The notes beneath the pieces are model-generated. The model saw only the letters and a list, made by a program, of their open reading frames with translations. It did no database searches and was not told where the DNA came from. This document shows positions 1 through 64,000 of a stretch of DNA of 64,000 nucleotides, piece after piece (within the stretch, counting starts at the first letter, position 1; each line of letters begins with the position of its first letter). A program made the position numbers and the translations under genes. This stretch comes from Methanosarcina horonobensis HB-1 = JCM 15518. GTDB taxonomy: Archaea > Halobacteriota > Methanosarcinia > Methanosarcinales > Methanosarcinaceae. The stretch is taken from contig NZ_CP009516.1 of assembly GCF_000970285.1 (NCBI RefSeq), forward strand, positions 1,653,036 through 1,717,035. Reading direction: 5' to 3'.

Positions 1-1
1 G

Positions 2-3000
2 ATTAATGAGCTTAAAGTAAACAATCTAGATTTCGTTTATTCTAATGATATTGGTTTAAATGAAAGTTTTGATTCATTTATAAAAAATAACATATTTAAA
101 GATTACTTTGATGAATCTCACGCCCTTTATCAACGTGCATTAGAAATTCGTGCCCGTATTTTAGGCGAAAATCATCCAGATTACATAAACACTTTGAGCA
201 GTATAGCTGAGTTATACAAAGATATGGAAAAGTATGATGAAGCCTTGGTTGTGTATCAGAATATTTTAGAAATTCGTGCCCGTACTTTAGGCGAAAATCA
301 TCCAGATTACATAAACACTTTGAGCAGTATAGCTGAGTTATACAAAGATATGGAAAAGTATGACGAAGCCTTGGTTGTGTATCAGAATATTTTAGAAATT
401 CGTGCCCGTTTCTTAGATGAGAATTATCCAGATAATATAAACACTTTAAACAGTATAGCTGAATTATATAAAAATATTGGAGAGTATAAGGATGCAATGG
501 GATGCTATAAGCGTATATTAAATATGTACGAAAAAGCTTCCGGTATTACAGATGTTGACGTAGCAGTTACTACTAATAATTTAGCTAATTGTTATCAATA
601 TCTAGCAATGTATGATGAAGCTTTACCGCTTTATAAGAGAGTTATTGATATTTTAAATTCGTCTCCAAATTCCAAAGATCTTGCACTAGGAAGTGCTTTA
701 AATAATCTTTCTGAACTTCACAAAAACCTAGGTCAGTTTCAAGAAGCTTTACATTTTTGTAAACAAGCTCTCAATGTTAGCGAGAATCTCTTAGGTCCAA
801 ATCATCCTAAAGTAGCTACAATCTTAAATAATCTTGCAGGTATTCATACAAAAATGGGAAGATATGAAGAAGCTATGCGTCTCTATTATCGTGCCTTAGA
901 GATCCGTGAAAGATCATTTGGAGAGAAAAATCCGTATGTTGCCATAACTCTGAACAATCTTGCAGGACTTTACACGAGTATAGGAAGACATGAGGAAGCT
1001 TTGCTTTTTTATAACCGTTCTTTAGAGATCAATGAAAAATTGTTTGGAGAAGAGCACCCCTTTATTGCAACGGCACTAAACAATCTTGCAGGACTTTACC
1101 AAAATAAGGGAGAGTATGAAAAAGCTGAATCTCTTTACAACCGTGCTCTTGAAATCATAAGAAATTCTCTTGGAGAGGAACATCCCAATGTTGCTATTAC
1201 TCTGAACAATCTTGCAGGACTTTACGTGAGCGTAGGAAGATTCGAGGAAGCTTTACTTTTTTATAATCATTCTTTAGAGATCAATAAAAAATTGTTTGGA
1301 GAAGAGCACCCCTTTATTGCAACGACACTAAACAATCTTGCAGGACTTTACCAAAATAAGGGAGAGTATGAAAAAGCTGAATCTCTTTACAATCGTGCTC
1401 TTGAAATCATAAGAAATTCTCTTGGAGAGGAACATCCCCATATTGCTGTTACTCTAAACAATCTTGCAGGACTCTACAAGAATTTAAAAAGGTATGACGA
1501 AGCACTACTTTACTATACTGAAGTCTTCAATATTAATAAACGCATCTTAAAACCAAAAGATCCAGAATTAGGATTAATACTTAACAATCTTGGTCTTTTG
1601 CTTTTAGATATGGATCTTTTCGAAGAAGCTAAGCAAATGTTCGAAAAAGCACTCGAGATCTACACCGAACCTACGAAGCAACAGATTATAGGTAAGAAAG
1701 CAGAATCAATAATACGGCTTATCACACTGAACTCAAAACAAGCGGAAAGAGAAACTAATCCCTTTAATCAGATGAAATATCTGAGAGAAGCATTTAACCT
1801 ATGCAAAAAAAATAGGGATTTTTTTCTCAAATATGAACTAAAGCAAGAAAGAAAATTAGTTACAGAAATGGGTTTGAGCGCATACATCGACTTTTTAATG
1901 ATAAATATAAGATTTGAAGTTAATTCCAATAAAAGAGCGAGAGAATATGAACAGGCTTTACAAACTGTCGAAAAACTAGGTGAAAATGAAAGTGATGAAC
2001 AGATTTTAAAAGTTTATTCCTCTGCTGTTTGTTATCTCAGAGGAAGAAAACTTGTAAATGAGGCTCTCTCTTCTAAACAACCTGAACTGGAGCTTCTTAG
2101 ACAAGCTGTGGAACAGTTCTGGAGTGCAAAGGAAGCTTATGAAAAAGCGAATGTGTGCTTCTGCACCTATCAGGGATTACTTAAAATACTTGAGGCAGTT
2201 GATAACTTTGAAGAAGTAGACATTTCTGAATTGAATAAATTGATTCAAGAAATTGTCGAAGTACTCCCTGATGATATTAGCCCCAGTATTAGGGTTTATT
2301 TTGAGAGTATTCAACAGTTATTTGAAGAGAAAAGTAAAATTTCACGTAAAGAACTCATGAAGCAACTTGATCAAAGAATTGATCAAATAGAATACAAAGC
2401 GCTAGAAAAACTCTTTGGGCATGTTCACGAGAAGATTAAGAATTATTTCGATGAGCCTTTTAATCCAAATTTGATATATGAAAATTGGAAACTGATAGTC
2501 ATATTTGATGATTCAGAGAAAGTAAAAGGAAAACTGACTATCAAAGCAGGTAATAAAACTCTGCTAAACAGACCTTTGACCCCTGAAGAAATCAAAAATA
2601 ATCTACTCGAAATTGACTATCTCACAATATGTTATTTCCCACAAGGACAGGACGAAATATCTTTCATAACACCCGGACAGAAGAAACCGATTATAAGGTC
2701 CATTGACTATTTTGAAAACGTCGGAAGAGACAATAGAATCAAAATACTGCAGTATGATTGTAGTACGTATATCTCTATTAACAATTATTTACGAGTCGCG
2801 GCTGTTCAATTGAAATATCATATTTACGAGGAAAACTCAGTAGTGAGGATCAAAGCTGATCATAATTACCTTAATAAGATAATGAAAACACTAGACGTTT
2901 TGAAGGATGAGGCAGATATTGTTGTTTTCCCTGAGTTTTCTATACCTTTTGATGCTCTCAGAAGAATGCATGAATTCGCAACCGAAAGTGGAATTATTAT

Positions 3001-3889
3001 AATTGCGGGCAGTCATTATGTGAAAGAAGTACACATTAGAGAGTATGGTGAATTATTTAGTCGAGATTTTGACGAGAGGGATCTGAGGAAAAATATATTA
3101 CCCGTTCTTATTCCCTTTTCAAAAATAGTGCACAATGAAAAGCTGCTTGATGCACGTGAAGGACGCAACCTCTATTTTGACGAGGGGATAAAAGCTGGAA
3201 ATGTAAATCATATCCTCAAACTTCGAGATGGCATCAGTATTGGGATAATGATCGGCAACGAATACTTGAATAGTGATTTAAGGAATCGTCTGATTTCTGC
3301 CTGTGATATAATTCTCGTGCCTCAGACGAACCAAAATCTCGGAAGGTTCTATCAGATAGCAAAAGCTGACATAAATAACCCTTTATGCTTCGGCAATAAA
3401 ACATACATAATGGCAAATGGAATCTTCACTTTTGAAGAAAACAATAAGATACATGGTGGCTTCACAGGGATTATTTCCACAGTTGATAAATACTTATATA
3501 GAAGGCATGAAGAAGGAATCTTAAGTCCTGTTGATGGAGTTATGGAACAATTCATACTACTAACATCTATAAATATGGATGTCAATCCTGTAAGAGGCAA
3601 CTATATAGGGCAGGTTCCATTAAAAACTAAAATTATCCATGTCTTCGAAGAAGACGAAATTCTTAGAAATTCAGAATCTGAAGGAAGAAAATTTATTCAA
3701 CTCCTTGATACAATAGGGTGTTGTGTAAGCAAAGAAGAACTAAAGGAATTACTCACTAGCGAAAAAAATAAAGCATTAATAAATACATTCTCGCCGCTTA
3801 TGTATAAAAATATTCAGGATTTGAACAACCTTTATTTCGAAGAAATGAAGAATAAATGTCGTTACATTATGACGAGGTCAGTTAAATAA
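2..3889 (+). CDS. TPR-repeat protein with C-terminal nitrilase-fold domain (5' partial)
   Basis: The frame is open from the first bases of the window, so the true start lies upstream; a TTG at 194 is only an internal leucine codon of a repeat. About 1295 residues are visible. Residues ~40-530 are kinesin-light-chain type TPRs of 42 residues (repeated LNNLAGLY, EEALLFY and GEEHP motifs), expected to bind partner proteins. Residues ~530-900 are mostly helical and unrecognised. Residues ~930-1190 resemble the carbon-nitrogen hydrolase (nitrilase) fold: RVAAVQL, then VVFPEFS with the expected catalytic Glu, and a candidate Lys near NEKLL. The usual catalytic Cys position (IC-[YF]-[ED]) reads IMIGNEY, so Cys appears replaced by Gly and the domain may be non-catalytic. 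The gene is AT-rich compared with the housekeeping genes. Function is unknown; a sensing or scaffold role is inference. Confidence 0.85.
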   Translation: MNELKVNNLDFVYSNDIGLNESFDSFIKNNIFKDYFDESHALYQRALEIRARILGENHPDYINTLSSIAELYKDMEKYDEALVVYQNILEIRARTLGENHPDYINTLSSIAELYKDMEKYDEALVVYQNILEIRARFLDENYPDNINTLNSIAELYKNIGEYKDAMGCYKRILNMYEKASGITDVDVAVTTNNLANCYQYLAMYDEALPLYKRVIDILNSSPNSKDLALGSALNNLSELHKNLGQFQEALHFCKQALNVSENLLGPNHPKVATILNNLAGIHTKMGRYEEAMRLYYRALEIRERSFGEKNPYVAITLNNLAGLYTSIGRHEEALLFYNRSLEINEKLFGEEHPFIATALNNLAGLYQNKGEYEKAESLYNRALEIIRNSLGEEHPNVAITLNNLAGLYVSVGRFEEALLFYNHSLEINKKLFGEEHPFIATTLNNLAGLYQNKGEYEKAESLYNRALEIIRNSLGEEHPHIAVTLNNLAGLYKNLKRYDEALLYYTEVFNINKRILKPKDPELGLILNNLGLLLLDMDLFEEAKQMFEKALEIYTEPTKQQIIGKKAESIIRLITLNSKQAERETNPFNQMKYLREAFNLCKKNRDFFLKYELKQERKLVTEMGLSAYIDFLMINIRFEVNSNKRAREYEQALQTVEKLGENESDEQILKVYSSAVCYLRGRKLVNEALSSKQPELELLRQAVEQFWSAKEAYEKANVCFCTYQGLLKILEAVDNFEEVDISELNKLIQEIVEVLPDDISPSIRVYFESIQQLFEEKSKISRKELMKQLDQRIDQIEYKALEKLFGHVHEKIKNYFDEPFNPNLIYENWKLIVIFDDSEKVKGKLTIKAGNKTLLNRPLTPEEIKNNLLEIDYLTICYFPQGQDEISFITPGQKKPIIRSIDYFENVGRDNRIKILQYDCSTYISINNYLRVAAVQLKYHIYEENSVVRIKADHNYLNKIMKTLDVLKDEADIVVFPEFSIPFDALRRMHEFATESGIIIIAGSHYVKEVHIREYGELFSRDFDERDLRKNILPVLIPFSKIVHNEKLLDAREGRNLYFDEGIKAGNVNHILKLRDGISIGIMIGNEYLNSDLRNRLISACDIILVPQTNQNLGRFYQIAKADINNPLCFGNKTYIMANGIFTFEENNKIHGGFTGIISTVDKYLYRRHEEGILSPVDGVMEQFILLTSINMDVNPVRGNYIGQVPLKTKIIHVFEEDEILRNSESEGRKFIQLLDTIGCCVSKEELKELLTSEKNKALINTFSPLMYKNIQDLNNLYFEEMKNKCRYIMTRSVK
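140..517 (+). repeat. Three tandem 126-bp TPR-coding units
   Basis: Units begin at 140, 266 and 392 and are nearly identical at DNA level, each encoding one 42-residue TPR. A second pair of near-identical stretches lies at about 1020-1180 and 1272-1432, offset by 252 bp (two TPR units). This points to recent unit duplication or gene conversion inside the TPR gene. Confidence 0.9.
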
Positions 3890-3910
3890 AGTTAAAAGAT
3901 AAAATATTTT

Positions 3911-3950
3911 ATGCGAGAGGGTATGATTAGAACTTATGGGTTCCTATAAA
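3911..3950 (-). repeat. Degenerate copy of the tRNA-Leu 3' end (possible old att site)
   Basis: This stretch aligns with the 3' end of the tRNA-Leu gene at 5060-5098. The first ten bases match exactly; overall about 28 of 39 positions match with one single-base insertion, and most differences are transitions. The T-loop core survives as gattagaac against gattcgaac. A displaced tRNA 3' end about 1.1 kb from the intact gene is what integration and later decay of an element would leave. Inference from alignment by eye. Confidence 0.5.
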
Positions 3951-4053
3951 ATCTTTGATATCCAAATACATTTTAGAGTACAACAATTAAAAAGCGACTT
4001 TACTTTTGCATAAAAGAATAGCTCTCTAACTTGGTCATTTTTTAATAGTAACT

Positions 4054-4152
4054 TTATAACTCTGGAAGATTTTGTTCATATTCTTGAATTTCCTTTGCAG
4101 CCTCCTGATTCATTGTCGTTCCACAATGTGAATAGAATTGAGGTATTACTGT
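4054..4152 (-). pseudogene. Remnant resembling the zinc-ribbon tail of an archaeal integrase
   Basis: The minus strand reads, from just after a stop to a stop at 4054, about 32 residues containing SHCGTTMNQEAAKEIQEYEQ and ending NLPEL. Methanosarcina tyrosine recombinases often end in a zinc ribbon followed by a helix of this style. Only one Cys of the ribbon remains and nothing recognisable of the catalytic domain was found next to it. It lies between the damaged tRNA-Leu copy and the intact tRNA-Leu, which fits a decayed integrated element. The family assignment is from memory of the tail style and is tentative. Confidence 0.4.
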
Positions 4153-4328
4153 TTATTTTTGCGGTGTGGACGCTCTTTGCTTGTAAGTTCAGAAACCTTG
4201 AATTCGATTTTTTTAATTCATTGAAAATCAAAATTTCACTTTCTAAAATCTATGAACTACGTTCAAATTAACTCCCATTTTACCTTAATGATACTACAAA
4301 TCCCAGTTTTTATAAGGTTATTATCGCG

Positions 4329-4637
4329 ATGATAATAACAAAACTATCAACGTTACTTATAGCCATCAAAAAGAAAAGAGTCAAATTAATACGTTTTTGT
4401 TTCCGTAGTTTCTGGGACAGAAAGGATTCTCATTTCATAAGAGTATTAGACAGCGATAGGCCATGTGAGAAAGTTCTCATCAAAGCAATCAATGAACTGA
4501 AACAAAACATGAATCTTGTTGAGAGAGTCTACTATCCTGCCTACAGCGCATTTTATACTGGAGTTCATCCCAAAACCGAATTTGTTCGAAATCAGCAGGT
4601 TTTCAGCACTATTTTCTGTGATCTAAAACTCAATTGA
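4329..4637 (+). CDS. Hypothetical 102-residue ORF in decayed region
   Basis: A basic ORF (rich in K, R and F) starting at an ATG that follows an AT-rich stretch; no clear Shine-Dalgarno sequence is visible. No family was recognised and there is no obvious domain, membrane segment or cysteine motif. It sits between the two tRNA-Leu-like sequences, so it may be cargo or a fragment of a degraded element. It may equally be a chance ORF. Confidence 0.25.
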   Translation: MIITKLSTLLIAIKKKRVKLIRFCFRSFWDRKDSHFIRVLDSDRPCEKVLIKAINELKQNMNLVERVYYPAYSAFYTGVHPKTEFVRNQQVFSTIFCDLKLN

Positions 4638-5060
4638 TTATTCGGAGTATAGGGTTTAGATAAGCACTTTTGAGTTTTGGGATCAGCTCCTGAAGATACT
4701 TAGAAAAAGGTAAAAACTAAAGCTTTTTTTACATTGAGAATACTTGGAATTATCAGTAAAGCAAAGAAGTTTTTGATGGCAGACTTAGTGATGGAAGTAG
4801 CTAGATGAACGTAATTATTACTATGTTGTAAAGTACTGTTATGATGAAGTAGAATAGTTATGGGTTGTAATTACTACCCGTTCTTTATCTGATAAATCAC
4901 TAGGATAAGACATCTTCTGGATCTTTATGACATTAGAGAAAAAGCAGGATATAAAGATTATTTAATTTTAAGACAGCTTTTTAGAGATGTATTTTGCCGC
5001 AACTCACAAGAAACTTAAAGAACTAGTAAAAAAGCATAGAATAATTAAAAAAAGGATAAA
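4638..5060. other. AT-rich gap, no gene seen
   Basis: No ORF with coding character or RNA gene was recognised. It forms the right part of the suspected decayed element next to tRNA-Leu. Confidence 0.5.
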
Positions 5061-5145
5061 TGCGAGAGGTGCGATTCGAACGCACGAACTCCTACAAGAC
5101 CAGACTCTGAATCTGGCGCCTTTGACCTGGCTGGGCAACTCTCGC
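5061..5145 (-). tRNA. tRNA-Leu (CAG)
   Basis: On the minus strand the acceptor stem GCGAGAG pairs with CTCTCGC, followed by discriminator A at 5061. The anticodon stem CCAGA/TCTGG encloses a loop with anticodon CAG. A long variable arm and the T-arm GTGCGTTCGAATCGCAC are present, giving the class II tRNA length of 85 bases. CCA is not encoded. Its 3' end faces the suspected decayed element on the left. Confidence 0.95.
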
Positions 5146-5304
5146 ACGATGTGACTTATGTTCAGCAGCACATAGTAGTGCTCTTTGTTTTTATACTTTT
5201 TCCTTGAATGCCCTTTCAGAGGATGAAAAAAGCAATTTCGTCTCAAAAATATATTTATTTTTCTGGCGTTGTTTTCCAATAAATAAGGGAAATTGATGAA
5301 ATCT

Positions 5305-6213
5305 TTATCTCATCAATTTCAGGATAAGGGCTTTCTGGGCGTGCAGGCGGTTTTCTGCCTCTTCGAAGATTACGGAATTCGGACCGTCCATGACTTCATC
5401 CGTAATCTCAAGGCCTCTTCTGGCTGGGAGGCAGTGCATTACTATTACATCCGGCTTTGCGACTCCGAGGAGTTCGGTGTTGACCTGGAAGGAACCAAAG
5501 TCTTTAAGGCGCTTTTCCTGTTCGGCTTCGTCGCCCATGGAGACCCAGACATCAGTATAGATAACATCTGCATCTTTTGCGGCAGCTTCGGGGTCATCCG
5601 TGATGGTAAACTTGCCTCCGAGGGCTTTTGCCTGTTCAAGGAATTCGGCTTTCGGTTCGTAGCCTTTCGGGCAGGCTATTGCACATTCCATTCCCATAAT
5701 AGCAGAGCCGAGCAGGGCGGAATTGCAGACATTGTTTCCGTCACCTATCCAGGCAAATTTCAGGCCTTCGAACCTGTTTTTGCATTCCATGATGGTCATG
5801 AAATCGCCAAGGATCTGGCAGGGGTGTTCCCGGTCTGAAAGGGCATTGATCACGGGTATGGTTGAGTATTCGGCAAGCTTTTTCACTGTCTCGTGGCTCA
5901 TGACCCTTGCCATGATTCCATGCAGGTAACCGGAAAGGGTCCTGGCTGTGTCTTCAATCGTTTCGCCTCTGCCGACCTGGATATCCCTGGAGTTCAGGTA
6001 AAGGGCATGCCCTCCGAAGTCTGTCATTGCGACTTCGAAAGATACCCTTGTCCTTGTAGAGGATTTCTCGAAAATCATTCCAAGACTTTTGTGCTTCAGG
6101 TACTCGGTAGGTTCTCCTGCCTTACGTTTTTTCTTCAGATCAGCGGCCGATTCAAGGAGTTCGTATATCTCCTCCCTGGACAGGTCAGTTATAGAAAGTA
6201 CATCTCTCTTCAT
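5305..6213 (-). CDS. argF: Ornithine carbamoyltransferase
   Basis: 302 residues, the usual family length. It condenses ornithine with carbamoyl phosphate to citrulline in arginine biosynthesis, in the cytoplasm. The carbamoyl-phosphate loop SSTRTR lies at ~residue 52, the HPCQ motif at ~130 and the ornithine-binding HCLPARRG motif at ~260. It is transcribed in the same direction as purD upstream, with a 124-bp gap containing direct repeats, so it probably has its own promoter. Confidence 0.97.
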
Positions 6214-6272
6214 CGTCTCAAACCCCGTCTTCTTTCTGGCTGAATTTAAACTTCTGGCTCAATTTAAGCTTT

Positions 6273-6325
6273 ATACTACTGCATAATACTTATTTACCCG
6301 TGTTTACACAGAATACTACTGCATA
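6273..6325. repeat. Two 13-bp direct repeats upstream of argF
   Basis: The sequence atactactgcata occurs at 6273-6285 and 6313-6325, exactly 40 bp apart, between purD and argF. A second, imperfect tandem pair (tgaatttaaactt / tcaatttaagctt) lies at about 6241-6270. Position and spacing suggest regulator binding sites for argF, but this is inference. Confidence 0.45.
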
Positions 6326-6337
6326 GCTATTAAATAA

Positions 6338-7639
6338 TCAGCCTCTAAGTTCTTTCATATGATCTATTCTTTTCTGGATAAGACTGGTTGTGCCTATATC
6401 TCTCCGGAAGAAGAGTTTCCCCTGAATATTTTCAAGAGCGTTCTGTGAAATTTTTTCTGCAGCTTCTATTGTTTCTGCACATCCCACAACAGCAACGGCG
6501 CGAGAAGTGGTAGTGTAAATTTTTCCCTCTTTTTCATACACACTTGCATAGTAAACCGAAGCTTTCCCTATGTCTCCTACAACTACCTCGCTATCCTTTT
6601 CAGGATTATCCGGGTAGCCTGCCGGAACTGCATACTTGCAGACAGTTGCTTTCCTGCTGAACTTCACAGGCAGGTCTCTAAGGGTTCCTTTTACTACAGC
6701 AGACATGATATCTACAAAATCAGTCTCTATAAGCGGGATTACATTCATAGCTTCAGGGTCTCCGAACCTGGCATTGAACTCCACGACTTTCGGGCCTCCG
6801 GCTGTAAGGATAAACTGGCCGTAGAGAATACCCTTATACCCTGTTCCTGTTTCCTCATGCAGGGCTGTCACGGTATTCTGCATAATCTTTTTTGCCTTCT
6901 CGATGTCTTCGGGAAGCATGAAAGGAAGGATCTCTCCTGCATCTGTGTATGAGCCCATGCCGCCTGTATTTGGCCCGAGATCTCCTTCATAAGCTCTTTT
7001 ATGGTCCTGCACTGCAGGGAAAAAAGCAAGGTTCTTTCCATCCACAAAGGCCTGGAGGGTGAATTCTTCTCCTATGAAGCGCTCCTCAATAACCACAGGG
7101 CCCTTTTCCAGAAGCTCGCTTGTGTATTCCCTGGCAGCTTTGAGGTCAGGGAGCTGGTCACCCATAACTTTTACACCTTTGCCGCCTGTAAGGCCTGAGG
7201 GCTTAACTGCAACGTCACCCAGCTTTTCAATAAAAGCATGTGCTGAAGCTTCATCTGTAAAAACTTCATAGGCAGGACAGCCTTCGATCCCGTATTTCTT
7301 CATGAAATTTCTTGCCCAAGCCTTGTCAAACTCAATAACAGCACAGGCTTTTTTAGGGCCTACAACAGGGATACCTGCATTCCAGAGGGCATCTGCAACT
7401 CCTGCTGCAAGCGGAGCTTCGGGTCCAACAAAAGCCATTTCAATGTTCCTGGCTTTTGCATATTCGACAACTTTTGCAACCTCTGTTTCCTTTTCAAGCA
7501 GGAAATCCTCACAGAGGGCGGCAATTCCCGGATTTTTCTTAGCCATTAATGCATAAAGGATGGGGTTATGCTTGCTTTTCTTAATTCCTTCGGCAATTGC
7601 GTGTTCCCTTCCGCCGCCGCCGATAAGCAAAATTCTCAT
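6338..7639 (-). CDS. purD: Phosphoribosylamine-glycine ligase (GAR synthetase)
   Basis: 433 residues. It joins phosphoribosylamine and glycine using ATP, the second step of purine synthesis. The N-terminal [13 protein letters not shown] motif is typical. The ATP-grasp region follows with [10 protein letters not shown] (~residue 150), NTGGMGSYT (~225) and the metal-binding [10 protein letters not shown] (~285). Two in-frame ATGs are possible (7645 and 7639). The second is preferred because GGAG lies seven bases before it, whereas the first lies almost on the ribosome-binding site. Confidence 0.97.
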
Positions 7640-7645
7640 TTTCAT

Positions 7646-8097
7646 TCTCCTTGTTCAAAAAATTTGTTTTTTAACCTGAAACTTTTTCTTAATAATTGAC
7701 GAGGAAATCTTATAAGAATGAAATAAAGAAAAGGTGATGGATTCTGAGGTCCGTAAAACCTTTCTTTCTATTTTAAAAGTATTTCTATCTTTAAGGTCAA
7801 TATTTCTCAATCAACAACACAATAAAGGATTTCCTAATTCTCTATTTCTTCTGATAAATATCTTCTCATTGTTACTTCGAATTTATATAAAAATCCAGTT
7901 AGTCTTAACTCTTTTTTGAAGTTTCGCTTTTTATCTTCTCACAAAACTTAATTTTAACAATTTTCTTCAAATATTTTGTCACATAAGATTCGAATAGTCA
8001 CACTTTAAATGCATTTAGCTATAAGTAAAAGTAAAAATTTCTTTATCCATAAATCTAATCTTGCTATGTGAAAAAACGAGTAAGGCTCTTTTAAGAG
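7646..8097. other. AT-rich intergenic region
   Basis: This gap separates divergent genes, purD on the minus strand and the CMD-family gene on the plus strand. The ribosome-binding site of purD is at its left edge. No further gene or clear structured element was seen. Confidence 0.5.
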
Positions 8098-8418
8098 ATG
8101 AAAATTATGAATCAAAATCCATATGAAATATTCCAGAACGAATGCCCGGAAGTTGCAGCACGTTTTGGTGACCTTATTGAAGCCCAAAAGGCTTTAAAAG
8201 GTCTGGACGCTAAATTGAAACAGTTAATCAATATCGCTATCCAGACTGCGAATCGAAATCCAAGAGGTGTGCAGATGCATGCAATGATGGCAAAGAACGA
8301 AGGAGCGACTCGTGAAGAAATTGTCGGCGCCGTAGTATTAAATCTCCACCACTCTGGCTTTGCGTCAGTTCTCGACTGTCTTCCTGCCGCGATTAAAGGA
8401 TTCGAAGGTGAAATATAA
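8098..8418 (+). CDS. Carboxymuconolactone decarboxylase-family (AhpD-like) protein
   Basis: 106 residues, an all-helical CMD-family protein by pattern (LKQLINIAIQTANRNP, MHAMMAKNEGATREEIVGAV). AhpD-type members have a CxxCxxxH redox motif at this point. Here the segment reads NRNPRGVQMH, so both cysteines are missing and disulfide reductase activity is unlikely; the only Cys residues are near the N-terminus and the C-terminal region. Start may be 8098 or the ATG at 8107. The gene stands alone between divergent and convergent neighbours. Substrate unknown. Confidence 0.85.
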   Translation: MKIMNQNPYEIFQNECPEVAARFGDLIEAQKALKGLDAKLKQLINIAIQTANRNPRGVQMHAMMAKNEGATREEIVGAVVLNLHHSGFASVLDCLPAAIKGFEGEI

Positions 8419-8493
8419 TAATTATTTTCATAATAACTATGAAAATAGAGATTCAGGAAAGTGCTTCTGCACTTCCTTTATTTTAACAATTAC

Positions 8494-9057
8494 TTATTTT
8501 AACAGGTCGCTAGCGCTTACCAGAGGCACAAGTTCAACATCTGCTTCTTTTAGTTTTTCCTCTGCCCCTTCTTCTCTGTCCACCACTGTGATTACGTATT
8601 TGACAGTGGCTCCGGTTTCCCTGACCACTTCGATTGCATCTTTAACCGAACCCCCGCTGGTTGTCACGTCTTCGAGCATTACAAGCCTGTTTTCGGGTTT
8701 CAGATCTCCCACAAATCTGCTTTTTGTGCCGTAGTCCTTGACAGATTTCCTTACTATTAGAAGAGGGAGTTCAGTTTCCAGAGAAACCGCGGTTGCCAGA
8801 GGGACACCTCCGAGTTCTACACCTGCAACCGTGTCCACATCCATTTCTTTTATCCTGAGGGCTGCCTGCCTGGCAATTATTTTCAGGGTTCTGGGGTCGG
8901 TGCTGGCTTTCTTAATATCTATATAGTACTTGCTCTTCTTTCCCGAAGCAAGCGTGAAGTCCCCGTAGCGGACAGCTCCGCAGGCTTTCAGGGCTGCTAT
9001 AAGTTCTTGTTTTTGCGTCTCAAACTCATTTCCCGTTTCTGTTTCTTGTTTGCTCAT
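8494..9057 (-). CDS. pyrE: Orotate phosphoribosyltransferase
   Basis: 187 residues. It makes orotidine 5'-phosphate from orotate and PRPP in pyrimidine synthesis. The PRPP-binding motif VMLEDVTTSGGS lies at ~residue 125, and ASGKKSKYYIDIKK near residue 40 is typical of the family. GGTGAG precedes the ATG start. It converges with the CMD-family gene and lies 90 bp downstream of carS on the same strand. Confidence 0.96.
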   Translation of the reverse strand: MSKQETETGNEFETQKQELIAALKACGAVRYGDFTLASGKKSKYYIDIKKASTDPRTLKIIARQAALRIKEMDVDTVAGVELGGVPLATAVSLETELPLLIVRKSVKDYGTKSRFVGDLKPENRLVMLEDVTTSGGSVKDAIEVVRETGATVKYVITVVDREEGAEEKLKEADVELVPLVSASDLLK

Positions 9058-9147
9058 TTTCTCACCGATGTTTGCAGCCTTATTAGTGCTATAAATTTTT
9101 CTGTTTTTCTTTCTGTGAAGGAATTTATGGATTTTCCCTGGGAGTTC

Positions 9148-9705
9148 TCACCAGGGTTCTTTCTTTACACCTATAAAGTATCCTATTATGTTTGTCGTTA
9201 GATGGAGCAGAGGTGTCATTATAAGGACGGTGAGCATGATCCCGCGAGTAAAATTGCTTACGAACCACTCTGGGGCTGTAAGGTATGCAAATACCCAGGC
9301 TCCCACCACAAAATCAAGCTGGTCTACAAGAGGCAGTGACGCTCCCCTTTTCAGGCCCATCCTGCGCTTGAAAAAGCTCTTGAACATATCCCCGAACAGG
9401 GCGCCGGAGGCAAGGGCGAGCACAACTATCAGAGCGCTTGAGTAATCCGGACCAAAGGCGGGCATTTCGATCCCCAGAATCTCAAACCCCTTCGAACTTA
9501 ACCAGATCTCAATACATCCTGCAAGAAACCCGCAAAAGATGCCTGAAAAGAGCCCTCTCCAGGTCTTCCCGTCTCCTATTATCCTTCTCCCGTCCTTTAA
9601 GGTCCTGCCTCCGTCAATTGGTTTTCCCCCTCCGAAGACAGCTGCGAAAGGATTGGACAGGTATGCAGGCATCATCAGCCAGAATGCTTTGATTATCAGC
9701 TCGAT
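9148..9705 (-). CDS. carS: CDP-archaeol synthase (CTP:DGGGP cytidylyltransferase)
   Basis: About 185 residues; an integral membrane enzyme activating digeranylgeranylglyceryl phosphate with CTP for archaeal phospholipid synthesis. The motifs NPFAAVFGGGKPIDGG and GRRIIGDGKTWRG are characteristic, followed by several membrane segments. The first in-frame ATG (9675) falls after an N-terminal hydrophobic stretch (ELIIKAFWLMMPAY) that belongs to the family. No ATG, GTG or TTG occurs between the upstream stop and 9675. A ribosome-binding-like GAGATGAT lies six bases before an ATC at 9705, which is used here as a tentative start. Confidence 0.85.
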   Translation of the reverse strand: MELIIKAFWLMMPAYLSNPFAAVFGGGKPIDGGRTLKDGRRIIGDGKTWRGLFSGIFCGFLAGCIEIWLSSKGFEILGIEMPAFGPDYSSALIVVLALASGALFGDMFKSFFKRRMGLKRGASLPLVDQLDFVVGAWVFAYLTAPEWFVSNFTRGIMLTVLIMTPLLHLTTNIIGYFIGVKKEPW

Positions 9706-9959
9706 CGTGGTATCATCTCTCCAATTTTGTATTCATTTTTCCGGGGCAGAAATTAATTCCTTCCCACATCCTTATCCTTTTTATTTTTTCTCCATTTGTG
9801 CCAGCAAAAGATAGAACAATTAAGCTCTCGCTGCCCTCTTTGAGAATTCTTCAACTTTTTCAGGTACGTTTAAATAATGGGCTTAAGTAAATATTATCCC
9901 TATTTAATTGTATTTATTTTATTAAGTTATATCTTTTATTCACATTCTCAAGGTTTTTT

Positions 9960-10997
9960 ATGAAAAAATTAAGCAACGTTCTCACAGTTCGCAGCACCAT
10001 GTTTGCTACAGTCTCAGTGCTGGTGATACTTGCCGCCCTGATAGCTATGGGACTTTTAACCCCCTTTATAGTCAGAGTCAGTACAGGAGAGGAAATCCTG
10101 CTTGATGCTGCCTATTTTAATCTGCGTGCAGCTCTGCCTACCCTTGCCCTTGTTATATTGCTTACCCTGTGCCTTCTGATCGGAAGTGCAGGAAAAAAAG
10201 AAAGCCTTATAGTTCTCGGGCTCGGGACTGCAGGTTCCGTACTTTCGGTTGCTTTTTCCCCGTTTTCAAGTTTGCCTGTCAATATCTCATTTCCGCTTCT
10301 GGCAGCAGCCTTTTTTGCGGTTATTTACAGGCTGCTTTCTTCTAAGGAGAAGACCCTGAAAGGAACTCTCCGGAAGACAGGTTCTCATATTGTTCATCTC
10401 GGAGTAGTCCTGCTTCTTATTGGAATCATTTTCAGTACCAGTATGAAACTTGAGGATTCTGCAGTGGTTCCTCTTGGCGAAGCAGGTACTTTCAAGTCCA
10501 TGGGTTACAGCATCCAGGTTACTGATATAACATCCGGGATTGAGGGAGAACCCTATGGAGGCTATTCGGGCTCTGCTTATGTGAGCACAATAAATTTTGA
10601 TGTATATAAATGGGGCCAGCCTTTTGACAGCGGGCAGATCCGATATATAAGTGATTTCAAGTGGCAGCAGTCCTATACTGAGACATATATTCATAGAGGA
10701 CTTCTGGAAGAACTTTTTGTCGCCCCAAAATCCGTAGATACAGAAGCCCAGACCGTGGAACTTTATGTCCGGAAGGTACCTTTCATGACTTCACTCTGGG
10801 GTGGGTTTTATTTGATGGTACTGGGTGTACTGGTTCTTTTCCTCTCGGATTACCTTGCAGGGAAAGAAAGTTCCAGGGAAGACAGTCTTTCTGGAACTCA
10901 TTCTTCCGAAAGAGGTTCTCAGGTAAATGAATACAAAAATGAAAACAAAAATAAAAGTGAAAGTAAAAAGAAGCGCGCTAGCAAAAAAAACGTATGA
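9960..10997 (+). CDS. CcmF C-terminal-half protein (cytochrome c maturation)
   Basis: 345 residues with membrane segments at ~15-40, 55-75, 85-105, 130-150 and 275-295, and an outside-facing loop between the last two. The pattern GSHIVHLGVVLLLIGIIFSTS is typical of the second half of CcmF, the heme-ligation component. The last ~45 residues are a low-complexity, very basic tail. The start ATG at 9960 follows an AT-rich, leaderless-looking region. The stop overlaps the next reading frame by four bases, and the next gene encodes the WWD-containing first half, so CcmF is split and in reversed order here. Confidence 0.8.
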   Translation: MKKLSNVLTVRSTMFATVSVLVILAALIAMGLLTPFIVRVSTGEEILLDAAYFNLRAALPTLALVILLTLCLLIGSAGKKESLIVLGLGTAGSVLSVAFSPFSSLPVNISFPLLAAAFFAVIYRLLSSKEKTLKGTLRKTGSHIVHLGVVLLLIGIIFSTSMKLEDSAVVPLGEAGTFKSMGYSIQVTDITSGIEGEPYGGYSGSAYVSTINFDVYKWGQPFDSGQIRYISDFKWQQSYTETYIHRGLLEELFVAPKSVDTEAQTVELYVRKVPFMTSLWGGFYLMVLGVLVLFLSDYLAGKESSREDSLSGTHSSERGSQVNEYKNENKNKSESKKKRASKKNV

Positions 10998-11020
10998 GAC
11001 GGTGTGCAGATGGTGATAGT

Positions 11021-12082
11021 ATGAATACTGGAATGGGACTCATCTGGATAGCTGGAGCTTCAGGGTTGCTTGCCTTTCTGACCTCCCTTCTTTATTTTTT
11101 AAGGCAGGACAGAAAATTCATGGTCCTTTCCGAAAAGCTGGAACTTGCAGGAGGACTGGGAATAGTACTCGCGATAATCCTGCTTGTCTACCACCTGCTT
11201 GGAGTGGACACACAATTCAGTTATGTTTTTCAACACTCCAGCACAGATCTTGCCTTGAAATTCAGATTTTCGGCACTCTGGGCAGGTCAGGAAGGGTCAT
11301 TTTTGATCTGGACAGGCTTTATCTTCTTAATGCTCACAGTCACGCGCTTCACAGGTGCAGGGAAAACGCTCAGGGAAACAGATCTCTTTGCCCTTATGAG
11401 GTCGGTTTCACTTTTTGTAGCCTCTATATTCCTGCTGCTTCTGGCACTGAAAAACCCTTTCTCAATGTATTATTTTACAGGGGCAGGAATGCCTGAAGTT
11501 ACGAACTGGAATCTTTTTGCAGAGCCCTTCGTTGTTTCTTACGGACAGGGCATGAATCCTCTGCTCAGGAACTTCTGGATGGCTATCCATCCTCCTCTCC
11601 TGTTCCTTGGCTATGCAGCCTTTACCCTTCCTTTTGCTGCTGCAATTTCAGGACTTGTCCTCAAGGACAGCAGGTGGTCAGAACTTGCAACAGGCTGGAT
11701 GCGTGTCTCCTGGCTCTTCCTTACTCTTGGAATCGGATTTGGAGCTTTCTGGGCATACGAAGTGCTTGGCTGGGGTGCCTGGTACTGGACCTGGGACCCT
11801 GTGGAGACATCTTCTTTGATTCCCTGGCTTACGGCAACAGCTTATCTGCATGCAAAATTCAGATTCCGCCATGAAGAATACGGTTTCATGCTTCCCATGC
11901 TTGCTCTTGTGTCTTTTATCCTGGTTGTTTTCTCTACCTTCGTTACAAGAAGCGGGCTGTGGGTATCTGTGCATTCCTGGCAGGACTTTACAACAGAAGG
12001 AATGGTTATTGCTCTCTTCCTGCTTATTCTTGCAGGTTCAAGCACGTTTCTTCTGGTCAGGAAATATTTTAGTGAGGATTAA
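11021..12082 (+). CDS. ccmF: CcmF N-terminal-half protein with WWD domain
   Basis: 353 residues from the preferred ATG at 11021 (an ATG at 10994 would add nine poorly conserved residues and overlap the previous stop). It has about nine membrane segments and the heme-handling WWD signature WGAWYWTWDPVETSS at ~residue 250. The conserved AIHPPLLFLGY lies at ~190. It belongs to the CcmF/CcsA family that delivers heme to apocytochrome c. Methanosarcina are known to make c-type cytochromes. No ccmABCE genes lie in the window, so partners must be elsewhere. Confidence 0.88.
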   Translation: MNTGMGLIWIAGASGLLAFLTSLLYFLRQDRKFMVLSEKLELAGGLGIVLAIILLVYHLLGVDTQFSYVFQHSSTDLALKFRFSALWAGQEGSFLIWTGFIFLMLTVTRFTGAGKTLRETDLFALMRSVSLFVASIFLLLLALKNPFSMYYFTGAGMPEVTNWNLFAEPFVVSYGQGMNPLLRNFWMAIHPPLLFLGYAAFTLPFAAAISGLVLKDSRWSELATGWMRVSWLFLTLGIGFGAFWAYEVLGWGAWYWTWDPVETSSLIPWLTATAYLHAKFRFRHEEYGFMLPMLALVSFILVVFSTFVTRSGLWVSVHSWQDFTTEGMVIALFLLILAGSSTFLLVRKYFSED

Positions 12083-13029
12083 TTTCGCGAAATCAGTGAA
12101 AAATGAATTTTCTAAAGGCGACTTGATATAGAACAGGTTCAGTGGGTTATACATAAAAGATTAGCAAGAAAATTAGCAAAGAAAATTAGAAAGGAAATTA
12201 GCAAGAAAATTAGCTGGAAAAGTCGAGTCCTGAAATTTTTAGCTTTCTTCAGCTATTTACTAGTTTTATTTTTTTCCGAGTCTTTTTATTTTTTCTCAAC
12301 TTTGCCCCAATTAGTCTCTTTCAGGAGAAAATCTCTTATGGATCGGGAAAGATGCTGCATATTTACCCGGTTTCTCAGGATAATTATCTGATCTGACTGG
12401 GATGAGAATATAAACATTTCTAAATTACTCTTGACGTTTTATTGTCCGGATTCTTTCCTTTAATTTTCTTGATCAGTACAATTATAATATCTTTGTTGTG
12501 ATCCCTTCAGGTTTTTATCCGACTGAAAGGATTATTATGCCTCTTCTGACTGATTATTTTTTTAAACGTGCTAATGTCGAGTGTGGGTGAAAGTTTTTCA
12601 ATTCCTTTTTAATATATACAACTTTAAATAGTATGAGTACATTATTAATTGTTGGAGATGAATAACCTTCTAATTATATACGTATATAGGTTTAATTACT
12701 GAACCTATACGTCTCTTCCCATCAATCTCATAAAACGGTTCTCTAGTAGTCGGTTATGAAAATTCACTTCGTTTGTTTTTAATAACCGGTTGTTGGACTT
12801 AAAACGCAAACAATCCGCTAGATTGCGAAAAAACGTTTTTTATTTAATTCAAAGTTTTAAAACGAGATAGGTTACCCTATAAATATATATATGGTGTAAT
12901 ACTTTGAAAGTTGTTGTTAGCTTTAACAGGTGATTGTGAAAGCTGCCTTTCAGGTTTGAGTAATAATTACCGTTGATATTCTTTAGCTGACAGATTAAAT
13001 TATAAAAATTGGAATATGAAGGGGTTATC
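12083..13029. other. Long AT-rich intergenic region with operator-like repeats
   Basis: About 0.95 kb without a coding ORF. Positions 12155-12215 hold a short degenerate tandem repeat built on aaaattagcaa. Inverted repeats at 12685-12709, 12751-12788 and 12867-12880 precede the regulator gene and are listed separately. A TATA-like run lies at about 12879-12892. Confidence 0.6.
12685..12880. promoter_or_regulatory. Cluster of inverted repeats upstream of winged-helix regulator
   Basis: An 8-bp perfect inverted repeat tataggtt/aacctata lies at 12685-12692 and 12702-12709. A second pair, cggttat/ataaccg, lies at 12751-12757 and 12782-12788. The motif recurs as ataggttaccctat at 12867-12880, directly before a TATA-like run. 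The shared ATAGGTT core and position suggest operator sites, perhaps for autoregulation. Inference. Confidence 0.45.
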
Positions 13030-13425
13030 ATGAAAGACTATGAAGTAAAAGTGCTGGACGAAAACGACCACATTTTTATTGAAACGTTACGGAATCTCGG
13101 AATGTCAAGAAACGTCGCCACAACTATGGCATATCTTATGAATGTCGACGAAGCTTCATCCCGTGAAATTGAAATTAGTACCGGATTGAGGCAGCCCGAA
13201 GTTAGTCTTGCAATGAGGCTCATGCGCAATCAGTCCTGGGTAAACGTACGTTCTGAAAAGAAACCCGGTAAAGGGCGCCCAATAAAGATCTATTCCCTCG
13301 CAGCCCCTGTTGATGAGATCATAAGCTATTATGAAGACAAAATCTACAAGGAATCTCAGGCAACGATCTCAGCAATTAAAAAACTGAAGGTTATGAGCAA
13401 AAAGGTGCCTCTTACTCCCAAGTAA
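13030..13425 (+). CDS. Winged-helix transcriptional regulator
   Basis: 131 residues. Residues ~20-95 form a winged helix: MAYLMNVDEASSREIEIST is the first part, and RQPEVSLAMRLMRNQSWV looks like the recognition helix. A basic wing EKKPGKGRPIKIY follows, then a helical C-terminus likely used for dimerisation. The pattern is that of TrmB/ArsR-like archaeal regulators; ligand and targets are unknown. AAGGGG precedes the ATG at 13030 with good spacing, so this start is preferred over an upstream one at 13009. Inverted repeats upstream suggest autoregulation. Confidence 0.8.
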   Translation: MKDYEVKVLDENDHIFIETLRNLGMSRNVATTMAYLMNVDEASSREIEISTGLRQPEVSLAMRLMRNQSWVNVRSEKKPGKGRPIKIYSLAAPVDEIISYYEDKIYKESQATISAIKKLKVMSKKVPLTPK

Positions 13426-13437
13426 AAGTCTTAAAAG

Positions 13438-13489
13438 GGTTAGTCCATAATGGCTGACAGTTCTTCCTGGAACTAACCATTATGGAAAT
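13438..13489 (+). terminator. Hairpin after the regulator gene
   Basis: ggttagt and actaacc form a 7-bp stem, and ccataatgg / ccattatgg form an overlapping 9-bp inverted repeat, just after the regulator stop. No strong T-tract follows. It could be a terminator or the outer edge of the neighbouring IS200/IS605 element. Confidence 0.35.
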
Positions 13490-13529
13490 CAAATCCTTCC
13501 GTGATTACTAATGGAGCGCAGAGGGTCAC

Positions 13530-14217
13530 GAATACCCCGTCCTTCAGGTCGGGGATGAAGTGAACCCTCGCCTCTTCGTTTTTTCACTTTAATTATCTAA
13601 ATCCTCACTTTTTTTGTAAAATAAGGTTTTTTTGGCACCATAACCAGAGGTGGTGCCAGCCACCTTTGGCTAGGATGTGATATAAGTTGGAATTACGCAG
13701 TTTTAGCCATGGCTATGGTCAGATTACTTACCACATCGTGTTGGTGCCTAAGTATCGATACAATATATTCTACAATAAGAGAATTAAAAAGGATTGCGAG
13801 TTGATTCTCAGTATAATTTGTGCTAAAAATGGCTACAAAATACATGCAATGGAAGTAGTAGATGATCATGTTCATTTGTTTCTTGAATTTCATCCAAGTA
13901 ATTCTCTGTCAGAGGTAATTCAGTATTTGAAAGGAGGTAGTTCTTACAGCTTATTCAAGCTTCATCCTGATCTTAAAAAACGATATTGGGGTGGAAATCT
14001 ATGGTCAAGTGGAAAGTTCTATCGATCCGTTGGAAACGTAACTGCTGATACAATTAAGCATTACATTAAAGAATCGCAAGGAAAACCGAGTGAAGAGTCT
14101 CGATTGCATAGGTTCATGAGATCCAAGCAAAGAAGACTTGATGATTTCTAATTACCAGAACAACCGGGCGGGCGGCCCGAAGCATACCCCATCCTTTAGG
14201 GTGGGGTGGCCGCCCGC
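13530..14217 (+). mobile_element. IS200/IS605-family element (tnpA only), approximate ends
   Basis: A tnpA gene is flanked by subterminal hairpins rather than inverted repeats, as expected for this family. On the left lies a ccccg/cgggg hairpin at 13535-13554. Two further hairpins lie at about 13634-13657 (ggcacca/tggtgcc) and 13658-13672 (agcc/ggct) before the start codon. On the right is a compound hairpin with a 10-bp outer stem (14168-14177 with 14208-14217) and an inner accccat stem. No tnpB lies beside it. Exact cleavage sites cannot be fixed by eye. Confidence 0.7.
13687..14151 (+). CDS. tnpA: IS200/IS605 Y1 transposase TnpA
   Basis: 154 residues, typical length. It is a single-strand transposase of the HUH/Y1 class: the HUH metal motif reads DDHVHLFLEF (~residue 58) and the nucleophilic tyrosine lies in IKHYIKESQ (~residue 125). 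GQITYHIVLVPKYRY is the usual N-terminal strand. It starts with TTG at 13687 behind AGGATGTGAT, a good ribosome-binding site. The gene is intact and could act in trans on the solitary IscB element at 40.4-42 kb. Hairpins in the leader may limit translation. Confidence 0.92.
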   Translation: MELRSFSHGYGQITYHIVLVPKYRYNIFYNKRIKKDCELILSIICAKNGYKIHAMEVVDDHVHLFLEFHPSNSLSEVIQYLKGGSSYSLFKLHPDLKKRYWGGNLWSSGKFYRSVGNVTADTIKHYIKESQGKPSEESRLHRFMRSKQRRLDDF

Positions 14218-14597
14218 AATTTGATTTACTCGTCCCTTCCATCTGTATAGTCTTTTTCTTTTGTTCTTTGATTTTCTTTGATTAGTTTCTCCTTCTCTCA
14301 GAGTCTCCTTCCTGATTTTTCAGATATTTCTCATAGTTTTCTTTCGACTCCTCAGATCCTTCTTTATATTCTCTTCAGCATCCTACTTTCCAATCGTTAA
14401 GAAATGGAGAAATAGTCTGCATTCAGGTTGTGTAAGTAAAAGATGAGAAAAGTTAAAAGGAAATCTAAGGGAAAAGCTGAGAAGTCTCTATATGAAAACT
14501 CTGCCTTAATAGAGTCCATATTACAGAACTAATATTTAGAAAAGCAATCTTTAAATCTATTCAAAAAGGGGGAAAAGAAGTTGTAATAAAGAAGGGA
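14218..14597. other. AT-rich gap between IS element and MoaD-like gene
   Basis: No gene seen. The region is pyrimidine-rich near the IS right end and otherwise featureless. Confidence 0.5.
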
Positions 14598-14616
14598 CCC
14601 TGCCCTTAAGGGCAGG
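14598..14616 (-). terminator. Terminator hairpin of the MoaD-like gene
   Basis: A perfect palindrome cctgcccttaagggcagg (14599-14616) immediately follows the stop codon of the minus-strand gene. On that strand it is followed by a T-rich run (TTCTTTATT). It probably ends the two-gene transcript. Confidence 0.65.
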
Positions 14617-14829
14617 TCAGCCACCTGTCACAACTTTAAGAATGGTTAGTTTATCAGAACTTATCGCCCCGTCAAGGGGAACAGCATTCCCTCCGTTTAA
14701 TACAAGTACTGTTTCCTGATTTATGTCCAGCGTATCAAGCAATTCTTCGTAGGTAACGGTTTCAGCTACTTCTACGGTCTGCTCGGAAATCTCTCCAGCT
14801 TGAATTGTTATGTGTATCTTTTTACTCAA
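14617..14829 (-). CDS. MoaD/ThiS-like (beta-grasp) small protein
   Basis: 70 residues with ubiquitin-like beta-grasp pattern (KIHITIQ, an acidic middle, LTILKVV) and a C-terminal Gly-Gly (VVTGG). This matches MoaD, ThiS and archaeal SAMP proteins, whose C-terminal glycine is adenylated and used for sulfur transfer or protein tagging. The start is TTG at 14829, overlapping the TGA stop of a 42-residue ORF upstream, so translation is probably coupled. No E1-like activating enzyme gene is nearby, so the pathway cannot be told. Confidence 0.8.
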   Translation of the reverse strand: MSKKIHITIQAGEISEQTVEVAETVTYEELLDTLDINQETVLVLNGGNAVPLDGAISSDKLTILKVVTGG

Positions 14830-14954
14830 TCTAATGATCCACCGCCGCTTACCTGAATTTCGTTTACAATTTCCTTTATTAACTTCTGCTCCAGTTCATA
14901 TTCTTTTCTGATTCCTTTTCTTTCTGCGTTTCTTTTCTGGAACTTTCCTGTCAT
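14826..14954 (-). CDS. Small basic 42-residue protein coupled to MoaD-like gene
   Basis: Starts with ATG at 14954 behind GGGAGAT and ends at a TGA that overlaps the TTG start of the MoaD-like gene. The product begins MTGKFQKRNAERKGIRKEYE, continues as a charged helix (LEQKLIKEIVNEIQ) and ends in a Gly-rich tail (SGGGSLD). No family recognised. Good ribosome-binding site, codon make-up and stop/start overlap support a real gene, possibly a partner or target of the beta-grasp protein. Confidence 0.6.
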   Translation of the reverse strand: MTGKFQKRNAERKGIRKEYELEQKLIKEIVNEIQVSGGGSLD

Positions 14955-15463
14955 GTTCAAATCTCCCTACGATCTTTCAGGTTTGCAACATAGTGGGTAT
15001 AATCTCTTCAAAGAGACTCTTTTGTCTTTTCGAGATGTATATCCAATAATTATAATGATTTTCTGTTTTAATTAACTTTTTGGTTGACAATTGTTTGGTT
15101 AACGTTTTCTTTATTTTCCGACGCTATAGCATCAATATATTTTTATTTATAATGAAATCTCGTTGTTAACATTGTGGCTAGTGTCATTTGGAACATTGAC
15201 ATAATAACTTCAAAACTTACTATCCGAAATAGGCATTAAGAATATTGATTGGAAATTGATATTTTTATAAAAAATCAGCATTTATTCATATTAAGTTTTA
15301 CTGCATATAACCTTTGATGATAGTTATGATTAAAAAGATAAATCGGAAAAAAATATGCAAGTTCGCGGAAAAAGTTAAATATTAAATAGAAAACAGCGGA
15401 AAAACGATTTAGTTCAATAGTAGGCAACTCAACGAATATGAGTGACTTGATTCAATGAATATA
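14955..15463. other. AT-rich intergenic region
   Basis: Contains the ribosome-binding site of the small-ORF/MoaD-like pair at its left edge and a weak inverted repeat near 15010-15045. Otherwise very AT-rich with nothing recognised. Confidence 0.5.
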
Positions 15464-15535
15464 TACATCAGCCGGGATTCGAACCCGGGTTCGAGCGTTG
15501 GCAACGCCCGGTGATGACCGCTACACTACTGATGT
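15464..15535 (-). tRNA. tRNA-Gly (GCC), copy 1
   Basis: Acceptor ACATCAG pairs with CTGATGT; the anticodon stem GGGCG/CGCTC encloses TTGCCAA, giving anticodon GCC. The T-arm CCGGGTTCGAATCCCGG is perfect. It is the last tRNA of the right-to-left order Val-Phe-Gly. Identical to the copy at 15846-15917. Confidence 0.93.
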
Positions 15536-15551
15536 GCTCTGTATTTATTTA

Positions 15552-15626
15552 TGGTGCCCAGACCCGGATTCGAACCGGGGACAACTGCCTCTTCAGGGCA
15601 GCGCTCTCCCACTGAGCTACCTGGGC
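15552..15626 (-). tRNA. tRNA-Phe (GAA) with encoded CCA, copy 1
   Basis: Acceptor GCCCAGG/TCTGGGC, anticodon stem CTGCC/GGCAG with anticodon GAA, D-arm AGCTCAGTGGGAGAGC, and an encoded CCA end at 15552-15554. Identical to the second copy at 15930-16004. Confidence 0.95.
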
Positions 15627-15705
15627 AGGTAGATTTGGAGTGTAATGGCAGGTAGTTTTGGAGGGTAATAACTGACTTAAATTAACTACCAGATTATGTT
15701 TAAAG

Positions 15706-15779
15706 TGGGCCCGCTGAGATTCGAACTCAGGACCTCCGCCATGTCAAGGCGACGTCATAACCGTCTAGACCACGAGCCC
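15706..15779 (-). tRNA. tRNA-Val (GAC), copy 1
   Basis: Acceptor GGGCTCG/CGGGCCC, anticodon stem TCGCC/GGCGG with loop TTGACAT giving anticodon GAC, and discriminator A. CCA is not encoded. Identical to the copy at 16143-16216. Confidence 0.95.
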
Positions 15780-15845
15780 TATATGTTTGTGTTTTATTCC
15801 TTATGACAAAAGAAGTGCTTGAAATAAGGACAACTAAAAAAGTTA

Positions 15846-15917
15846 TACATCAGCCGGGATTCGAACCCGGGTTCGAGCGTTGGCAACGCCCGGTGATGAC
15901 CGCTACACTACTGATGT
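15846..15917 (-). tRNA. tRNA-Gly (GCC), copy 2
   Basis: Second copy of the tRNA-Gly at 15464-15535, with the same flanking bases on its 5' side, showing that the tRNA block was duplicated in tandem. Confidence 0.93.
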
Positions 15918-15929
15918 GCTCTGTATTTA

Positions 15930-16004
15930 TGGTGCCCAGACCCGGATTCGAACCGGGGACAACTGCCTCTTCAGGGCAGCGCTCTCCCACTGAGCTACCT
16001 GGGC
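15930..16004 (-). tRNA. tRNA-Phe (GAA) with encoded CCA, copy 2
   Basis: Second copy of the tRNA-Phe at 15552-15626; the Gly-Phe spacer differs only by four missing bases (ttat). Confidence 0.95.
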
Positions 16005-16142
16005 AGGTAGACATAATACCACCAGATGACTCTTCAAGAATAAATCTTTAAAAGAAATGGCAGCATTTTCGTTTTTATTTTTCCAGAAAAAGCTCTGGAA
16101 AGATTTTAATTGATTTTTTGGCACATTTTTTAAGTTACTAAG

Positions 16143-16216
16143 TGGGCCCGCTGAGATTCGAACTCAGGACCTCCGCCATGTCAAGGCGACGTCATAACCG
16201 TCTAGACCACGAGCCC
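16143..16216 (-). tRNA. tRNA-Val (GAC), copy 2
   Basis: Second copy of the tRNA-Val at 15706-15779 and the first tRNA after the likely promoter at about 16280. Confidence 0.95.
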
Positions 16217-16580
16217 TCTACAATGTGTATTGCTTCCGTTTATCCCACGGAAGTGCAACACCATAGTACGCATCATCATTTATATAAGTTTTGGGTGGTT
16301 CGGGCTTTTTCTACTCGAATCAGTCCTCAGAAAATTAAAAATTTTACGGATGATTTAAAAAATTTTGATTCTGGCTTCGGTTTACCGGTTAATAATTGTA
16401 GATAATTGTAGTATGCCTACTCTGTGTCTGATCACTTCAAGTATCTCACGTGTTTCTTCTTACTTCCGTTTCTTTTCTCAGTATATTACTTTCTGTAGTT
16501 TGCGCAGGTTTATTATGCTATTAGCCCGGAGAACCTGTCTTCTAAAATAGAATGAATACAATATTTTCGCTGAGGGTAAC
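16217..16580. other. Divergent intergenic region between tRNA cluster and marker 16 gene
   Basis: Holds the tRNA TATA box near 16280 and the ribosome-binding site GAGGGT just before 16581. No other element was recognised. Confidence 0.5.
16279..16288 (-). promoter_or_regulatory. TATA box of the tRNA cluster
   Basis: On the minus strand the sequence aacttatataaatg lies about 65 bp upstream of the first tRNA-Val and is preceded by an A-rich stretch. It is the best archaeal TATA/BRE-like site in the gap between the tRNA cluster and the divergent marker 16 gene. Confidence 0.45.
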
Positions 16581-17897
16581 ATGAACGGAGCATCTGATAA
16601 TATAGAAGAACACAGGACAATTCCGGAAATTCAGGCAAAAATAGATGCTGGAGATGCAGTGGTCCTTACGGCTGAGGAAATCGCTGCAAGGATTAGTGCA
16701 GGGGATGAAATAGGGCTTGAAGATATCGATGTCGTAACTACCGCAACTCGCGGGATTATGAGCGGAACTTATGCCGTTCTCTCTTTCAAAGTCTCCGAAC
16801 CTGACTCTTTTATAAAGGCTTCCGAAGTCCTGTTGAACGGGGTGCCGGCAGTTGTTGGTCCCTGCCCCAATGAAAGACTTGGAGTTCTGGACCTTATTGT
16901 ACTCGGGACGGCTCACAGCATATCAGATCACCACTATGGAGGCGGGCATCTTTTCAGAGACCTGGTGGAAGGAAAGAATATTAAGGTTGATGTAACCACA
17001 AGCGAGGGTGACCGCTTCTCAGTGGAGACCAATCTTTCCAAAATCCCATTTGCCAGGCTTCACGCAACCAGGCATGCCTTCAAAAATTATCGGGCCTTCG
17101 TAAACCCAGGAAAAGAACCTGTTGAAACGATTTTCCACGCTCTCCCATTTGAAGGAGAGTTCAAAGAGATGACCTTCTGTGGCTGTGGGGAGTTGAATCC
17201 CATTGAAAACGATCCCAAGCTCGAGACAATCGGAATCGGGACAAGGGTACTTATCAATGGAGCCGAAGGGTTTGTTACTGGCCAGGGCACCCGCAGCGCT
17301 CCGGATAATCCCAATCTGACAGGTTTTGCAGATCTTCACGATATGGTTCCCGAGTATATGGGTGGCTTTATAACTTCAGCAGGACCTGAAATCATCAATA
17401 CCTGGGCAGTCCCTATCCCGGTTCTTAACAAGGGCATGCTTGAAAACATCTTCAAGCTGGACAGTCAGATCCCTCTCAAACTGGTGGACATTTCAGGCAG
17501 GATTCCTCTTTGCGAGATCACTTACGGGGATGTCTGGAATAACGCAGATCTGAATGTCAAGTACGAGCCAGAGAACTGCATTAACTGCGAGGTATGCTGC
17601 GTAGCTGAAGCCTGTCCTATGGGTGCCATAAGCAAAGGAGAAAACGGGGCTGAACACAAGCCTGAACTTTGCTTTAACTGCGGGCTCTGCATTTCAAGAT
17701 GCAGAGGGGAAGCTTTTAGCGCAAACCTCGGAACTGTTAGCTGTGGGGTCGGAGGCTGCCTCAGAGATGTCAAAGTAACCCTGCGTCAGTCTGACCGTGC
17801 CAGGGCAGTAAAAGCCGCGCAGGAACTCAAAGAACAGATTCTGACAGGGAAATTCAGGCTCACGGAACAGGTGGAAAAAATAATCTGGAGAGAGTAA
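16581..17897 (+). CDS. Methanogenesis marker 16 metalloprotein (DUF39 + 2 x 4Fe-4S)
   Basis: 438 residues. Residues ~10-340 are the DUF39/COG1900 domain, related to the proteins that make homocysteine from aspartate semialdehyde and sulfide: TATRGIMSGTYAVLSF, GPCPNERLGVLDLIVLGT, and conserved cysteines in MTFCGCGELNP. Residues ~345-390 hold two ferredoxin-like clusters (CINCEVCCVAEACP, CFNCGLCISRC). GAGGGT precedes the ATG. It converges with comDE and cysteate synthase, two coenzyme M enzymes, with a 398-bp gap. By analogy (aldehyde to thiol) it is a candidate for turning sulfoacetaldehyde into coenzyme M; that role is inference. Confidence 0.85.
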   Translation: MNGASDNIEEHRTIPEIQAKIDAGDAVVLTAEEIAARISAGDEIGLEDIDVVTTATRGIMSGTYAVLSFKVSEPDSFIKASEVLLNGVPAVVGPCPNERLGVLDLIVLGTAHSISDHHYGGGHLFRDLVEGKNIKVDVTTSEGDRFSVETNLSKIPFARLHATRHAFKNYRAFVNPGKEPVETIFHALPFEGEFKEMTFCGCGELNPIENDPKLETIGIGTRVLINGAEGFVTGQGTRSAPDNPNLTGFADLHDMVPEYMGGFITSAGPEIINTWAVPIPVLNKGMLENIFKLDSQIPLKLVDISGRIPLCEITYGDVWNNADLNVKYEPENCINCEVCCVAEACPMGAISKGENGAEHKPELCFNCGLCISRCRGEAFSANLGTVSCGVGGCLRDVKVTLRQSDRARAVKAAQELKEQILTGKFRLTEQVEKIIWRE

Positions 17898-18295
17898 GAC
17901 CTGAGAATAAACCAAAATTAGCGATTAAACGGCGATTAGGGGTAGGACGAAAAAAAGTTTATCGGGATTTCTCTTTCCTAACCTTTCTTTCAAATTTGCC
18001 TTTCTTTTTTGAAGAACCGTCAGCCAATATCGCGAAGACACTTATATTCTCTGTGAGTTGAAAAGCACTTTTCTGGGTAAGTGAAAGTGTTCTCTTAGTC
18101 CCGGGATATTCTTTCAATGTCTATTTCTCTCAGTTGAATTGGCGGATTTTGAGTCACTTTCCATCTGTTTGACGGTCGGCTCAGGCTCCACGCGGTGCAG
18201 GGAGGAAACAACTGCAGATTTCCTCCCGGACTCTGGGACAAATTAACCCATTATGAGTGAGCACTAAAACTTTTCTTTTCAAAATAACTTACTTT
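17898..18295. other. Intergenic region between convergent genes
   Basis: AT-rich on both sides with a more GC-rich core at about 18120-18240 that contains the hairpin listed at 18200-18227. No ORF with coding character was seen. Confidence 0.5.
18200..18227. other. Perfect 9-bp stem-loop in convergent intergenic region
   Basis: gggaggaaa (18200-18208) and tttcctccc (18219-18227) enclose a 10-base loop. It sits in a locally GC-rich patch between the ends of the marker 16 and comDE genes. It may be a bidirectional terminator or part of a structured RNA; no T-tract follows on either strand. Confidence 0.45.
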
Positions 18296-19453
18296 TTAAT
18301 TCTCGTCTGTTTTCAGCGCTTTTTTGAAGCGTTTTGTAGCTTCTTCCGGACTCATGGGGATATTCGGAGCGTTTGTATTTCCAGGTTTCAGGATTACGTG
18401 GATCAGAGAAAGCTCCTTCATAGCTCTGAACTTCCTGAAGGCTTCTATCAAATTTTCCCTGGTATTTACTTTGGTCGTATTCTGGATTCCACAGGCGTTT
18501 GCAAAGATTTCAAGGTCAATGTACCTGAGGGCGCATGTTTCCTGGGAACCTGTAGATCCGTAGGCCCCGTTGTCAAGAGCAATAATTATCAGGTTTTTCG
18601 GAGCTTCTTTTGCAATCTCAAGAAGGGCGTTCGGGTTCATAAGAAGACTTCCGTCCCCGTCAAAAACAACAACTGTTTTCTCTGAGCGGAGAGCAATGCC
18701 CATACCTATGGAAGAGACAAGCCCCATTGAGCCGAACATATAGAAGTTAAGCTCTCTGTCCCTGCAGGAATAAAGTTCCTTACAGGGTACTCCGAGATTT
18801 GTTACGGTAATTTCGTCATCAAGTTCGGAAGCTACGGCGCAGATCGCATCATTTCTGAGCATGATTGGCTTGAGAACCTCTCCTGTAAGGGAAAACCTGC
18901 AAGTCCTTTCCATAACCTCCGGTTTTTCAGGCATACCTGCATCCTGCCAGGCACAGCAGTCCGAAGCTTCCCAGACTTTAGGGGAAATCAGAGCAACGTA
19001 GGGCCTCGAATTTTCAAAGGCATCGAGGATTACATTTTCAAGCTGGGGAAGCTTTTCAGCCTCATCAATTATTGTATATGCAAGCCCTGCCCCTTCTAGA
19101 ATAGAAGGGAGATGAACTCCCAGGGGAACCTGAGCTTCAATCCCTTCTTTGTAAACGCCTCGCCAGCTTGCCAGGATAGGCAGGGGTATTTTACAGGTTA
19201 CGTTCAGGGATTCAAGGGCATTGATCATGTTCCCGAGCCCTGTGCTCTGAATCAGCATCATGGGCTTTCCGCCAGCAAGATAGAATCCTGCGCAGATTCC
19301 CACTCCGTTTTCTTCCCTTGTCAACTTGATTTCAGGAAAATTTTTAGAGACTAGAGGAAGCAGATTTTTGATCCTATCACAGGGAAGGGTTGCTGCAAGG
19401 TCAATACCTGCGTTTTTCATGATTCTTATTACTTCTTCTTCCGGGTTTACCAT
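18296..19453 (-). CDS. comDE: Sulfopyruvate decarboxylase, fused alpha and beta parts
   Basis: 385 residues. It removes CO2 from sulfopyruvate to give sulfoacetaldehyde in coenzyme M synthesis, using thiamine pyrophosphate. Residues ~1-165 match the ComD part (THDP PYR domain, LTREENGVGICAGFYLAGG). Residues ~190-380 match ComE, with the diphosphate/metal motif VVFDGDGSLLMNPNAL and NGAYGSTGSQ. In other methanogens these are two proteins; the fusion is typical of Methanosarcina. GAGGT precedes the ATG. It lies 118 bp downstream of cysteate synthase on the same strand, probably one operon. Confidence 0.95.
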   Translation of the reverse strand: MVNPEEEVIRIMKNAGIDLAATLPCDRIKNLLPLVSKNFPEIKLTREENGVGICAGFYLAGGKPMMLIQSTGLGNMINALESLNVTCKIPLPILASWRGVYKEGIEAQVPLGVHLPSILEGAGLAYTIIDEAEKLPQLENVILDAFENSRPYVALISPKVWEASDCCAWQDAGMPEKPEVMERTCRFSLTGEVLKPIMLRNDAICAVASELDDEITVTNLGVPCKELYSCRDRELNFYMFGSMGLVSSIGMGIALRSEKTVVVFDGDGSLLMNPNALLEIAKEAPKNLIIIALDNGAYGSTGSQETCALRYIDLEIFANACGIQNTTKVNTRENLIEAFRKFRAMKELSLIHVILKPGNTNAPNIPMSPEEATKRFKKALKTDEN

Positions 19454-19571
19454 GCATATACCTCAGTCCAAGCGTATACTTATCATGCACATATCGAGCT
19501 TGTTTCTCTTTCTCTTACAATTTCTTTGTGTACGGATTTACTAGAACTTAGGCCCTGATCAAGATAAGAGT

Positions 19572-20822
19572 TCAAATGTTCAATTCTTCGAGTGGAACAT
19601 CAGGGTCGTTGACAGTAACCGCAGGTTCAACCTGGAAAAGCGTAAGGTCTTCTTTCAGCCTCTTAAAACCCCCTCCTGCAATGTTCAGAAGAATGATATC
19701 ATCTTTTCCTACATTTCCTGCCTCCACGGCTTTTAACAGGGAAGCAGCCGCAACTGCTGAAGGCGGAAGGATATCTATTCCTTCAAGGGACTCGAAACGG
19801 GCCTTTGCTTTAAGGGCTTCCTCTCTGGTAATGGCATACATTATCCCGTTCGTATCGACAAGCGCATCATAGAGCCCACCAGTCACGGAGTAGGGTGGGG
19901 CCCTGTTAGTAAGCACGGTGGCATAAGTGTCTTCGATCTGCTTCTTTGCGTCTTTCATGTCGATCTCTGGAATGATCTCCCTTCTTCCTGCCTTCCATGC
20001 GTTATACATAGGAACAAAGGGAAGGTTCTGGGCAAGCTGGAGTTTTGGGAGCTTTGAGCCGAAACGGCCATCAGCCCTGAGCCGCAGTGAAGCTTCCCAG
20101 GCTGAAATTCCTCCTGTACCGCTTCCAACTGCCTGGAAATAGTGGTCAGGCATTCTTCCTATGGTCACGGCTGCATCCAGCATCACAGTGCCCATTCCTT
20201 CTCTTCTGGCAACATTTCTGGCTCCTCCTTCAGGGACCATGCCAGGGAGTTTTGCAATCTTGCCTGCAAGGTTGATAGCATCGGTATAATCGTTTCCCGG
20301 AGTCATACTAATAAGATGAATGGAATCAGTCGGTTCTTCAGGGAGCCAGAGTTTGGGAATGCCCGAATCGGGAACCACTATATAAGCATCCGTGCCTGTA
20401 AGAGCCGAAACATGGGCAAAAGCCCTTCCCGTGTTTCCTGCAGAGGCAAGGACAATGGCTTTTCCTCCGGATTCTTTGAGAAGCTGCATGGTAGGATAGG
20501 CTTCGAGTTCTTTGAAGCTGCAGGTTTTGATAAAAGCCCCTCTCTCGGGCCAGTATCCGCTGAACCCTATGTACAGGTTTGAAAGCCCTAGTTCCCTTGC
20601 CAGAGCTTCGCTTTTGTACGTAATGGGCCCTGCTTCGGTGGTGAGTTCTTCCTGAATCGGAAGCCAGGAATGAAACCTTCCTATTCCAGGCTGGGTTCGG
20701 AGCTCAAGCCTTTTTTCTAAATATTCTGCCCGCAAAAGTGAATCATCGTTTTCACAGGTTAGCCTGTATTCCTGGCCGTATTCTCTGCCGCATTTCAGAC
20801 ATTTTAGTATGAATCTTCCCAT
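19572..20822 (-). CDS. Cysteate synthase (threonine synthase-like, PLP)
   Basis: 416 residues from the ATG at 20822 (a TTG at 20831 would add three residues). It is a fold-type II PLP enzyme related to threonine synthase: an N-terminal CLKCGREY segment, the PLP lysine in KTCSFKELEA, the ASAGNTGRAFAHVSA loop (~residue 125) and VGSGTGGISAWEAS (~225). In Methanosarcina the homologue turns O-phosphoserine and sulfite into L-cysteate, the first step of its coenzyme M route. Linkage to comDE, which acts two steps later, strongly supports this over threonine synthase. Confidence 0.93.
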   Translation of the reverse strand: MGRFILKCLKCGREYGQEYRLTCENDDSLLRAEYLEKRLELRTQPGIGRFHSWLPIQEELTTEAGPITYKSEALARELGLSNLYIGFSGYWPERGAFIKTCSFKELEAYPTMQLLKESGGKAIVLASAGNTGRAFAHVSALTGTDAYIVVPDSGIPKLWLPEEPTDSIHLISMTPGNDYTDAINLAGKIAKLPGMVPEGGARNVARREGMGTVMLDAAVTIGRMPDHYFQAVGSGTGGISAWEASLRLRADGRFGSKLPKLQLAQNLPFVPMYNAWKAGRREIIPEIDMKDAKKQIEDTYATVLTNRAPPYSVTGGLYDALVDTNGIMYAITREEALKAKARFESLEGIDILPPSAVAAASLLKAVEAGNVGKDDIILLNIAGGGFKRLKEDLTLFQVEPAVTVNDPDVPLEELNI

Positions 20823-21103
20823 TGCTATCAAAGAAAACTGGGTTTCTTTTGCTAAATATATGTTCCTGAAAACTCAACTGAATATCCTTTATGTGATGTT
20901 ATTTTTAGCAAATATCCTGATATGGATAATAGATTGCAGTGAATGGAAGCCCCGAGAAGGAAGTAAACGAAAAATAAGCCGACGAGACCGATTTACGGGA
21001 AATGAGAAAAGAATTGGTAGATAAAGTGATGAGATACAAAAGGTGCGGAAGAAAGTTCAGGTAAGTGTTTAAGAAAGTCACCTGGTGTCTGAACTGAAAC
21101 CCG

Positions 21104-21562
21104 TTAAATGTAGAATATATCCTGAGTAGCTTTAGCGTGCTCAATAGTCTGCCTTTTACCGTTGGGGTAAACAAGGGTAAGTACATCTGGCTGCATTCCT
21201 AACTCTCTCGAGTCATGGAGGTAATTTTCGTCTCTTTGTCTGGAAATATCCTTTACATGAATTAAAGCATTGTTTATCCCTATTCTCTGGATCTCTATGT
21301 TCTCAAAATCAAAAAAGATCTCCTCTATTTTGGGCTCAAGATGCTTGCTCCCGAACATAAACATATAAACTTGGGCGAAGGGACTGAGCCGGTATTTTAT
21401 CTGGACATCCGCATCCGTCTTATTAAATTCGATCACCATACTGTCTATATGAATATATTTCCCTTCCCTGAACTGCTCAGTATTGACTCCGGGCGAGACT
21501 CTTGCAGCCATTAATGCAGCCGAGATGATCAGGGCGATAGTAATTATAGCTTTTATTTTCAT
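21104..21562 (-). CDS. Hypothetical exported or membrane-anchored protein
   Basis: 152 residues. The N-terminus (KIKAIITIALIISAALMAARV) is one hydrophobic segment typical of a signal peptide or anchor. The remaining ~125 residues are predicted mostly beta and charged, with MVIEFNKTDADVQIKYRLSP and a C-terminal LVYPNGKRQTIEHA. No family recognised and no cysteines. It is transcribed alone and stands about 280 bp from cysteate synthase. Function unknown. Confidence 0.65.
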   Translation of the reverse strand: MKIKAIITIALIISAALMAARVSPGVNTEQFREGKYIHIDSMVIEFNKTDADVQIKYRLSPFAQVYMFMFGSKHLEPKIEEIFFDFENIEIQRIGINNALIHVKDISRQRDENYLHDSRELGMQPDVLTLVYPNGKRQTIEHAKATQDIFYI

Positions 21563-21734
21563 TGTCTAACGCTGTATTGGTCTTCTTTTCTAATATATTT
21601 ATTTCCTACAGGGCTCTGCTCTTTATTAAGGGATTTCTCCTGCACCTATTAAGTTCTGCAATAATATTAAATAGCGTAAAGATAAAGCTATTCTATCCTT
21701 TAGACTATCTAAAAAACCAGAGTGAGGCTAAAAA

Positions 21735-21944
21735 GTGAGCAAAAACATTAATTTCGTCTGCCCCAAGTGCGGGAATAACTCCTTCGATACCGGCGAAATC
21801 CGCACAACCGGCGGTTTCATCAGTAAAGTCCTCGACATCCAGAACAAAAAGTTCACCCACGTCACCTGCAAGCGCTGCAAATATACCGAGTTCTACCAGG
21901 TTGACAGCAGCATGCTCGGAAACATTTTCGACCTGTTCACATAA
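21735..21944 (+). CDS. Small zinc-ribbon protein (DUF2082-like)
   Basis: 69 residues with two CxxC knuckles: CPKCGNNSF near the N-terminus and CKRCKYTEF near residue 48, forming a zinc ribbon. Between them is FDTGEIRTTGGFISKVLDIQNKKF. It resembles the DUF2082 nucleic-acid-binding zinc-ribbon family. The start is GTG at 21735 behind GAGG. It stands alone; role unknown, possibly nucleic-acid or protein contact. Confidence 0.8.
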   Translation: MSKNINFVCPKCGNNSFDTGEIRTTGGFISKVLDIQNKKFTHVTCKRCKYTEFYQVDSSMLGNIFDLFT

Positions 21945-22155
21945 AGCTGAGTCAAGGAAGATTTTTTTCGGAGAAAACTATCTCTTTCTTCTTTTCAAGT
22001 TTTTATTATTTCAATTATTTATTGACCTGGAGTGAGAAATGATGTTTCTAACGGAAATTTCCACGCTTGAGAAAGGGGAACCCTGTTTGAATAAATGGTC
22101 CTGAAAAGAGGGATTTGTTTTTTGGAGTTCTTGTTTCAGTTGCAATAGCTAAATC

Positions 22156-22926
22156 TCAAACTTTTTCAAACATTTCCCGCCTGAGATTTATTTCTTCCTT
22201 TAGCTTTTTATCTCTGGGGTCTTTTTTGCTCAGAATTTTCAGGATCTCAAGAGCTTGTTTGAAGTTCTCTTTTGCCTCTTCTTTTTGCCCCTTTTCAGAA
22301 AACAGGATTCCGAGATTATTGAGTGTCATTTCTTTATCTGATAGATATTCCGTATCTTCAGGATAGTTTTGAAGAAGCTTTTCATATATTTTCAGGGCTT
22401 TTTCATACTTTTCTTTTGCTTCTTCAAGCTGCCCCATTGCGAAAAGCAGTTCTCCGAGGTTGTTGAAGGTGTTTCCGGCATAAATTTGATAAAATTCGTT
22501 TTTCGGGTGGGAATCAAGAAGCTTCTGGCAGATTTCAAGTCCAGTCTCATAGCACTGTCTTGAGAGAACAAAGTTGCCCGTTCTCTGGTAAATATTGCCA
22601 AGATTTCCAATATTGTTTAGGTTCAGGCGGAGGGTGTCTGTGTAGAGTTCGTTTTCCGGGTCTTCTGAGAAGAGTCTCTCGCTAGTTTTTAAGGAAAAAG
22701 TGTAAGTTTCCATAGCTTCTTCAAGCCTGCCCAGGGACTGCAGGATCTGTCCTCTTGCTTTTAAGGTGTGGAATAGAATGGCTCCGTTTTTTGCTTCCTG
22801 TGCGGCTTTTTCAGCTTTCTGAAGAGACTCAAGGGATTCCTCAGGCTTTCCTTCCTGCATCAGGTCAACGGTTTTGTTAAAATGTTTTACTGCTTCTTCT
22901 CTCAGCTTCTCAGGTTTCTCGGGCAT
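22156..22926 (-). CDS. TPR-repeat protein (paralogue of the one at 23619)
   Basis: 256 residues, with about five TPRs (EESLESLQKAEKAAQEA, LEEAMETYTFSLK, FVLSRQCYETGLEICQKLL, LEEAKEKYEKALKIYEKLL, KEEAKENFKQALEIL) and no catalytic domain or membrane segment. A TATA-like gtataag lies about 30 bp before the ATG and no ribosome-binding site is visible, so the mRNA may be leaderless. It is a likely protein-protein adaptor. It and the paralogue at 23619 flank a membrane protein with LonB-like hairpins. Confidence 0.85.
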   Translation of the reverse strand: MPEKPEKLREEAVKHFNKTVDLMQEGKPEESLESLQKAEKAAQEAKNGAILFHTLKARGQILQSLGRLEEAMETYTFSLKTSERLFSEDPENELYTDTLRLNLNNIGNLGNIYQRTGNFVLSRQCYETGLEICQKLLDSHPKNEFYQIYAGNTFNNLGELLFAMGQLEEAKEKYEKALKIYEKLLQNYPEDTEYLSDKEMTLNNLGILFSEKGQKEEAKENFKQALEILKILSKKDPRDKKLKEEINLRREMFEKV

Positions 22927-23133
22927 ATTAAAAAAAAGGCTTTTATTGTCTTATACATTGTGTTATTGCTTGTGTTTTTTTACCTGTTTTCTCCCTTTTT
23001 TCCCAACTCCTTTATATATTACTAAAAGCTTAATTTATAGATGTCCAAAATTTCATGTCTTTCTTAATCTACTTTTTCTGGATATCTTGCTGTTTATCGA
23101 CGTTAGAAAGGGGTATGTACAGGCAGGGGCAGT

Positions 23134-23574
23134 ATGAACCGGGATACCGAGAAAGAAGAGAAGAATAAAAGTCCCGAAAGGATTTGTAGTCGAACTGCTG
23201 GAAAAAGCAAGTATGAGAGGCTTTTCATAATACTAGTTGGAATCTTGCTCGCAACTGTCTTTTTCTATACCTTTTACATAGGGCAGCTTCTCTGGGGTAT
23301 AGTTATTGATATTCTTATCCTCAGGCTATACTTTCTCGTGCAACAGGAAAGGCGTTACTTCAGGGAGTGTAACCTGAATGAAAATGAAGCAGGAACTCCG
23401 CACGACCCCAGAACAAAGAAAAGGATAAGGCTGGCAAATATCCTGATCACCATATTTGTTCTCGGGCTTGTTGTCTACTCATATTTTACTTTGCAGTTTA
23501 TATGGGGGGTTGTTGTAGGATTGATGATCCTGCTCTACCTTCACATGCTGCTGTTTTCTGACAAAAATCTGTGA
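23134..23574 (+). CDS. Membrane protein made of two LonB-like transmembrane hairpins
   Basis: 146 residues. A charged N-terminus (~28 residues) is followed by hairpin 1 (~29-70, with FYIGQLLWGIVIDILIL) and a charged loop, then hairpin 2 (~105-143, with VVYSYFTLQFIWGVVVGLMIL). Hairpin 2 aligns without gaps to the membrane insert of LonB 2.1 kb downstream (IIYSYFVSQLLWGIIAGIMIL): about 16 of 34 positions are identical, including YSYF, Q, WG, G and MIL. No ATPase or protease domain is present. AGGGG precedes the ATG. It may pair with LonB in the membrane; that is inference. Confidence 0.8.
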   Translation: MNRDTEKEEKNKSPERICSRTAGKSKYERLFIILVGILLATVFFYTFYIGQLLWGIVIDILILRLYFLVQQERRYFRECNLNENEAGTPHDPRTKKRIRLANILITIFVLGLVVYSYFTLQFIWGVVVGLMILLYLHMLLFSDKNL

Positions 23575-23618
23575 GAAAACCTGTAAGAGCAGGCTTATAA
23601 CATACCTGTAATTACCTC

Positions 23619-24383
23619 TCAAAGCCCTTCCAGCCTTTCTCTTGTCAGAGTAATAGCTTCTTTAATCTTTTCATTTTCAGACTGCTGGGAAAGTAGATTT
23701 TCCTGCATTTCCAGAGCTCTATCAAGGCTCTTTTTTGCGGTTTCGATTTCTTTTGGTCCCTGCTGTTTAAGGCAACCTCCTAACTGACTGAGCGCGACTG
23801 AGAGTTCTGCCTGGTATCCAAGATTGTCAGGTTTATCATTGTAAAGTTTCTGATAAATATCGACTGCTTCCCGGAGGATCTCACAGGCTTTATCAAGAGA
23901 GCCGGATTCTGTGAGAAGTGCACCGTAATTGTTCAGGTTTTCACCGGCATAAGACTGGAAAACGACATTTTCAGGATTCTTTGCGGTCAGCTCGGAATAG
24001 ATTTGACGGGCTTGAGAATAGGATTCTACGGCTCTGTCCTTTTGACCTTTTTTTTTAAGGAGGTTTCCTGTATTGCTCAGGGTTGTACCCATGTAGTGCT
24101 GGTAGTCTGAGTTTTCCGGGTCGGTTTTCAGGAGTTCTGAACCTACTTCAAGGGCCTTTTCATATGTCTCAAGGGCCTGATCATACTCTTTTGCTGAGTA
24201 AAGGATACCTCCTCGAGTAAAAAGGATATAATAAAGAGCATCTGTTGATTTAGCCTGCTTTGCAGACTTTTCGGCTTTATCAAGGGTTTCGAGGGCTTTA
24301 TTCAGTTTGCCTTTCTTGATTTGGCTTACTGCACTGTGAATCTGCTTTAGAAGGAGAAGATTTTTTACCTTGCTTCTGGACAT
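23619..24383 (-). CDS. TPR-repeat protein (paralogue of the one at 22156)
   Basis: 254 residues with TPRs throughout (LNKALETLDKAEKSAKQA, YDQALETYEKALEVGSELL, KDRAVESYSQARQIYSEL, LDKACEILREAVDIYQKLY). Its domain plan, length and ends (ITLRERLEGL-like C-terminus) match the protein at 22156-22926, so the two are duplicates. It has no signal peptide or enzyme domain and is a probable adaptor. It is convergent with the LonB-like hairpin membrane protein and divergent from lonB across a 500-bp regulatory gap. Confidence 0.85.
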   Translation of the reverse strand: MSRSKVKNLLLLKQIHSAVSQIKKGKLNKALETLDKAEKSAKQAKSTDALYYILFTRGGILYSAKEYDQALETYEKALEVGSELLKTDPENSDYQHYMGTTLSNTGNLLKKKGQKDRAVESYSQARQIYSELTAKNPENVVFQSYAGENLNNYGALLTESGSLDKACEILREAVDIYQKLYNDKPDNLGYQAELSVALSQLGGCLKQQGPKEIETAKKSLDRALEMQENLLSQQSENEKIKEAITLTRERLEGL

Positions 24384-24885
24384 GAGAGAAAAATCCCTTT
24401 TACTTTTTTAAATAGCTGTCGATGTCTATTCGCAAGCATCGGATAAAATCTGAATATAAAGATTCTGGTGATGATAATGTTAAGAGTAATAGTTAAGGAT
24501 GATGTTCAGGTAAGGGTGATGTTTAACTATATATAGAGGATCTAGCATAGGTATGTAAAAAAATATCTTAAAATTCTCTGTGAATTAATTTGGCAATTAA
24601 TTTTCTGATCCAGTTTTAGAATCGAATATTCAGCCAGCAAATTGTATATAATAAGAGGTTTCTATATACTGTATATACAGTGGCAGGTTAATTTTATATA
24701 CCGTAAGTCTATATAATTAACCAAAGTATGGATGGGGTTACAGTAACTTCAGGAGCCTGTTATTGTAACAGCCGCTTTTGCCCGTTATTCTACCATCAAG
24801 TCTATTATTTTTTCAAAAAAGCGTCAAGTATTTAATCTCGATCAGATAACGTCTATCAAATAACGTTCGAATATGTGAGCTAACC
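24384..24885. promoter_or_regulatory. Regulatory gap upstream of lonB with several palindromes
   Basis: A perfect 14-bp palindrome actgtatatacagt lies at 24668-24681, inside TATA-like sequence. Further on are gttacagtaac (about 24736-24746) and ctgttattgtaacag (about 24757-24771), which share the GTTAC/GTAAC core. The cluster sits 110-220 bp before lonB, in the only gap shared with the divergent TPR gene. Operators for stress control of lonB are a reasonable inference. Confidence 0.5.
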
Positions 24886-26955
24886 ATGGTATATAATAAT
24901 AATCAGAACATAGACGGATCTTCGGAGAATATGGACATGCAAGCCCATGAAGTGGGAGAGGCTGTTCCAAAAGTAGACCCGTCTGCGGCCGACCAGACGA
25001 AGGATAAGTCAACTCAGGTCATGGCCGAGTCTGAGTTAAGTGAAGACATAGATGAAGATGTTGAAATCGGCTTCCAGTTTGAAGATACTTCAAACATAGA
25101 GGTTCCCAAGCTTCTTATTGACCAGGTACTGGGGCAGGAACATGCAGTGGAAGTCGTAAGAAAGGCAGCCAGCCAGAGACGTCATATTATGATGATAGGG
25201 ACTCCAGGTACAGGAAAGTCCCTGCTTGCAAAGGCAATGGCAGAACTTCTTCCTAAAGAAGAGCTTAAGGATATCCTTGTATATCCCAACCTCGAAGACC
25301 TTAATAATCCCAAGATAAGAGAAGTTCCAGCCGGAAAGGGCAGAGAAATTGTCATGGCTCACAAGATGGAGGCAAGAAAGAAAGCCCAGGCACGGAACAT
25401 GCTTATGATGCTCTTTGTTGTGGGTATTATCATCTATTCTTACTTCGTCTCCCAGCTGCTCTGGGGTATCATTGCAGGCATAATGATTCTCATGTTAACC
25501 CGCCAGTTCCTTCCCAAAGAGGAAATGATGATTCCGAAAATGGCGGTTTCAAATTATGATAAGGAGCACGCACCCTATATCGATGCAACCGGAGCTCATG
25601 CAGGAGCCCTACTCGGAGATGTCAGGCATGACCCCTTCCAGTCCGGAGGGCTTGAAACCCCTGCTCACGACAGGGTGGAAGCCGGAGACATCCACAAAGC
25701 CCACAAGGGTGTGCTTTTCATTGACGAAATCAATACTCTCAGGCTTGAGTCCCAGCAGAGTCTCCTGACTGCGCTTCAGGAAAAGGAATACCCGATTACC
25801 GGGCAGTCCGAAAGAAGCTCGGGAGCTCTTGTCAAGACCGAACCTGTACCCTGCGACTTTATCATGGTCTCTGCAGGGAACCTGGATGCAGTACAGAAAA
25901 TGCACCCTGCGCTCAGGTCAAGGATAAAAGGTTACGGGTACGAAGTCTACATGCAGGATTCCATGGAAGACACTCCAGAAAACCGGAAGAAGCTTGTCCG
26001 TTTCGTTGCACAGGAAGTCGTCAGGGACGGTCACATCCCTCACTTTGACGAGGGTGCAGTAGAAGAAGTAATCAGGGAAGCCAGGAGGCGTGCAGGTAGG
26101 AAAGGCCACCTTACTCTCAAGCTCCGTGATCTTGGCGGGCTTGTGCGTGTTGCAGGCGATATTGCTCATTCTGAAGGGGCTCCGCTTACAACTGCCGAGC
26201 ATGTGCTTTCAGCAAAAAGAATTGCAAGGTCCATAGAGCAGCAGCTTGCCGACAGCTACCTCGAACACCGCAAGGAATACGAGTCCTTCCTCAGGAGAGG
26301 TTCTGCTGTGGGAAGAGTCAACGGGCTTGCAGTTATGGGCGGAGATTCGGGAATCGTACTTCCTATCGTATCCGAAGTTACACCCTCACTCTCAGGTGCC
26401 GAAGGGCGAATTATTGCAACCGGCAAACTCAAGACCATTGCAAAAGAGGCAGTGCAGAACGTATCCGCAGTAATCAAGAACATGACAGGCACGGATATTT
26501 CCCGCCACGATATCCATATCCAGTTTGTCGGGACATATGAAGGTGTAGAAGGAGACAGTGCATCGGTTTCCATTGCTACAGCCGTTATTTCGGCAATCGA
26601 AAGGATCCCTGTGGATCAAACTGTAGCAATGACGGGTTCTCTTTCTGTCAGGGGCGATGTTCTGCCTGTTGGTGGGGTCACCTACAAGATCGAGGCTGCA
26701 GCCCAGGCAGGCATGAAGAAAGTCATCATACCTAAAGCCAATGAGGCAGATGTTCTTGTCGAAAAGGCATATCGGGAAAAGATTCAGATTGTTCCTGTTT
26801 CCTCGATTGCGGAAGTGCTGGAGCACAGCCTTGTGGGCCCCAGAAAAAACACGATTATAGAAAAACTCAAAAATATTACAAAACTAAGTTTCGATATTCC
26901 GGAAGTATCACCCGCTTCCGTACAGGCTATTAATCTCTTCGGGTGCAGGAACTGA
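24886..26955 (+). CDS. lonB: Membrane-bound ATP-dependent protease LonB
   Basis: 689 residues, the archaeal LonB type. An acidic N-terminus (~70 residues) precedes the AAA+ domain with Walker A GTPGTGKS (~105). Two transmembrane helices are inserted at ~170-206, and Walker B KGVLFIDEIN lies at ~275. The C-terminal Lon protease domain has the Ser/Lys dyad: Ser in EGDSASVSIA (~557) and Lys in VTYKIEAA (~600). It degrades misfolded proteins at the inner face of the membrane. The start at 24886 has only a weak ribosome-binding site. tldD follows three bases after the stop, so lonB-tldD-tldE form an operon of proteolysis genes. Confidence 0.97.
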   Translation: MVYNNNQNIDGSSENMDMQAHEVGEAVPKVDPSAADQTKDKSTQVMAESELSEDIDEDVEIGFQFEDTSNIEVPKLLIDQVLGQEHAVEVVRKAASQRRHIMMIGTPGTGKSLLAKAMAELLPKEELKDILVYPNLEDLNNPKIREVPAGKGREIVMAHKMEARKKAQARNMLMMLFVVGIIIYSYFVSQLLWGIIAGIMILMLTRQFLPKEEMMIPKMAVSNYDKEHAPYIDATGAHAGALLGDVRHDPFQSGGLETPAHDRVEAGDIHKAHKGVLFIDEINTLRLESQQSLLTALQEKEYPITGQSERSSGALVKTEPVPCDFIMVSAGNLDAVQKMHPALRSRIKGYGYEVYMQDSMEDTPENRKKLVRFVAQEVVRDGHIPHFDEGAVEEVIREARRRAGRKGHLTLKLRDLGGLVRVAGDIAHSEGAPLTTAEHVLSAKRIARSIEQQLADSYLEHRKEYESFLRRGSAVGRVNGLAVMGGDSGIVLPIVSEVTPSLSGAEGRIIATGKLKTIAKEAVQNVSAVIKNMTGTDISRHDIHIQFVGTYEGVEGDSASVSIATAVISAIERIPVDQTVAMTGSLSVRGDVLPVGGVTYKIEAAAQAGMKKVIIPKANEADVLVEKAYREKIQIVPVSSIAEVLEHSLVGPRKNTIIEKLKNITKLSFDIPEVSPASVQAINLFGCRN

Positions 26956-26957
26956 CC

Positions 26958-28298
26958 ATGACAGGCATTATGCAGGACATAAAGTTTTATGACTGCAGGG
27001 TGATAGAAGGCAGTTCCACTTCTATCATCCTGGATAACGGAAAGATCGAAGAAATATCCAGAAACTTCACAAAGGGGGCCGGAGTAAGGGCCCTCTGCGG
27101 GGGTTCCTGGGGTTATACGGCTGTTGAAGGGAATATTGATCTAAAACGTGGGGTTGAAGCTGCCTCAAAACTTGCTTTTTCTATGAATGCTAGCACCCCT
27201 AAGGAAAAAGTAGATCTTGCAGCCGTTTCCTCTCCTGAAGTAAATAACCTTCCTGAAATCAAAATCGACCCGAGAGACATTGCAGTTGAAGAAAAAGTAA
27301 GTCTTTTAAAAAGTATTGAAGAACATGCGAAGCTCGCAGGCGTTCACAGTACAAAGGTAACATATCTCGAGTCTGAATTCAAAGTCCAGTACCGGAGTTC
27401 CGAAGGTCTGGAATGTGAATATGAACTTTTGAATGTCGGTTTTGCAGTTTCTGCTGTGGCTTCGGAGAACGGCGTCTACCAGGCAGGTAGAGAAAGTCGT
27501 TTCGGATACGGCTATGAGCTTTTTGAGAAAGAAAACGCTCTTGAGCTCGCCGGAAAAGCAGGAAAGACCGCACTTGAGCTCTTGAAAGCTAAAACCCCTA
27601 AAGGCGGAGAAATGCCTGTGGTGCTTGACCAGGAGCTTGCAGGCGTATTTGCTCATGAAGCCGTAGGGCACGCATCGGAAGCCGACCTTGTGCTTGAAGG
27701 GGATTCTATTCTTGAAAACAGGATAGGAGAACAGATCGCATCCCCGCTTGTTACTATCATTGATGATCCTACACTGCACGAGTTCGGATATTATCCTTTC
27801 GATGCCGAAGGTTCCGAATCAAAAAGGACCGAAATAATAAAGGACGGAATTTTTAATTCCTATCTGCACTCCCGGGAAACCGCAGCCAAACTCGGGGGAA
27901 CTCCAGGAAACTGCAGGGCTCAGGGCTATTCCATGCCTGTTGTCAGGATGAGCAACACCTTCATTGACAATGGGGACTCCAGATTTGAGGAGATGCTTGA
28001 GGAAGTCAAAGACGGCATGTACCTTGTAGGGTCAAGAGGCGGACAGGTGAATACCGGAGAAGGTATATTCCAGTTCAATGCCGAAAAAGGATATCTTATA
28101 AAGAACGGGGAACTTACAGGGCTCGTTAGGGATGTCTCTCTTTCAGGGAAGACCCTTGAGATTCTGAACCGTGTAACCCTTGTTGGCAATGACCTTAAAA
28201 TGACTGCCGGAAGATGCGGAAAAGCCGGGCAGCTCGTACCTGTATCCGATGGTTCTCCGCATATTGCTATCTCAAAAGCCCTTGTAGGAGGTGCCTGA
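26958..28298 (+). CDS. tldD: TldD metalloprotease subunit
   Basis: About 446 residues. It carries the TldD zinc motif HEAVGH (HExxxH, ~residue 232) and the family motifs GRSRGGQVNTGEG-like near residue 360 and AGRCGKAGQ near the C-terminus. TldD pairs with TldE to form a peptidase that clears small or unfolded peptides. The ATG at 26958 is three bases after the lonB stop; an overlapping GTG at 26943 and an ATG at 26970 are alternatives. Confidence 0.93.
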   Translation: MTGIMQDIKFYDCRVIEGSSTSIILDNGKIEEISRNFTKGAGVRALCGGSWGYTAVEGNIDLKRGVEAASKLAFSMNASTPKEKVDLAAVSSPEVNNLPEIKIDPRDIAVEEKVSLLKSIEEHAKLAGVHSTKVTYLESEFKVQYRSSEGLECEYELLNVGFAVSAVASENGVYQAGRESRFGYGYELFEKENALELAGKAGKTALELLKAKTPKGGEMPVVLDQELAGVFAHEAVGHASEADLVLEGDSILENRIGEQIASPLVTIIDDPTLHEFGYYPFDAEGSESKRTEIIKDGIFNSYLHSRETAAKLGGTPGNCRAQGYSMPVVRMSNTFIDNGDSRFEEMLEEVKDGMYLVGSRGGQVNTGEGIFQFNAEKGYLIKNGELTGLVRDVSLSGKTLEILNRVTLVGNDLKMTAGRCGKAGQLVPVSDGSPHIAISKALVGGA

Positions 28299-28300
28299 AA

Positions 28301-29611
28301 GTGTATGAGCTTGCAAGAAAAGCCCTGAAACTGGCAGAACAGGCAGGTGCCGAAGAAGCTGAAATCTATTATGCTGCAAACCACTCTACAGGCGTCAATT
28401 TCAAAAAGGATGCTCTTGAGAATGCCAGGGATCGTTTTCTGGAAGGGCTGGGAATCCGCGCCATTGTAAACGGTGCAGTGGGTTTTGCCAGTACCAATTC
28501 CGCAGCAGAACTCGAGAACGCCGTAAAAATTGCAGTTGCAGAAGCCCGTGTCAGGGAAAGTGACCCGGACTGGGTATCCCTTCCTTCTAATGGCAAATAC
28601 CCTCAGGTTTCAGGCATTTTTGATAAAAAGGTTGAGGCTCTTGAACTCGAAGAATGCATCGGCTATGCCGTAGAGCTCGTTGAAGGCACAAAAGAGGCTC
28701 TAGGTACGCTTCCTACCTCAGGAGGTTTTACCCGTTCAAAGAGTAAGCGGCTTATCCTTAACACAAACGGGATCGAAATCGAAGAAGAATCCACAGCAGT
28801 CTCCGGTTTTGTCGATGTGATCACCGTAAACGGAGACACCTCAACAGCCTACGACTTTGCTGTTTCACGATCTCTTGATATTGACTTTTTTGCTCTCGGG
28901 AAAAACGCTTCCGACCTTGCCCTGAAATCCAGGGGCGGAATAAAAATCGAGCCGCAAAAGACCGACGTTATCTTTCACCCGTTTGCCTTTTCTGATATCC
29001 TTGAAGATGCTCTCGCTCCTTCGATTGATGCGGACAACGTGCAAAAAGGAAGGTCGGGTCTGATAGGAAAGCTCGGGGAAGAAATTTCTGTCCCAGAACT
29101 GTGTATCTATGACGATGGGCTGGTTGAAGCAGGCATAGAGACTTCGGCTTCGGACGATGAAGGCGTTCCTTCAAAGAATACCACAGTTATTGAAAACGGT
29201 GTGCTTAAGACCTATCTTTATGACAGCTATACTGCAGGGAAAGCCGGTGTGAAAAGCACAGGAAACGGCTCAAGATCCTCCTATACAAGCCCTCCTTCAG
29301 TAGGGCTCAGGAACTTTGTTATCGATTACCCTCAGGAAGATGTTATTGCAAACACTACCTCAGGGGTTTTCGTAAACACAATTATCGGTGCCCATACCGC
29401 AAATTCGATTTCCGGAGATTTTTCCGTAGAAGCCAGAAATGCTTTCACAATTAAAGACGGAGCCCTGGATAAGCCCGTAAAATCTCTCATGATTTCAGGC
29501 AATGCCTTTGAACTCCTGAAGAGCATAACAGGTGCAGGCTTTGATGTCAGGAAAGTAGGAGGCATAATCACGCCTTCAATCCGGGTTTCCGGTATGAGTG
29601 TAATAGGATAA
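28301..29611 (+). CDS. tldE: TldE/PmbA metalloprotease subunit
   Basis: About 436 residues, the catalytically silent partner of TldD, lacking the HExxxH motif. Conserved stretches are IYYAANHSTGVNFKKDALEN at the N-terminus and GNGSRSSYTSPPSVGLRNF near residue 330. The start is GTG at 28301 behind GGAGGT that overlaps the end of tldD; the frame is open further upstream inside tldD, but that part does not look like the family. Translation is probably coupled to tldD. Confidence 0.93.
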   Translation: MYELARKALKLAEQAGAEEAEIYYAANHSTGVNFKKDALENARDRFLEGLGIRAIVNGAVGFASTNSAAELENAVKIAVAEARVRESDPDWVSLPSNGKYPQVSGIFDKKVEALELEECIGYAVELVEGTKEALGTLPTSGGFTRSKSKRLILNTNGIEIEEESTAVSGFVDVITVNGDTSTAYDFAVSRSLDIDFFALGKNASDLALKSRGGIKIEPQKTDVIFHPFAFSDILEDALAPSIDADNVQKGRSGLIGKLGEEISVPELCIYDDGLVEAGIETSASDDEGVPSKNTTVIENGVLKTYLYDSYTAGKAGVKSTGNGSRSSYTSPPSVGLRNFVIDYPQEDVIANTTSGVFVNTIIGAHTANSISGDFSVEARNAFTIKDGALDKPVKSLMISGNAFELLKSITGAGFDVRKVGGIITPSIRVSGMSVIG

Positions 29612-29759
29612 AATTGGATTATAACTAAAAATAGGATTATTAATACCTTAGCCACCTTAGCCAGGTTTTCTGGCTCAAAGGCTCAGATGCCAATAACCTA
29701 ACCTCGGAGCAAACTCTGAGGTCTCAAATCTTTTTTTGAAAATCTGGAGCTCTTTAGCT

Positions 29760-30209
29760 TTATTCCGTTACTTCCCCTCTGACCACAAGTACAGGCGTCT
29801 TTGAGTGTCTCACCACATTTTCAGCTACGCTTCCGAGCAGGAACCTATCAAGTCCGGTTTTTCCGAGTGTTCCCATCACGATCATTTCAATCTCGTTCTG
29901 TTCTGCAAATTCTACAATTTTGTCTGCGGGGTGCCCTTCAAGCAGCACGGATTCCACTTCTACTCCGGCAGGTTTTGCGGCGTCTTCCACAAAACGAGTA
30001 GCTGATTCTCCTTCCCTCCTGAAGTGCTCCATGGCAGTCTTTTCCCAGCCAAAGTCCCTGGCGGAATGGGTTGTCGGGACTACTACATATACAGCATAAA
30101 GTTTAGCTCCGCTGAGCCTGGAAATCTCAATTGCTTTATCAACTGCTTTTTTGACAAGCTGTGAACCATCAGTTGCAACCATTATTTTTTTATAAGTGCC
30201 TTCTCTCAT
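29760..30209 (-). CDS. Universal stress protein (UspA family)
   Basis: 149 residues from the ATG at 30209, which has GAGGGG before it; the open frame extends further upstream but without family sequence. The N-terminal KKIMVATDGS and the nucleotide-binding GTLGKTGLDRFLLGSVAENV (G2xG9xGS) mark an ATP-binding Usp. It is closely similar to the protein at 32151-32609. It lies tail-to-tail with tldE, and a long 24-bp inverted repeat element lies upstream. Confidence 0.93.
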   Translation of the reverse strand: MREGTYKKIMVATDGSQLVKKAVDKAIEISRLSGAKLYAVYVVVPTTHSARDFGWEKTAMEHFRREGESATRFVEDAAKPAGVEVESVLLEGHPADKIVEFAEQNEIEMIVMGTLGKTGLDRFLLGSVAENVVRHSKTPVLVVRGEVTE

Positions 30210-30357
30210 ACCAAACCCCTCTATTTTATGCTTCATAATATGATAATTATTGTTTAAATTTCTTTTTCGCATAATCCCAAAAGATTGAAATCTTCTACTG
30301 CTATCAGAATAAAAAAGTAAACGATTTCTGGCATAGTGTAACATTTAGTATAACATC

Positions 30358-30637
30358 TTAAAATATGTTGGATTCAGTTGTTTTTTGTTCTGATCTTTTT
30401 GTTCCCAGGCAGGCAATGGGATTCCTTCTCTTATACGTTAACTTTTTGTTTAACTGGACATCTAAGGAAAGAAACTCTCAAAATCCATTACTTTTTCTCT
30501 CTTTCTGATACAAAAAGGCATTAGACTTTTTATGCGGCAAAATGTTTATATATTGCTTCATCATCTGTTGAGCTTGGTGAACGGGTAAAGCTCAAAATCA
30601 AATATTATTGATCACAACTGAATCCAACATATTTTAA
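30358..30637. repeat. 280-bp segment bounded by a perfect 24-bp inverted repeat
   Basis: The 24 bases at 30358-30381 (starting ttaaaatatgttgg) are the exact reverse complement of 30614-30637. About 230 bp lie between and contain no ORF of note but include a TATA-like site at about 30545. No target-site duplication is obvious. It could be a MITE-like element, or two opposed copies of a regulatory sequence. Confidence 0.6.
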
Positions 30638-30660
30638 CCTCCTCCAAAAACCCCGTTCAC
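30580..30660 (+). ncRNA. Candidate structured small RNA
   Basis: A TATA-like tttatatattg at about 30546 could start a transcript near 30572. Downstream, gagctt/aagctc can form a 6-bp stem, and gtgaacggg pairs with cccgttcac about 65 bases later (9 bp, perfect). Between them lies one copy of the 24-base repeat. No coding ORF is present. A small RNA is suggested by promoter plus pairing only. Confidence 0.35.
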
Positions 30661-31007
30661 TAATTTGCTCTTAATATTTTTGTTAAGTATATACAACTAA
30701 ACTTTAGTTCCATTTTGTCTATTTCTCTTTCCTTCTGATCTGTCTTCTGTTATTTTCTTAAACACTTCTCTATAAAGAAGCTTTTCTCAAGAAGTGCTGA
30801 TTTGATGCGGGTAGCACATACTGCCTAGAAAAACTATACTTGTTTTGGATCCCAGTACCACTCTATACTGGCTAAAAAGCCTGAGTATTGGAAATCTAAT
30901 AGGAGTAGAACTTGAAAAAAGTTCCATGAGACTGAAAAATACCTTTTTATTCTTTTCTCTTCTTTCTGACAGGATTTCCTTATTTTTCTTTAGAACCTGC
31001 TGGTACT

Positions 31008-31946
31008 TCAAGAAACCATGTTGAGCAGTATTAGCAGGATTATAAGCCTTACAAGTATGCTTATTGCCGTAGAATACGCAACAATTTGGAATCCAATGCG
31101 AGTCCCGAAAATAGCTACTTTTCTTGGGAGCTGGCTGCGTATGGCAAAAATCGGGAGCATAAACATACTACCCAGCATGAGCACGATCATTGCCTGTAAA
31201 TTTGTCAATTCTCCTGAATGAATCATCGGGCCCAGGAGAGAAATCCCAAGAATCGGACTTGCAACATAACTTGTCAGCGGGACAATTGTCTCTGGAGGTA
31301 TTTTAAACAGTTCTGCAAGGGGAAGCACGCTGAATATTTCAAAAGCTCCCTGTTCTTGAAGAACGAAGATGATCGTGGTTGCTACAAGGTAAACTCCTGC
31401 AATCCTCAAAAAAAGCCTGAATTCCTTTCTGAACGCATGTTCAAATGCGGTCTTTAGAGATACTTTCTCTCTACTCCGGGTCTCAGGACCTTTGCAGGAG
31501 TTGCCATCAAGAAAAAGCTTGCTTGCAATTGCAATTACCAGTATTTTAATCACTGCTGTGACTACAAATACAAGAGAATAAAACCCTCCTACTATGAATC
31601 CGAGTGCAGGCAGGACAATAGGAATCTGATAGGTGAAAAGCTCACGAAAATAAGCAGGGGTTGCATTCATCATTGAACAGAGCAGGACTTCCCTGTCATC
31701 AAGGCAATTTTCTTTTTTTGCCTGAAGAAGCATACTATTTGCAGCATCAGCAGACCCTACTGCTACAACGAAAGATGAAGCACATGTTTCTGGCAGATTC
31801 GTATAGGCAAAAATAGGGCTTACAAGTTTTGAGAATTTCTGCATCAAGCCGAGTTCCACAAGCACGCTGGTGCCCACAAGTCCTACAAAAATCATTATAA
31901 GTACCGGAAGTGCAAAATCCAGTACATCAAGGAAAAGCTCTATCAT
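31008..31946 (-). CDS. Nucleoside-recognition (gate) domain membrane protein
   Basis: 312 residues with about eight membrane segments and two halves related to the gate domain of spore-maturation and nucleoside-transporter families. Segments include IMIFVGLVGTSVLVELGLM, and AVGSADAANSMLLQAKKE, CSMMNATPAYFREL and ASPILGISLLGPMIHSG are typical motifs. Transport of a small solute is likely, but the substrate is unknown. It lies between two universal stress protein genes of the same strand, with gaps of 200 bp or more, so operon status is doubtful. Confidence 0.8.
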   Translation of the reverse strand: MIELFLDVLDFALPVLIMIFVGLVGTSVLVELGLMQKFSKLVSPIFAYTNLPETCASSFVVAVGSADAANSMLLQAKKENCLDDREVLLCSMMNATPAYFRELFTYQIPIVLPALGFIVGGFYSLVFVVTAVIKILVIAIASKLFLDGNSCKGPETRSREKVSLKTAFEHAFRKEFRLFLRIAGVYLVATTIIFVLQEQGAFEIFSVLPLAELFKIPPETIVPLTSYVASPILGISLLGPMIHSGELTNLQAMIVLMLGSMFMLPIFAIRSQLPRKVAIFGTRIGFQIVAYSTAISILVRLIILLILLNMVS

Positions 31947-32150
31947 TGAAAGGTATTTGAGCCGGGCAGGTAAATCAATCTTTCCCGAAAAATCCGGGTC
32001 TCCTGCCCTGGGAAAATTTCAAGTTTATATCTAACGTTTTAATATTCAGAGTTTAAATGCTTGAACCTTACATTGAGCATTTTTCGCTTAACATTTTTTT
32101 CATACTTGGTTACATCTTGTGTCTTTTTTATGTTTGGTCTTTCATCTGTA

Positions 32151-32609
32151 TTACTCGGTTTCGAATCCTTTTACAACCAGCACAGCTTTTCTGGAATGTC
32201 TTACTACATTCTGAGCCACACTTCCAAGTAAAAATCTCTGAATTCCTGTCCTTCCAAGTGTTCCCATTACGATAAGGTCGATATCATTTTTTTCTGCAAA
32301 ATCGACAATCTCGTGCGCAGGGCTTCCTTCAAGGAGAACGGATTCCACTTCGATATTCGCGGCTTTTCCAACGGTTTCTACATAAGCCGTTGCTTCCTTT
32401 CCTTCAATACTCAGGTGCTCTTTCATTGCTTTTTCCCATCCTATATCTCTGGGATGACCAACCGTATACCCTCCAGAGGCAACAACATATGCCGCATAGA
32501 GTTTTGCTCCGCTCAATCTTGCAACTTCAACAGCAGTATCAACCGCTTTCTTGACAGGTTCCGAACCATCGGTAGCAACCATTATCTTCCTGTAAACATT
32601 ACTGTTCAT
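32151..32609 (-). CDS. Universal stress protein (UspA family)
   Basis: 152 residues. YRKIMVATDGSEPVKKAVD at the N-terminus and GTLGRTGIQRFLLGSVAQNV near residue 120 form the ATP-binding Usp fold. GGGAG lies before the ATG. It is a clear paralogue of 29760-30209; the gate-domain membrane protein lies between them, which hints at co-selection of the three genes. Confidence 0.93.
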   Translation of the reverse strand: MNSNVYRKIMVATDGSEPVKKAVDTAVEVARLSGAKLYAAYVVASGGYTVGHPRDIGWEKAMKEHLSIEGKEATAYVETVGKAANIEVESVLLEGSPAHEIVDFAEKNDIDLIVMGTLGRTGIQRFLLGSVAQNVVRHSRKAVLVVKGFETE

Positions 32610-32715
32610 ACCTGACTCCCTTTTTTCTTTTTCAGTTCTTAATGTTAATAGCGCGATAATCCTTTATATACTATCATCCAGGAAGATTAAACTGGCTAAA
32701 TAAAGTCTGTTCCTG

Positions 32716-33207
32716 TTAGAATTCTGGAAGATAACGCGGTTGTTTGAGAGTTCCAGCAGCCAGCAGATCCCTTACAAGTTCGAAGTTCTGGAGCCCTATC
32801 TTCCCGCAAAGGATTTTTAAAGTCTCCAGTTCAGAAGGTTGCTTTTGTAAAAAGTCGCTTATTTTTCGGAAGCCGCTCAGGTATGCATGGTCCTTTGTGT
32901 AACCTCCGGGTAAAGATGTATCATTAAGCCCTCTTTTGACTCTCGGAGCAAAGTTAAAAGCTTCTTCTGGAGGGAAATACCCTGCCAGTTCCTCCAAGAT
33001 CTCTGAAAAAGGAGCTTCACTACATATCGCAGCAGCTACAATTCTTGCACTGTATTTTTTAAGATTTTCAGGCACCAGAACTCCGTTTCTGGCCTCATTA
33101 TAGACTGCAAGTCCCTCTTCGGTTTCCATGTACCCGGGAAAACCTGCGCGGAAAAGCATTAGAGGCTGAAATTTTCCGTTTTCTGCCCGAAAGACATGTG
33201 TTCCTAT
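32716..33207 (-). pseudogene. C-terminal fragment of a DUF1704 (QEGLA-motif) peptidase-like protein
   Basis: Read from 33207, just after a TAA, the frame begins IGTHVFRAENGKFQP and continues with LPGY-like FPGYMETEEGLAVYNEAR. DUF1704 proteins have HEIGTHV-type metal sites followed by this ETEEGLAV motif, and end with a GG(Y/F)TKD-YL motif, seen here as LPGGYTKDHAYLSG. The fragment therefore lacks the HE of its HExxH motif and the whole N-terminal part. The first ATG is at 33159. It is probably a broken gene, though a 147-residue product could still be made. Confidence 0.65.
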
Positions 33208-33580
33208 TTAAGACGATCTGTGAAGTAAAAGTTCATGAAAGCGAAGGAGATAATTGATCTTTTTAACATAATTAGATTCATGTCTTACATAAATGTTAGC
33301 GTACTCCTAATGTACGGATGCTTCTAATAATATTCCTGAGAACTGATTTTTATCTATGTATACAGTAAAAATTGCAAAAATATCATGTTCATCATATCTT
33401 ATTTAATTTCTTTTGAACTTATATCCAAAATATTAATATGTCAATAATCTTATCATACATGTGACTACCGAACAGGATTTCATAAAAACGAATTCGGAAA
33501 ATATGGAGCTCTGAAAAGGAAATCCAAAACCTGGGAGACAAGCTGAGAATAAAAAGAGCAGACAGGGCTGGGGTGGTAAT
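33208..33580. other. AT-rich gap with remnants of the histidine kinase 5' region
   Basis: Contains a GTG-led in-frame stretch (33461-33514) that looks like the original start of the following kinase but ends at a TGA. Further left the sequence is very AT-rich, with no RNA gene seen. Confidence 0.5.
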
Positions 33581-36283
33581 ATAAGAATTACTGAAAGAAA
33601 GAGCGAAGCAGAAGAAAACTGGATAGAAGAATTTCTTTTAAACAGCCCCAGCCCGGTCCTGAGGATAGATAGAGAAGGAATAATTATCTATTCTAATGAA
33701 GCAGGACAACTCTTACTTGAAGCATGGAAAAGCAGGGTCGGAGAAAAGGTTCCCGTAAATATCCAGAAAGCTGCGCGAAAAGCAGCCTTCAGAAAAAAGT
33801 CAGAACATACGGAACTTGAGGCAAACGAAAAAACATATTCGGCAACTTTCATACCTTCTGCTGACGGTAAATATGCCGTCCTCCACGGATCGGACATAAC
33901 TTTATCCAAGCAGGCTGAAAGGAAACTATCTTTAGTAGATAAACACCACAGAGTTCTTTCCCAGATTTCCGAACTGGCTCTCAAAACCCAGGACATCCGA
34001 AACCTGCTGAATGAATCCTTAACTTTGATTGCTTCTACGCTTGGCGTAGAGTATTGCAAAATTCTGAGACTTTTACCTGATGGAAACTTTTTGTTTGAGG
34101 CAGGGACCGGATGGGATCCGAAAGATACAGGTAAGATTATTAAAAGAGAGGCAGCTTCGGTTGCCGGATACACCGTTCTTTCAAAAAAACCTCTCCAGAT
34201 AGAGGAGTTAAACAAAAAAAGTTCTATTGAAGGAATGGGACTTAAAGAATATAAGGAAATAACGAGAGGAATAAGCGTTCTTATAGGAAGTGTTGAAAAA
34301 CCTTACGGGGTGCTTGTAGTTCACAGTACGAAGGAAGAGAAGTTTACAAAAGAAGACGCTTATTTTTTGTACGACGTCGCGTCCCTGATTTCACTAGCTT
34401 TTGAAAGAAACAAGGTAGAGAGTAACCTCCGGGAGAAGGTACTCTTTCTTGAAACCCTGATAGATACGATTCCTGCTCCTGTATTTTATAAAGACAAAGA
34501 AGGGATCTACCGCGGATGCAACGAACTCTTTGCGAAAATAATTATCGGGAGATCAAAGGAAAAGGTAACAGGATGTTCTGTAGATGAGCTTTCCGAAGAG
34601 ATTCCGCAAGAGCTGGGAAATGTTTATAAAAGAACGGACCGACAGCTGCTCCAGAGAGGGGGAAGCCAGGTTTATGAATCCAAAGTCATGTGCTCAGACG
34701 GGATAATCAGGCAGTTCCTTTTTAATAAAGCCGTGTATAGGAACCTTAATGGGACTGTGGAAGGGCTTGTAGGGGTCATGCTTGATATTACCGGCCGCAA
34801 ACGTACCGAAGAGAACTTATTAAAGAGTGAAGAAAGGTATCGGCTGGCTGCAGAACAGACCGGACAGCTAGTGTATGAATTTGACCTGCAAAATGGCCAC
34901 GTTGAATGGGCAGGGGCGGTCACGGAGCTTACGGGATACAGCTACAATGAGATGCAGAATTTTAATTATTATGACTGGCTCGAACATATTCACCCCGATG
35001 AGCGCAGAAGGGTTCAACAGGCATTTAAGAAGTGCTGGAACACGGGAGAGAAATTTGACGAAGAATTCAGGTTCCGGAGGAAAGATGGAAGCTATTTTTG
35101 CGTGGAAAACAAAGGTATCTATCTTAGAGACGAAGATGGCTGTGTATGCAAAGCTCTTGGGGTAATGAAAGACATTACTGAAATCAAACTTTCCTCGGAA
35201 AAACTGAAGGAAAGTGAAGAGCTCTACCGGTCGTTTTTACAGAACTTTAAAGGAATAGCATTTAAGCTTGACAGGGATTTTACCCCTCTCTTTCTGGAAG
35301 GTGCTGTCGAGGAAATCACCGGGTACACAGAAGAAGACTTTACCTCAGGCAGGATAAATTTGCCTGATCTCGTTGATCCTGAAGACAGGAAAATGCTCGA
35401 TATAAGCCGGAAAAAAATGAGTTTTTCCCCAAACTCCATGATAGAGTATGAGTACAGGCTCAGGCGGAAAGATGGAACTGTAAAGTGGGTTCATGAGTTA
35501 ATCCACAAAACCTGTGATGCCTCGGGAGAAGCAGAATTTATCCAGGGCTATGCTTATGATATTACTCAGAAGAAAAAAGCCGAGGAAAACCTTGCAAAAG
35601 CCGAAGCTATCGGTTTGAGGGAAATTCATCACAGGATCAAGAATAATCTTCAGATAGTTTCGTCCCTGCTCAGCCTTCAGGCTGATAAGTTCAAGGATAA
35701 GGATGTCATTGAAGCATTCAGAGAAAGCGAAAACCGCGTTGTCTCCATGTCCATCATCCATGAAGAGCTTCATAAATCCGAGGATACTACAAGCATAGAT
35801 TTTGCAGCCTACCTAAAAAAACTGACTTCCGAACTCCTTTATTCATACAGGGTCGGAAATGAGAAAGTCCATCTTTTCCTGGATGTAGGCCACACATTCC
35901 TGGAAATCGACATGGCAATTCCTCTCGGAATTATAATCAACGAACTCTTCTCAAATTCCCTGAAATATGCGTTTCCCAGAGGTGCCGATGGAGAGATCAG
36001 AATATCTCTCTTCAGACAGCCTGAATCCTCAGCTGGCAGTATTCCAGACAGTAATATTGACACAACAGGACCAGACATGCGTTCCGGGTTTACACTGATT
36101 TATTCGGATAACGGGGGACGCTTCCCCGAAAATATTGATTTTAAAAATCCCGATACCCTTGGTTTGCAGCTTGTAAATGCTCTGGTTGAGCAACTCGATG
36201 GGACAATTGAGCTTGAGAAAGGAAAAGAGACAAAATTTATTATGAGGTTCGAGGATAAGGGCCTTCGGGAAAATGTTAAGTAA
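33581..36283 (+). CDS. PAS/GAF sensor histidine kinase, damaged or non-standard N-terminus
   Basis: About 900 residues. Order: PAS (~15-110, SPSPVLRIDREGIIIYSNEAG), GAF (~130-280), PAS (~290-400, PAPVFYKDKEGIYRG), PAS (~410-530, ERYRLAAEQTGQLVYEFD), PAS (~545-665), then HisKA_2 with the H-box REIHHRIKNNLQIVSSLLSLQ and a HATPase domain (N-box IIINELFSNSLKYAFP). No membrane segment, so a cytoplasmic sensor. The first ATG/GTG/TTG in frame is a TTG at 34025 inside the GAF domain, although coding sequence clearly extends upstream. A GGGGTGGT precedes an ATA at 33581, used here tentatively. A GTG start at 33461 would be in frame but for a TGA at 33512. Confidence 0.8.
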   Translation: MRITERKSEAEENWIEEFLLNSPSPVLRIDREGIIIYSNEAGQLLLEAWKSRVGEKVPVNIQKAARKAAFRKKSEHTELEANEKTYSATFIPSADGKYAVLHGSDITLSKQAERKLSLVDKHHRVLSQISELALKTQDIRNLLNESLTLIASTLGVEYCKILRLLPDGNFLFEAGTGWDPKDTGKIIKREAASVAGYTVLSKKPLQIEELNKKSSIEGMGLKEYKEITRGISVLIGSVEKPYGVLVVHSTKEEKFTKEDAYFLYDVASLISLAFERNKVESNLREKVLFLETLIDTIPAPVFYKDKEGIYRGCNELFAKIIIGRSKEKVTGCSVDELSEEIPQELGNVYKRTDRQLLQRGGSQVYESKVMCSDGIIRQFLFNKAVYRNLNGTVEGLVGVMLDITGRKRTEENLLKSEERYRLAAEQTGQLVYEFDLQNGHVEWAGAVTELTGYSYNEMQNFNYYDWLEHIHPDERRRVQQAFKKCWNTGEKFDEEFRFRRKDGSYFCVENKGIYLRDEDGCVCKALGVMKDITEIKLSSEKLKESEELYRSFLQNFKGIAFKLDRDFTPLFLEGAVEEITGYTEEDFTSGRINLPDLVDPEDRKMLDISRKKMSFSPNSMIEYEYRLRRKDGTVKWVHELIHKTCDASGEAEFIQGYAYDITQKKKAEENLAKAEAIGLREIHHRIKNNLQIVSSLLSLQADKFKDKDVIEAFRESENRVVSMSIIHEELHKSEDTTSIDFAAYLKKLTSELLYSYRVGNEKVHLFLDVGHTFLEIDMAIPLGIIINELFSNSLKYAFPRGADGEIRISLFRQPESSAGSIPDSNIDTTGPDMRSGFTLIYSDNGGRFPENIDFKNPDTLGLQLVNALVEQLDGTIELEKGKETKFIMRFEDKGLRENVK

Positions 36284-36871
36284 GCTTCATTAAGAGGACC
36301 GAAGAACCAAGTTATAATGTTTTTGATTCCATTAATAACCTTATTCGCTATACCTGATCGTTTTTATCCCGTTAGACGTATGAGAGCGGTTTTTCCCGTA
36401 AAAAAGACGAAAGTGAAAAGAATAGGAAAATAAGGACTTTCACTTTCTTTTACTACTTTTTCCTGCTTCTCCAAACTTATACTTTTTACTTTCTTCCTTC
36501 CCTCTTTCTATTTCTTTTTTGAAGGGCCACCAGACGGCTGCAGTTCCTTGCAGCGCAAAAAGAACTGTAGAAATCACAATTTTTGGGTTACCGCAAATAA
36601 AAAAGAGATATCAATTCAAAGAAGATCTCTGTTCTGAATATTAAGCATGTGATCAGGGCATCAGATTGCGTGGTAAAGACTGCACAGGCAAGGGAGCACT
36701 CAGGAGAGGATATTGTATATCTCTTATAGACCTGTGCATATCAAACTAAGTACACACTTATTTCTATATCAAAATCAATTGAAACTGGCTACAAATTAAG
36801 TCCATTTTTAAGTTGAGAAAACATGAAAGAATTGAAGATAATTCATTCAGGTGAGGATAGGCGAATTGTGA
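36284..36871. other. Intergenic region before hyuA with nested inverted repeats
   Basis: tgcacagg (36681-36688) and cctgtgca (36731-36738) enclose an inner imperfect hairpin agaggatat/atatctct. Another stem, cagttc/gaactg, lies near 36540-36567. These may be operators or a structured leader. The left part is a pyrimidine-rich run after the kinase stop that may end transcription. Confidence 0.4.
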
Positions 36872-38584
36872 ATGCTCATAGGAATTGATGTAGGGGGCAC
36901 CACCACGGACGCGGTGCTTATTCGGAACGGAGAGGTATACAGTACAGCCAAGGTTCCCACAGAGCCAGCGAATCTTCTTAAGTCTTTGCTCAGTGCCCTT
37001 GATGAGGTCAGCAGAGGGTTTCCACCGGAACAGTTCGAAAGGGTGGTGTTCAGTACAACCGTAATAACAAATCTTATTGCTGAGGGCAAAACAGAGCGTG
37101 TAGCTTTACTGCTCATTCCGGGTCCTGGCGTTAATCCTGCAAGCTATGTTTTTCCTGACAGTTTTTACCTTAAAGGAGCTATGGATTACAGGGGAAGGGA
37201 AATTCAGCCTCTTGATGAAGCTGAGATTCGGGAGGCTGTGAATCGAATAAGAGAGCAGGGCTTTTCCAGGGCTGCCGTGGTAAGCAAATTCGGACAAAGG
37301 AATCCTTCCCATGAACTCAGAACAGAAGAAATTCTCAGGGAGATGCACCCGGGCTGCAAGGTAGAACTCGGGCACAAAATTTCAGGAAAACTGAACTTTC
37401 CGAGAAGGGTTGCCACTTCTATGCTGGCCTCTGCAACAGGAGAACATTACCGGGAGTTTGTTTCGGAGATAAAAAAAGCTCTTGAGGAAAGAAAGATCAG
37501 GGCTCCTGTTTATATCCTTAAAGCCGATGGAGGAACTCTGCCAATTGAAAAGTCGGTAGAATTCCCTGTGGAAACTATTTTTTCGGGCCCGGCAGCAAGC
37601 ACGATAGGAGCTCTTGCCCTTATCCCCGAAGGGCAGACATCTGTTGTGGTGGATATAGGCGGGACAACTACCGACCTGGCTCTTATCCTTTCCGGAAAAC
37701 CGCTTATCGCCTCAAAAGGCGCAAAACTCGGAAACTTCCTGACCCATGTCCGGGCTTTTGCAGTCCGCTCGATAGCTGTGGGAGGAGACAGCATTGTAAA
37801 GGTCAGAGAAACAGAGAACGGACTCAGGATGATAACTATAGGGCCTGAAAGGGCAGGTCCGGCATACTGCATGGGAGGAGAAGAGCCAACCCCAACGGAT
37901 GCTCTGAGAATGCTCGGGCTTATAGAGGTAGGGAACCCTGAACGTGCAAACGAAGCAATTACCGTTGTAGCTTCAAGCCTTAGAAAATCCGAAACTGAAA
38001 CCGCTTCTCTTATAGTGGAAACAACTGCAGAAATGATTGCACAGGCAGTAAGAGAGATGTTTCTTGAATGGGAACAGGAGCCTGCTTACAGGATATGGGA
38101 AGTTCTGCAGAAGAAAAAAGAAAGGCCTGAAAATGTGGTCGGAATAGGCGGCGGGGCAAAGGGCCTGATTTCAGTAGTTGCGGAAAAACTGAATGCAAAA
38201 CCGATCATTCCCGACCATTCGGAAGTGGGAAATGCCATAGGGGCAGCTGTTGCAAGGCCAACCCTTACTCTTAACCTGCGCATTGATACCGAGCAGAAGG
38301 TCTATTCGGTAGCTGAAGAAGGAGAGATTGCAAGCCTTAAATCTACGGATATCGGGAATTTCAACAGGATGCGTTCGGAAGAAGCTGAAGCCCTTGCAAC
38401 AAAACTCCTCAGAGACCGCGCAAAAAGGTTTGGGATTTCCGAGTACGCGGACGAAGCCGAGATTGTCAGCAGTGAAGTCTTTAACATAGTGGAGGGCTGG
38501 TTTACGGCAGGGCGGCTTTTTGATGTAAGCATGCAGATTTCGGCAGGTCTGATTCCGGAATGGAACAGGGGGGAAAAGGCATGA
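36872..38584 (+). CDS. Hydantoinase A/oxoprolinase-family protein
   Basis: 570 residues. The N-terminal LIGIDVGGTTTDAVLIRNGE and the second phosphate loop VVDIGGTTTDLALIL (~residue 265) give the actin-like ATPase fold of the hydantoinase A/oxoprolinase family. Other conserved stretches are ADGGTLPIEKS and SGPAAS (~220-240). Enzymes of this family open cyclic amides with ATP. No HyuB subunit gene is next to it, so its substrate is open. Its stop overlaps the ATG of the deacetylase gene, so the two are translationally coupled. Confidence 0.88.
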   Translation: MLIGIDVGGTTTDAVLIRNGEVYSTAKVPTEPANLLKSLLSALDEVSRGFPPEQFERVVFSTTVITNLIAEGKTERVALLLIPGPGVNPASYVFPDSFYLKGAMDYRGREIQPLDEAEIREAVNRIREQGFSRAAVVSKFGQRNPSHELRTEEILREMHPGCKVELGHKISGKLNFPRRVATSMLASATGEHYREFVSEIKKALEERKIRAPVYILKADGGTLPIEKSVEFPVETIFSGPAASTIGALALIPEGQTSVVVDIGGTTTDLALILSGKPLIASKGAKLGNFLTHVRAFAVRSIAVGGDSIVKVRETENGLRMITIGPERAGPAYCMGGEEPTPTDALRMLGLIEVGNPERANEAITVVASSLRKSETETASLIVETTAEMIAQAVREMFLEWEQEPAYRIWEVLQKKKERPENVVGIGGGAKGLISVVAEKLNAKPIIPDHSEVGNAIGAAVARPTLTLNLRIDTEQKVYSVAEEGEIASLKSTDIGNFNRMRSEEAEALATKLLRDRAKRFGISEYADEAEIVSSEVFNIVEGWFTAGRLFDVSMQISAGLIPEWNRGEKA

Positions 38585-40287
38585 AACTCGGGCTTGAAAA
38601 AATTAAGGACGCATTTAAAGGTGGAGCCGGAAAGTGTACCGGAGCAGATAACGAAAAGAGGGAAGAAGAAAGAGAGAAAAGAAATCAGAGAAATGAAAAA
38701 AATGAAAAAGAAAGTGACGGTATAGAGAATCCCGGAGATAATCCTGAAAACCCTGTTCAGAATCTCGCTGTAACGGATATTGAAAATAATCAGGATGAAA
38801 GTGATACCGAAAACAATCAGGAAACTGAGTTTGAGAGGATGAAAGGAGTTAAGATGAAAACAAAAACTTCAGGACAGGAACCGAAAAATGTGCCGGAAAA
38901 CGAATCGGAAAAAAAACCTGTAATTCCGAAAACCCGGAGCGGAGCCAGAAGGACAGGTCTTATTTTCTTCCCTGCTTTTGACTGGGCAATTTCTCCAACC
39001 CATCCGGAAAGAGAGGAACGTCTCCTCTATACTCGAGACCAGATTTTTGAAGAAGGGCTGATGGATCTCCCGCAAATAGCCGAGTACAAGCCCAGACTTG
39101 CAGATTATAAGGACATTGCAAGGGTCCATTTCTGTGTACCTGATATAAAAGCCCAGGCAACAACCCCGCACCTGATTGCAGCCGGCAGCTGTCTTGTTCT
39201 TGCTGATGCTCTCATGCGAGGAGAGGTTAAAAACGCCTTTGCCCTTGTCCGCCCTCCGGGCCACCATGCGATGACAGTAGCCCACGGAAACCGCGGTTTT
39301 TGCAATATCAATAATGAAGCAATCCTTGTTGAGTATCTGAGAAAAAAGTACGGCATCCGCAGGATCGCAATCGTGGACACTGATGTCCATCACGGGGACG
39401 GGACACAGGAGATTTTTTACAACGACCCTGATGTGCTTTTTATTTCCTTCCACCAGGACGGAAGGACGCTATATCCGGGGTCAGGCTTCATGAACGAACT
39501 CGGAGGTCCAAAAGCCCTTGGAAGGACAATCAACATTCCTCTTCCTCCCGGGACTCCGGATGAGGGTATTCTCTACGTGCTCGATTCCCTGGTGATGCCG
39601 ATCCTCGAGGACTTCAAGCCCGAACTTATTCTCAATTCTGCCGGACAGGACAACCATTATACCGATCCTCTTGCAAACATGCGTTTTTCCGCTCAGGGCT
39701 ATGCAAAATTAAACGAGAAACTTGCCCCTGATATGGCAGTACTTGAAGGAGGTTATGCGATTCAAAGTGCTCTGCCTTATGTGAACACAGGGATAATCCT
39801 TGCAATGGCAGGGCTTGATTATTCCTGCGTCAGTGAACCGGATTTCAAACCCGGAATGTTTGTACAGGCTGCAAGGGACAGGCAGATCCTGGAGGGGGTT
39901 GTTGCAACTCAACTCGAAAACTGGAAAAACCGGGACAGGCTTGTAGAAGTAGAAGTAGCAAAACACGGAGACTTTTACCGCCGGAAAAAGCAGATCTTCT
40001 ATGATACCGATATGATTCAGGAATTCCAGGAGGAAACAGTCCGCATGTGTCCTCACTGCCAGGGTTATATAACTATAGACTCACATGCCCATAGAAGCGT
40101 AAATGATATCAGGATATTTGGGATTTCGGTTCCTATTTATGCCTGTAACAGTTGCCAGGCTGAAGCAGCAGAAGAGTACAGGAAGAGGCTTAATTCTCCA
40201 GAATACGAGTATGTTTATCTTCAGGATAAGAAAGCTGATGAGTATAGGACCTATAATATGAGGACGAAAAAGGAAACCGTCTACTGA
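38581..40287 (+). CDS. Histone deacetylase/acetylpolyamine amidohydrolase-family protein with zinc ribbon
   Basis: 568 residues from the ATG at 38581, which overlaps the hyuA stop and has a G-rich ribosome-binding site. Residues ~20-110 are a low-complexity Glu/Lys/Asn linker. Residues ~125-450 are an arginase-fold deacetylase: RPPGHHAM with the His pair, the zinc-binding DTDVHHGDGTQ, and the second Asp in a NSAGQDNH segment. Residues ~490-540 form a zinc ribbon (CPHCQGY ... CNSCQAE). The family removes acetyl groups from lysine or polyamines with zinc. The linker and ribbon are unusual additions that may direct it to a partner or nucleic acid. Confidence 0.88.
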   Translation: MKLGLEKIKDAFKGGAGKCTGADNEKREEEREKRNQRNEKNEKESDGIENPGDNPENPVQNLAVTDIENNQDESDTENNQETEFERMKGVKMKTKTSGQEPKNVPENESEKKPVIPKTRSGARRTGLIFFPAFDWAISPTHPEREERLLYTRDQIFEEGLMDLPQIAEYKPRLADYKDIARVHFCVPDIKAQATTPHLIAAGSCLVLADALMRGEVKNAFALVRPPGHHAMTVAHGNRGFCNINNEAILVEYLRKKYGIRRIAIVDTDVHHGDGTQEIFYNDPDVLFISFHQDGRTLYPGSGFMNELGGPKALGRTINIPLPPGTPDEGILYVLDSLVMPILEDFKPELILNSAGQDNHYTDPLANMRFSAQGYAKLNEKLAPDMAVLEGGYAIQSALPYVNTGIILAMAGLDYSCVSEPDFKPGMFVQAARDRQILEGVVATQLENWKNRDRLVEVEVAKHGDFYRRKKQIFYDTDMIQEFQEETVRMCPHCQGYITIDSHAHRSVNDIRIFGISVPIYACNSCQAEAAEEYRKRLNSPEYEYVYLQDKKADEYRTYNMRTKKETVY

Positions 40288-40396
40288 AAAGCTTTTTTGC
40301 GAGATCTGTGAAAAATTTTGAGATTTAACTCATTTATCGAGAGAAAATCGTTATCAAGACAAGTTAAAACCAGCTATTGAGAGTGCAGGAAACCAT

Positions 40397-41689
40397 TCAT
40401 CCCCATAAGCAGGATACCCCTTCCTCGGAGGACGCAGCCCTACAGGTGGGGGAGGAATGCGTCAACTCTAAACCTGCTACCATTTGAATTAATGTACTTG
40501 TCCTAGCCTTCAGTCGTTTACAATTTCGCTTTACGTTGACACTATCATGGATCTTATTTCCAAAAATATCTGTTATCACAAAGTATCCTGTAGATCGTTT
40601 TCCTTTTACAATACCAACTCCTTTCTCTGTTCTAATTAAGTCAAACTTCCGCAACCCGAACAATTTTCCTGTAGGGATTTTCTTTTCTGATCTTTTACCA
40701 GTTGTTTGTTGATAATCACCCTTTGAAACATGTTTTTTGAAATAGATTGTTGGATTTGTTGTTACTTTTTGATCAAAATCACAACAAATTGCCACTCCAT
40801 CATTATAATGAGTTTTCGGAAGCTCTAAGATTTGTTCTCTTTTGTATTTAGTTTCGTATCCGAAAGTTTCTTTAAAATTCCATTCGGATTTCTTAATCTG
40901 AGATTTGATAATTCCAACATCGGTTGCATGTTTTGTTTTTGATACATTTCCAAAAAGTTTAATTTTCCCTTCGTGTAATTTCTGATGACAGGTACTACAA
41001 AGCGTTATCAAATTTTCGGGAGTGTCTGTACCGTTCTGTGATCTAAAAATAATATGATGACAATGTAACTTTGGGTCTTTTGACTTGCTTTTGCAATGTT
41101 GACAAGTGTGATTGTCTCTGCTGAGAACATAAGCTTTCAAATTGTAGAACCCTTTTTGATCTCCATTTTGATATCCTATTCCTGAAACATCTGGATTAGT
41201 TATCTTATGGGTATCAAAAGAAGCAAGTTCTACTTTCCATTCTGTTACAGGCAGAATCGATTCGACAAACTTCTTTTCTCTGAAATGAGATTCAAGTTTA
41301 CTTCGAATAGAAGGCGGTATTCGTCCTTCTCTTTGCGAATTTCTTCTATTATCAAATCTTGCAGGTCTATATCTGGTATTTCTGCTTCTTCGAGTTCTCC
41401 TGTACATAGCCCTTTGTTGCATTTTACCAGATACATCTTGTCTGATCTCAGTTTCAGACTGGTACAGTATTTTTCCGTTTCCAACTGCAGCACAACCTAT
41501 TTTTTTAGAGCCAGAATCCATTCCTGCAACAACAGGTTGAGTATAACCCTTACTGTTATAATTTAACTTAATAGTAAATGGAATTCTACTGACCATTTTT
41601 GCTTTACCTGCTTTAAGCAAAATTCTTGCTTTTGCTGGATTTGTTGGCATCAACGGTTTTTGATTTTTGTTAAGTACAAACACAAATAT
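40397..41689 (-). CDS. iscB: IscB RNA-guided nuclease (Cas9-ancestor family)
   Basis: About 430 residues. The N-terminal PLMP domain reads FVLNKNQKPLMPTNPAKARI. RuvC-I is VVAGMDSGSKKIG (~57), followed by an arginine-rich bridge helix (QQRAMYRRTRRSRNTRYRPA, ~90-110) and RuvC-II KVELASFD. The HNH domain has CQHCKSKS...CHHIIFRSQNGTDTPENL and CSTCHQKLHEG (~195-245), and RuvC-III is near THYNDGVAICC. All catalytic motifs look intact. IscB cuts DNA guided by an omega-RNA. GTG at 41683 is possible, but an in-frame ATA at 41689, eight bases after AGGAGG, restores the family N-terminus MxVFVLN and is used here. The C-terminal ~20 residues may be read-through into the element end. Confidence 0.9.
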   Translation of the reverse strand: MFVFVLNKNQKPLMPTNPAKARILLKAGKAKMVSRIPFTIKLNYNSKGYTQPVVAGMDSGSKKIGCAAVGNGKILYQSETEIRQDVSGKMQQRAMYRRTRRSRNTRYRPARFDNRRNSQREGRIPPSIRSKLESHFREKKFVESILPVTEWKVELASFDTHKITNPDVSGIGYQNGDQKGFYNLKAYVLSRDNHTCQHCKSKSKDPKLHCHHIIFRSQNGTDTPENLITLCSTCHQKLHEGKIKLFGNVSKTKHATDVGIIKSQIKKSEWNFKETFGYETKYKREQILELPKTHYNDGVAICCDFDQKVTTNPTIYFKKHVSKGDYQQTTGKRSEKKIPTGKLFGLRKFDLIRTEKGVGIVKGKRSTGYFVITDIFGNKIHDSVNVKRNCKRLKARTSTLIQMVAGLELTHSSPTCRAASSEEGVSCLWG

Positions 41690-42000
41690 TTGTAATTCCT
41701 CCTATTGCTAGGGTTTTGCGTATCAGATTTTGTGGAGTCAAAATCTGAATCCGGCTTCCTCTCGATCGGATGTTAGAAGGTTTAATGATACAAGCACTGT
41801 CCCTACCCTTCAGAACTTTTAACTTGCATCCTTAGAGCTTCAAACTGAGGCGACATTTGAAGGTAACTATAGATTCTTCCACATCGTTTACCAATTTTCT
41901 TTACTCCTATTGGTGATCTGGTCAACCAGGGCTATCTTTCAAGCCCATTCCTCGACTCCGAAGGAGGCAGGGAGGGGTAGTTGACTGGAGGACTATGGTT
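41690..42000 (-). ncRNA. Omega-RNA region of IscB
   Basis: In IscB systems the guide RNA is encoded just upstream of iscB and ends at its ribosome-binding site. Here about 310 bp upstream are non-coding and rich in pairing. An 8-bp stem cagatttt/aaaatctg lies at about 41725-41748 just before AGGAGG, and a G/C-rich structured part (tccttcggagtcgaggaatgg, gggct...agccctgg) lies at about 41915-41975. The guide would be at the 5' end, near or beyond 42000. Boundaries are inferred from family architecture. Confidence 0.6.
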
Positions 42001-42005
42001 TCCTG

Positions 42006-42551
42006 TCTTTCATCTGGTAGAATCTGATGAGTTCTGAAACTGATATTTCTCCATCATTTTTGGAGTTTACATGATTTACATGTATTTATTATTTCTCAGA
42101 TCTCATATTGTCAATGTACAGTTTTTCCTTTGAATTAATTTAATCTTTGATTTTTCTTCAATGTTCCGCATGTTATATATTTAAATTTGTTAAAGACTAT
42201 TTTGATTTTTAGCGGTATAAATCCTAAATATATTAATTTTTCTCTTTGAAATTAAAGTTGCTCTGTTCACAGTGAATATTATCCTCTAGCTTAAAGCCCT
42301 GTGTCTTCTGGCCGGATAAATTTACAGTAACTAAAATCATGACGTATGAACTCATATTATAAACATAACCGTATCAAAAGTCATACAAATTGATTCAAAT
42401 AAATAGCTTTATTTTTGCTTAATCTTTTAATATTTGTTTATTTAAAAATGTTCATTTATACCAATATCTTTATATTGTACTTACAGTTAATTCCTAATTA
42501 ATTATAGGAAGTATTATCGAAAATTTCTTCTATTTTTAGGGAGGAATTGGA
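42006..42551. other. AT-rich promoter region of first surface protein
   Basis: No gene. A TATA-like tatctttatattg lies near 42463-42477 and the GGGAGG ribosome-binding site at the right edge. The left end would hold the DNA matching the IscB guide, if the element end is correctly placed. Confidence 0.5.
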
Positions 42552-45500
42552 ATAAACAGACTAAGTATTTTACTATTTGCCACTCTCATAATAACACTAA
42601 GTTCCTGCGTTGGAGCAGCGGCTGAACATTCAGTCGCATCCGGAGATTCGATACAGGCTGCGGTGTATAATGCATCTCCGGGAGATACAATAATCGTAGG
42701 ACCCGGAACCTATACAGAAAATCTCAATATAAATAAAAGTCTAATAATAAGGTCTTCGGGGAGTTCTGCAGACACGATAATTGTTGCGAACAACACAAAC
42801 GCGCATGTAATCACTATACAGGACCAGAACAGCGTAACAATGAAAGGGTTCAACATTACAGGAGCAGGAACCAACTACTCAGGAATCTATGTGCTCAGAA
42901 GTCCTAACTGTGTCATTGAAGACAACATATTGCACAATGACGGCCTTGGAGTATACCTTAAAACTTCTAATAATAACATTATCCGCAATAACACAGCCAG
43001 CAAGAATCTTCTTATAGGCACGGGTACAGGATTCAACATTGAACAGTCCAATTACACTACTGTTTCGAACAATACGGTTTCAAACCATGGTTATGGGATT
43101 TATGTTCGTGGTTCCCAGGGTGAAATACTCTCAGGAAATACTATAAGTCAGAATGCTATCGACAGTATAGTCGTGGAGAACTCGATCAGTAACATCCTTG
43201 AAAACAATACCGTAAAATCAAATGCAAGATATGGAGTCTATTTGTCAGGTTCGGGTAATAACAGCCTGAGGTACAATCTGGTGTCCAACGGTACTAACGG
43301 AATTTACTTGGTGGGTTCCCCTGAAAACACAATCTCGGGTAACACAGTAGATTTCGGCAGTTCACATGATATTATGCTGGACAATTCAAGCGATAACAGC
43401 GTGACCAACAATACAATTTCAAGCAGTGAATACGGAATAGCTGTAAGGTATTCCAATAATAATATCCTGACCGGCAATAATGCATATAATAATACTCAGG
43501 GCCTATACATAACGCTAACATCCAGCAATAATACACTTTCAGGCAATACGGCAAATTCAAACAGCGGTACTGGTATCAGCCTTTATAGAGTCAGCGATAA
43601 TATTCTGGAAAGTAATGAAGCAAATTCAAACGCAAATCAGGGCATTCTTCTGGATAATTCAAGCAATAATGAAGTGTTCAACAACAGTATATCTCAAAAC
43701 TCCAGAGGTATTTACTTAAGTTCATCATCCAGTGGGAACGAAGTTTCAGGCAATATAGTGAATTCGAATACTGGTCGTGGTATTGAACTTTATTTTGCCG
43801 GCAGTAACAATCTTACCAGTAATGTTGTAAGTTCGAATAGTAATTACGGAATTTACCTGACAAATTCCAGTAATAGTTTCCTGATCAGTAATACAGCTTC
43901 GAGCAACTCTAAAGGCATCTATGTTGTGAATTCAAGCGAGTGTATGATCTCTAACAATACTGTCTCTAATAATAGAGTAGATCTTAATAACTCAAACGGG
44001 ATAATGCTCTCGAACTCCAGTAACAATACTCTTTACATGAATAAGGCTGTCAACAATCCCTATGGAATTTCTCTGGATTCTTCTCAAAACAATAATATTT
44101 CAAGTAACAATGTGACTTTAAGCACTAAACACGGTCTATTTTTGTGTGCTCGGAGCACTAATAATCTTATTTTTAATAACTATCTGAATAACACATTTAA
44201 TACAAATAATAATAACACCCAAGGTATCTGGAATATAACAATAACTCCGGGTAGGAGCATTGTGAATGGACCAAATACCGGAGGGAATTATTGGGCAAAC
44301 CCTCTCGGGACAGGCTTCTCCCAGACTGCAACCGATGCAGATGGGGATGGCATTGCTGATTCAGTATATAATGGAGATAACTTAGTAGACTACCACCCGC
44401 TTGTAGCTGTCAATCTCGCGCTTCCTGTTGCAAATTTCAGCAGCAATGTAACAAGTGGTCTTGCTCCTCTGTCAGTTCAGTTTACTGACAGTTCTCAGAA
44501 TGCAACTGGCTGGAAATGGGACTTCGACAACAACGGTGTAGTAGATTCAATTATCCAGAATCCTGTCAATGTGTATACAGTTCCAGGAAATTATACTGTT
44601 AATCTTACAGTAAACAACGAAAACGGTACTAATTCAAAGTTCGGTAACATAACCGTTTCAGCTGGTTCTGTACTTCCTGTTGCAAACTTCACCACTAACA
44701 TTACAAGTGGAAATACTCCTCTTACAGTCCTGTTTACAGATACTTCTCAAAATGCAACCGGATGGAACTGGAACTTTGGGGACGGAGCTACTTCAACAGA
44801 GCAGAACCCGACCCATACTTACTTTGCTACAGGAACCTATACTGTTAACCTGACAGTAAGTAACGGAAACAGTTTTGCCTCCAAAATTGCTACGATAACT
44901 GTATTGGAGAGCAACTCTGATGACGACAATGACGACTCAAGTGGAGGAAGTAGCCACAGCAGTGGCGGCGGTGGCGGTGGCGGTTCTCCTGAGCCTGCAA
45001 GGAATGTTGAAGTAAAGGAGCTTTCTCAGGTCGTCATTACAAACGGCAAAGCTGCTCAGTTTGATTTCACAAAGAACGCAACATGTGTCGTGTATGTGGG
45101 CTTTGATGCCAAGAAGACTGTTGGAAAGACCACAACCATTGTTGAGCAGTTAAAAAATAAATCTACACTTGTCTCCAACCTTTCTGAAGGAGAGGTCTAC
45201 AGGTACTTCAATGTCTGGGTAGGAAACAGCGGGTTTGCAAGCTCAGAAAACATAGAAAATCCGAACATATGTTTCAAGGTTGAAAAGTCCTGGATCAAGG
45301 ATAAAAACATAGACAAGGATTCAATCACTCTCAACAGGTACAGCAATAAAACCTGGGAACAACTGCCAGTCAGCCTTTCAGGGGAAGATGACAAGTATCT
45401 GTATTTCAAATCCAGCGTCCCGGGTTATTCATTCTTTGCAATAACAGGGAAGTCAAATGCTTCTTCGGAAGAAACTGTAACTGAAATACAGCCCGAAGGC

Positions 45501-45653
45501 AAACCTGACAATTCTGAGGAAAATATAGAAGATACAGGATCAGAAGTTGACCATGAGTCTGACGGGGACGAAGAAAGCACAGGCATGCCAGGCTTTGATA
45601 TGGTTTACGGAATAGCCGGTCTGCTTGCAGTGTTCCTGTACAAACGGAAGTAA
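42552..45653 (+). CDS. PGF-CTERM surface protein with NosD-type beta-helix and two PKD domains
   Basis: About 1033 residues. A signal peptide (NRLSILLFATLIITLSSCVGAA) is followed by a long parallel beta-helix of ~23-residue units rich in Asn and Ser (~50-600, NNTVSNN and GIYL motifs). Two PKD domains (~620-790) and a poly-Gly linker (~800) come next. A PGF-pre-PGF type domain (~815-970), an acidic stalk and PGF-CTERM (MPGFDMVYGIAGLLAVFLYKRK) end the protein. It should be exported, heavily N-glycosylated and processed by archaeosortase A. The first ATG/GTG/TTG in frame (GTG 42663) would remove the signal peptide; ATA at 42552, seven bases after GGGAGG, is the likely start. Confidence 0.88.
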   Translation: MNRLSILLFATLIITLSSCVGAAAEHSVASGDSIQAAVYNASPGDTIIVGPGTYTENLNINKSLIIRSSGSSADTIIVANNTNAHVITIQDQNSVTMKGFNITGAGTNYSGIYVLRSPNCVIEDNILHNDGLGVYLKTSNNNIIRNNTASKNLLIGTGTGFNIEQSNYTTVSNNTVSNHGYGIYVRGSQGEILSGNTISQNAIDSIVVENSISNILENNTVKSNARYGVYLSGSGNNSLRYNLVSNGTNGIYLVGSPENTISGNTVDFGSSHDIMLDNSSDNSVTNNTISSSEYGIAVRYSNNNILTGNNAYNNTQGLYITLTSSNNTLSGNTANSNSGTGISLYRVSDNILESNEANSNANQGILLDNSSNNEVFNNSISQNSRGIYLSSSSSGNEVSGNIVNSNTGRGIELYFAGSNNLTSNVVSSNSNYGIYLTNSSNSFLISNTASSNSKGIYVVNSSECMISNNTVSNNRVDLNNSNGIMLSNSSNNTLYMNKAVNNPYGISLDSSQNNNISSNNVTLSTKHGLFLCARSTNNLIFNNYLNNTFNTNNNNTQGIWNITITPGRSIVNGPNTGGNYWANPLGTGFSQTATDADGDGIADSVYNGDNLVDYHPLVAVNLALPVANFSSNVTSGLAPLSVQFTDSSQNATGWKWDFDNNGVVDSIIQNPVNVYTVPGNYTVNLTVNNENGTNSKFGNITVSAGSVLPVANFTTNITSGNTPLTVLFTDTSQNATGWNWNFGDGATSTEQNPTHTYFATGTYTVNLTVSNGNSFASKIATITVLESNSDDDNDDSSGGSSHSSGGGGGGGSPEPARNVEVKELSQVVITNGKAAQFDFTKNATCVVYVGFDAKKTVGKTTTIVEQLKNKSTLVSNLSEGEVYRYFNVWVGNSGFASSENIENPNICFKVEKSWIKDKNIDKDSITLNRYSNKTWEQLPVSLSGEDDKYLYFKSSVPGYSFFAITGKSNASSEETVTEIQPEGKPDNSEENIEDTGSEVDHESDGDEESTGMPGFDMVYGIAGLLAVFLYKRK

Positions 45654-46255
45654 AAGAGCTAAAAACCAGGAAATTAATATGGAAAACATGGATGAGGGTA
45701 TCAGATCTTCATCCTGTCTTTCTTTTTTATTTCACTTTTTCATGCATTCTAAATTTCTCTTCTTGTCTTCCATTTAATTTACCCATTTTTGTCTTACTTT
45801 CATTCTTTTGTCTTTTCTCTAGACTGTTTCTGTCACTCTCTTGTTTTTTCCCTCGACTGTTTCTTATTTACTTTTTAATTTATATTCCTGACTTGCTTGA
45901 CTCTAAAATTGCCTTTTCAAATTATAGAGTAGAAAAAAAATCCTTAACCTGAAAGTAAAGAAATCTTAATAGGATCAGGTTTTATTGAGTGAAACACCTG
46001 CATCTGATACACAGCAGATAATGCTAATTTTGAAGAATCAACTGTAGCTTGTTATTGTGAAAGCTAATCTGAAACCTCGAAAAAGAGAGTATACGGAACT
46101 TATTTTAATAGACTGGAATTGGTTTTCTTTTCTTTATGTACTTTTATAGCTATTATTCTGATATTATTTTCTAATAGATTTATATTATTTCATGTTTATT
46201 TCAGCTTGGGGAAGATAAATCTTAATATAAATAATATCGGACGTGGGGGATTCAA
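45654..46255. other. Intergenic region between surface protein genes
   Basis: Long pyrimidine-rich runs at 45715-45860 probably terminate the upstream transcript. A TATA-like gatttatattat near 46168-46180 may serve the next gene. No gene seen. Confidence 0.5.
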
Positions 46256-48307
46256 ATACACAGAGTAATTGCTCTATTTTTAGCCTTACTGGTTTTGACA
46301 TTAGGCTCGGGTATAGGAACTGCAACTGAAATTGTTGTCCAGTCAGGACAGTCAATTCAGGATGCAGTGAATAGTTCGGTTTCAGGCGATGAGATTATCG
46401 TAAGCCCGGGAAACTATACTGAAAATCTCAGAATAACAACAAGTGATCTGATTGTCAGGTCAGCTTCCGGGAACCCTGAAGATACAATCGTGACTGCGAA
46501 CAATCCGGCTGAGGATGCGATTTATGTCGAAGCAAATAACGTAACGATTAGAGATCTCAGCATTAATGGTGCAGGAAATGACCGCGCAGGAATTTATTTG
46601 ATAAGGTCCAGCAACTGTACTATCGAAAATAATGAGCTTTTAAATGACGCTCTCGGAATCTACCTTAAAAACTCGGCTTATAACCTGATTCTCAACAATA
46701 AAGCAGCAGAAGGTAAGAGAGCAGTTAATGTTGACAGATCAAACTATAACACAGTATCAGGTAATACTGTTTCAAATCAGAGGTATGGAATATATCTTCT
46801 TGTCTCTGAGGGGAATCTGGTTTCAAATAACATGGTAAGTATGAGTGCTGATCACGGTATTGTTCTGGAAAGCTGCAGTAATACCAGCCTTGAAAACAAC
46901 ACTGCAAGCTCAAACGAGGACAATGGAATTCACCTTGTTGGGTCAAGTGGCAATAACCTGACAGGCAATACCGTAGATTCAAACCTGGTCTATGGTATAT
47001 ATCTGACGGATTCCAGTAGGAACAATCTGACAAATAATACGGCATTGAACAGCAGTAGAGGCATTTTCCTCTTCAGATCAGGCGAAAGTGTGCTCTCAGG
47101 GAACACGGTTTCAAACAGCGGAGACGGTATCCTGATCGCATCCACAGAAAACAGCAATATCTCAGAGAATACAGTCCTGGATAACAGCGTCTCTGGAATA
47201 TCTTTGCAGAATTCTAGTACCTGTGTCATAAGCGACAATATACTCTCTAATAGCACACTTGGAATAAATCTGGCTTTCTCCGGCAACAGTACTGTGATTA
47301 ATAACAGTGTTCTGGGTGGGGGAAGAGGGCTTAACCTGCAGGACTCAAACTACAATACGCTCTTTAACAATACAGCTTTGAACAACAGGTACGGCGCTTA
47401 CCTGCTGCGCTCAGGCTGGAACGTACTCTCAAATAACACGGTAAACGAAAGTGATGATCATGGTATTGTTCTTGAGAACTCAAGCAACTATAATGACATT
47501 ACCAGTAACATAGCAAGCTCTAACCGTGCTTATGGTATATACCTTGCAGGTTCAAATAACAATAACTTAAGCAGTAACGAAGCATCCGGCAACAGTAGAG
47601 GAGTTTACCTTATTACTTCGAACGGTAACACTCTTTTGAAAAATACTGTCCTGAATAATGGCGAGTACGCAATTCTGCTATCGTATTCCTCAGGTAACAA
47701 TATCTCGGAAAACGAGGCTTCTAATAGCAACAGGGGCATTCACCTGAGCACCTCTAGCGATAATACGCTTTCAGGCAATACTATTGTCTCAAATAGCATT
47801 TCCGGCGTATACATGGCTTCAACAAGCAATAACAACATCTTCTTTAATAACTATCTGAATAACAATGTTAATGCAGATGTCAAACAGGGAAGCGCCGGAA
47901 ATATCTTGAACACAACTAAAACCGCAGGTACAAGCATAACGGGTGGCCCGTATATAGGAGGAAATTATTGGGCAAAACCTGATGGCACAGGTTTCTCCCA
48001 GACTGCAGCCGATGCAGACGGAGATTTCATTGCCGATGGAGTGTTCAACGTTTCAAATAGTGGCTACACGGACTATTTCCCGCTTGTAGTTGCTTCTGAA
48101 ACACAACAACCCGTAATTCCAGCAAATATAACGGACAGTCAAACTGAAACTTTAACAAACGAGTCGGAAATGCCTGCAAACGAATCGGAGCTGGATATTA
48201 TTGCAACAGAATCAATTACTAACGAAACAGAAACAACTACTCACGAAAACGAAAGTGAGTATGAGTACGAAAGTGAGTATGAGTACGAAAGTGAGTATGA
48301 GTACTAA
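46256..48307 (+). CDS. Beta-helix surface protein lacking a PGF-CTERM anchor
   Basis: About 683 residues. A signal peptide (HRVIALFLALLVLTLGSGIGTA) is followed by a right-handed beta-helix of Asn-rich repeats (~50-560) and the NosD-type closing motif GGPYIGGNYWAKPDGTGFSQ. Then comes a Thr/Glu/Asn-rich stalk. Unlike its two neighbours it has no PKD domain and no PGF-CTERM; it ends in three ESEYEY units. It is probably secreted or held by partners. The start is an ATA at 46256, six bases after GGGGGA; the first standard start codon (TTG 46295) would cut the signal peptide in half. Confidence 0.83.
   Translation: MHRVIALFLALLVLTLGSGIGTATEIVVQSGQSIQDAVNSSVSGDEIIVSPGNYTENLRITTSDLIVRSASGNPEDTIVTANNPAEDAIYVEANNVTIRDLSINGAGNDRAGIYLIRSSNCTIENNELLNDALGIYLKNSAYNLILNNKAAEGKRAVNVDRSNYNTVSGNTVSNQRYGIYLLVSEGNLVSNNMVSMSADHGIVLESCSNTSLENNTASSNEDNGIHLVGSSGNNLTGNTVDSNLVYGIYLTDSSRNNLTNNTALNSSRGIFLFRSGESVLSGNTVSNSGDGILIASTENSNISENTVLDNSVSGISLQNSSTCVISDNILSNSTLGINLAFSGNSTVINNSVLGGGRGLNLQDSNYNTLFNNTALNNRYGAYLLRSGWNVLSNNTVNESDDHGIVLENSSNYNDITSNIASSNRAYGIYLAGSNNNNLSSNEASGNSRGVYLITSNGNTLLKNTVLNNGEYAILLSYSSGNNISENEASNSNRGIHLSTSSDNTLSGNTIVSNSISGVYMASTSNNNIFFNNYLNNNVNADVKQGSAGNILNTTKTAGTSITGGPYIGGNYWAKPDGTGFSQTAADADGDFIADGVFNVSNSGYTDYFPLVVASETQQPVIPANITDSQTETLTNESEMPANESELDIIATESITNETETTTHENESEYEYESEYEYESEYEY
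48251..48304 (+). repeat. Three perfect 18-bp tandem repeats at gene end
   Basis: The unit gaaagtgagtatgagtac occurs three times without a mismatch, immediately before the stop codon, and encodes (ESEYEY)3. Perfect identity suggests recent slippage and variable copy number between strains. Confidence 0.9.
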
Positions 48308-48890
48308 AATGAGGAATGAGGAATGATATAAAGAAGCTTGGTTTCAAAAGGACTGTACTAAGTAACTCAATTAATAATAAGAAAGGCTGGATGAAGGTAT
48401 GGCTCCTTCATCTTAATTTTTTCTTTTTTCTTACTTTCTCCCCTTATTCTTTTTCATGAGATCTTAATCTGCTGACCAATTCTCAATTTTCTGATTTATA
48501 ATCTATTCCTGAGGTCTTGGTATTAGAATGGATTTTCCGCACGGTTAATAGATGCTTATTCATACTATTAAAATAAAAAAATCTAAACAGACAAATAAAA
48601 TTAATAAATAAGTTCAAAAAATCTGTACTCGAATTAACAAATCCAGATATTAATATATTTATGTATCCGTTTTCTGTTAATAATTATTTTATATTTATAT
48701 TGATCGATTATTGACTTAAACTAGTTTAAGTTAAACCAGTATATTTATATCGTTGCAGGATTTTTCATCTAACTTGCTAGAATATCTGTTAGAATATCTA
48801 TTAGAATATCTATTAGAATATGTGGTTAGAATATATGGTTGAATTTCTAGTTGGAACACTTCCATAAATGTCTTTAAAGGAGAAGTTATA
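48308..48890. other. Intergenic region with tandem repeats before third surface protein
   Basis: AT-rich, with a TATA-like tatatttatatcg near 48739-48752 and a 12-bp tandem array at 48776-48848 between it and the ribosome-binding site. No gene seen. Confidence 0.55.
48776..48848 (+). repeat. About six tandem 12-13-bp units in the leader of the third surface gene
   Basis: Units of the form ttagaatatct follow one another from 48776, drifting toward the right end (gctagaatatct, gttagaatatct, attagaatatct twice, then variants). There are no spacers, so this is not a CRISPR array. It would lie in the 5' leader if transcription starts about 25 bp after the TATA-like site. Confidence 0.75.
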
Positions 48891-50378
48891 ATAAACAAAC
48901 TGATTATTTTACTTGCAGCTTTTCTTATTTTTACATCAATCCAGGGTATCGGAACTGCGGCCGAGATCTTTGTCCAGCCAGGAGATTCGATACAGGAAAC
49001 AGTAAGCAGTGCGCGTTCAGGTGATGAAATTATTGTAAAGCCAGGGACCTATTCAGAGCATATTATTATAACAAGGAATAATCTGGTAGTAAGGTCAGAA
49101 TCCGACAACCCTGAAGATACAGTAATTGAAGCTTATGATCCGAATGCTGACATACTCACGATACAGGCAGATAACCTAACATTTAAAGGGTTCACGATTA
49201 CCGGAGCCGGAACCAATTGTTCAGGTATCTCCCTGTATGAATGCAATAACTGCCTTATCGACAATAACAAGCTTTTCAACGACTCCATGGGAATATACAT
49301 TGCATACTCCGAGAAAAACAGGATTTTAAACAATAAAATTGTCAAAGGCAGCAGGGGAATCAGCATTGAACAGTCCAATCACAACTCAATTGTAAGCAAT
49401 AAAGTTTCTAAATGCAGGTATGGAATCTATCTTCTGAATTCTAAAGAAAACAGGGTCTCTAAAAACACAGTTCTGGAAAACAGAGAGTACGGTCTTCTGC
49501 TTTCGGCCTCGAACGGCAACACTCTTTCCGGAAATATCGTTTCTGACAACAGCAGAGGCATTCACATTGGAAACTCTGACGGCAACACGCTCTCTAATAA
49601 CGCGATCTCTTTAAATGAAGTCAACGGACTTTTTGTCTGTCCGAGAAGTGATAAAAATCTTGTTTTCAATAACTACTTCAATAATACCCTCAATGTAGAG
49701 GCCAATAACGGAACCTCAAATGCTTATAACAATCCAAAGACCGAAGGCAAAAATATTGCAGGCGGACCATATATCGGAGGGAATTACTGGGCAGCACCTA
49801 ACGGGACAGGTTTTTCGGAAAATGCAACTGATGCAGATGGAGATGGAATTGCTGATGAAAGATACAGGTTTGAAACCAGTTACTATATTGATTACCTGCC
49901 TCTTGTAGCTTACAAACCTCCGGAACCGGTCCTTCCTGTAGCAAACCTGAGCACCAGTGTCCCGGAGGGTTATGCCCTTTTCTCTGTGCAGTTTACTGAT
50001 CTTTCGAAAAACTCAACATCAAGGAGTTGGGACTTTGAAAATGACGGAACCATTGACTCATCAGAGGAGATTCATGTTTATACATACTCGGTTTCCGGAA
50101 TCTATACTGTTAATCTGACCATAGCAAACGAAAACGGCACGGATTCAAAACTTGTTACGATAAATGTTGAGGAAGAGAACGTAACCGAGGTACTCCCGGG
50201 ATCAGAGCCTGGCACTCCCGAAGGAGATTTTAGCAGCCCGGGGAACACTGACACTACAGAGTCACAGGCTGAACAGGGCTCAGGACTGAAAGAGATCAGC
50301 AGTATACCTGGCTTTGAAATGATTTATGGAATCTTTGGTTTGCTTGCGATATTTCTGTATAAAGGAACCAGTAAATAA
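48891..50378 (+). CDS. PGF-CTERM surface protein with beta-helix and PKD domain
   Basis: About 495 residues. A signal peptide (NKLIILLAAFLIFTSIQGIGTA) precedes the beta-helix (~45-290) and the closing motif GGPYIGGNYWAAPNGTGFSE. One PKD domain (~340-430), an acidic stalk and PGF-CTERM (IPGFEMIYGIFGLLAIFLYK) follow. It is expected on the cell surface after archaeosortase processing. The first ATG in frame is at 49287, some 130 residues into the mature protein. An ATA at 48891 (or the ATA directly before it) lies 5-8 bases after AAGGAG and is the likely start. Confidence 0.86.
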   Translation: MNKLIILLAAFLIFTSIQGIGTAAEIFVQPGDSIQETVSSARSGDEIIVKPGTYSEHIIITRNNLVVRSESDNPEDTVIEAYDPNADILTIQADNLTFKGFTITGAGTNCSGISLYECNNCLIDNNKLFNDSMGIYIAYSEKNRILNNKIVKGSRGISIEQSNHNSIVSNKVSKCRYGIYLLNSKENRVSKNTVLENREYGLLLSASNGNTLSGNIVSDNSRGIHIGNSDGNTLSNNAISLNEVNGLFVCPRSDKNLVFNNYFNNTLNVEANNGTSNAYNNPKTEGKNIAGGPYIGGNYWAAPNGTGFSENATDADGDGIADERYRFETSYYIDYLPLVAYKPPEPVLPVANLSTSVPEGYALFSVQFTDLSKNSTSRSWDFENDGTIDSSEEIHVYTYSVSGIYTVNLTIANENGTDSKLVTINVEEENVTEVLPGSEPGTPEGDFSSPGNTDTTESQAEQGSGLKEISSIPGFEMIYGIFGLLAIFLYKGTSK

Positions 50379-50519
50379 TAGCAGAAAATAGGTAATAATA
50401 AGGAAAAAAGATAGCAGCAAGTAAAAAACTAAAAACTTCAAATTAAATTCTTCATAAGGAGAAAAACCTGATACGAAGAACAAACGCCATAAATTGAATA
50501 TTCATTTGGAGGAATTCTC

Positions 50520-51197
50520 ATTAAGCTATGGGAAGCCTTTGAAAGACATGCAGAGGAATACGATGCATGGTATGACAAATACAACCCTGCATATAAATCC
50601 GAGCTTCTTGCCCTGAAAACCTTTTTTCCGGACAATCCTGGAAAGCTTAAAGCTCTTGAGGTTGGGGCTGGAACAGGCAGGTTTGCACTTCCTCTCAGGG
50701 TCGGGTATGGACTTGAACCTGCAAGGGCAATGGCAGAGATTGCAGAAAAACGAGGCGTTCAAATGGTGTTAGGGGTTGCCGAGTTCCTTCCCTTTAAAAG
50801 ACAGAGTTTTGATCTTGTTTTGATCGTAGCTGCACTTTCCCTTTTTAAAGACCCGGTACAGGCACTGTATGAGGCCTCAGGTACCCTGAAGCCTGGTGGG
50901 CAAATCGTTATAGGGATACTTGACAGGGACAGCTTGCATGGATATTTTTATGAGTCAGGGAAAAAGGAAGGTAGGTTTTCCTCAGGGGCTAAATTCCTCT
51001 CAACTTCCGAGGTGTTAGGCTGGCTTACAGATCTCGGATTTGAAGAAATTAAAGTCTGCCAGACACTTTATATGCAGCCTGAAAAAATAGAAAATATAGA
51101 ACTTCCACAAAAGGGGTTCGGGATAGGAAGCTTTGCTGTGATCTCAGCCAGAAAACCAGGCTTTTCACTTTCTGTTAGTCCAGTACTAAATGATTGA
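50520..51197 (+). CDS. Class I SAM-dependent methyltransferase
   Basis: About 225 residues. WEAFERHAEEYDAWYDKY is the usual N-terminal helix of Methyltransf_11-type enzymes. The SAM-binding motif I is LEVGAGTGRFA (~50), with GLEPARAM and FDLVLIVAALSLFKDP following. The first ATG in frame (50730) comes after motif I, so it cannot be the true start. An ATT at 50520, seven bases after GGAGG, gives a complete domain, and no ATG, GTG or TTG lies between. The substrate is unknown. It follows the surface gene by 141 bp. Confidence 0.85.
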   Translation: MKLWEAFERHAEEYDAWYDKYNPAYKSELLALKTFFPDNPGKLKALEVGAGTGRFALPLRVGYGLEPARAMAEIAEKRGVQMVLGVAEFLPFKRQSFDLVLIVAALSLFKDPVQALYEASGTLKPGGQIVIGILDRDSLHGYFYESGKKEGRFSSGAKFLSTSEVLGWLTDLGFEEIKVCQTLYMQPEKIENIELPQKGFGIGSFAVISARKPGFSLSVSPVLND

Positions 51198-51515
51198 TAT
51201 TTTCATAATGTAATATTAAGTCAATAATAAAAGAGTTTTATCTAAATAATAATATATCAAATGTTTTCTAAATATTCATTTCAATTGTACATATATAAAT
51301 GATATATATTAAAAAAATTGTAAATTCATGCGTTTTCAGCTAAGTAAGGAATAATGGTAAACTGCTTTATTTCGGCAACATTTCTCAAAAACGCATATTG
51401 ATCTAAAGTTGGAACAGGAAATCGATTTTATCATTGATGCTTAAAACCTGGAACTAATTTTTGCTCTAAAGTGGATAGCACATAGATAAGAAAATTCCTT
51501 AATTTGAGAGGTTCC
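51198..51515. other. AT-rich promoter region of the two-component operon
   Basis: TATA-like runs (tacatatataaatg, gatatatatt) lie near 51290-51312. No gene seen. Confidence 0.5.
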
Positions 51516-51893
51516 ATGACAAGCATACTGGTAGTAGAAGATAATCCTCTTAATATGGAACTTGTGACATGTCTTCTGGAATTAAATGGAATTGAAGTCA
51601 CACAGGCTGTGGATGGGTTAGAAGCACTCGATAAGATCAAGAACTCTCTCTTTGACCTCGTACTACTGGATATTCAGTTGCCTGGAATGGGAGGGCTGGA
51701 TGTCTTAAAACATATTAAGGAGGATCCAGCTTCGCAGTACATAGGGGTTGTGGCTTTAACTGCACAGGTGCTGGTAGGTGATAAACAGCGTTTCATTGAT
51801 GCAGGTTTCATCGGTTATATTTCCAAACCTATCGACGTGTTTCAGTTCATGGATGAGCTAAATACTTTTTTGGGTCATGGGGGGAAGGCGTAA
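51516..51893 (+). CDS. Single-domain response regulator (CheY-like)
   Basis: 125 residues, one receiver domain. Acidic pocket VVEDN near the N-terminus, phospho-acceptor Asp in LVLLDIQLPGMGG (~53), Thr in VALTAQ and Lys in YISKPID. GAGAGG precedes the ATG at 51516 (a TTG at 51504 is an alternative). There is no output domain. It ends three bases before the hybrid kinase gene, so the two form an operon and the protein is a likely phosphorelay partner. Confidence 0.93.
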   Translation: MTSILVVEDNPLNMELVTCLLELNGIEVTQAVDGLEALDKIKNSLFDLVLLDIQLPGMGGLDVLKHIKEDPASQYIGVVALTAQVLVGDKQRFIDAGFIGYISKPIDVFQFMDELNTFLGHGGKA

Positions 51894-51896
51894 TCC

Positions 51897-54800
51897 ATGA
51901 AGATACACGAGAAGACACTGGTAATTCTTGTAATAACCTTCCTTTTTCTATCTATATTTCTGGCAGTGGCTACCAAGCAGATAATGGGAGATAGCTTTGA
52001 ACAACTGGAAAAGGAAGAAGTGTCCAGGAATATGGGAAGGGCAAAAGCAGCAATGGATGCCAGGTTAGAGACGTTGAAGGTATCTGTTGATGATTACGCT
52101 GTATGGGATGACACATATCTTTTTGTCCAGGGGCAGTTTGACGACTACGTTGAAAGTAGCTTTGGCCCTGAGGTAGTAACCACTTTTGATGCGAATTTAG
52201 TATTATTTTATGACTCAACAAACGAGCTCTACTTTGCTGCGGCAGTAGAGAAGGGTACTACTAAGCACGAAAACATCTCGACCATGGTGCTTGATTGCAT
52301 CGCTTCAAATGAACTTCTTTTCTCTCATCCTGCACCTGACAGCCAGGTAGCTGGAATTATCAATTCTCCTGAAGGACCATTATTGATTTCTTCCCATCCT
52401 ATTATAAAGAGTTCCGGAGAGGGGCCCATAGCAGGCACCCTCATATTTGCAAAGGTTATAGATGATGAATTTATAAAAGAGCTTGCAGAAACCACAAGTC
52501 TATCCCTTAATGCAGAAGCTTTGGATCAAGAGAATGCAGTATCATCTACCGGTGTAAAATCATCTTCCACTGCAGAAGCAGCTACTCCAGAAGACGATAA
52601 TAGCTTTGATATAAGTTATGTGAGTGAATCTTCGGTTGTAGGAACATCTGTACTGAATGATATAAATGGAAAACCTGTATTGTCCCTGGACGTTGAGATG
52701 CCGAGGGATGTCTATCAACACGGTCAGTCTGCAATAGAATACTTGCTTGGGTCAATTCTGATCGTGGGACTGGCATTTACATTTGTCCTTTCGTTTTCAC
52801 TTGAAAAGTCGGTGTTATCGCGCATATCCTTACTGAGCACCAACCTTACAGAGATTACTAAAAAAGGATCACTTTCCTCCCGCATAAGCATGGAAGGTAA
52901 AGACGAAGTTTCCGATCTTGCAGGGAACATAAACAGCATGCTCAAAGCCCTTGAAGATAAAGAGGAAGTCCTTAAAAACCTCGACATAATTGAATCCAGT
53001 CTTGAATCTATGAATGCAGGCATAATGATAGATTGTAAGAATTCCAGGGTCATAATGAATAATAAATTTATTGAAATGTGGAAAATAAGCGCAGATCTGA
53101 TTTCACAGAACAGTGCTGCAAAAGTGATTGAGCATATAATTTCACAGGCAGGTGATGGCAGTGGAGGCACAGTGAAGATTAAGAAACTGCAACGCGTTTC
53201 GGATAGAGACCAGGTAACACTGTACCTCAAAAATAATGAAGCTGTTTATGACTGGGACGCAGGACCATTACTCCAGAACGGAAAGATGATAGGCACCGTA
53301 TATTGCACAACTGATATTACGAGTGTAAAACTCCGAGAGCTTGAAGAGGAAAACAAAAAGAGGCTGGAGACTGTACTTGCAAGCATCATTAGCGGTGTTG
53401 TTCTTATAGATGCTGAAACATCCACCATAGTTGATGCAAACCCCATTGCTGAGGAGATGATTGGTCTCCCCAAAGAGAAAATCATTGGTAAGCTCTGCCA
53501 TCATTTCATCTGTCCTGCAGATAAAGGGAAATGCCCAATCCGTGATTTAGGAGCGAAAGTTGACCGGTCTGAACGTGTGTTGATCAATAAGGATGGAAAC
53601 AGGATTCCCATCCTTAAATCCGTGGTGCCTATAACAATTTCAGATAAAATATACTTTGTAGAGAGTTTTGTAGATCTTACCAGAATAAAGCAGGCAGAGG
53701 AGAGCCTTATCCAGTCTAAGATTACAGCAGAGACTGCAAATCGTGCCAAGAGCGAATTCCTTGCAACTATGAGTCATGAACTGCGGACTCCACTGAATTC
53801 CGTCATAGGCTTTGCTGATCTGATGATAGCAGGCAATGCTGGAGAGATTTCTGAAAAACAGAAGAGGTTCCTGGGTAATATATCCATAAGTGGGAAACAT
53901 TTGCTTGCTCTCATAAACAATATACTCGATATATCCAAGATTGAAGCGGGTAAGATGGAATTGAGTTTTGAGACCTTTGCCGTTACAGAAACGTTTAATG
54001 AGGTAAAACAGTTAATCTCTCCTCTTGTTGAGAAAAAAGGACTTAAAATTGAGTTCTGCATAGACGAAAAACTTGTAAACATATGTGCTGATAAAGTAAG
54101 GTTCAAACAGATTCTTTTTAATCTTGCAAGTAATGCCATTAAGTTTACTCCTGCGGATGGTAAGATAACTATCTCCTCAAAAATGTATGGAAAAATGGCA
54201 CAGTTTACTGTAAGAGATACCGGTATAGGGATAGCTGAAAAGGACCAGCACAAACTATTCAAACCTTTCACACAGCTCGATTCTGCTGCAAACCGCCAGT
54301 ATGAAGGCACAGGGCTTGGACTTTCTCTTGTTAAAAGTTTTGTAGAATTGCATAAGGGAAAGATATGGTTTGAAAGTGAAGCTGGGAAAGGTACAGCTTT
54401 TACTTTTGAGATACCTTTAGTAACCGACTTTAATAAAGAGGACACTGCAGAAGCGGTAAATAAGGATTCGGAAACGATAAAAAAGGATGCAGAAGTGATA
54501 TCCGAGAATGCTGAGAATGTCCCTGCACAAAATATCCCAATCCCGCAGATTATCGAACCAGCGAATAGCAAAAGTGATGAGCCACTGATACTTGTGGTAG
54601 AAGACGATGATGCTTCAAGGGAGCTTCTTGAGGTCACCCTGACGCAGGAAGGTTATCGTGTGGCATCTGTTCCCAGTGGAAAAGAAGCCCTTGAACTTGC
54701 TAATGAGATGAAACCACTTGCAATTACTCTGGATATTATGATGCCAGGAATGAACGGCTGGGACGTCCTGAAATATTTGAAACTGGAAAAGCAAACCCAT

Positions 54801-55346
54801 GACATTCCGGTAATAATCATTTCCATGCTGGATGAAAAAGATCTGGGTATCGTATGGGGAGCTGTGGAACACTTCATCAAACCTATTCAAAAGGATAAAT
54901 TACTCTCTACACTGGAGAAGATCAAAGAAAAGGAAGCAAAATCGTCTTTCAGTGTGCTGATGGTTGATGATGAAAAAAGTGCAGTGGAACTTGTAACTTC
55001 AATGCTAAACGAAAAGGAGTTCAATGTATTGAAGGCTTATGGAGGACAGGAGGCCATAGATATTGCATTCAAAGAATTACCTAATTTGATTATTCTTGAC
55101 CTCATGATGCCTGACATAAGTGGTTATGATGTAATAAAAGCGCTTAAGAGCAGACCTGATACTATCGATATTCCAATAATTATCTGTACTGCAAAGGACC
55201 TGGACCCATATGAAATTAAAGAACTGGATAAGAATGTGTCCAGCATCATGCATAAAGGTATGTTCACGAAGGATGACCTGCTCAAATGCATTAAGCAGCT
55301 TCAAAAAGCGAATCCTAAAGAGGTGCGAGACACACCCGGAATCTGA
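51897..55346 (+). CDS. CHASE4/HAMP/PAS hybrid histidine kinase with two receiver domains
   Basis: 1149 residues. Membrane segment ~8-28, extracytoplasmic CHASE4-type sensor (~40-270, DDYAVWDDTYLFV), second segment ~280-303, HAMP (~305-360), and two PAS domains (~365-480 and ~500-610, the second with a Cys-rich CHHFICPADKGKCP insert). HisKA follows with LATMSHELRTPLNS (~625), then HATPase (~735-845), an acidic linker, and two receivers (LAITLDIMMPGM ~945 and LIILDLMMPD ~1070). The Cys-rich PAS could sense redox or metal, which is inference. It starts three bases after the response regulator gene. Confidence 0.93.
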   Translation: MKIHEKTLVILVITFLFLSIFLAVATKQIMGDSFEQLEKEEVSRNMGRAKAAMDARLETLKVSVDDYAVWDDTYLFVQGQFDDYVESSFGPEVVTTFDANLVLFYDSTNELYFAAAVEKGTTKHENISTMVLDCIASNELLFSHPAPDSQVAGIINSPEGPLLISSHPIIKSSGEGPIAGTLIFAKVIDDEFIKELAETTSLSLNAEALDQENAVSSTGVKSSSTAEAATPEDDNSFDISYVSESSVVGTSVLNDINGKPVLSLDVEMPRDVYQHGQSAIEYLLGSILIVGLAFTFVLSFSLEKSVLSRISLLSTNLTEITKKGSLSSRISMEGKDEVSDLAGNINSMLKALEDKEEVLKNLDIIESSLESMNAGIMIDCKNSRVIMNNKFIEMWKISADLISQNSAAKVIEHIISQAGDGSGGTVKIKKLQRVSDRDQVTLYLKNNEAVYDWDAGPLLQNGKMIGTVYCTTDITSVKLRELEEENKKRLETVLASIISGVVLIDAETSTIVDANPIAEEMIGLPKEKIIGKLCHHFICPADKGKCPIRDLGAKVDRSERVLINKDGNRIPILKSVVPITISDKIYFVESFVDLTRIKQAEESLIQSKITAETANRAKSEFLATMSHELRTPLNSVIGFADLMIAGNAGEISEKQKRFLGNISISGKHLLALINNILDISKIEAGKMELSFETFAVTETFNEVKQLISPLVEKKGLKIEFCIDEKLVNICADKVRFKQILFNLASNAIKFTPADGKITISSKMYGKMAQFTVRDTGIGIAEKDQHKLFKPFTQLDSAANRQYEGTGLGLSLVKSFVELHKGKIWFESEAGKGTAFTFEIPLVTDFNKEDTAEAVNKDSETIKKDAEVISENAENVPAQNIPIPQIIEPANSKSDEPLILVVEDDDASRELLEVTLTQEGYRVASVPSGKEALELANEMKPLAITLDIMMPGMNGWDVLKYLKLEKQTHDIPVIIISMLDEKDLGIVWGAVEHFIKPIQKDKLLSTLEKIKEKEAKSSFSVLMVDDEKSAVELVTSMLNEKEFNVLKAYGGQEAIDIAFKELPNLIILDLMMPDISGYDVIKALKSRPDTIDIPIIICTAKDLDPYEIKELDKNVSSIMHKGMFTKDDLLKCIKQLQKANPKEVRDTPGI

Positions 55347-55483
55347 ATCAGAAAACTGCAATAGGTAAAAATAAACTTGTTACAGTCTTTGGATAAAATG
55401 CCTGACCAGGTTGCATGCAGGATTTAGAGCGCATATTATGAGTAATCGGTTAAGTATAGACACAGATTATTATTTCAAGCATT

Positions 55484-55801
55484 CTATTTCCTTTTGGCAC
55501 TTTTTGATGAAATGTTATGTATCCTTTTAGCCTGTATTTCGCTCAGCTTTTTTTTCCCTAGCTCAATAAGTTTCATCAGTTTTATGTACTCATTTTCTGT
55601 GATAACACTGCCTGGAGGCAAAGTTTTCACAGCACTCCCGTCAGAATACAGTAAAACCCCGTTCCAGGTTGCAAAATGAGAACCTGACAGGTACTCGCAG
55701 GGCAGTTCCCATCTGGATTTTACGTTTTCAAAACCTTCAAAAAGGTAAAAAGTAGCTTCATTTTTTAAGACCCTGGTAAATTTCAGGAGTACGTCAGCCA
55801 T
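55484..55801 (-). CDS. Hypothetical 105-residue protein
   Basis: Begins MADVLLKFTRVLKNEATFYL and ends in a basic tail (KKLSEIQAKRIHN, KSAKRK). The middle (SGSHFATWNGVLLYSDGSAVK, then LPPGSVITENEY) looks like a small beta-rich domain. No family recognised. It lies 108 bp downstream of fwdD on the same strand, in the place where fwdA or fwdC might be expected, but it resembles neither. Confidence 0.6.
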   Translation of the reverse strand: MADVLLKFTRVLKNEATFYLFEGFENVKSRWELPCEYLSGSHFATWNGVLLYSDGSAVKTLPPGSVITENEYIKLMKLIELGKKKLSEIQAKRIHNISSKSAKRK

Positions 55802-55909
55802 ACTATCATCCAGGTTATTATTAGAGAAAAAAAACTAAAAGAAAGGAAATAAACATAGAAAAAATTAATTACCTGTTTTTTAGGCTTTTTATAAGCCGGT
55901 CAAAAGGAT

Positions 55910-56308
55910 TTAAAGCCCGAGTTCAGTTACTTTCTGCCCTTTAGCGCTGGTAACGGTCACGGAGATGTCTTTGAATTTAGGGACTCCTGTACCGCCTGTT
56001 TCATCCGAGACGAGAATATTGGACCACGGGCTGTTGGGCATATAAGCAATGCCTTTGTGAGAGGTTTCGTATTCGGATTCCTCAGCTTTCACCACAATCG
56101 TTCCGAAAGAGTTTTTCAGGATAACAGTGTCGCCTTTTTTTACGTTCAACTGCTTGAGATCGGCAGGATCCAGTTTTATGATGGCAGAACGATCCCTGTA
56201 CTCTTCCCCGAATCGATTTTCAATCACCGCTTTGTCCTGAAAGATATCACTGTAGGTTATGATCCTGACCTTTATTTCAGGGGCTTTAAGAAAAGATCCG
56301 AAATCCAT
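55910..56308 (-). CDS. fwdD: Formylmethanofuran dehydrogenase subunit D
   Basis: 132 residues, a molybdopterin-dinucleotide-binding beta-barrel domain (AIIKLDPADLKQLNVKKGDTV, MPNSPWSNILV). With FwdB it holds the tungsten or molybdenum pterin cofactor that reduces CO2 to formate in the first step of methanogenesis (or the reverse in methyl oxidation). Its ATG overlaps the fwdB stop as TGATG, so the two are translationally coupled. Confidence 0.93.
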   Translation of the reverse strand: MDFGSFLKAPEIKVRIITYSDIFQDKAVIENRFGEEYRDRSAIIKLDPADLKQLNVKKGDTVILKNSFGTIVVKAEESEYETSHKGIAYMPNSPWSNILVSDETGGTGVPKFKDISVTVTSAKGQKVTELGL

Positions 56309-57552
56309 CAGAGAGCCTCCATTATCTTTTTGAGAACAGCCTCATCCGAGAGCCGGTTCGTCTCAACAACAGGTTTAAAGTCCACCTTTACTCCGTCCAT
56401 ACGGGTTGCACTTCCTCCTGATTCCACTCCATTGATTGCAGTATTGATATAGACCTTTGCATTTCTGGAAGTCAGGGTTTCGCAGGGGTTTAGCGAGATA
56501 ACGGGAATTTCAAGCAGGTTCTTTGCAACAGACCTTGGAAGGCTTGAAAACGGGTCGGAGCCGATTATAAGGGCTGCATCCACGGTTTTTGCTTTAAGAG
56601 ATTCAACGATCGAATACTCGGGCCCGTGCTTAACATTACCGTCTTCAAACTTTACACTGTTCACATAACCTGTTTCTTCAAAGAGGTTTTCATTAAAGCC
56701 CCGCGTGTTGGAGTATCCTACCATGGGTATCAGGTGGAAATTTGCTTTTTCGTTCAGGGCATCCATGAGCCTGAAAAGAGGTTCGAGGTTCTCCAGGGAG
56801 TAAATCAGGCCAAGCCCTACTAAAATCACTCCGAACTTTGCCCCTTTAAGGATATTTGCCAGCTCAAGAATTCTTTTTGGGGGGAAGTTGTAGGAGGTCT
56901 TCGGAAGCTTTCCTGAAAGTGCTGCAATAAGGGCATCAATGAACTCGGCATCTCCTCCCGGTGGGATCTGGAAGAAATAGTTCCCGCAGATCTTTGCAGT
57001 ATGGGACTTCCGGACATCTATTGCGATTGCAGTCCTCTCTTCTTCCCAGCCCCGCTGCTTTTCCGTACCCCTGGGGAAATAGGAATGTTTCGAAAGGTGA
57101 CGGGGGTGAGAGTCCGAAGGGTTCGTCCCCCAGAAAATAGTAACATCAGCTTTATTCCTCACATCATCAAGAGTACAGGTCTTGAACCTGTTTTGAAGGA
57201 GGGCTTCAACCACACTCCCCAGGCGGAATGAAGACGGATCGTCAAGAGTTGCACTGGTTTTTTTTGCAAGCTCGATTGCAAGTTTCTGCGCTTCATTGGT
57301 AGAAGTCCCAAGCCCGAAAATCAGGGGATTTTTTGCATCCTTAAGGATAGCTGCAGCCTCATTGATTGCGGTTTCTTCATTTACTGGCCTGTTGTCGACA
57401 AGAAAAGCTGCGCTTTCCTTGCCTTCTTTCATGTGGGCTACCCCTACCCTGCAGGCGGTATAGACCTTGTTCACTATGTTTTTTTCAGACTCGACTTCAA
57501 TATCGTCGCAGAGCATTCCGCAGCCTGTACATACATAATAATTTTTTTCCAT
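56308..57552 (-). CDS. fwdB: Formylmethanofuran dehydrogenase subunit B (catalytic)
   Basis: 414 residues. The N-terminal CTGCGMLCDDIE...ACRVG binds a 4Fe-4S cluster, and the rest is the pterin-binding catalytic fold (FWGTNPSDSHPRH, GSDPFSSLPRS). The metal ligand is probably the Cys in FKTCTLDDVR (~126); no in-frame TGA indicates selenocysteine. It starts nine bases after the ferredoxin-like gene upstream and overlaps fwdD. fwdA and fwdC are not in the window, so the complex needs subunits made elsewhere. Confidence 0.95.
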   Translation of the reverse strand: MEKNYYVCTGCGMLCDDIEVESEKNIVNKVYTACRVGVAHMKEGKESAAFLVDNRPVNEETAINEAAAILKDAKNPLIFGLGTSTNEAQKLAIELAKKTSATLDDPSSFRLGSVVEALLQNRFKTCTLDDVRNKADVTIFWGTNPSDSHPRHLSKHSYFPRGTEKQRGWEEERTAIAIDVRKSHTAKICGNYFFQIPPGGDAEFIDALIAALSGKLPKTSYNFPPKRILELANILKGAKFGVILVGLGLIYSLENLEPLFRLMDALNEKANFHLIPMVGYSNTRGFNENLFEETGYVNSVKFEDGNVKHGPEYSIVESLKAKTVDAALIIGSDPFSSLPRSVAKNLLEIPVISLNPCETLTSRNAKVYINTAINGVESGGSATRMDGVKVDFKPVVETNRLSDEAVLKKIMEAL

Positions 57553-57561
57553 CCTCTTGCC

Positions 57562-58026
57562 TCACACAAATTCGATTGCCTCTACAGGGCAGGTCACTAT
57601 ACAGCCGTTACAGAGGATCTTGTTCTTCCCGAATCTGCGGCACTCCCCCAGGTTCTGGGCTTTGACAATTCCATCTTCGACAACTAGGACCAGCTTATTT
57701 GCATTCCTGGGGGCATTTCCCGAGCCTACTCCATAGGGATCGTTTGCTACATTAGGTGGGCAGGCAACGACGCAGTTTCCGCAGCCAAAACAGAGGTCTT
57801 CATGCACTATAAGTCCGGTTTCGGTTGCTCCTTCCGACGGCTTGAAGAGGCCGCTGATTTTTTCGTAACTTTCTTTGTATTTAGGTTCCTCTTTCAGGGG
57901 CGGGCAGTCCTCAGGTGTCAGCTCGCGGGCCATAAGGGCAACTGCAAACGCCATACAGGAGGTTTTTCCACATTTTTTGCAGTTAGTTTTTGGAAGCATC
58001 TGATAGATTTCCATTGCATTTGTCAT
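57562..58026 (-). CDS. FwdG-like iron-sulfur protein
   Basis: 154 residues. The N-terminal part (TNCKKCGKTSCMAFAVAL...DCPP) is a four-Cys Fe-S domain of the kind also found in CO dehydrogenase/acetyl-CoA synthase subunits. The C-terminal part has two ferredoxin-type clusters (CFGCGNCVVACPP, CNGCIVTCPVEAIEF), the second preceded by a Cys in LGECRRFG. It leads the fwd operon and should carry electrons to or from FwdB. It is larger than a classical FwdG because of the extra N-terminal domain. Confidence 0.85.
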   Translation of the reverse strand: MTNAMEIYQMLPKTNCKKCGKTSCMAFAVALMARELTPEDCPPLKEEPKYKESYEKISGLFKPSEGATETGLIVHEDLCFGCGNCVVACPPNVANDPYGVGSGNAPRNANKLVLVVEDGIVKAQNLGECRRFGKNKILCNGCIVTCPVEAIEFV

Positions 58027-58486
58027 TCAGGTCACCCTTGAGTCAAATTTATGATAAAGTTAGTTAAAGAGAGGGCAGTTAATGCCTATCAGGCAAGTAG
58101 TATTTGTACAGATCAGATAGGGTTAACCGGAGATTTCTTATTAAGAATGTCCGATTTGAAGGGAACGCCATCTAAGAATATTAGATGTCTAAGCGCACTG
58201 AAGCGCAATGTAGATAGATTTAGTTAAAGATGAATGTGATCTACCTTAAACTATTGCTTTTTAATTCTCAACGTTAATTCAATTTTCAGCATTAATAGTC
58301 TCCAGAAACCCGGAATTGCACTCAGATTAGGTTTTTGCCTTCTTCAGGCTGAAAGGTAATATCTTGAAGTGGGCAAAAAGATTAAAATGGCTGGAAGAGG
58401 GCAAAAATATTTATACACACTCCTCTTCCGCCTTCACTGATTGTTTGAAAATTGCTTTCAGAGCAGGTCTGATAGAACAGATTAGA
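58027..58486. other. Promoter region of the fwd operon
   Basis: About 460 bp between the ferredoxin:thioredoxin reductase gene and the fwd operon, both on the minus strand. AT-rich with no gene or strong hairpin recognised. Confidence 0.5.
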
Positions 58487-58768
58487 TCAGGAAGGTTTAA
58501 AGAAAAGTTCGCAGTGGCAGTTTCCGTCTTTTTCTATCTCGTCTTTATGATAGATACAGGGACACACTATTTTTTTATCTTCATTCTCATCCCCTGTTAC
58601 TATCCTGCATGGACAATAGCGCCTCCCGAACTTTTCTACCCTTGAAGCAAGCCCGTCAAGAACATAGTCTAGTGCCTCTTTATCCGGGTTGAGCCTGTAA
58701 CCTGCTTTGTTTGCGTATTTTTCCGTCCAATCATACATCTTATCTTTTAACTCATCATGTCCACTCAT
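58487..58768 (-). CDS. Ferredoxin:thioredoxin reductase catalytic subunit
   Basis: 93 residues with the three cysteine motifs of the family: RRYCPCRIV, VCPCIYHKD and CHCELFF. These hold a 4Fe-4S cluster beside a redox disulfide and pass electrons from ferredoxin to thioredoxin. No variable subunit gene is nearby, as is usual in archaea. It lies upstream of the fwd operon but 460 bp away, so it is probably a separate transcript. Confidence 0.93.
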   Translation of the reverse strand: MSGHDELKDKMYDWTEKYANKAGYRLNPDKEALDYVLDGLASRVEKFGRRYCPCRIVTGDENEDKKIVCPCIYHKDEIEKDGNCHCELFFKPS

Positions 58769-59827
58769 CTAGAGCTCCCTCCTGTTTTTTGTAAGAGCGA
58801 TACTGATTGTTCGTGAGAAAATATACATGGGACTAATATTAAAGAGCCTTCGGATACTTTTATTTTTTATGCAACTGCTGTTATTTATTAGAATTTTTTC
58901 GTTTCCTCAAAAGTTGCCTTAAATCCGCTGCTCATAAGGGAATGCCCACATTCATAGTAATTTTCTATAAATATCAATCCTAACTGACTGGTCGATTACG
59001 AATTAAGTTCTCAAACTATAAATTAATTGGTGAGCACCAAGATAGGCATTCAGTAATACTCCACATTCCGGTTAAGACCGCAGAAAAGTTATAATCTTAT
59101 AAAAACAACCCATTTACTGTAGTGTTGAGAAGAGTATTGGACAGGAGACTTTATTGGGAACTTAACACGGCTTTTAAGAGGAATCAGAAAGTTAATATAG
59201 ATATAACTGTAATAGTTATAATATAAATAGATTTTATAATATATAAAATATGTGTTAAATATGCCCCCTAATTTATCCATAAGCTCCCTAATTATCCAGT
59301 AACAGACAGGAATTGCTATAAGGATAGGGGAGTTTCCATATAATAGACCATAGTTCTGCCGGAACACCTTTGTTTCTGCCTCTGGATAAAGATAAGAAAG
59401 ATAGCTCCGAAAACCTTAGAAAAGTACTAAAAAACCTGCTGCTTCTTAATTCTCTGTTATAGGGCAACCGGTCAGAAGTTCAGAAAACTTTTACAAAATA
59501 AAGGTTTTGATTTTGTATAAAACGGCTACATTTTTATCCTGTTTGAGAGAAAATTTATATTGAGATTTATAAAACACAAAACCTGCAGCTGTTCAGAAGT
59601 CTGGAGAAAAGCCTTTTGAGGCCGTCCAAACAATTCTCCGGACCAGAGCTGTGCACTATCTTACTTCTTCTGCACGGGCATGAATTATACGCAGAAGATT
59701 ACAAAATCATAAGCTATGAAATCATAATTTTGAAAATTTAGCCTGTAAATTGTATAATAAAAAGATCTCAAAGTACATCAGAACTCAAACTCTAAGAAGA
59801 TTCATAGATATAAAGGAGTCAACAAGC
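58769..59827. other. One-kilobase intergenic region before hdrA
   Basis: No coding ORF was accepted. A 14-bp perfect palindrome ttggtgagcaccaa lies at 59027-59040. TATA-like sites (atttatattgag, tttataaaac) lie at about 59550-59572, which would give hdrA a leader of roughly 250 bases. The divergent neighbours are ferredoxin:thioredoxin reductase and hdrA. Confidence 0.5.
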
Positions 59828-62209
59828 ATGCGAATCGGAGTCTACATTTGCCATTGCGGACTGAATATTGCGGGAGTAATTGATGTTTCAGCCCTTGAAG
59901 ATATGACAAATGAACTGGAAGATGTGGTGCTTGCCCGGGAAGTACAGTTTCTATGTTCCGATTCCGGACAGGAAGGCATCATAAAGGACATAAAGGATAA
60001 CAAAATCGACAGGGTTGTGGTAGCCGCCTGCTCTCCCAGGCTGCACGAAAAGACCTTCAGGCACGTTATGGAAAAAGCCGGACTTAACCCTTACCTTATG
60101 GAAATGGTAAACATAAGGGAGCAGTGCTCCTGGGTGCATGCCGATGATCCCCAGATGGCGACCCAGAAGGCCTTTGACCTTATAAGGATGGGAGTTGCAA
60201 AATCCCGTTTCCTCAGGGAATTGAGTGCAACAAGCTCAAAAGCGAGCAGAAATGTCCTTATCATAGGCGGAGGAGTTGCAGGAATCGAAGCTGCCTTAAA
60301 CCTTGCAGAAGCTGGATTTCCCGTGACAATGGTCGAGAGGGAATCTACTATCGGAGGCAAAATGGCCCTGATGAATGAAGTATTCCCGACAAACGACTGC
60401 TCTATCTGCGTGCTTGCTCCCAAAATGACCGAGGTCCAGAACCACCCGAACATTACCCTTTATACATACTCCGAGGTTACCGATATCTCCGGATCGGTCG
60501 GAAAATTCCATGTTAAAGTCAAACGCAAACCAAGATTCGTGCTTGAAGACAAATGCAAGGGCTGCGTTGACCTCTGCTCCGGGGTCTGCCCCGTTGAAAT
60601 CGAAAACCCCATGAACTACGGGATTGGGAAGAGCCGGGCTATCTATATGCCAATCCCCCAGTCCGTTCCGCAGGTTGTGCTTATAGACCCTGACCACTGT
60701 GTGGGCTGCGGGCTCTGCCAGCAGGCCTGTCCTGCCGACGCTGTGGACTACGAACAGAAGCCGGAGGAAATCGAATTCGAAGCCGGAGCCGTAATAGTTT
60801 CTACAGGCTACCAGCTCTTTGACGCCTCAAGGAAAAAAGAATACGGATTTGGGAAATATCCCGATGTTATAACGAATATGCAGCTTGAACGGATGCTGAA
60901 CTCTGCAGGACCGACAGGAGGGAGAGTCCTTGTGCCTTCCACCGGCAAGCCCCCAAAAAGCGTTGCATTTATCCAGTGTGTAGGGTCAAGGGACAAAACC
61001 GTAGGCAACGAATACTGTTCAAGAGTCTGCTGCATGGCAGCCCTTAAAAATTCCCAGATGATAAAGGAACGCTACCCTGATACTGACATTACGATCCACT
61101 ATATCGATATCCGGGCTGCAGGCGAGATGTACGAAGAATATTACGCAAGGACGCAGGAAATGGGCGTTGACTTCATCCGCGGAAAGGTTGCCGAAGTCTA
61201 TGCCGGAGAAGACGGGAGACCGGTTGTCCGTTACGAAAATACCCTGGAATCCAGCGTTGAAGAAGAAGCCCATGACCTTGTTGTGCTCTCCACTGGATAC
61301 GAACCCAGTAAAGCCGCAGAAAGAATAGGCAGGATGCTTAACCTTGCCCGGCGCCCGGATCGTTTCTTTGCAAGCGCCCACCCTAAAATGCGTCCTGTGG
61401 ATGCCCCGGTAAGCGGCGTCTTCCTTGCAGGCTGCGCCTCGGGTCCCAAAGAAATTCAGGTCTCCATAGCTCAGGGAAGTGCCTGTGCCTCCAAAGTTAT
61501 GCAGCTTCTCGGTACCGGAGAACTTGAAGCCGATCCTATGGGTGCCCATGTTGACACGGATAAATGTATAGGCTGCAGGACATGTGTGGAAGTCTGCAAG
61601 TTCGGAAAGATCAGCATTGAGGACAAAAAGGCTGTTGTGGATGAAGTTTCCTGTTACGGCTGCGGGGACTGCAGTGCCGCGTGCCCTGTGGGGGCAATTC
61701 AGATGCGGAACTTTGAAAACGAGCAGATCCTTGCCCAGGTAAGAGAGGCAACCGCACATAAGTCCCAGAGCCCTTTTATTGTGGCTTTCCTGTGCAACTG
61801 GTGCAGTTATGCCTGCGCAGACCTGACAGGGATGTCCAGAATCCATTATCCTACGAATATCAGGGTCATCCGTACCATGTGTTCTGCAAGGGTAAACCCG
61901 GAATTCGTGCTTGAAGCCTTGAAAGGTGGGGCTGACGGAGTGCTTGTTGCAGGCTGCAGGATGGACGAATGCCATTACATACATGGAAACTTTGATGCGA
62001 AAAAGCGTATGGATGTCTTAAAGGAAATCATAAAGGAAATAGGGCTTGATCCTAAAAGGCTCAGAACCCTCTGGATCTCAGCTGCCGAAGGAGAACGCTT
62101 CTCGAACACTATTACCGAGTTTGTAAAGGAACTTGAAGAAATAGGGCCAATAGGGAGCGAATTCAAGCAGGAATGTGCCGGAACCGGAGTTGAGGAGGTG
62201 GCACAGTGA
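59828..62209 (+). CDS. hdrA: Heterodisulfide reductase subunit A with fused MvhD-like domain
   Basis: 793 residues from the ATG at 59828, which has GGAG before it; the frame is open upstream but without family sequence. The N-terminal CHCG domain is followed by FAD-binding IIGGGVAGIEAALNLAEAG (~145), TNDCSICVLAPKM, and two 4Fe-4S motifs (~240-310). A second ferredoxin pair lies at ~575-625. Residues ~650-770 match MvhD (FlpD): FLCNWCSYACADL, MCSARVNPEFV and AGCRMDECHY. It is the flavin subunit passing electrons for reduction of the CoM-CoB heterodisulfide. hdrB and hdrC are not here; pairing with a polyferredoxin resembles the HdrA1-type locus of Methanosarcina. Confidence 0.95.
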   Translation: MRIGVYICHCGLNIAGVIDVSALEDMTNELEDVVLAREVQFLCSDSGQEGIIKDIKDNKIDRVVVAACSPRLHEKTFRHVMEKAGLNPYLMEMVNIREQCSWVHADDPQMATQKAFDLIRMGVAKSRFLRELSATSSKASRNVLIIGGGVAGIEAALNLAEAGFPVTMVERESTIGGKMALMNEVFPTNDCSICVLAPKMTEVQNHPNITLYTYSEVTDISGSVGKFHVKVKRKPRFVLEDKCKGCVDLCSGVCPVEIENPMNYGIGKSRAIYMPIPQSVPQVVLIDPDHCVGCGLCQQACPADAVDYEQKPEEIEFEAGAVIVSTGYQLFDASRKKEYGFGKYPDVITNMQLERMLNSAGPTGGRVLVPSTGKPPKSVAFIQCVGSRDKTVGNEYCSRVCCMAALKNSQMIKERYPDTDITIHYIDIRAAGEMYEEYYARTQEMGVDFIRGKVAEVYAGEDGRPVVRYENTLESSVEEEAHDLVVLSTGYEPSKAAERIGRMLNLARRPDRFFASAHPKMRPVDAPVSGVFLAGCASGPKEIQVSIAQGSACASKVMQLLGTGELEADPMGAHVDTDKCIGCRTCVEVCKFGKISIEDKKAVVDEVSCYGCGDCSAACPVGAIQMRNFENEQILAQVREATAHKSQSPFIVAFLCNWCSYACADLTGMSRIHYPTNIRVIRTMCSARVNPEFVLEALKGGADGVLVAGCRMDECHYIHGNFDAKKRMDVLKEIIKEIGLDPKRLRTLWISAAEGERFSNTITEFVKELEEIGPIGSEFKQECAGTGVEEVAQ

Positions 62210-63678
62210 GCGAGAAAGAACCTGAAGAGTGCCCGGAGCAGGAAACTCAGGTATGCGGCGGGTGCTGCTGCGGAGCCGGAGAAACCGAAGAGCCCGAAAA
62301 AGGAAAAAATGAAATTGAGGATATCGAATCCGAAGAGTTTGAGGAGCAGGCAGAGGCAGAGCCAGAAGAAGACGAAAATCAGGAAAAGATCACGGTTACG
62401 ACCAGTATGGATCTGCAGGGAAGCCATTTCCTCTATACGCAGGCAACCGAGAAATCCCTCAAAACCCTTGATTACGATTATAAGCGCTGCAACGGCTGCG
62501 GGATCTGTGTGGAGATCTGCCCCACAAGAGCTCTGGAACTGGGACCCTTGCATGAGATTGCAACCGGGCTTGATGCTCCTCCTGTGATGATGGACCTTGA
62601 TAAATGTACCTTCTGCAGGATGTGCTCAAACCTCTGCCCTGTACATGCTATTTCCTTTGAAGCCATTGGAGAGATCCCTGATGAAAAGCAGTACCCAAAA
62701 TACGATGCATATGTAAATATCAACGAGAAGTGCCTTCCCTGTGCCCTCTGTGAAGGAGCATGCCCGCAGGACGCAATAGAAGTCGAATTCACCTTCCCTA
62801 AAAAAGAGGAGATTGCTCCATTTAAGGAGGGTGTGGAGGGCGAAATTGAAATCGACACTGACAAATGCAATTTCTGCGGGATCTGTGCCAGGTTCTGTGA
62901 CGCTGTTATCCTGCTTGAACGAGAACCAACTCCTGACAACCCTGTGCCCTTCGAGCAGATCCTTGTTGATACGGATAAATGTGACTATTGTGTACTCTGC
63001 CAGGACATTTGCCCGGAAGAGGCAATAAAGGTTAAAGGGGAACGTCCCTGTGAAGCGCCGAAAATAGGAGGAAAAGTAAAGGTCGATGACCTGAAATGTA
63101 CGCAATGCGCCCGCTGCCAGGCTGTCTGCCCCTATGAAGCTGTTGACCTGCAAAAACCAATGGAAGGAAAACTGAGCCTTATTGAGCTTAACCTGAAAGA
63201 ATGCGACCCTCAGGGCTGCCGCGGCTGCTTCAATGTCTGCCCCTCTGAACTCTGGTACGTACCTACGGATCCCGAAGACCCTCGAAAGATTGCTTTTGCC
63301 GAAGATTTCTGCATGTACTGTGGAGCCTGCGTGAAGGCCTGCCACCTTGCAGCCATAAAAGTGGAAAGAACCGATGTCCACCACACTGAAATCCCTGACA
63401 CCCCCTGGGCTTCCCAGTGGAGGGATGCAATCGAGTCCCTGAAGACTGGAGTAAGGAAAGGAGTTGACAGAGCAGTTTTCAGAGAGACAGAAACCCTAAA
63501 AGCTCAAAAATTCACGGGTATAGAGCCTCCATGTACCGATGAAGAAGCACTTGCAGCCGTACAGGCAAAAATTGATTCCCTCATGCCTGCTCTTAAGAGC
63601 GCAAAGGTCAGGAAACTCTGGGAAACCGACTCCCCGGAAAATGCTGCTGCTGCCGTGAAAAAGAAAATTGAAAGCTGA
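62206..63678 (+). CDS. Polyferredoxin associated with HdrA
   Basis: 490 residues, starting with GTG at 62206 behind GAGGAGGT and overlapping the hdrA stop by four bases. A Cys-rich start (CGGCCCGAG-like CGGCCCG) and a very acidic linker (~25-65) precede a chain of about twelve CxxCxxCxxxCP-type motifs (~90-395). These include CNGCGICVEICP, CTFCRMCSNLCP, CNFCGICARFCD and CMYCGACVKACH. The C-terminal ~90 residues are helical. It is likely a multi-cluster electron wire feeding HdrA. Confidence 0.94.
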   Translation: MSEKEPEECPEQETQVCGGCCCGAGETEEPEKGKNEIEDIESEEFEEQAEAEPEEDENQEKITVTTSMDLQGSHFLYTQATEKSLKTLDYDYKRCNGCGICVEICPTRALELGPLHEIATGLDAPPVMMDLDKCTFCRMCSNLCPVHAISFEAIGEIPDEKQYPKYDAYVNINEKCLPCALCEGACPQDAIEVEFTFPKKEEIAPFKEGVEGEIEIDTDKCNFCGICARFCDAVILLEREPTPDNPVPFEQILVDTDKCDYCVLCQDICPEEAIKVKGERPCEAPKIGGKVKVDDLKCTQCARCQAVCPYEAVDLQKPMEGKLSLIELNLKECDPQGCRGCFNVCPSELWYVPTDPEDPRKIAFAEDFCMYCGACVKACHLAAIKVERTDVHHTEIPDTPWASQWRDAIESLKTGVRKGVDRAVFRETETLKAQKFTGIEPPCTDEEALAAVQAKIDSLMPALKSAKVRKLWETDSPENAAAAVKKKIES

Positions 63679-63725
63679 AAATCTGGCTAAACCTGGAACG
63701 TAATCAGGTTTGAAACTACCTTAAC

Positions 63726-63750
63726 GGGTAAAAAAGCATCTTTTTTACCC
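63726..63750 (+). terminator. Terminator hairpin of hdrA-polyferredoxin
   Basis: gggtaaaaaa and ttttttaccc form a perfect 10-bp stem with a 5-base loop 47 bp after the polyferredoxin stop. The T-rich right arm resembles an archaeal termination site; no long T-tract follows. Confidence 0.6.
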
Positions 63751-63847
63751 CGGAAACCATTTTTTTGATCTTAGAGTTCTAAAGTGCCTCTTCCAGCTTG
63801 CCTGCAGCCTGTCCTCTCCTTTTATAACCCAAAAATTAGTCCTCTTG

Positions 63848-63915
63848 AGCGCAGCGAAAAGGACCTCGTGCTCCCGAAGCGAAACTCGGGTGCCGAAGCG
63901 TAATTCAGGTGGCGT
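63848..63915. repeat. GC-rich repeat-like intergenic segment
   Basis: Two imperfect copies of ccgaagcgaaactcgggtg / ccgaagcgtaattcaggtg follow one another, preceded by a related gcgcagcgaaaagg. The first can fold as cccga/tcggg. It stands out from the AT-rich surroundings and looks like a dispersed intergenic repeat, but only this copy is in the window. Confidence 0.45.
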
Positions 63916-63950
63916 GATAAGGTCATTCTATAAATCTTTTAAGTTTTAGC

Positions 63951-64000
63951 TCAGGATCTGCGCTTTTCTTTTACAACCATAACAGGTACTTTTGAGTTCC
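63951..64000 (-). CDS. Universal stress protein, C-terminal end only (runs off the window)
   Basis: The minus-strand frame from the window edge reads NSKVPVMVVKEKRRS and stops at 63951. This matches the last strand of UspA proteins (compare HSKTPVLVVRGE in the Usp at 29760-30209). Too short for certainty; the rest lies beyond 64000. Confidence 0.5.
   Translation of the reverse strand, partial: NSKVPVMVVKEKRRS

Follow-up and report, generated by a model that had tools for sequence, protein, structure and literature searches.

Initiation codons that differ from AUG in the third position are known from individual bacterial genes: infC, ccpN, citZ (AUA) and cvfC1 (AUU) in S. aureus, and infC, pcnB (AUU) in E. 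coli (PMC13009471). In archaea, alternatives are likewise used beside ATG, and the small ORFs of Methanosarcina mazei are reported to start with ATG, TTG, GTG and, in 5%, CTG (PMC11456600). GTG, TTG and CTG, however, are first-letter changes of ATG, GTG and TTG belong to standard gene models, and starts at ATA or ATT are not reported in the text of that study. It should be noted that Prodigal ignores ATA, ATT and CTG starts by design (PMC2848648), that in archaea the factor known to select against noncanonical starts is aIF1 (PMC8211752, PMC6237735), and that an account of 61,358 ancestral AUG starts found a single switch to AUU and mentions none to AUA (PMC5622118).

Within the genus, a published correction concerns mtbC of M. 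mazei (MM_1687), the gene that opens the trimethylamine operon: its annotated start is described as probably mistaken, with initiation placed 138 nt upstream (PMC11549558, citing the Ribo-seq study PMC11456600). A reporter fusion to this gene was larger than expected on a western blot, which fits 46 extra residues, and the operon gene is strongly induced when needed (PMC11549558). The main text of that paper names no start codon and draws no tie to other genes.

The genes described here resemble the bacterial examples in carrying a near-cognate third-position start after a strong Shine-Dalgarno sequence (SD) and in being missed by annotation; some of the bacterial starts, too, are conserved among relatives (PMC13009471). 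They differ in that the bacterial genes number a handful per genome, whereas the present set is archaeal, comprises a multigene surface family together with enzymes, and is conserved across a genus, the same one as that of the corrected M. mazei mtbC. In the main texts of the open-access papers searched, we found no report that Methanosarcina uses ATA or ATT as start codons, or that any archaeon has a conserved family of genes starting with ATA.

Start sites of genes 1 to 3

The window, by which we mean the whole 64,000-nucleotide stretch of DNA analysed, belongs to a 5.02-Mb Methanosarcina genome. Three neighbouring surface-protein genes in it (genes 1, 2 and 3; Table 1) had been predicted to start with an ATA placed 6-8 nt after a ribosome-binding site, at 42552, 46256 and 48891, and these coordinates, SDs and spacers were all reproduced from the sequence. 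Read directly, the start region of gene 1 is TAG-GGAGGAATTGGA-ATA, with 7 nt between the last G of GGAGG and the ATA; that of gene 2 is GTGGGGGATTCAA-ATA (spacer 6 nt) and that of gene 3 AAAGGAGAAGTTATA-ATA (spacer 8 nt). An extra ATA immediately 5' of the start of gene 3, at 48888, is not kept in orthologues. In-frame stops lie upstream of gene 1 (TAG at 42537) and gene 2 (TAA at 46232).

The first canonical codons downstream are GTG at 42663 in gene 1 (codon 38), TTG at 46295 in gene 2, within the hydrophobic core, and ATG at 49287 in gene 3, exactly 396 nt in. The original prediction that none of the genes has an ATG, GTG or TTG before the signal peptide is lost, including the 396-nt distance in gene 3, is thus reproduced, as is the loss of the export signal in standard gene calling: an ORF caller limited to these codons begins the genes at the same three positions. 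Each ATA is one base off ATG and falls within 5-9 nt after the SD, and the full-length products have no usable ATG, GTG or TTG.

All three are right-handed beta-helix (NosD-like) surface proteins and, according to Pfam, carry NosD and Beta_helix domains; the PGF-CTERM anchor is present in genes 1 and 3, and in gene 2 neither PGF-CTERM nor PKD domains were found. The signal peptides were assessed by eye and by hydrophobicity.

Table 1. Features of the locus, with positions in the window, and of the loci and protein compared with it
Feature	Position	Strand	Remark
Gene 1 Shine-Dalgarno, GGAGG	42540..42544	+	Conserved in orthologues L030-L036
Gene 1 proposed ATA start codon	42552..42554	+	Orthologues (n=7): ATA 6/7, ATT 1/7 (L032)
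Gene 1, 1033-aa surface protein, signal peptide, NosD/beta-helix, two PKD domains, PGF-CTERM	42552..45653	+	Pfam
Gene 2 Shine-Dalgarno-like GGGGG	46245..46249	+	GGGGGAT kept in orthologues
Gene 2 proposed ATA start codon	46256..46258	+	ATA in every orthologue and close relative
Gene 2, 683-aa NosD/beta-helix surface protein	46256..48307	+	Pfam
Gene 3 Shine-Dalgarno, AGGAG	48878..48882	+	Sequence and orthologue upstream alignment
Gene 3 proposed ATA start codon	48891..48893	+	Same-position ATA in L090, L091, L092
Gene 3, 495-aa surface protein, NosD/beta-helix, PKD, PGF-CTERM	48891..50378	+	Pfam
Class I methyltransferase	50520..51197	+	ATT start at 50520, 7 nt after GGAGG
mtbC protein from ATT start, predicted N-terminus			(M)SKEELLQELAGAVITCK
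Loci with in-frame stop immediately before gene-2-type ATA			L061, L042, L045, L056, L068-L072, L074, L075

Conservation of the start column across the genus

From 30 Methanosarcina genomes, 67 distinct family loci were taken and their start regions aligned via the protein. ATA occupies the start column in 51 loci, TTG in 7, ATT in 6 and ATG in 3, and no other codon occurs there; the columns on either side contain many different codons. In five of the six ATT loci (L004, L007, L057, L085, L111) the ATT sits one codon further upstream. Because an internal isoleucine would drift among ATC, GTN and CTN, the absence of all of these from the 67 loci argues that the column is not an internal isoleucine. 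The phylogeny agrees: a maximum-likelihood tree of 65 family members requires 5 start-codon changes, or 2 when only the ATA and ATT rows are taken, with no ATC, whereas at 20 conserved isoleucine positions in that alignment the codon changed 2 to 16 times each (median about 9.5), with ATC present at every one of them.

The position of the start is conserved, and relatives can carry a different start codon there. The earlier proposal that ATA is the real start, common to the paralogues, is borne out by this column, and a check of the orthologues for an ATG at another position left it standing, ATA being kept genus-wide. This genus-wide conservation is the decisive evidence for the proposed ATA starts.

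Upstream alignments of the family reveal conserved SDs and, among the relatives of genes 1 and 2, a TATA-like TTTATATT; for this reason, the family mRNAs very probably have leaders. Homologues outside Methanosarcina with readable N-termini start with ATG (L280 of Methanolobus, L113, L287 and L289), and ATA appears to have been fixed in the surface-protein family before Methanosarcina diversified.

Two details of individual family members may be recorded. L004 and L007 (G000:C1:4661890-4668566) are tandem members that keep ATT and not ATA, as do their orthologues L057, L085 and L111. The frame of L006 (G000:C1:2761982-2765362) is broken by a TGA just past the signal peptide; it is either a frameshifted copy or a sequencing error.

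ATA and ATT starts in other genes

The use of ATA and ATT starts extends further than the three surface genes first noticed. The next same-strand gene after gene 3, a methyltransferase (Table 1), is without a canonical start, and its ATT is preceded by TTTGGAGGAATTCTC. At the aligned start, orthologues have either ATA (L090, L092, L107, L205-L207) or ATG (L093, L098, L103, L195, L204), and the two exchange in near-identical contexts: L207 reads GGAGGGACCTTA-ATA-AAGCCCTGG and L195 reads GGAGGGACCTTA-ATG-AAGCCCTGG.

The corrinoid protein gene mtbC offers a second case, in which an ATT start is kept in 16 species. This ATT lies 138 nt upstream of a conserved ATG (141 nt in G020, where the script picked an adjacent ATT one codon earlier), and in most of the 16 species an in-frame stop lies 5-6 codons above it with no canonical start between. 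In the four species whose downstream gene was read, the ATT copy is followed by a protein taken as the trimethylamine methyltransferase mttB; ATG is the start of the mtbC paralogues located next to a methyltransferase of a second type. From the operon context and the matching 138-nt distance we infer that MM_1687 is the ATT copy, and the published initiation data for M. mazei mtbC support the conserved ATT position. ATT would thus be the start codon at the head of the trimethylamine operon.

SD-positioned ATA, ATT, ATC and CTG codons were counted in 1.2 Mb of the genome plus the 64-kb window. ATA (12 observed, 3.9 expected) and ATT (11 observed, 3.8 expected) are in excess, and the same scan gave no excess of ATC (1 against 2.3 expected) or CTG (2 against 1.9). 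The excess appears only once genes with a canonical SD-led start are set aside; the bulk SD-spacing histogram has no ATA excess. Set against 220 canonical SD-led starts from the same scan, these counts suggest a share of about 6% for ATA and ATT among starts led by a strong SD, an approximate value, as the filters differ. A second scan, of 1.26 Mb of this genome, was restricted to ORFs of 150 codons or more that had a strong SD and an N-terminus resembling a signal peptide, and it accepted a noncanonical start only if nothing canonical lay upstream. It returned 17 ATG, 4 TTG, 3 GTG, 5 ATA and 3 ATT; most of the remaining codons were neighbours of such a start. Genes 1 to 3 account for three of the five ATA cases, within 6.3 kb, and the occurrence of ATA here exceeds chance. 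A control sample of 448 kb from another Methanosarcinaceae genus with equal GC (G090), too small for firm conclusions, contained at most two doubtful ATA starts and no ATT.

Seven scan candidates, mtbC and the methyltransferase among them, were compared with other species. A matrixin-type metalloprotease has ATT in 8 of 9 cases and ATA in one; a calcineurin-type phosphoesterase has ATT in 13/13 orthologues; and an aspartate dehydrogenase starts with ATA, at which position L188 has ATG. A vWA/VIT surface protein has ATT, ATC and ATA at the candidate position, and possible upstream starts are present. Two apparent CTG starts were rejected: in the aspartate dehydrogenase, alignment places the start at the ATA that precedes the CTG, and in a PEGA-type protein (L142), orthologues have ATG two codons upstream, where this gene has ACG.

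Some neighbouring observations concern single loci. The methyltransferase beside the gene 3 orthologue in L090 (G020:C32) has TAA as codon 5 with the rest conserved, and is probably a pseudogene. In the vWA/VIT protein (L192 in G001, L174 in G000), the ATC that G001 has at the ATT/ATA position may be an AUC start, or the start may lie further up.

Initiation machinery and proposed mechanism

The initiator tRNA genes are tandem and of the normal CAU type, and a pattern search of this genome found only the CAU form. A special initiator tRNA with anticodon UAU was considered and rejected: the pattern GGGCTTATAACCC occurs in five genomes, but the two such loci submitted to ARAGORN, L227 and L250, contain no tRNA. 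The factor aIF1 is single-copy here and has a conserved ATG at the expected N-terminus in 7 genomes; a noncanonical start of its own, with infC-type autoregulation, was therefore discarded.

We are highly confident that ATA is a genuine start and an old alternative in Methanosarcina, best read as ordinary SD-led initiation in which the normal initiator tRNA would accept AUA and AUU. The SD 6-8 nt upstream would position the archaeal small subunit on AUA, and the ordinary initiator Met-tRNA (anticodon CAU) would presumably be placed there despite the third-position mismatch. The first residue of the protein would then be methionine, with an intact signal peptide after it. AUA and AUU would be long-standing alternatives in the surface family and in several unrelated genes. 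Lower amounts of protein are plausible in Methanosarcina, since AUA and AUU starts in S. aureus reach about 10% of the output of AUG (PMC13009471).

We also lean, on balance, towards the wider view that the Methanosarcina lineage has relaxed start-codon discrimination, with AUA and AUU as regular starts in several percent of SD-led genes and partly under selection. If so, many N-termini in public annotations may be wrong. AUA initiation has been regarded as almost non-existent in prokaryotes, yet throughout this genus a multigene surface family usually starts with ATA. Gene finders limited to ATG, GTG and TTG overlook a conserved class of starts, and recognising it sets right the N-terminus and export signal of many proteins. 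Genetic tools exist for Methanosarcina, and the fidelity with which archaea choose start codons becomes open to tests in vivo.

Alternative explanations

Two further readings are compatible with ATA being the genuine start and concern its meaning. The weak start may be regulatory: AUA and AUU would hold output low or responsive to aIF1 stringency or growth state, and ATA would have been selected for that. In our opinion this is a real possibility, if short of a probable one. It is favoured by the persistence of ATA along long branches, although a single transition leads to ATG, by the low and, in one case, medium-dependent output of such starts in S. aureus (PMC13009471), and by the discrimination that archaeal aIF1 exerts (PMC8211752; PMC6237735). 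These points have to be set against the TTG and ATG members within the same surface family, and against the ATG start of aIF1, which leaves no infC-like feedback. The highly induced catabolic mtbC and assorted enzymes share the usage as well, which shows that ATA and ATT starts reach beyond surface proteins. The original suggestion of a control that keeps surface proteins low is not supported in that form, given that these codons also open unrelated cytoplasmic enzymes, strongly induced mtbC among them.

Alternatively, Methanosarcina ribosomes may discriminate the third start position poorly, so that ATA and ATT drift near-neutrally and have no regulatory meaning. The occurrence of these codons in unrelated genes and the exchange of ATA and ATG at the methyltransferase are what such tolerance would produce, and the near-absence of both starts from the small control sample is consistent with a property of the lineage. 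Yet ATA in the surface family and ATT in mtbC are conserved more strongly than free drift would leave them, and we hold this explanation to be tenable without favouring it.

We give very little credence to a true start further upstream, either an ATG or GTG overlapping the SD or an out-of-frame codon combined with frameshifting or readthrough, with ATA as an internal isoleucine. An in-frame canonical codon does occur somewhere upstream in 33/67 family loci, often overlapping or preceding the SD, and Methanosarcina can decode UAG as pyrrolysine. In the other 34/67 loci, however, there is none, and the column lacks the ATC, GTN and CTN codons of an internal position. Furthermore, a stop codon lies in frame immediately 5' of the start in 14/67 loci, which makes a start further upstream impossible there. 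Twelve of these 14 stops precede ATA: eleven in gene 2 orthologues or close relatives with the common leader TGGGGGATT-TAA/TAG-ATA (Table 1) and the twelfth in L030, which has TGA-ATA. The stops before ATA are thus of all three kinds, and at these loci an upstream start is refuted, barring readthrough of all three stop codons. Nor is an upstream start conserved in any frame, and explanations by frameshift or upstream ORF were rejected, the upstream alignments having no conserved frame.

A sequencing or assembly error that changed ATG to ATA is refuted by the identical ATA in most of the genus, whose genomes were sequenced independently of one another; no point in its support was found, and its probability is negligible.

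Other observations

Several loci met in passing are listed for completeness. Two adjoining paralogous SBP_bac_5 solute-binding lipoproteins (L144, 13730 and 15742, plus strand) have near-identical N-termini (IKKNQQYL) and apparently start with ATT and ATA after GGAGG. A reverse transcriptase (Pfam RVT_1; L143, 16283-17512, minus strand), perhaps a group II intron protein, has an apparent ATA start after GGAGG. At position 5668 of L148, on the minus strand, IETRKVQQTGGSTYIISLPKQW is by eye probably an AbrB/PhoU-type regulator, with an apparent ATA start after CGGGGAATCCAT. Finally, the window itself encodes, at 40397-41683 on the minus strand, a 428-aa protein with Pfam RRXRR and HNH endonuclease domains, which is IscB-like by domain order.
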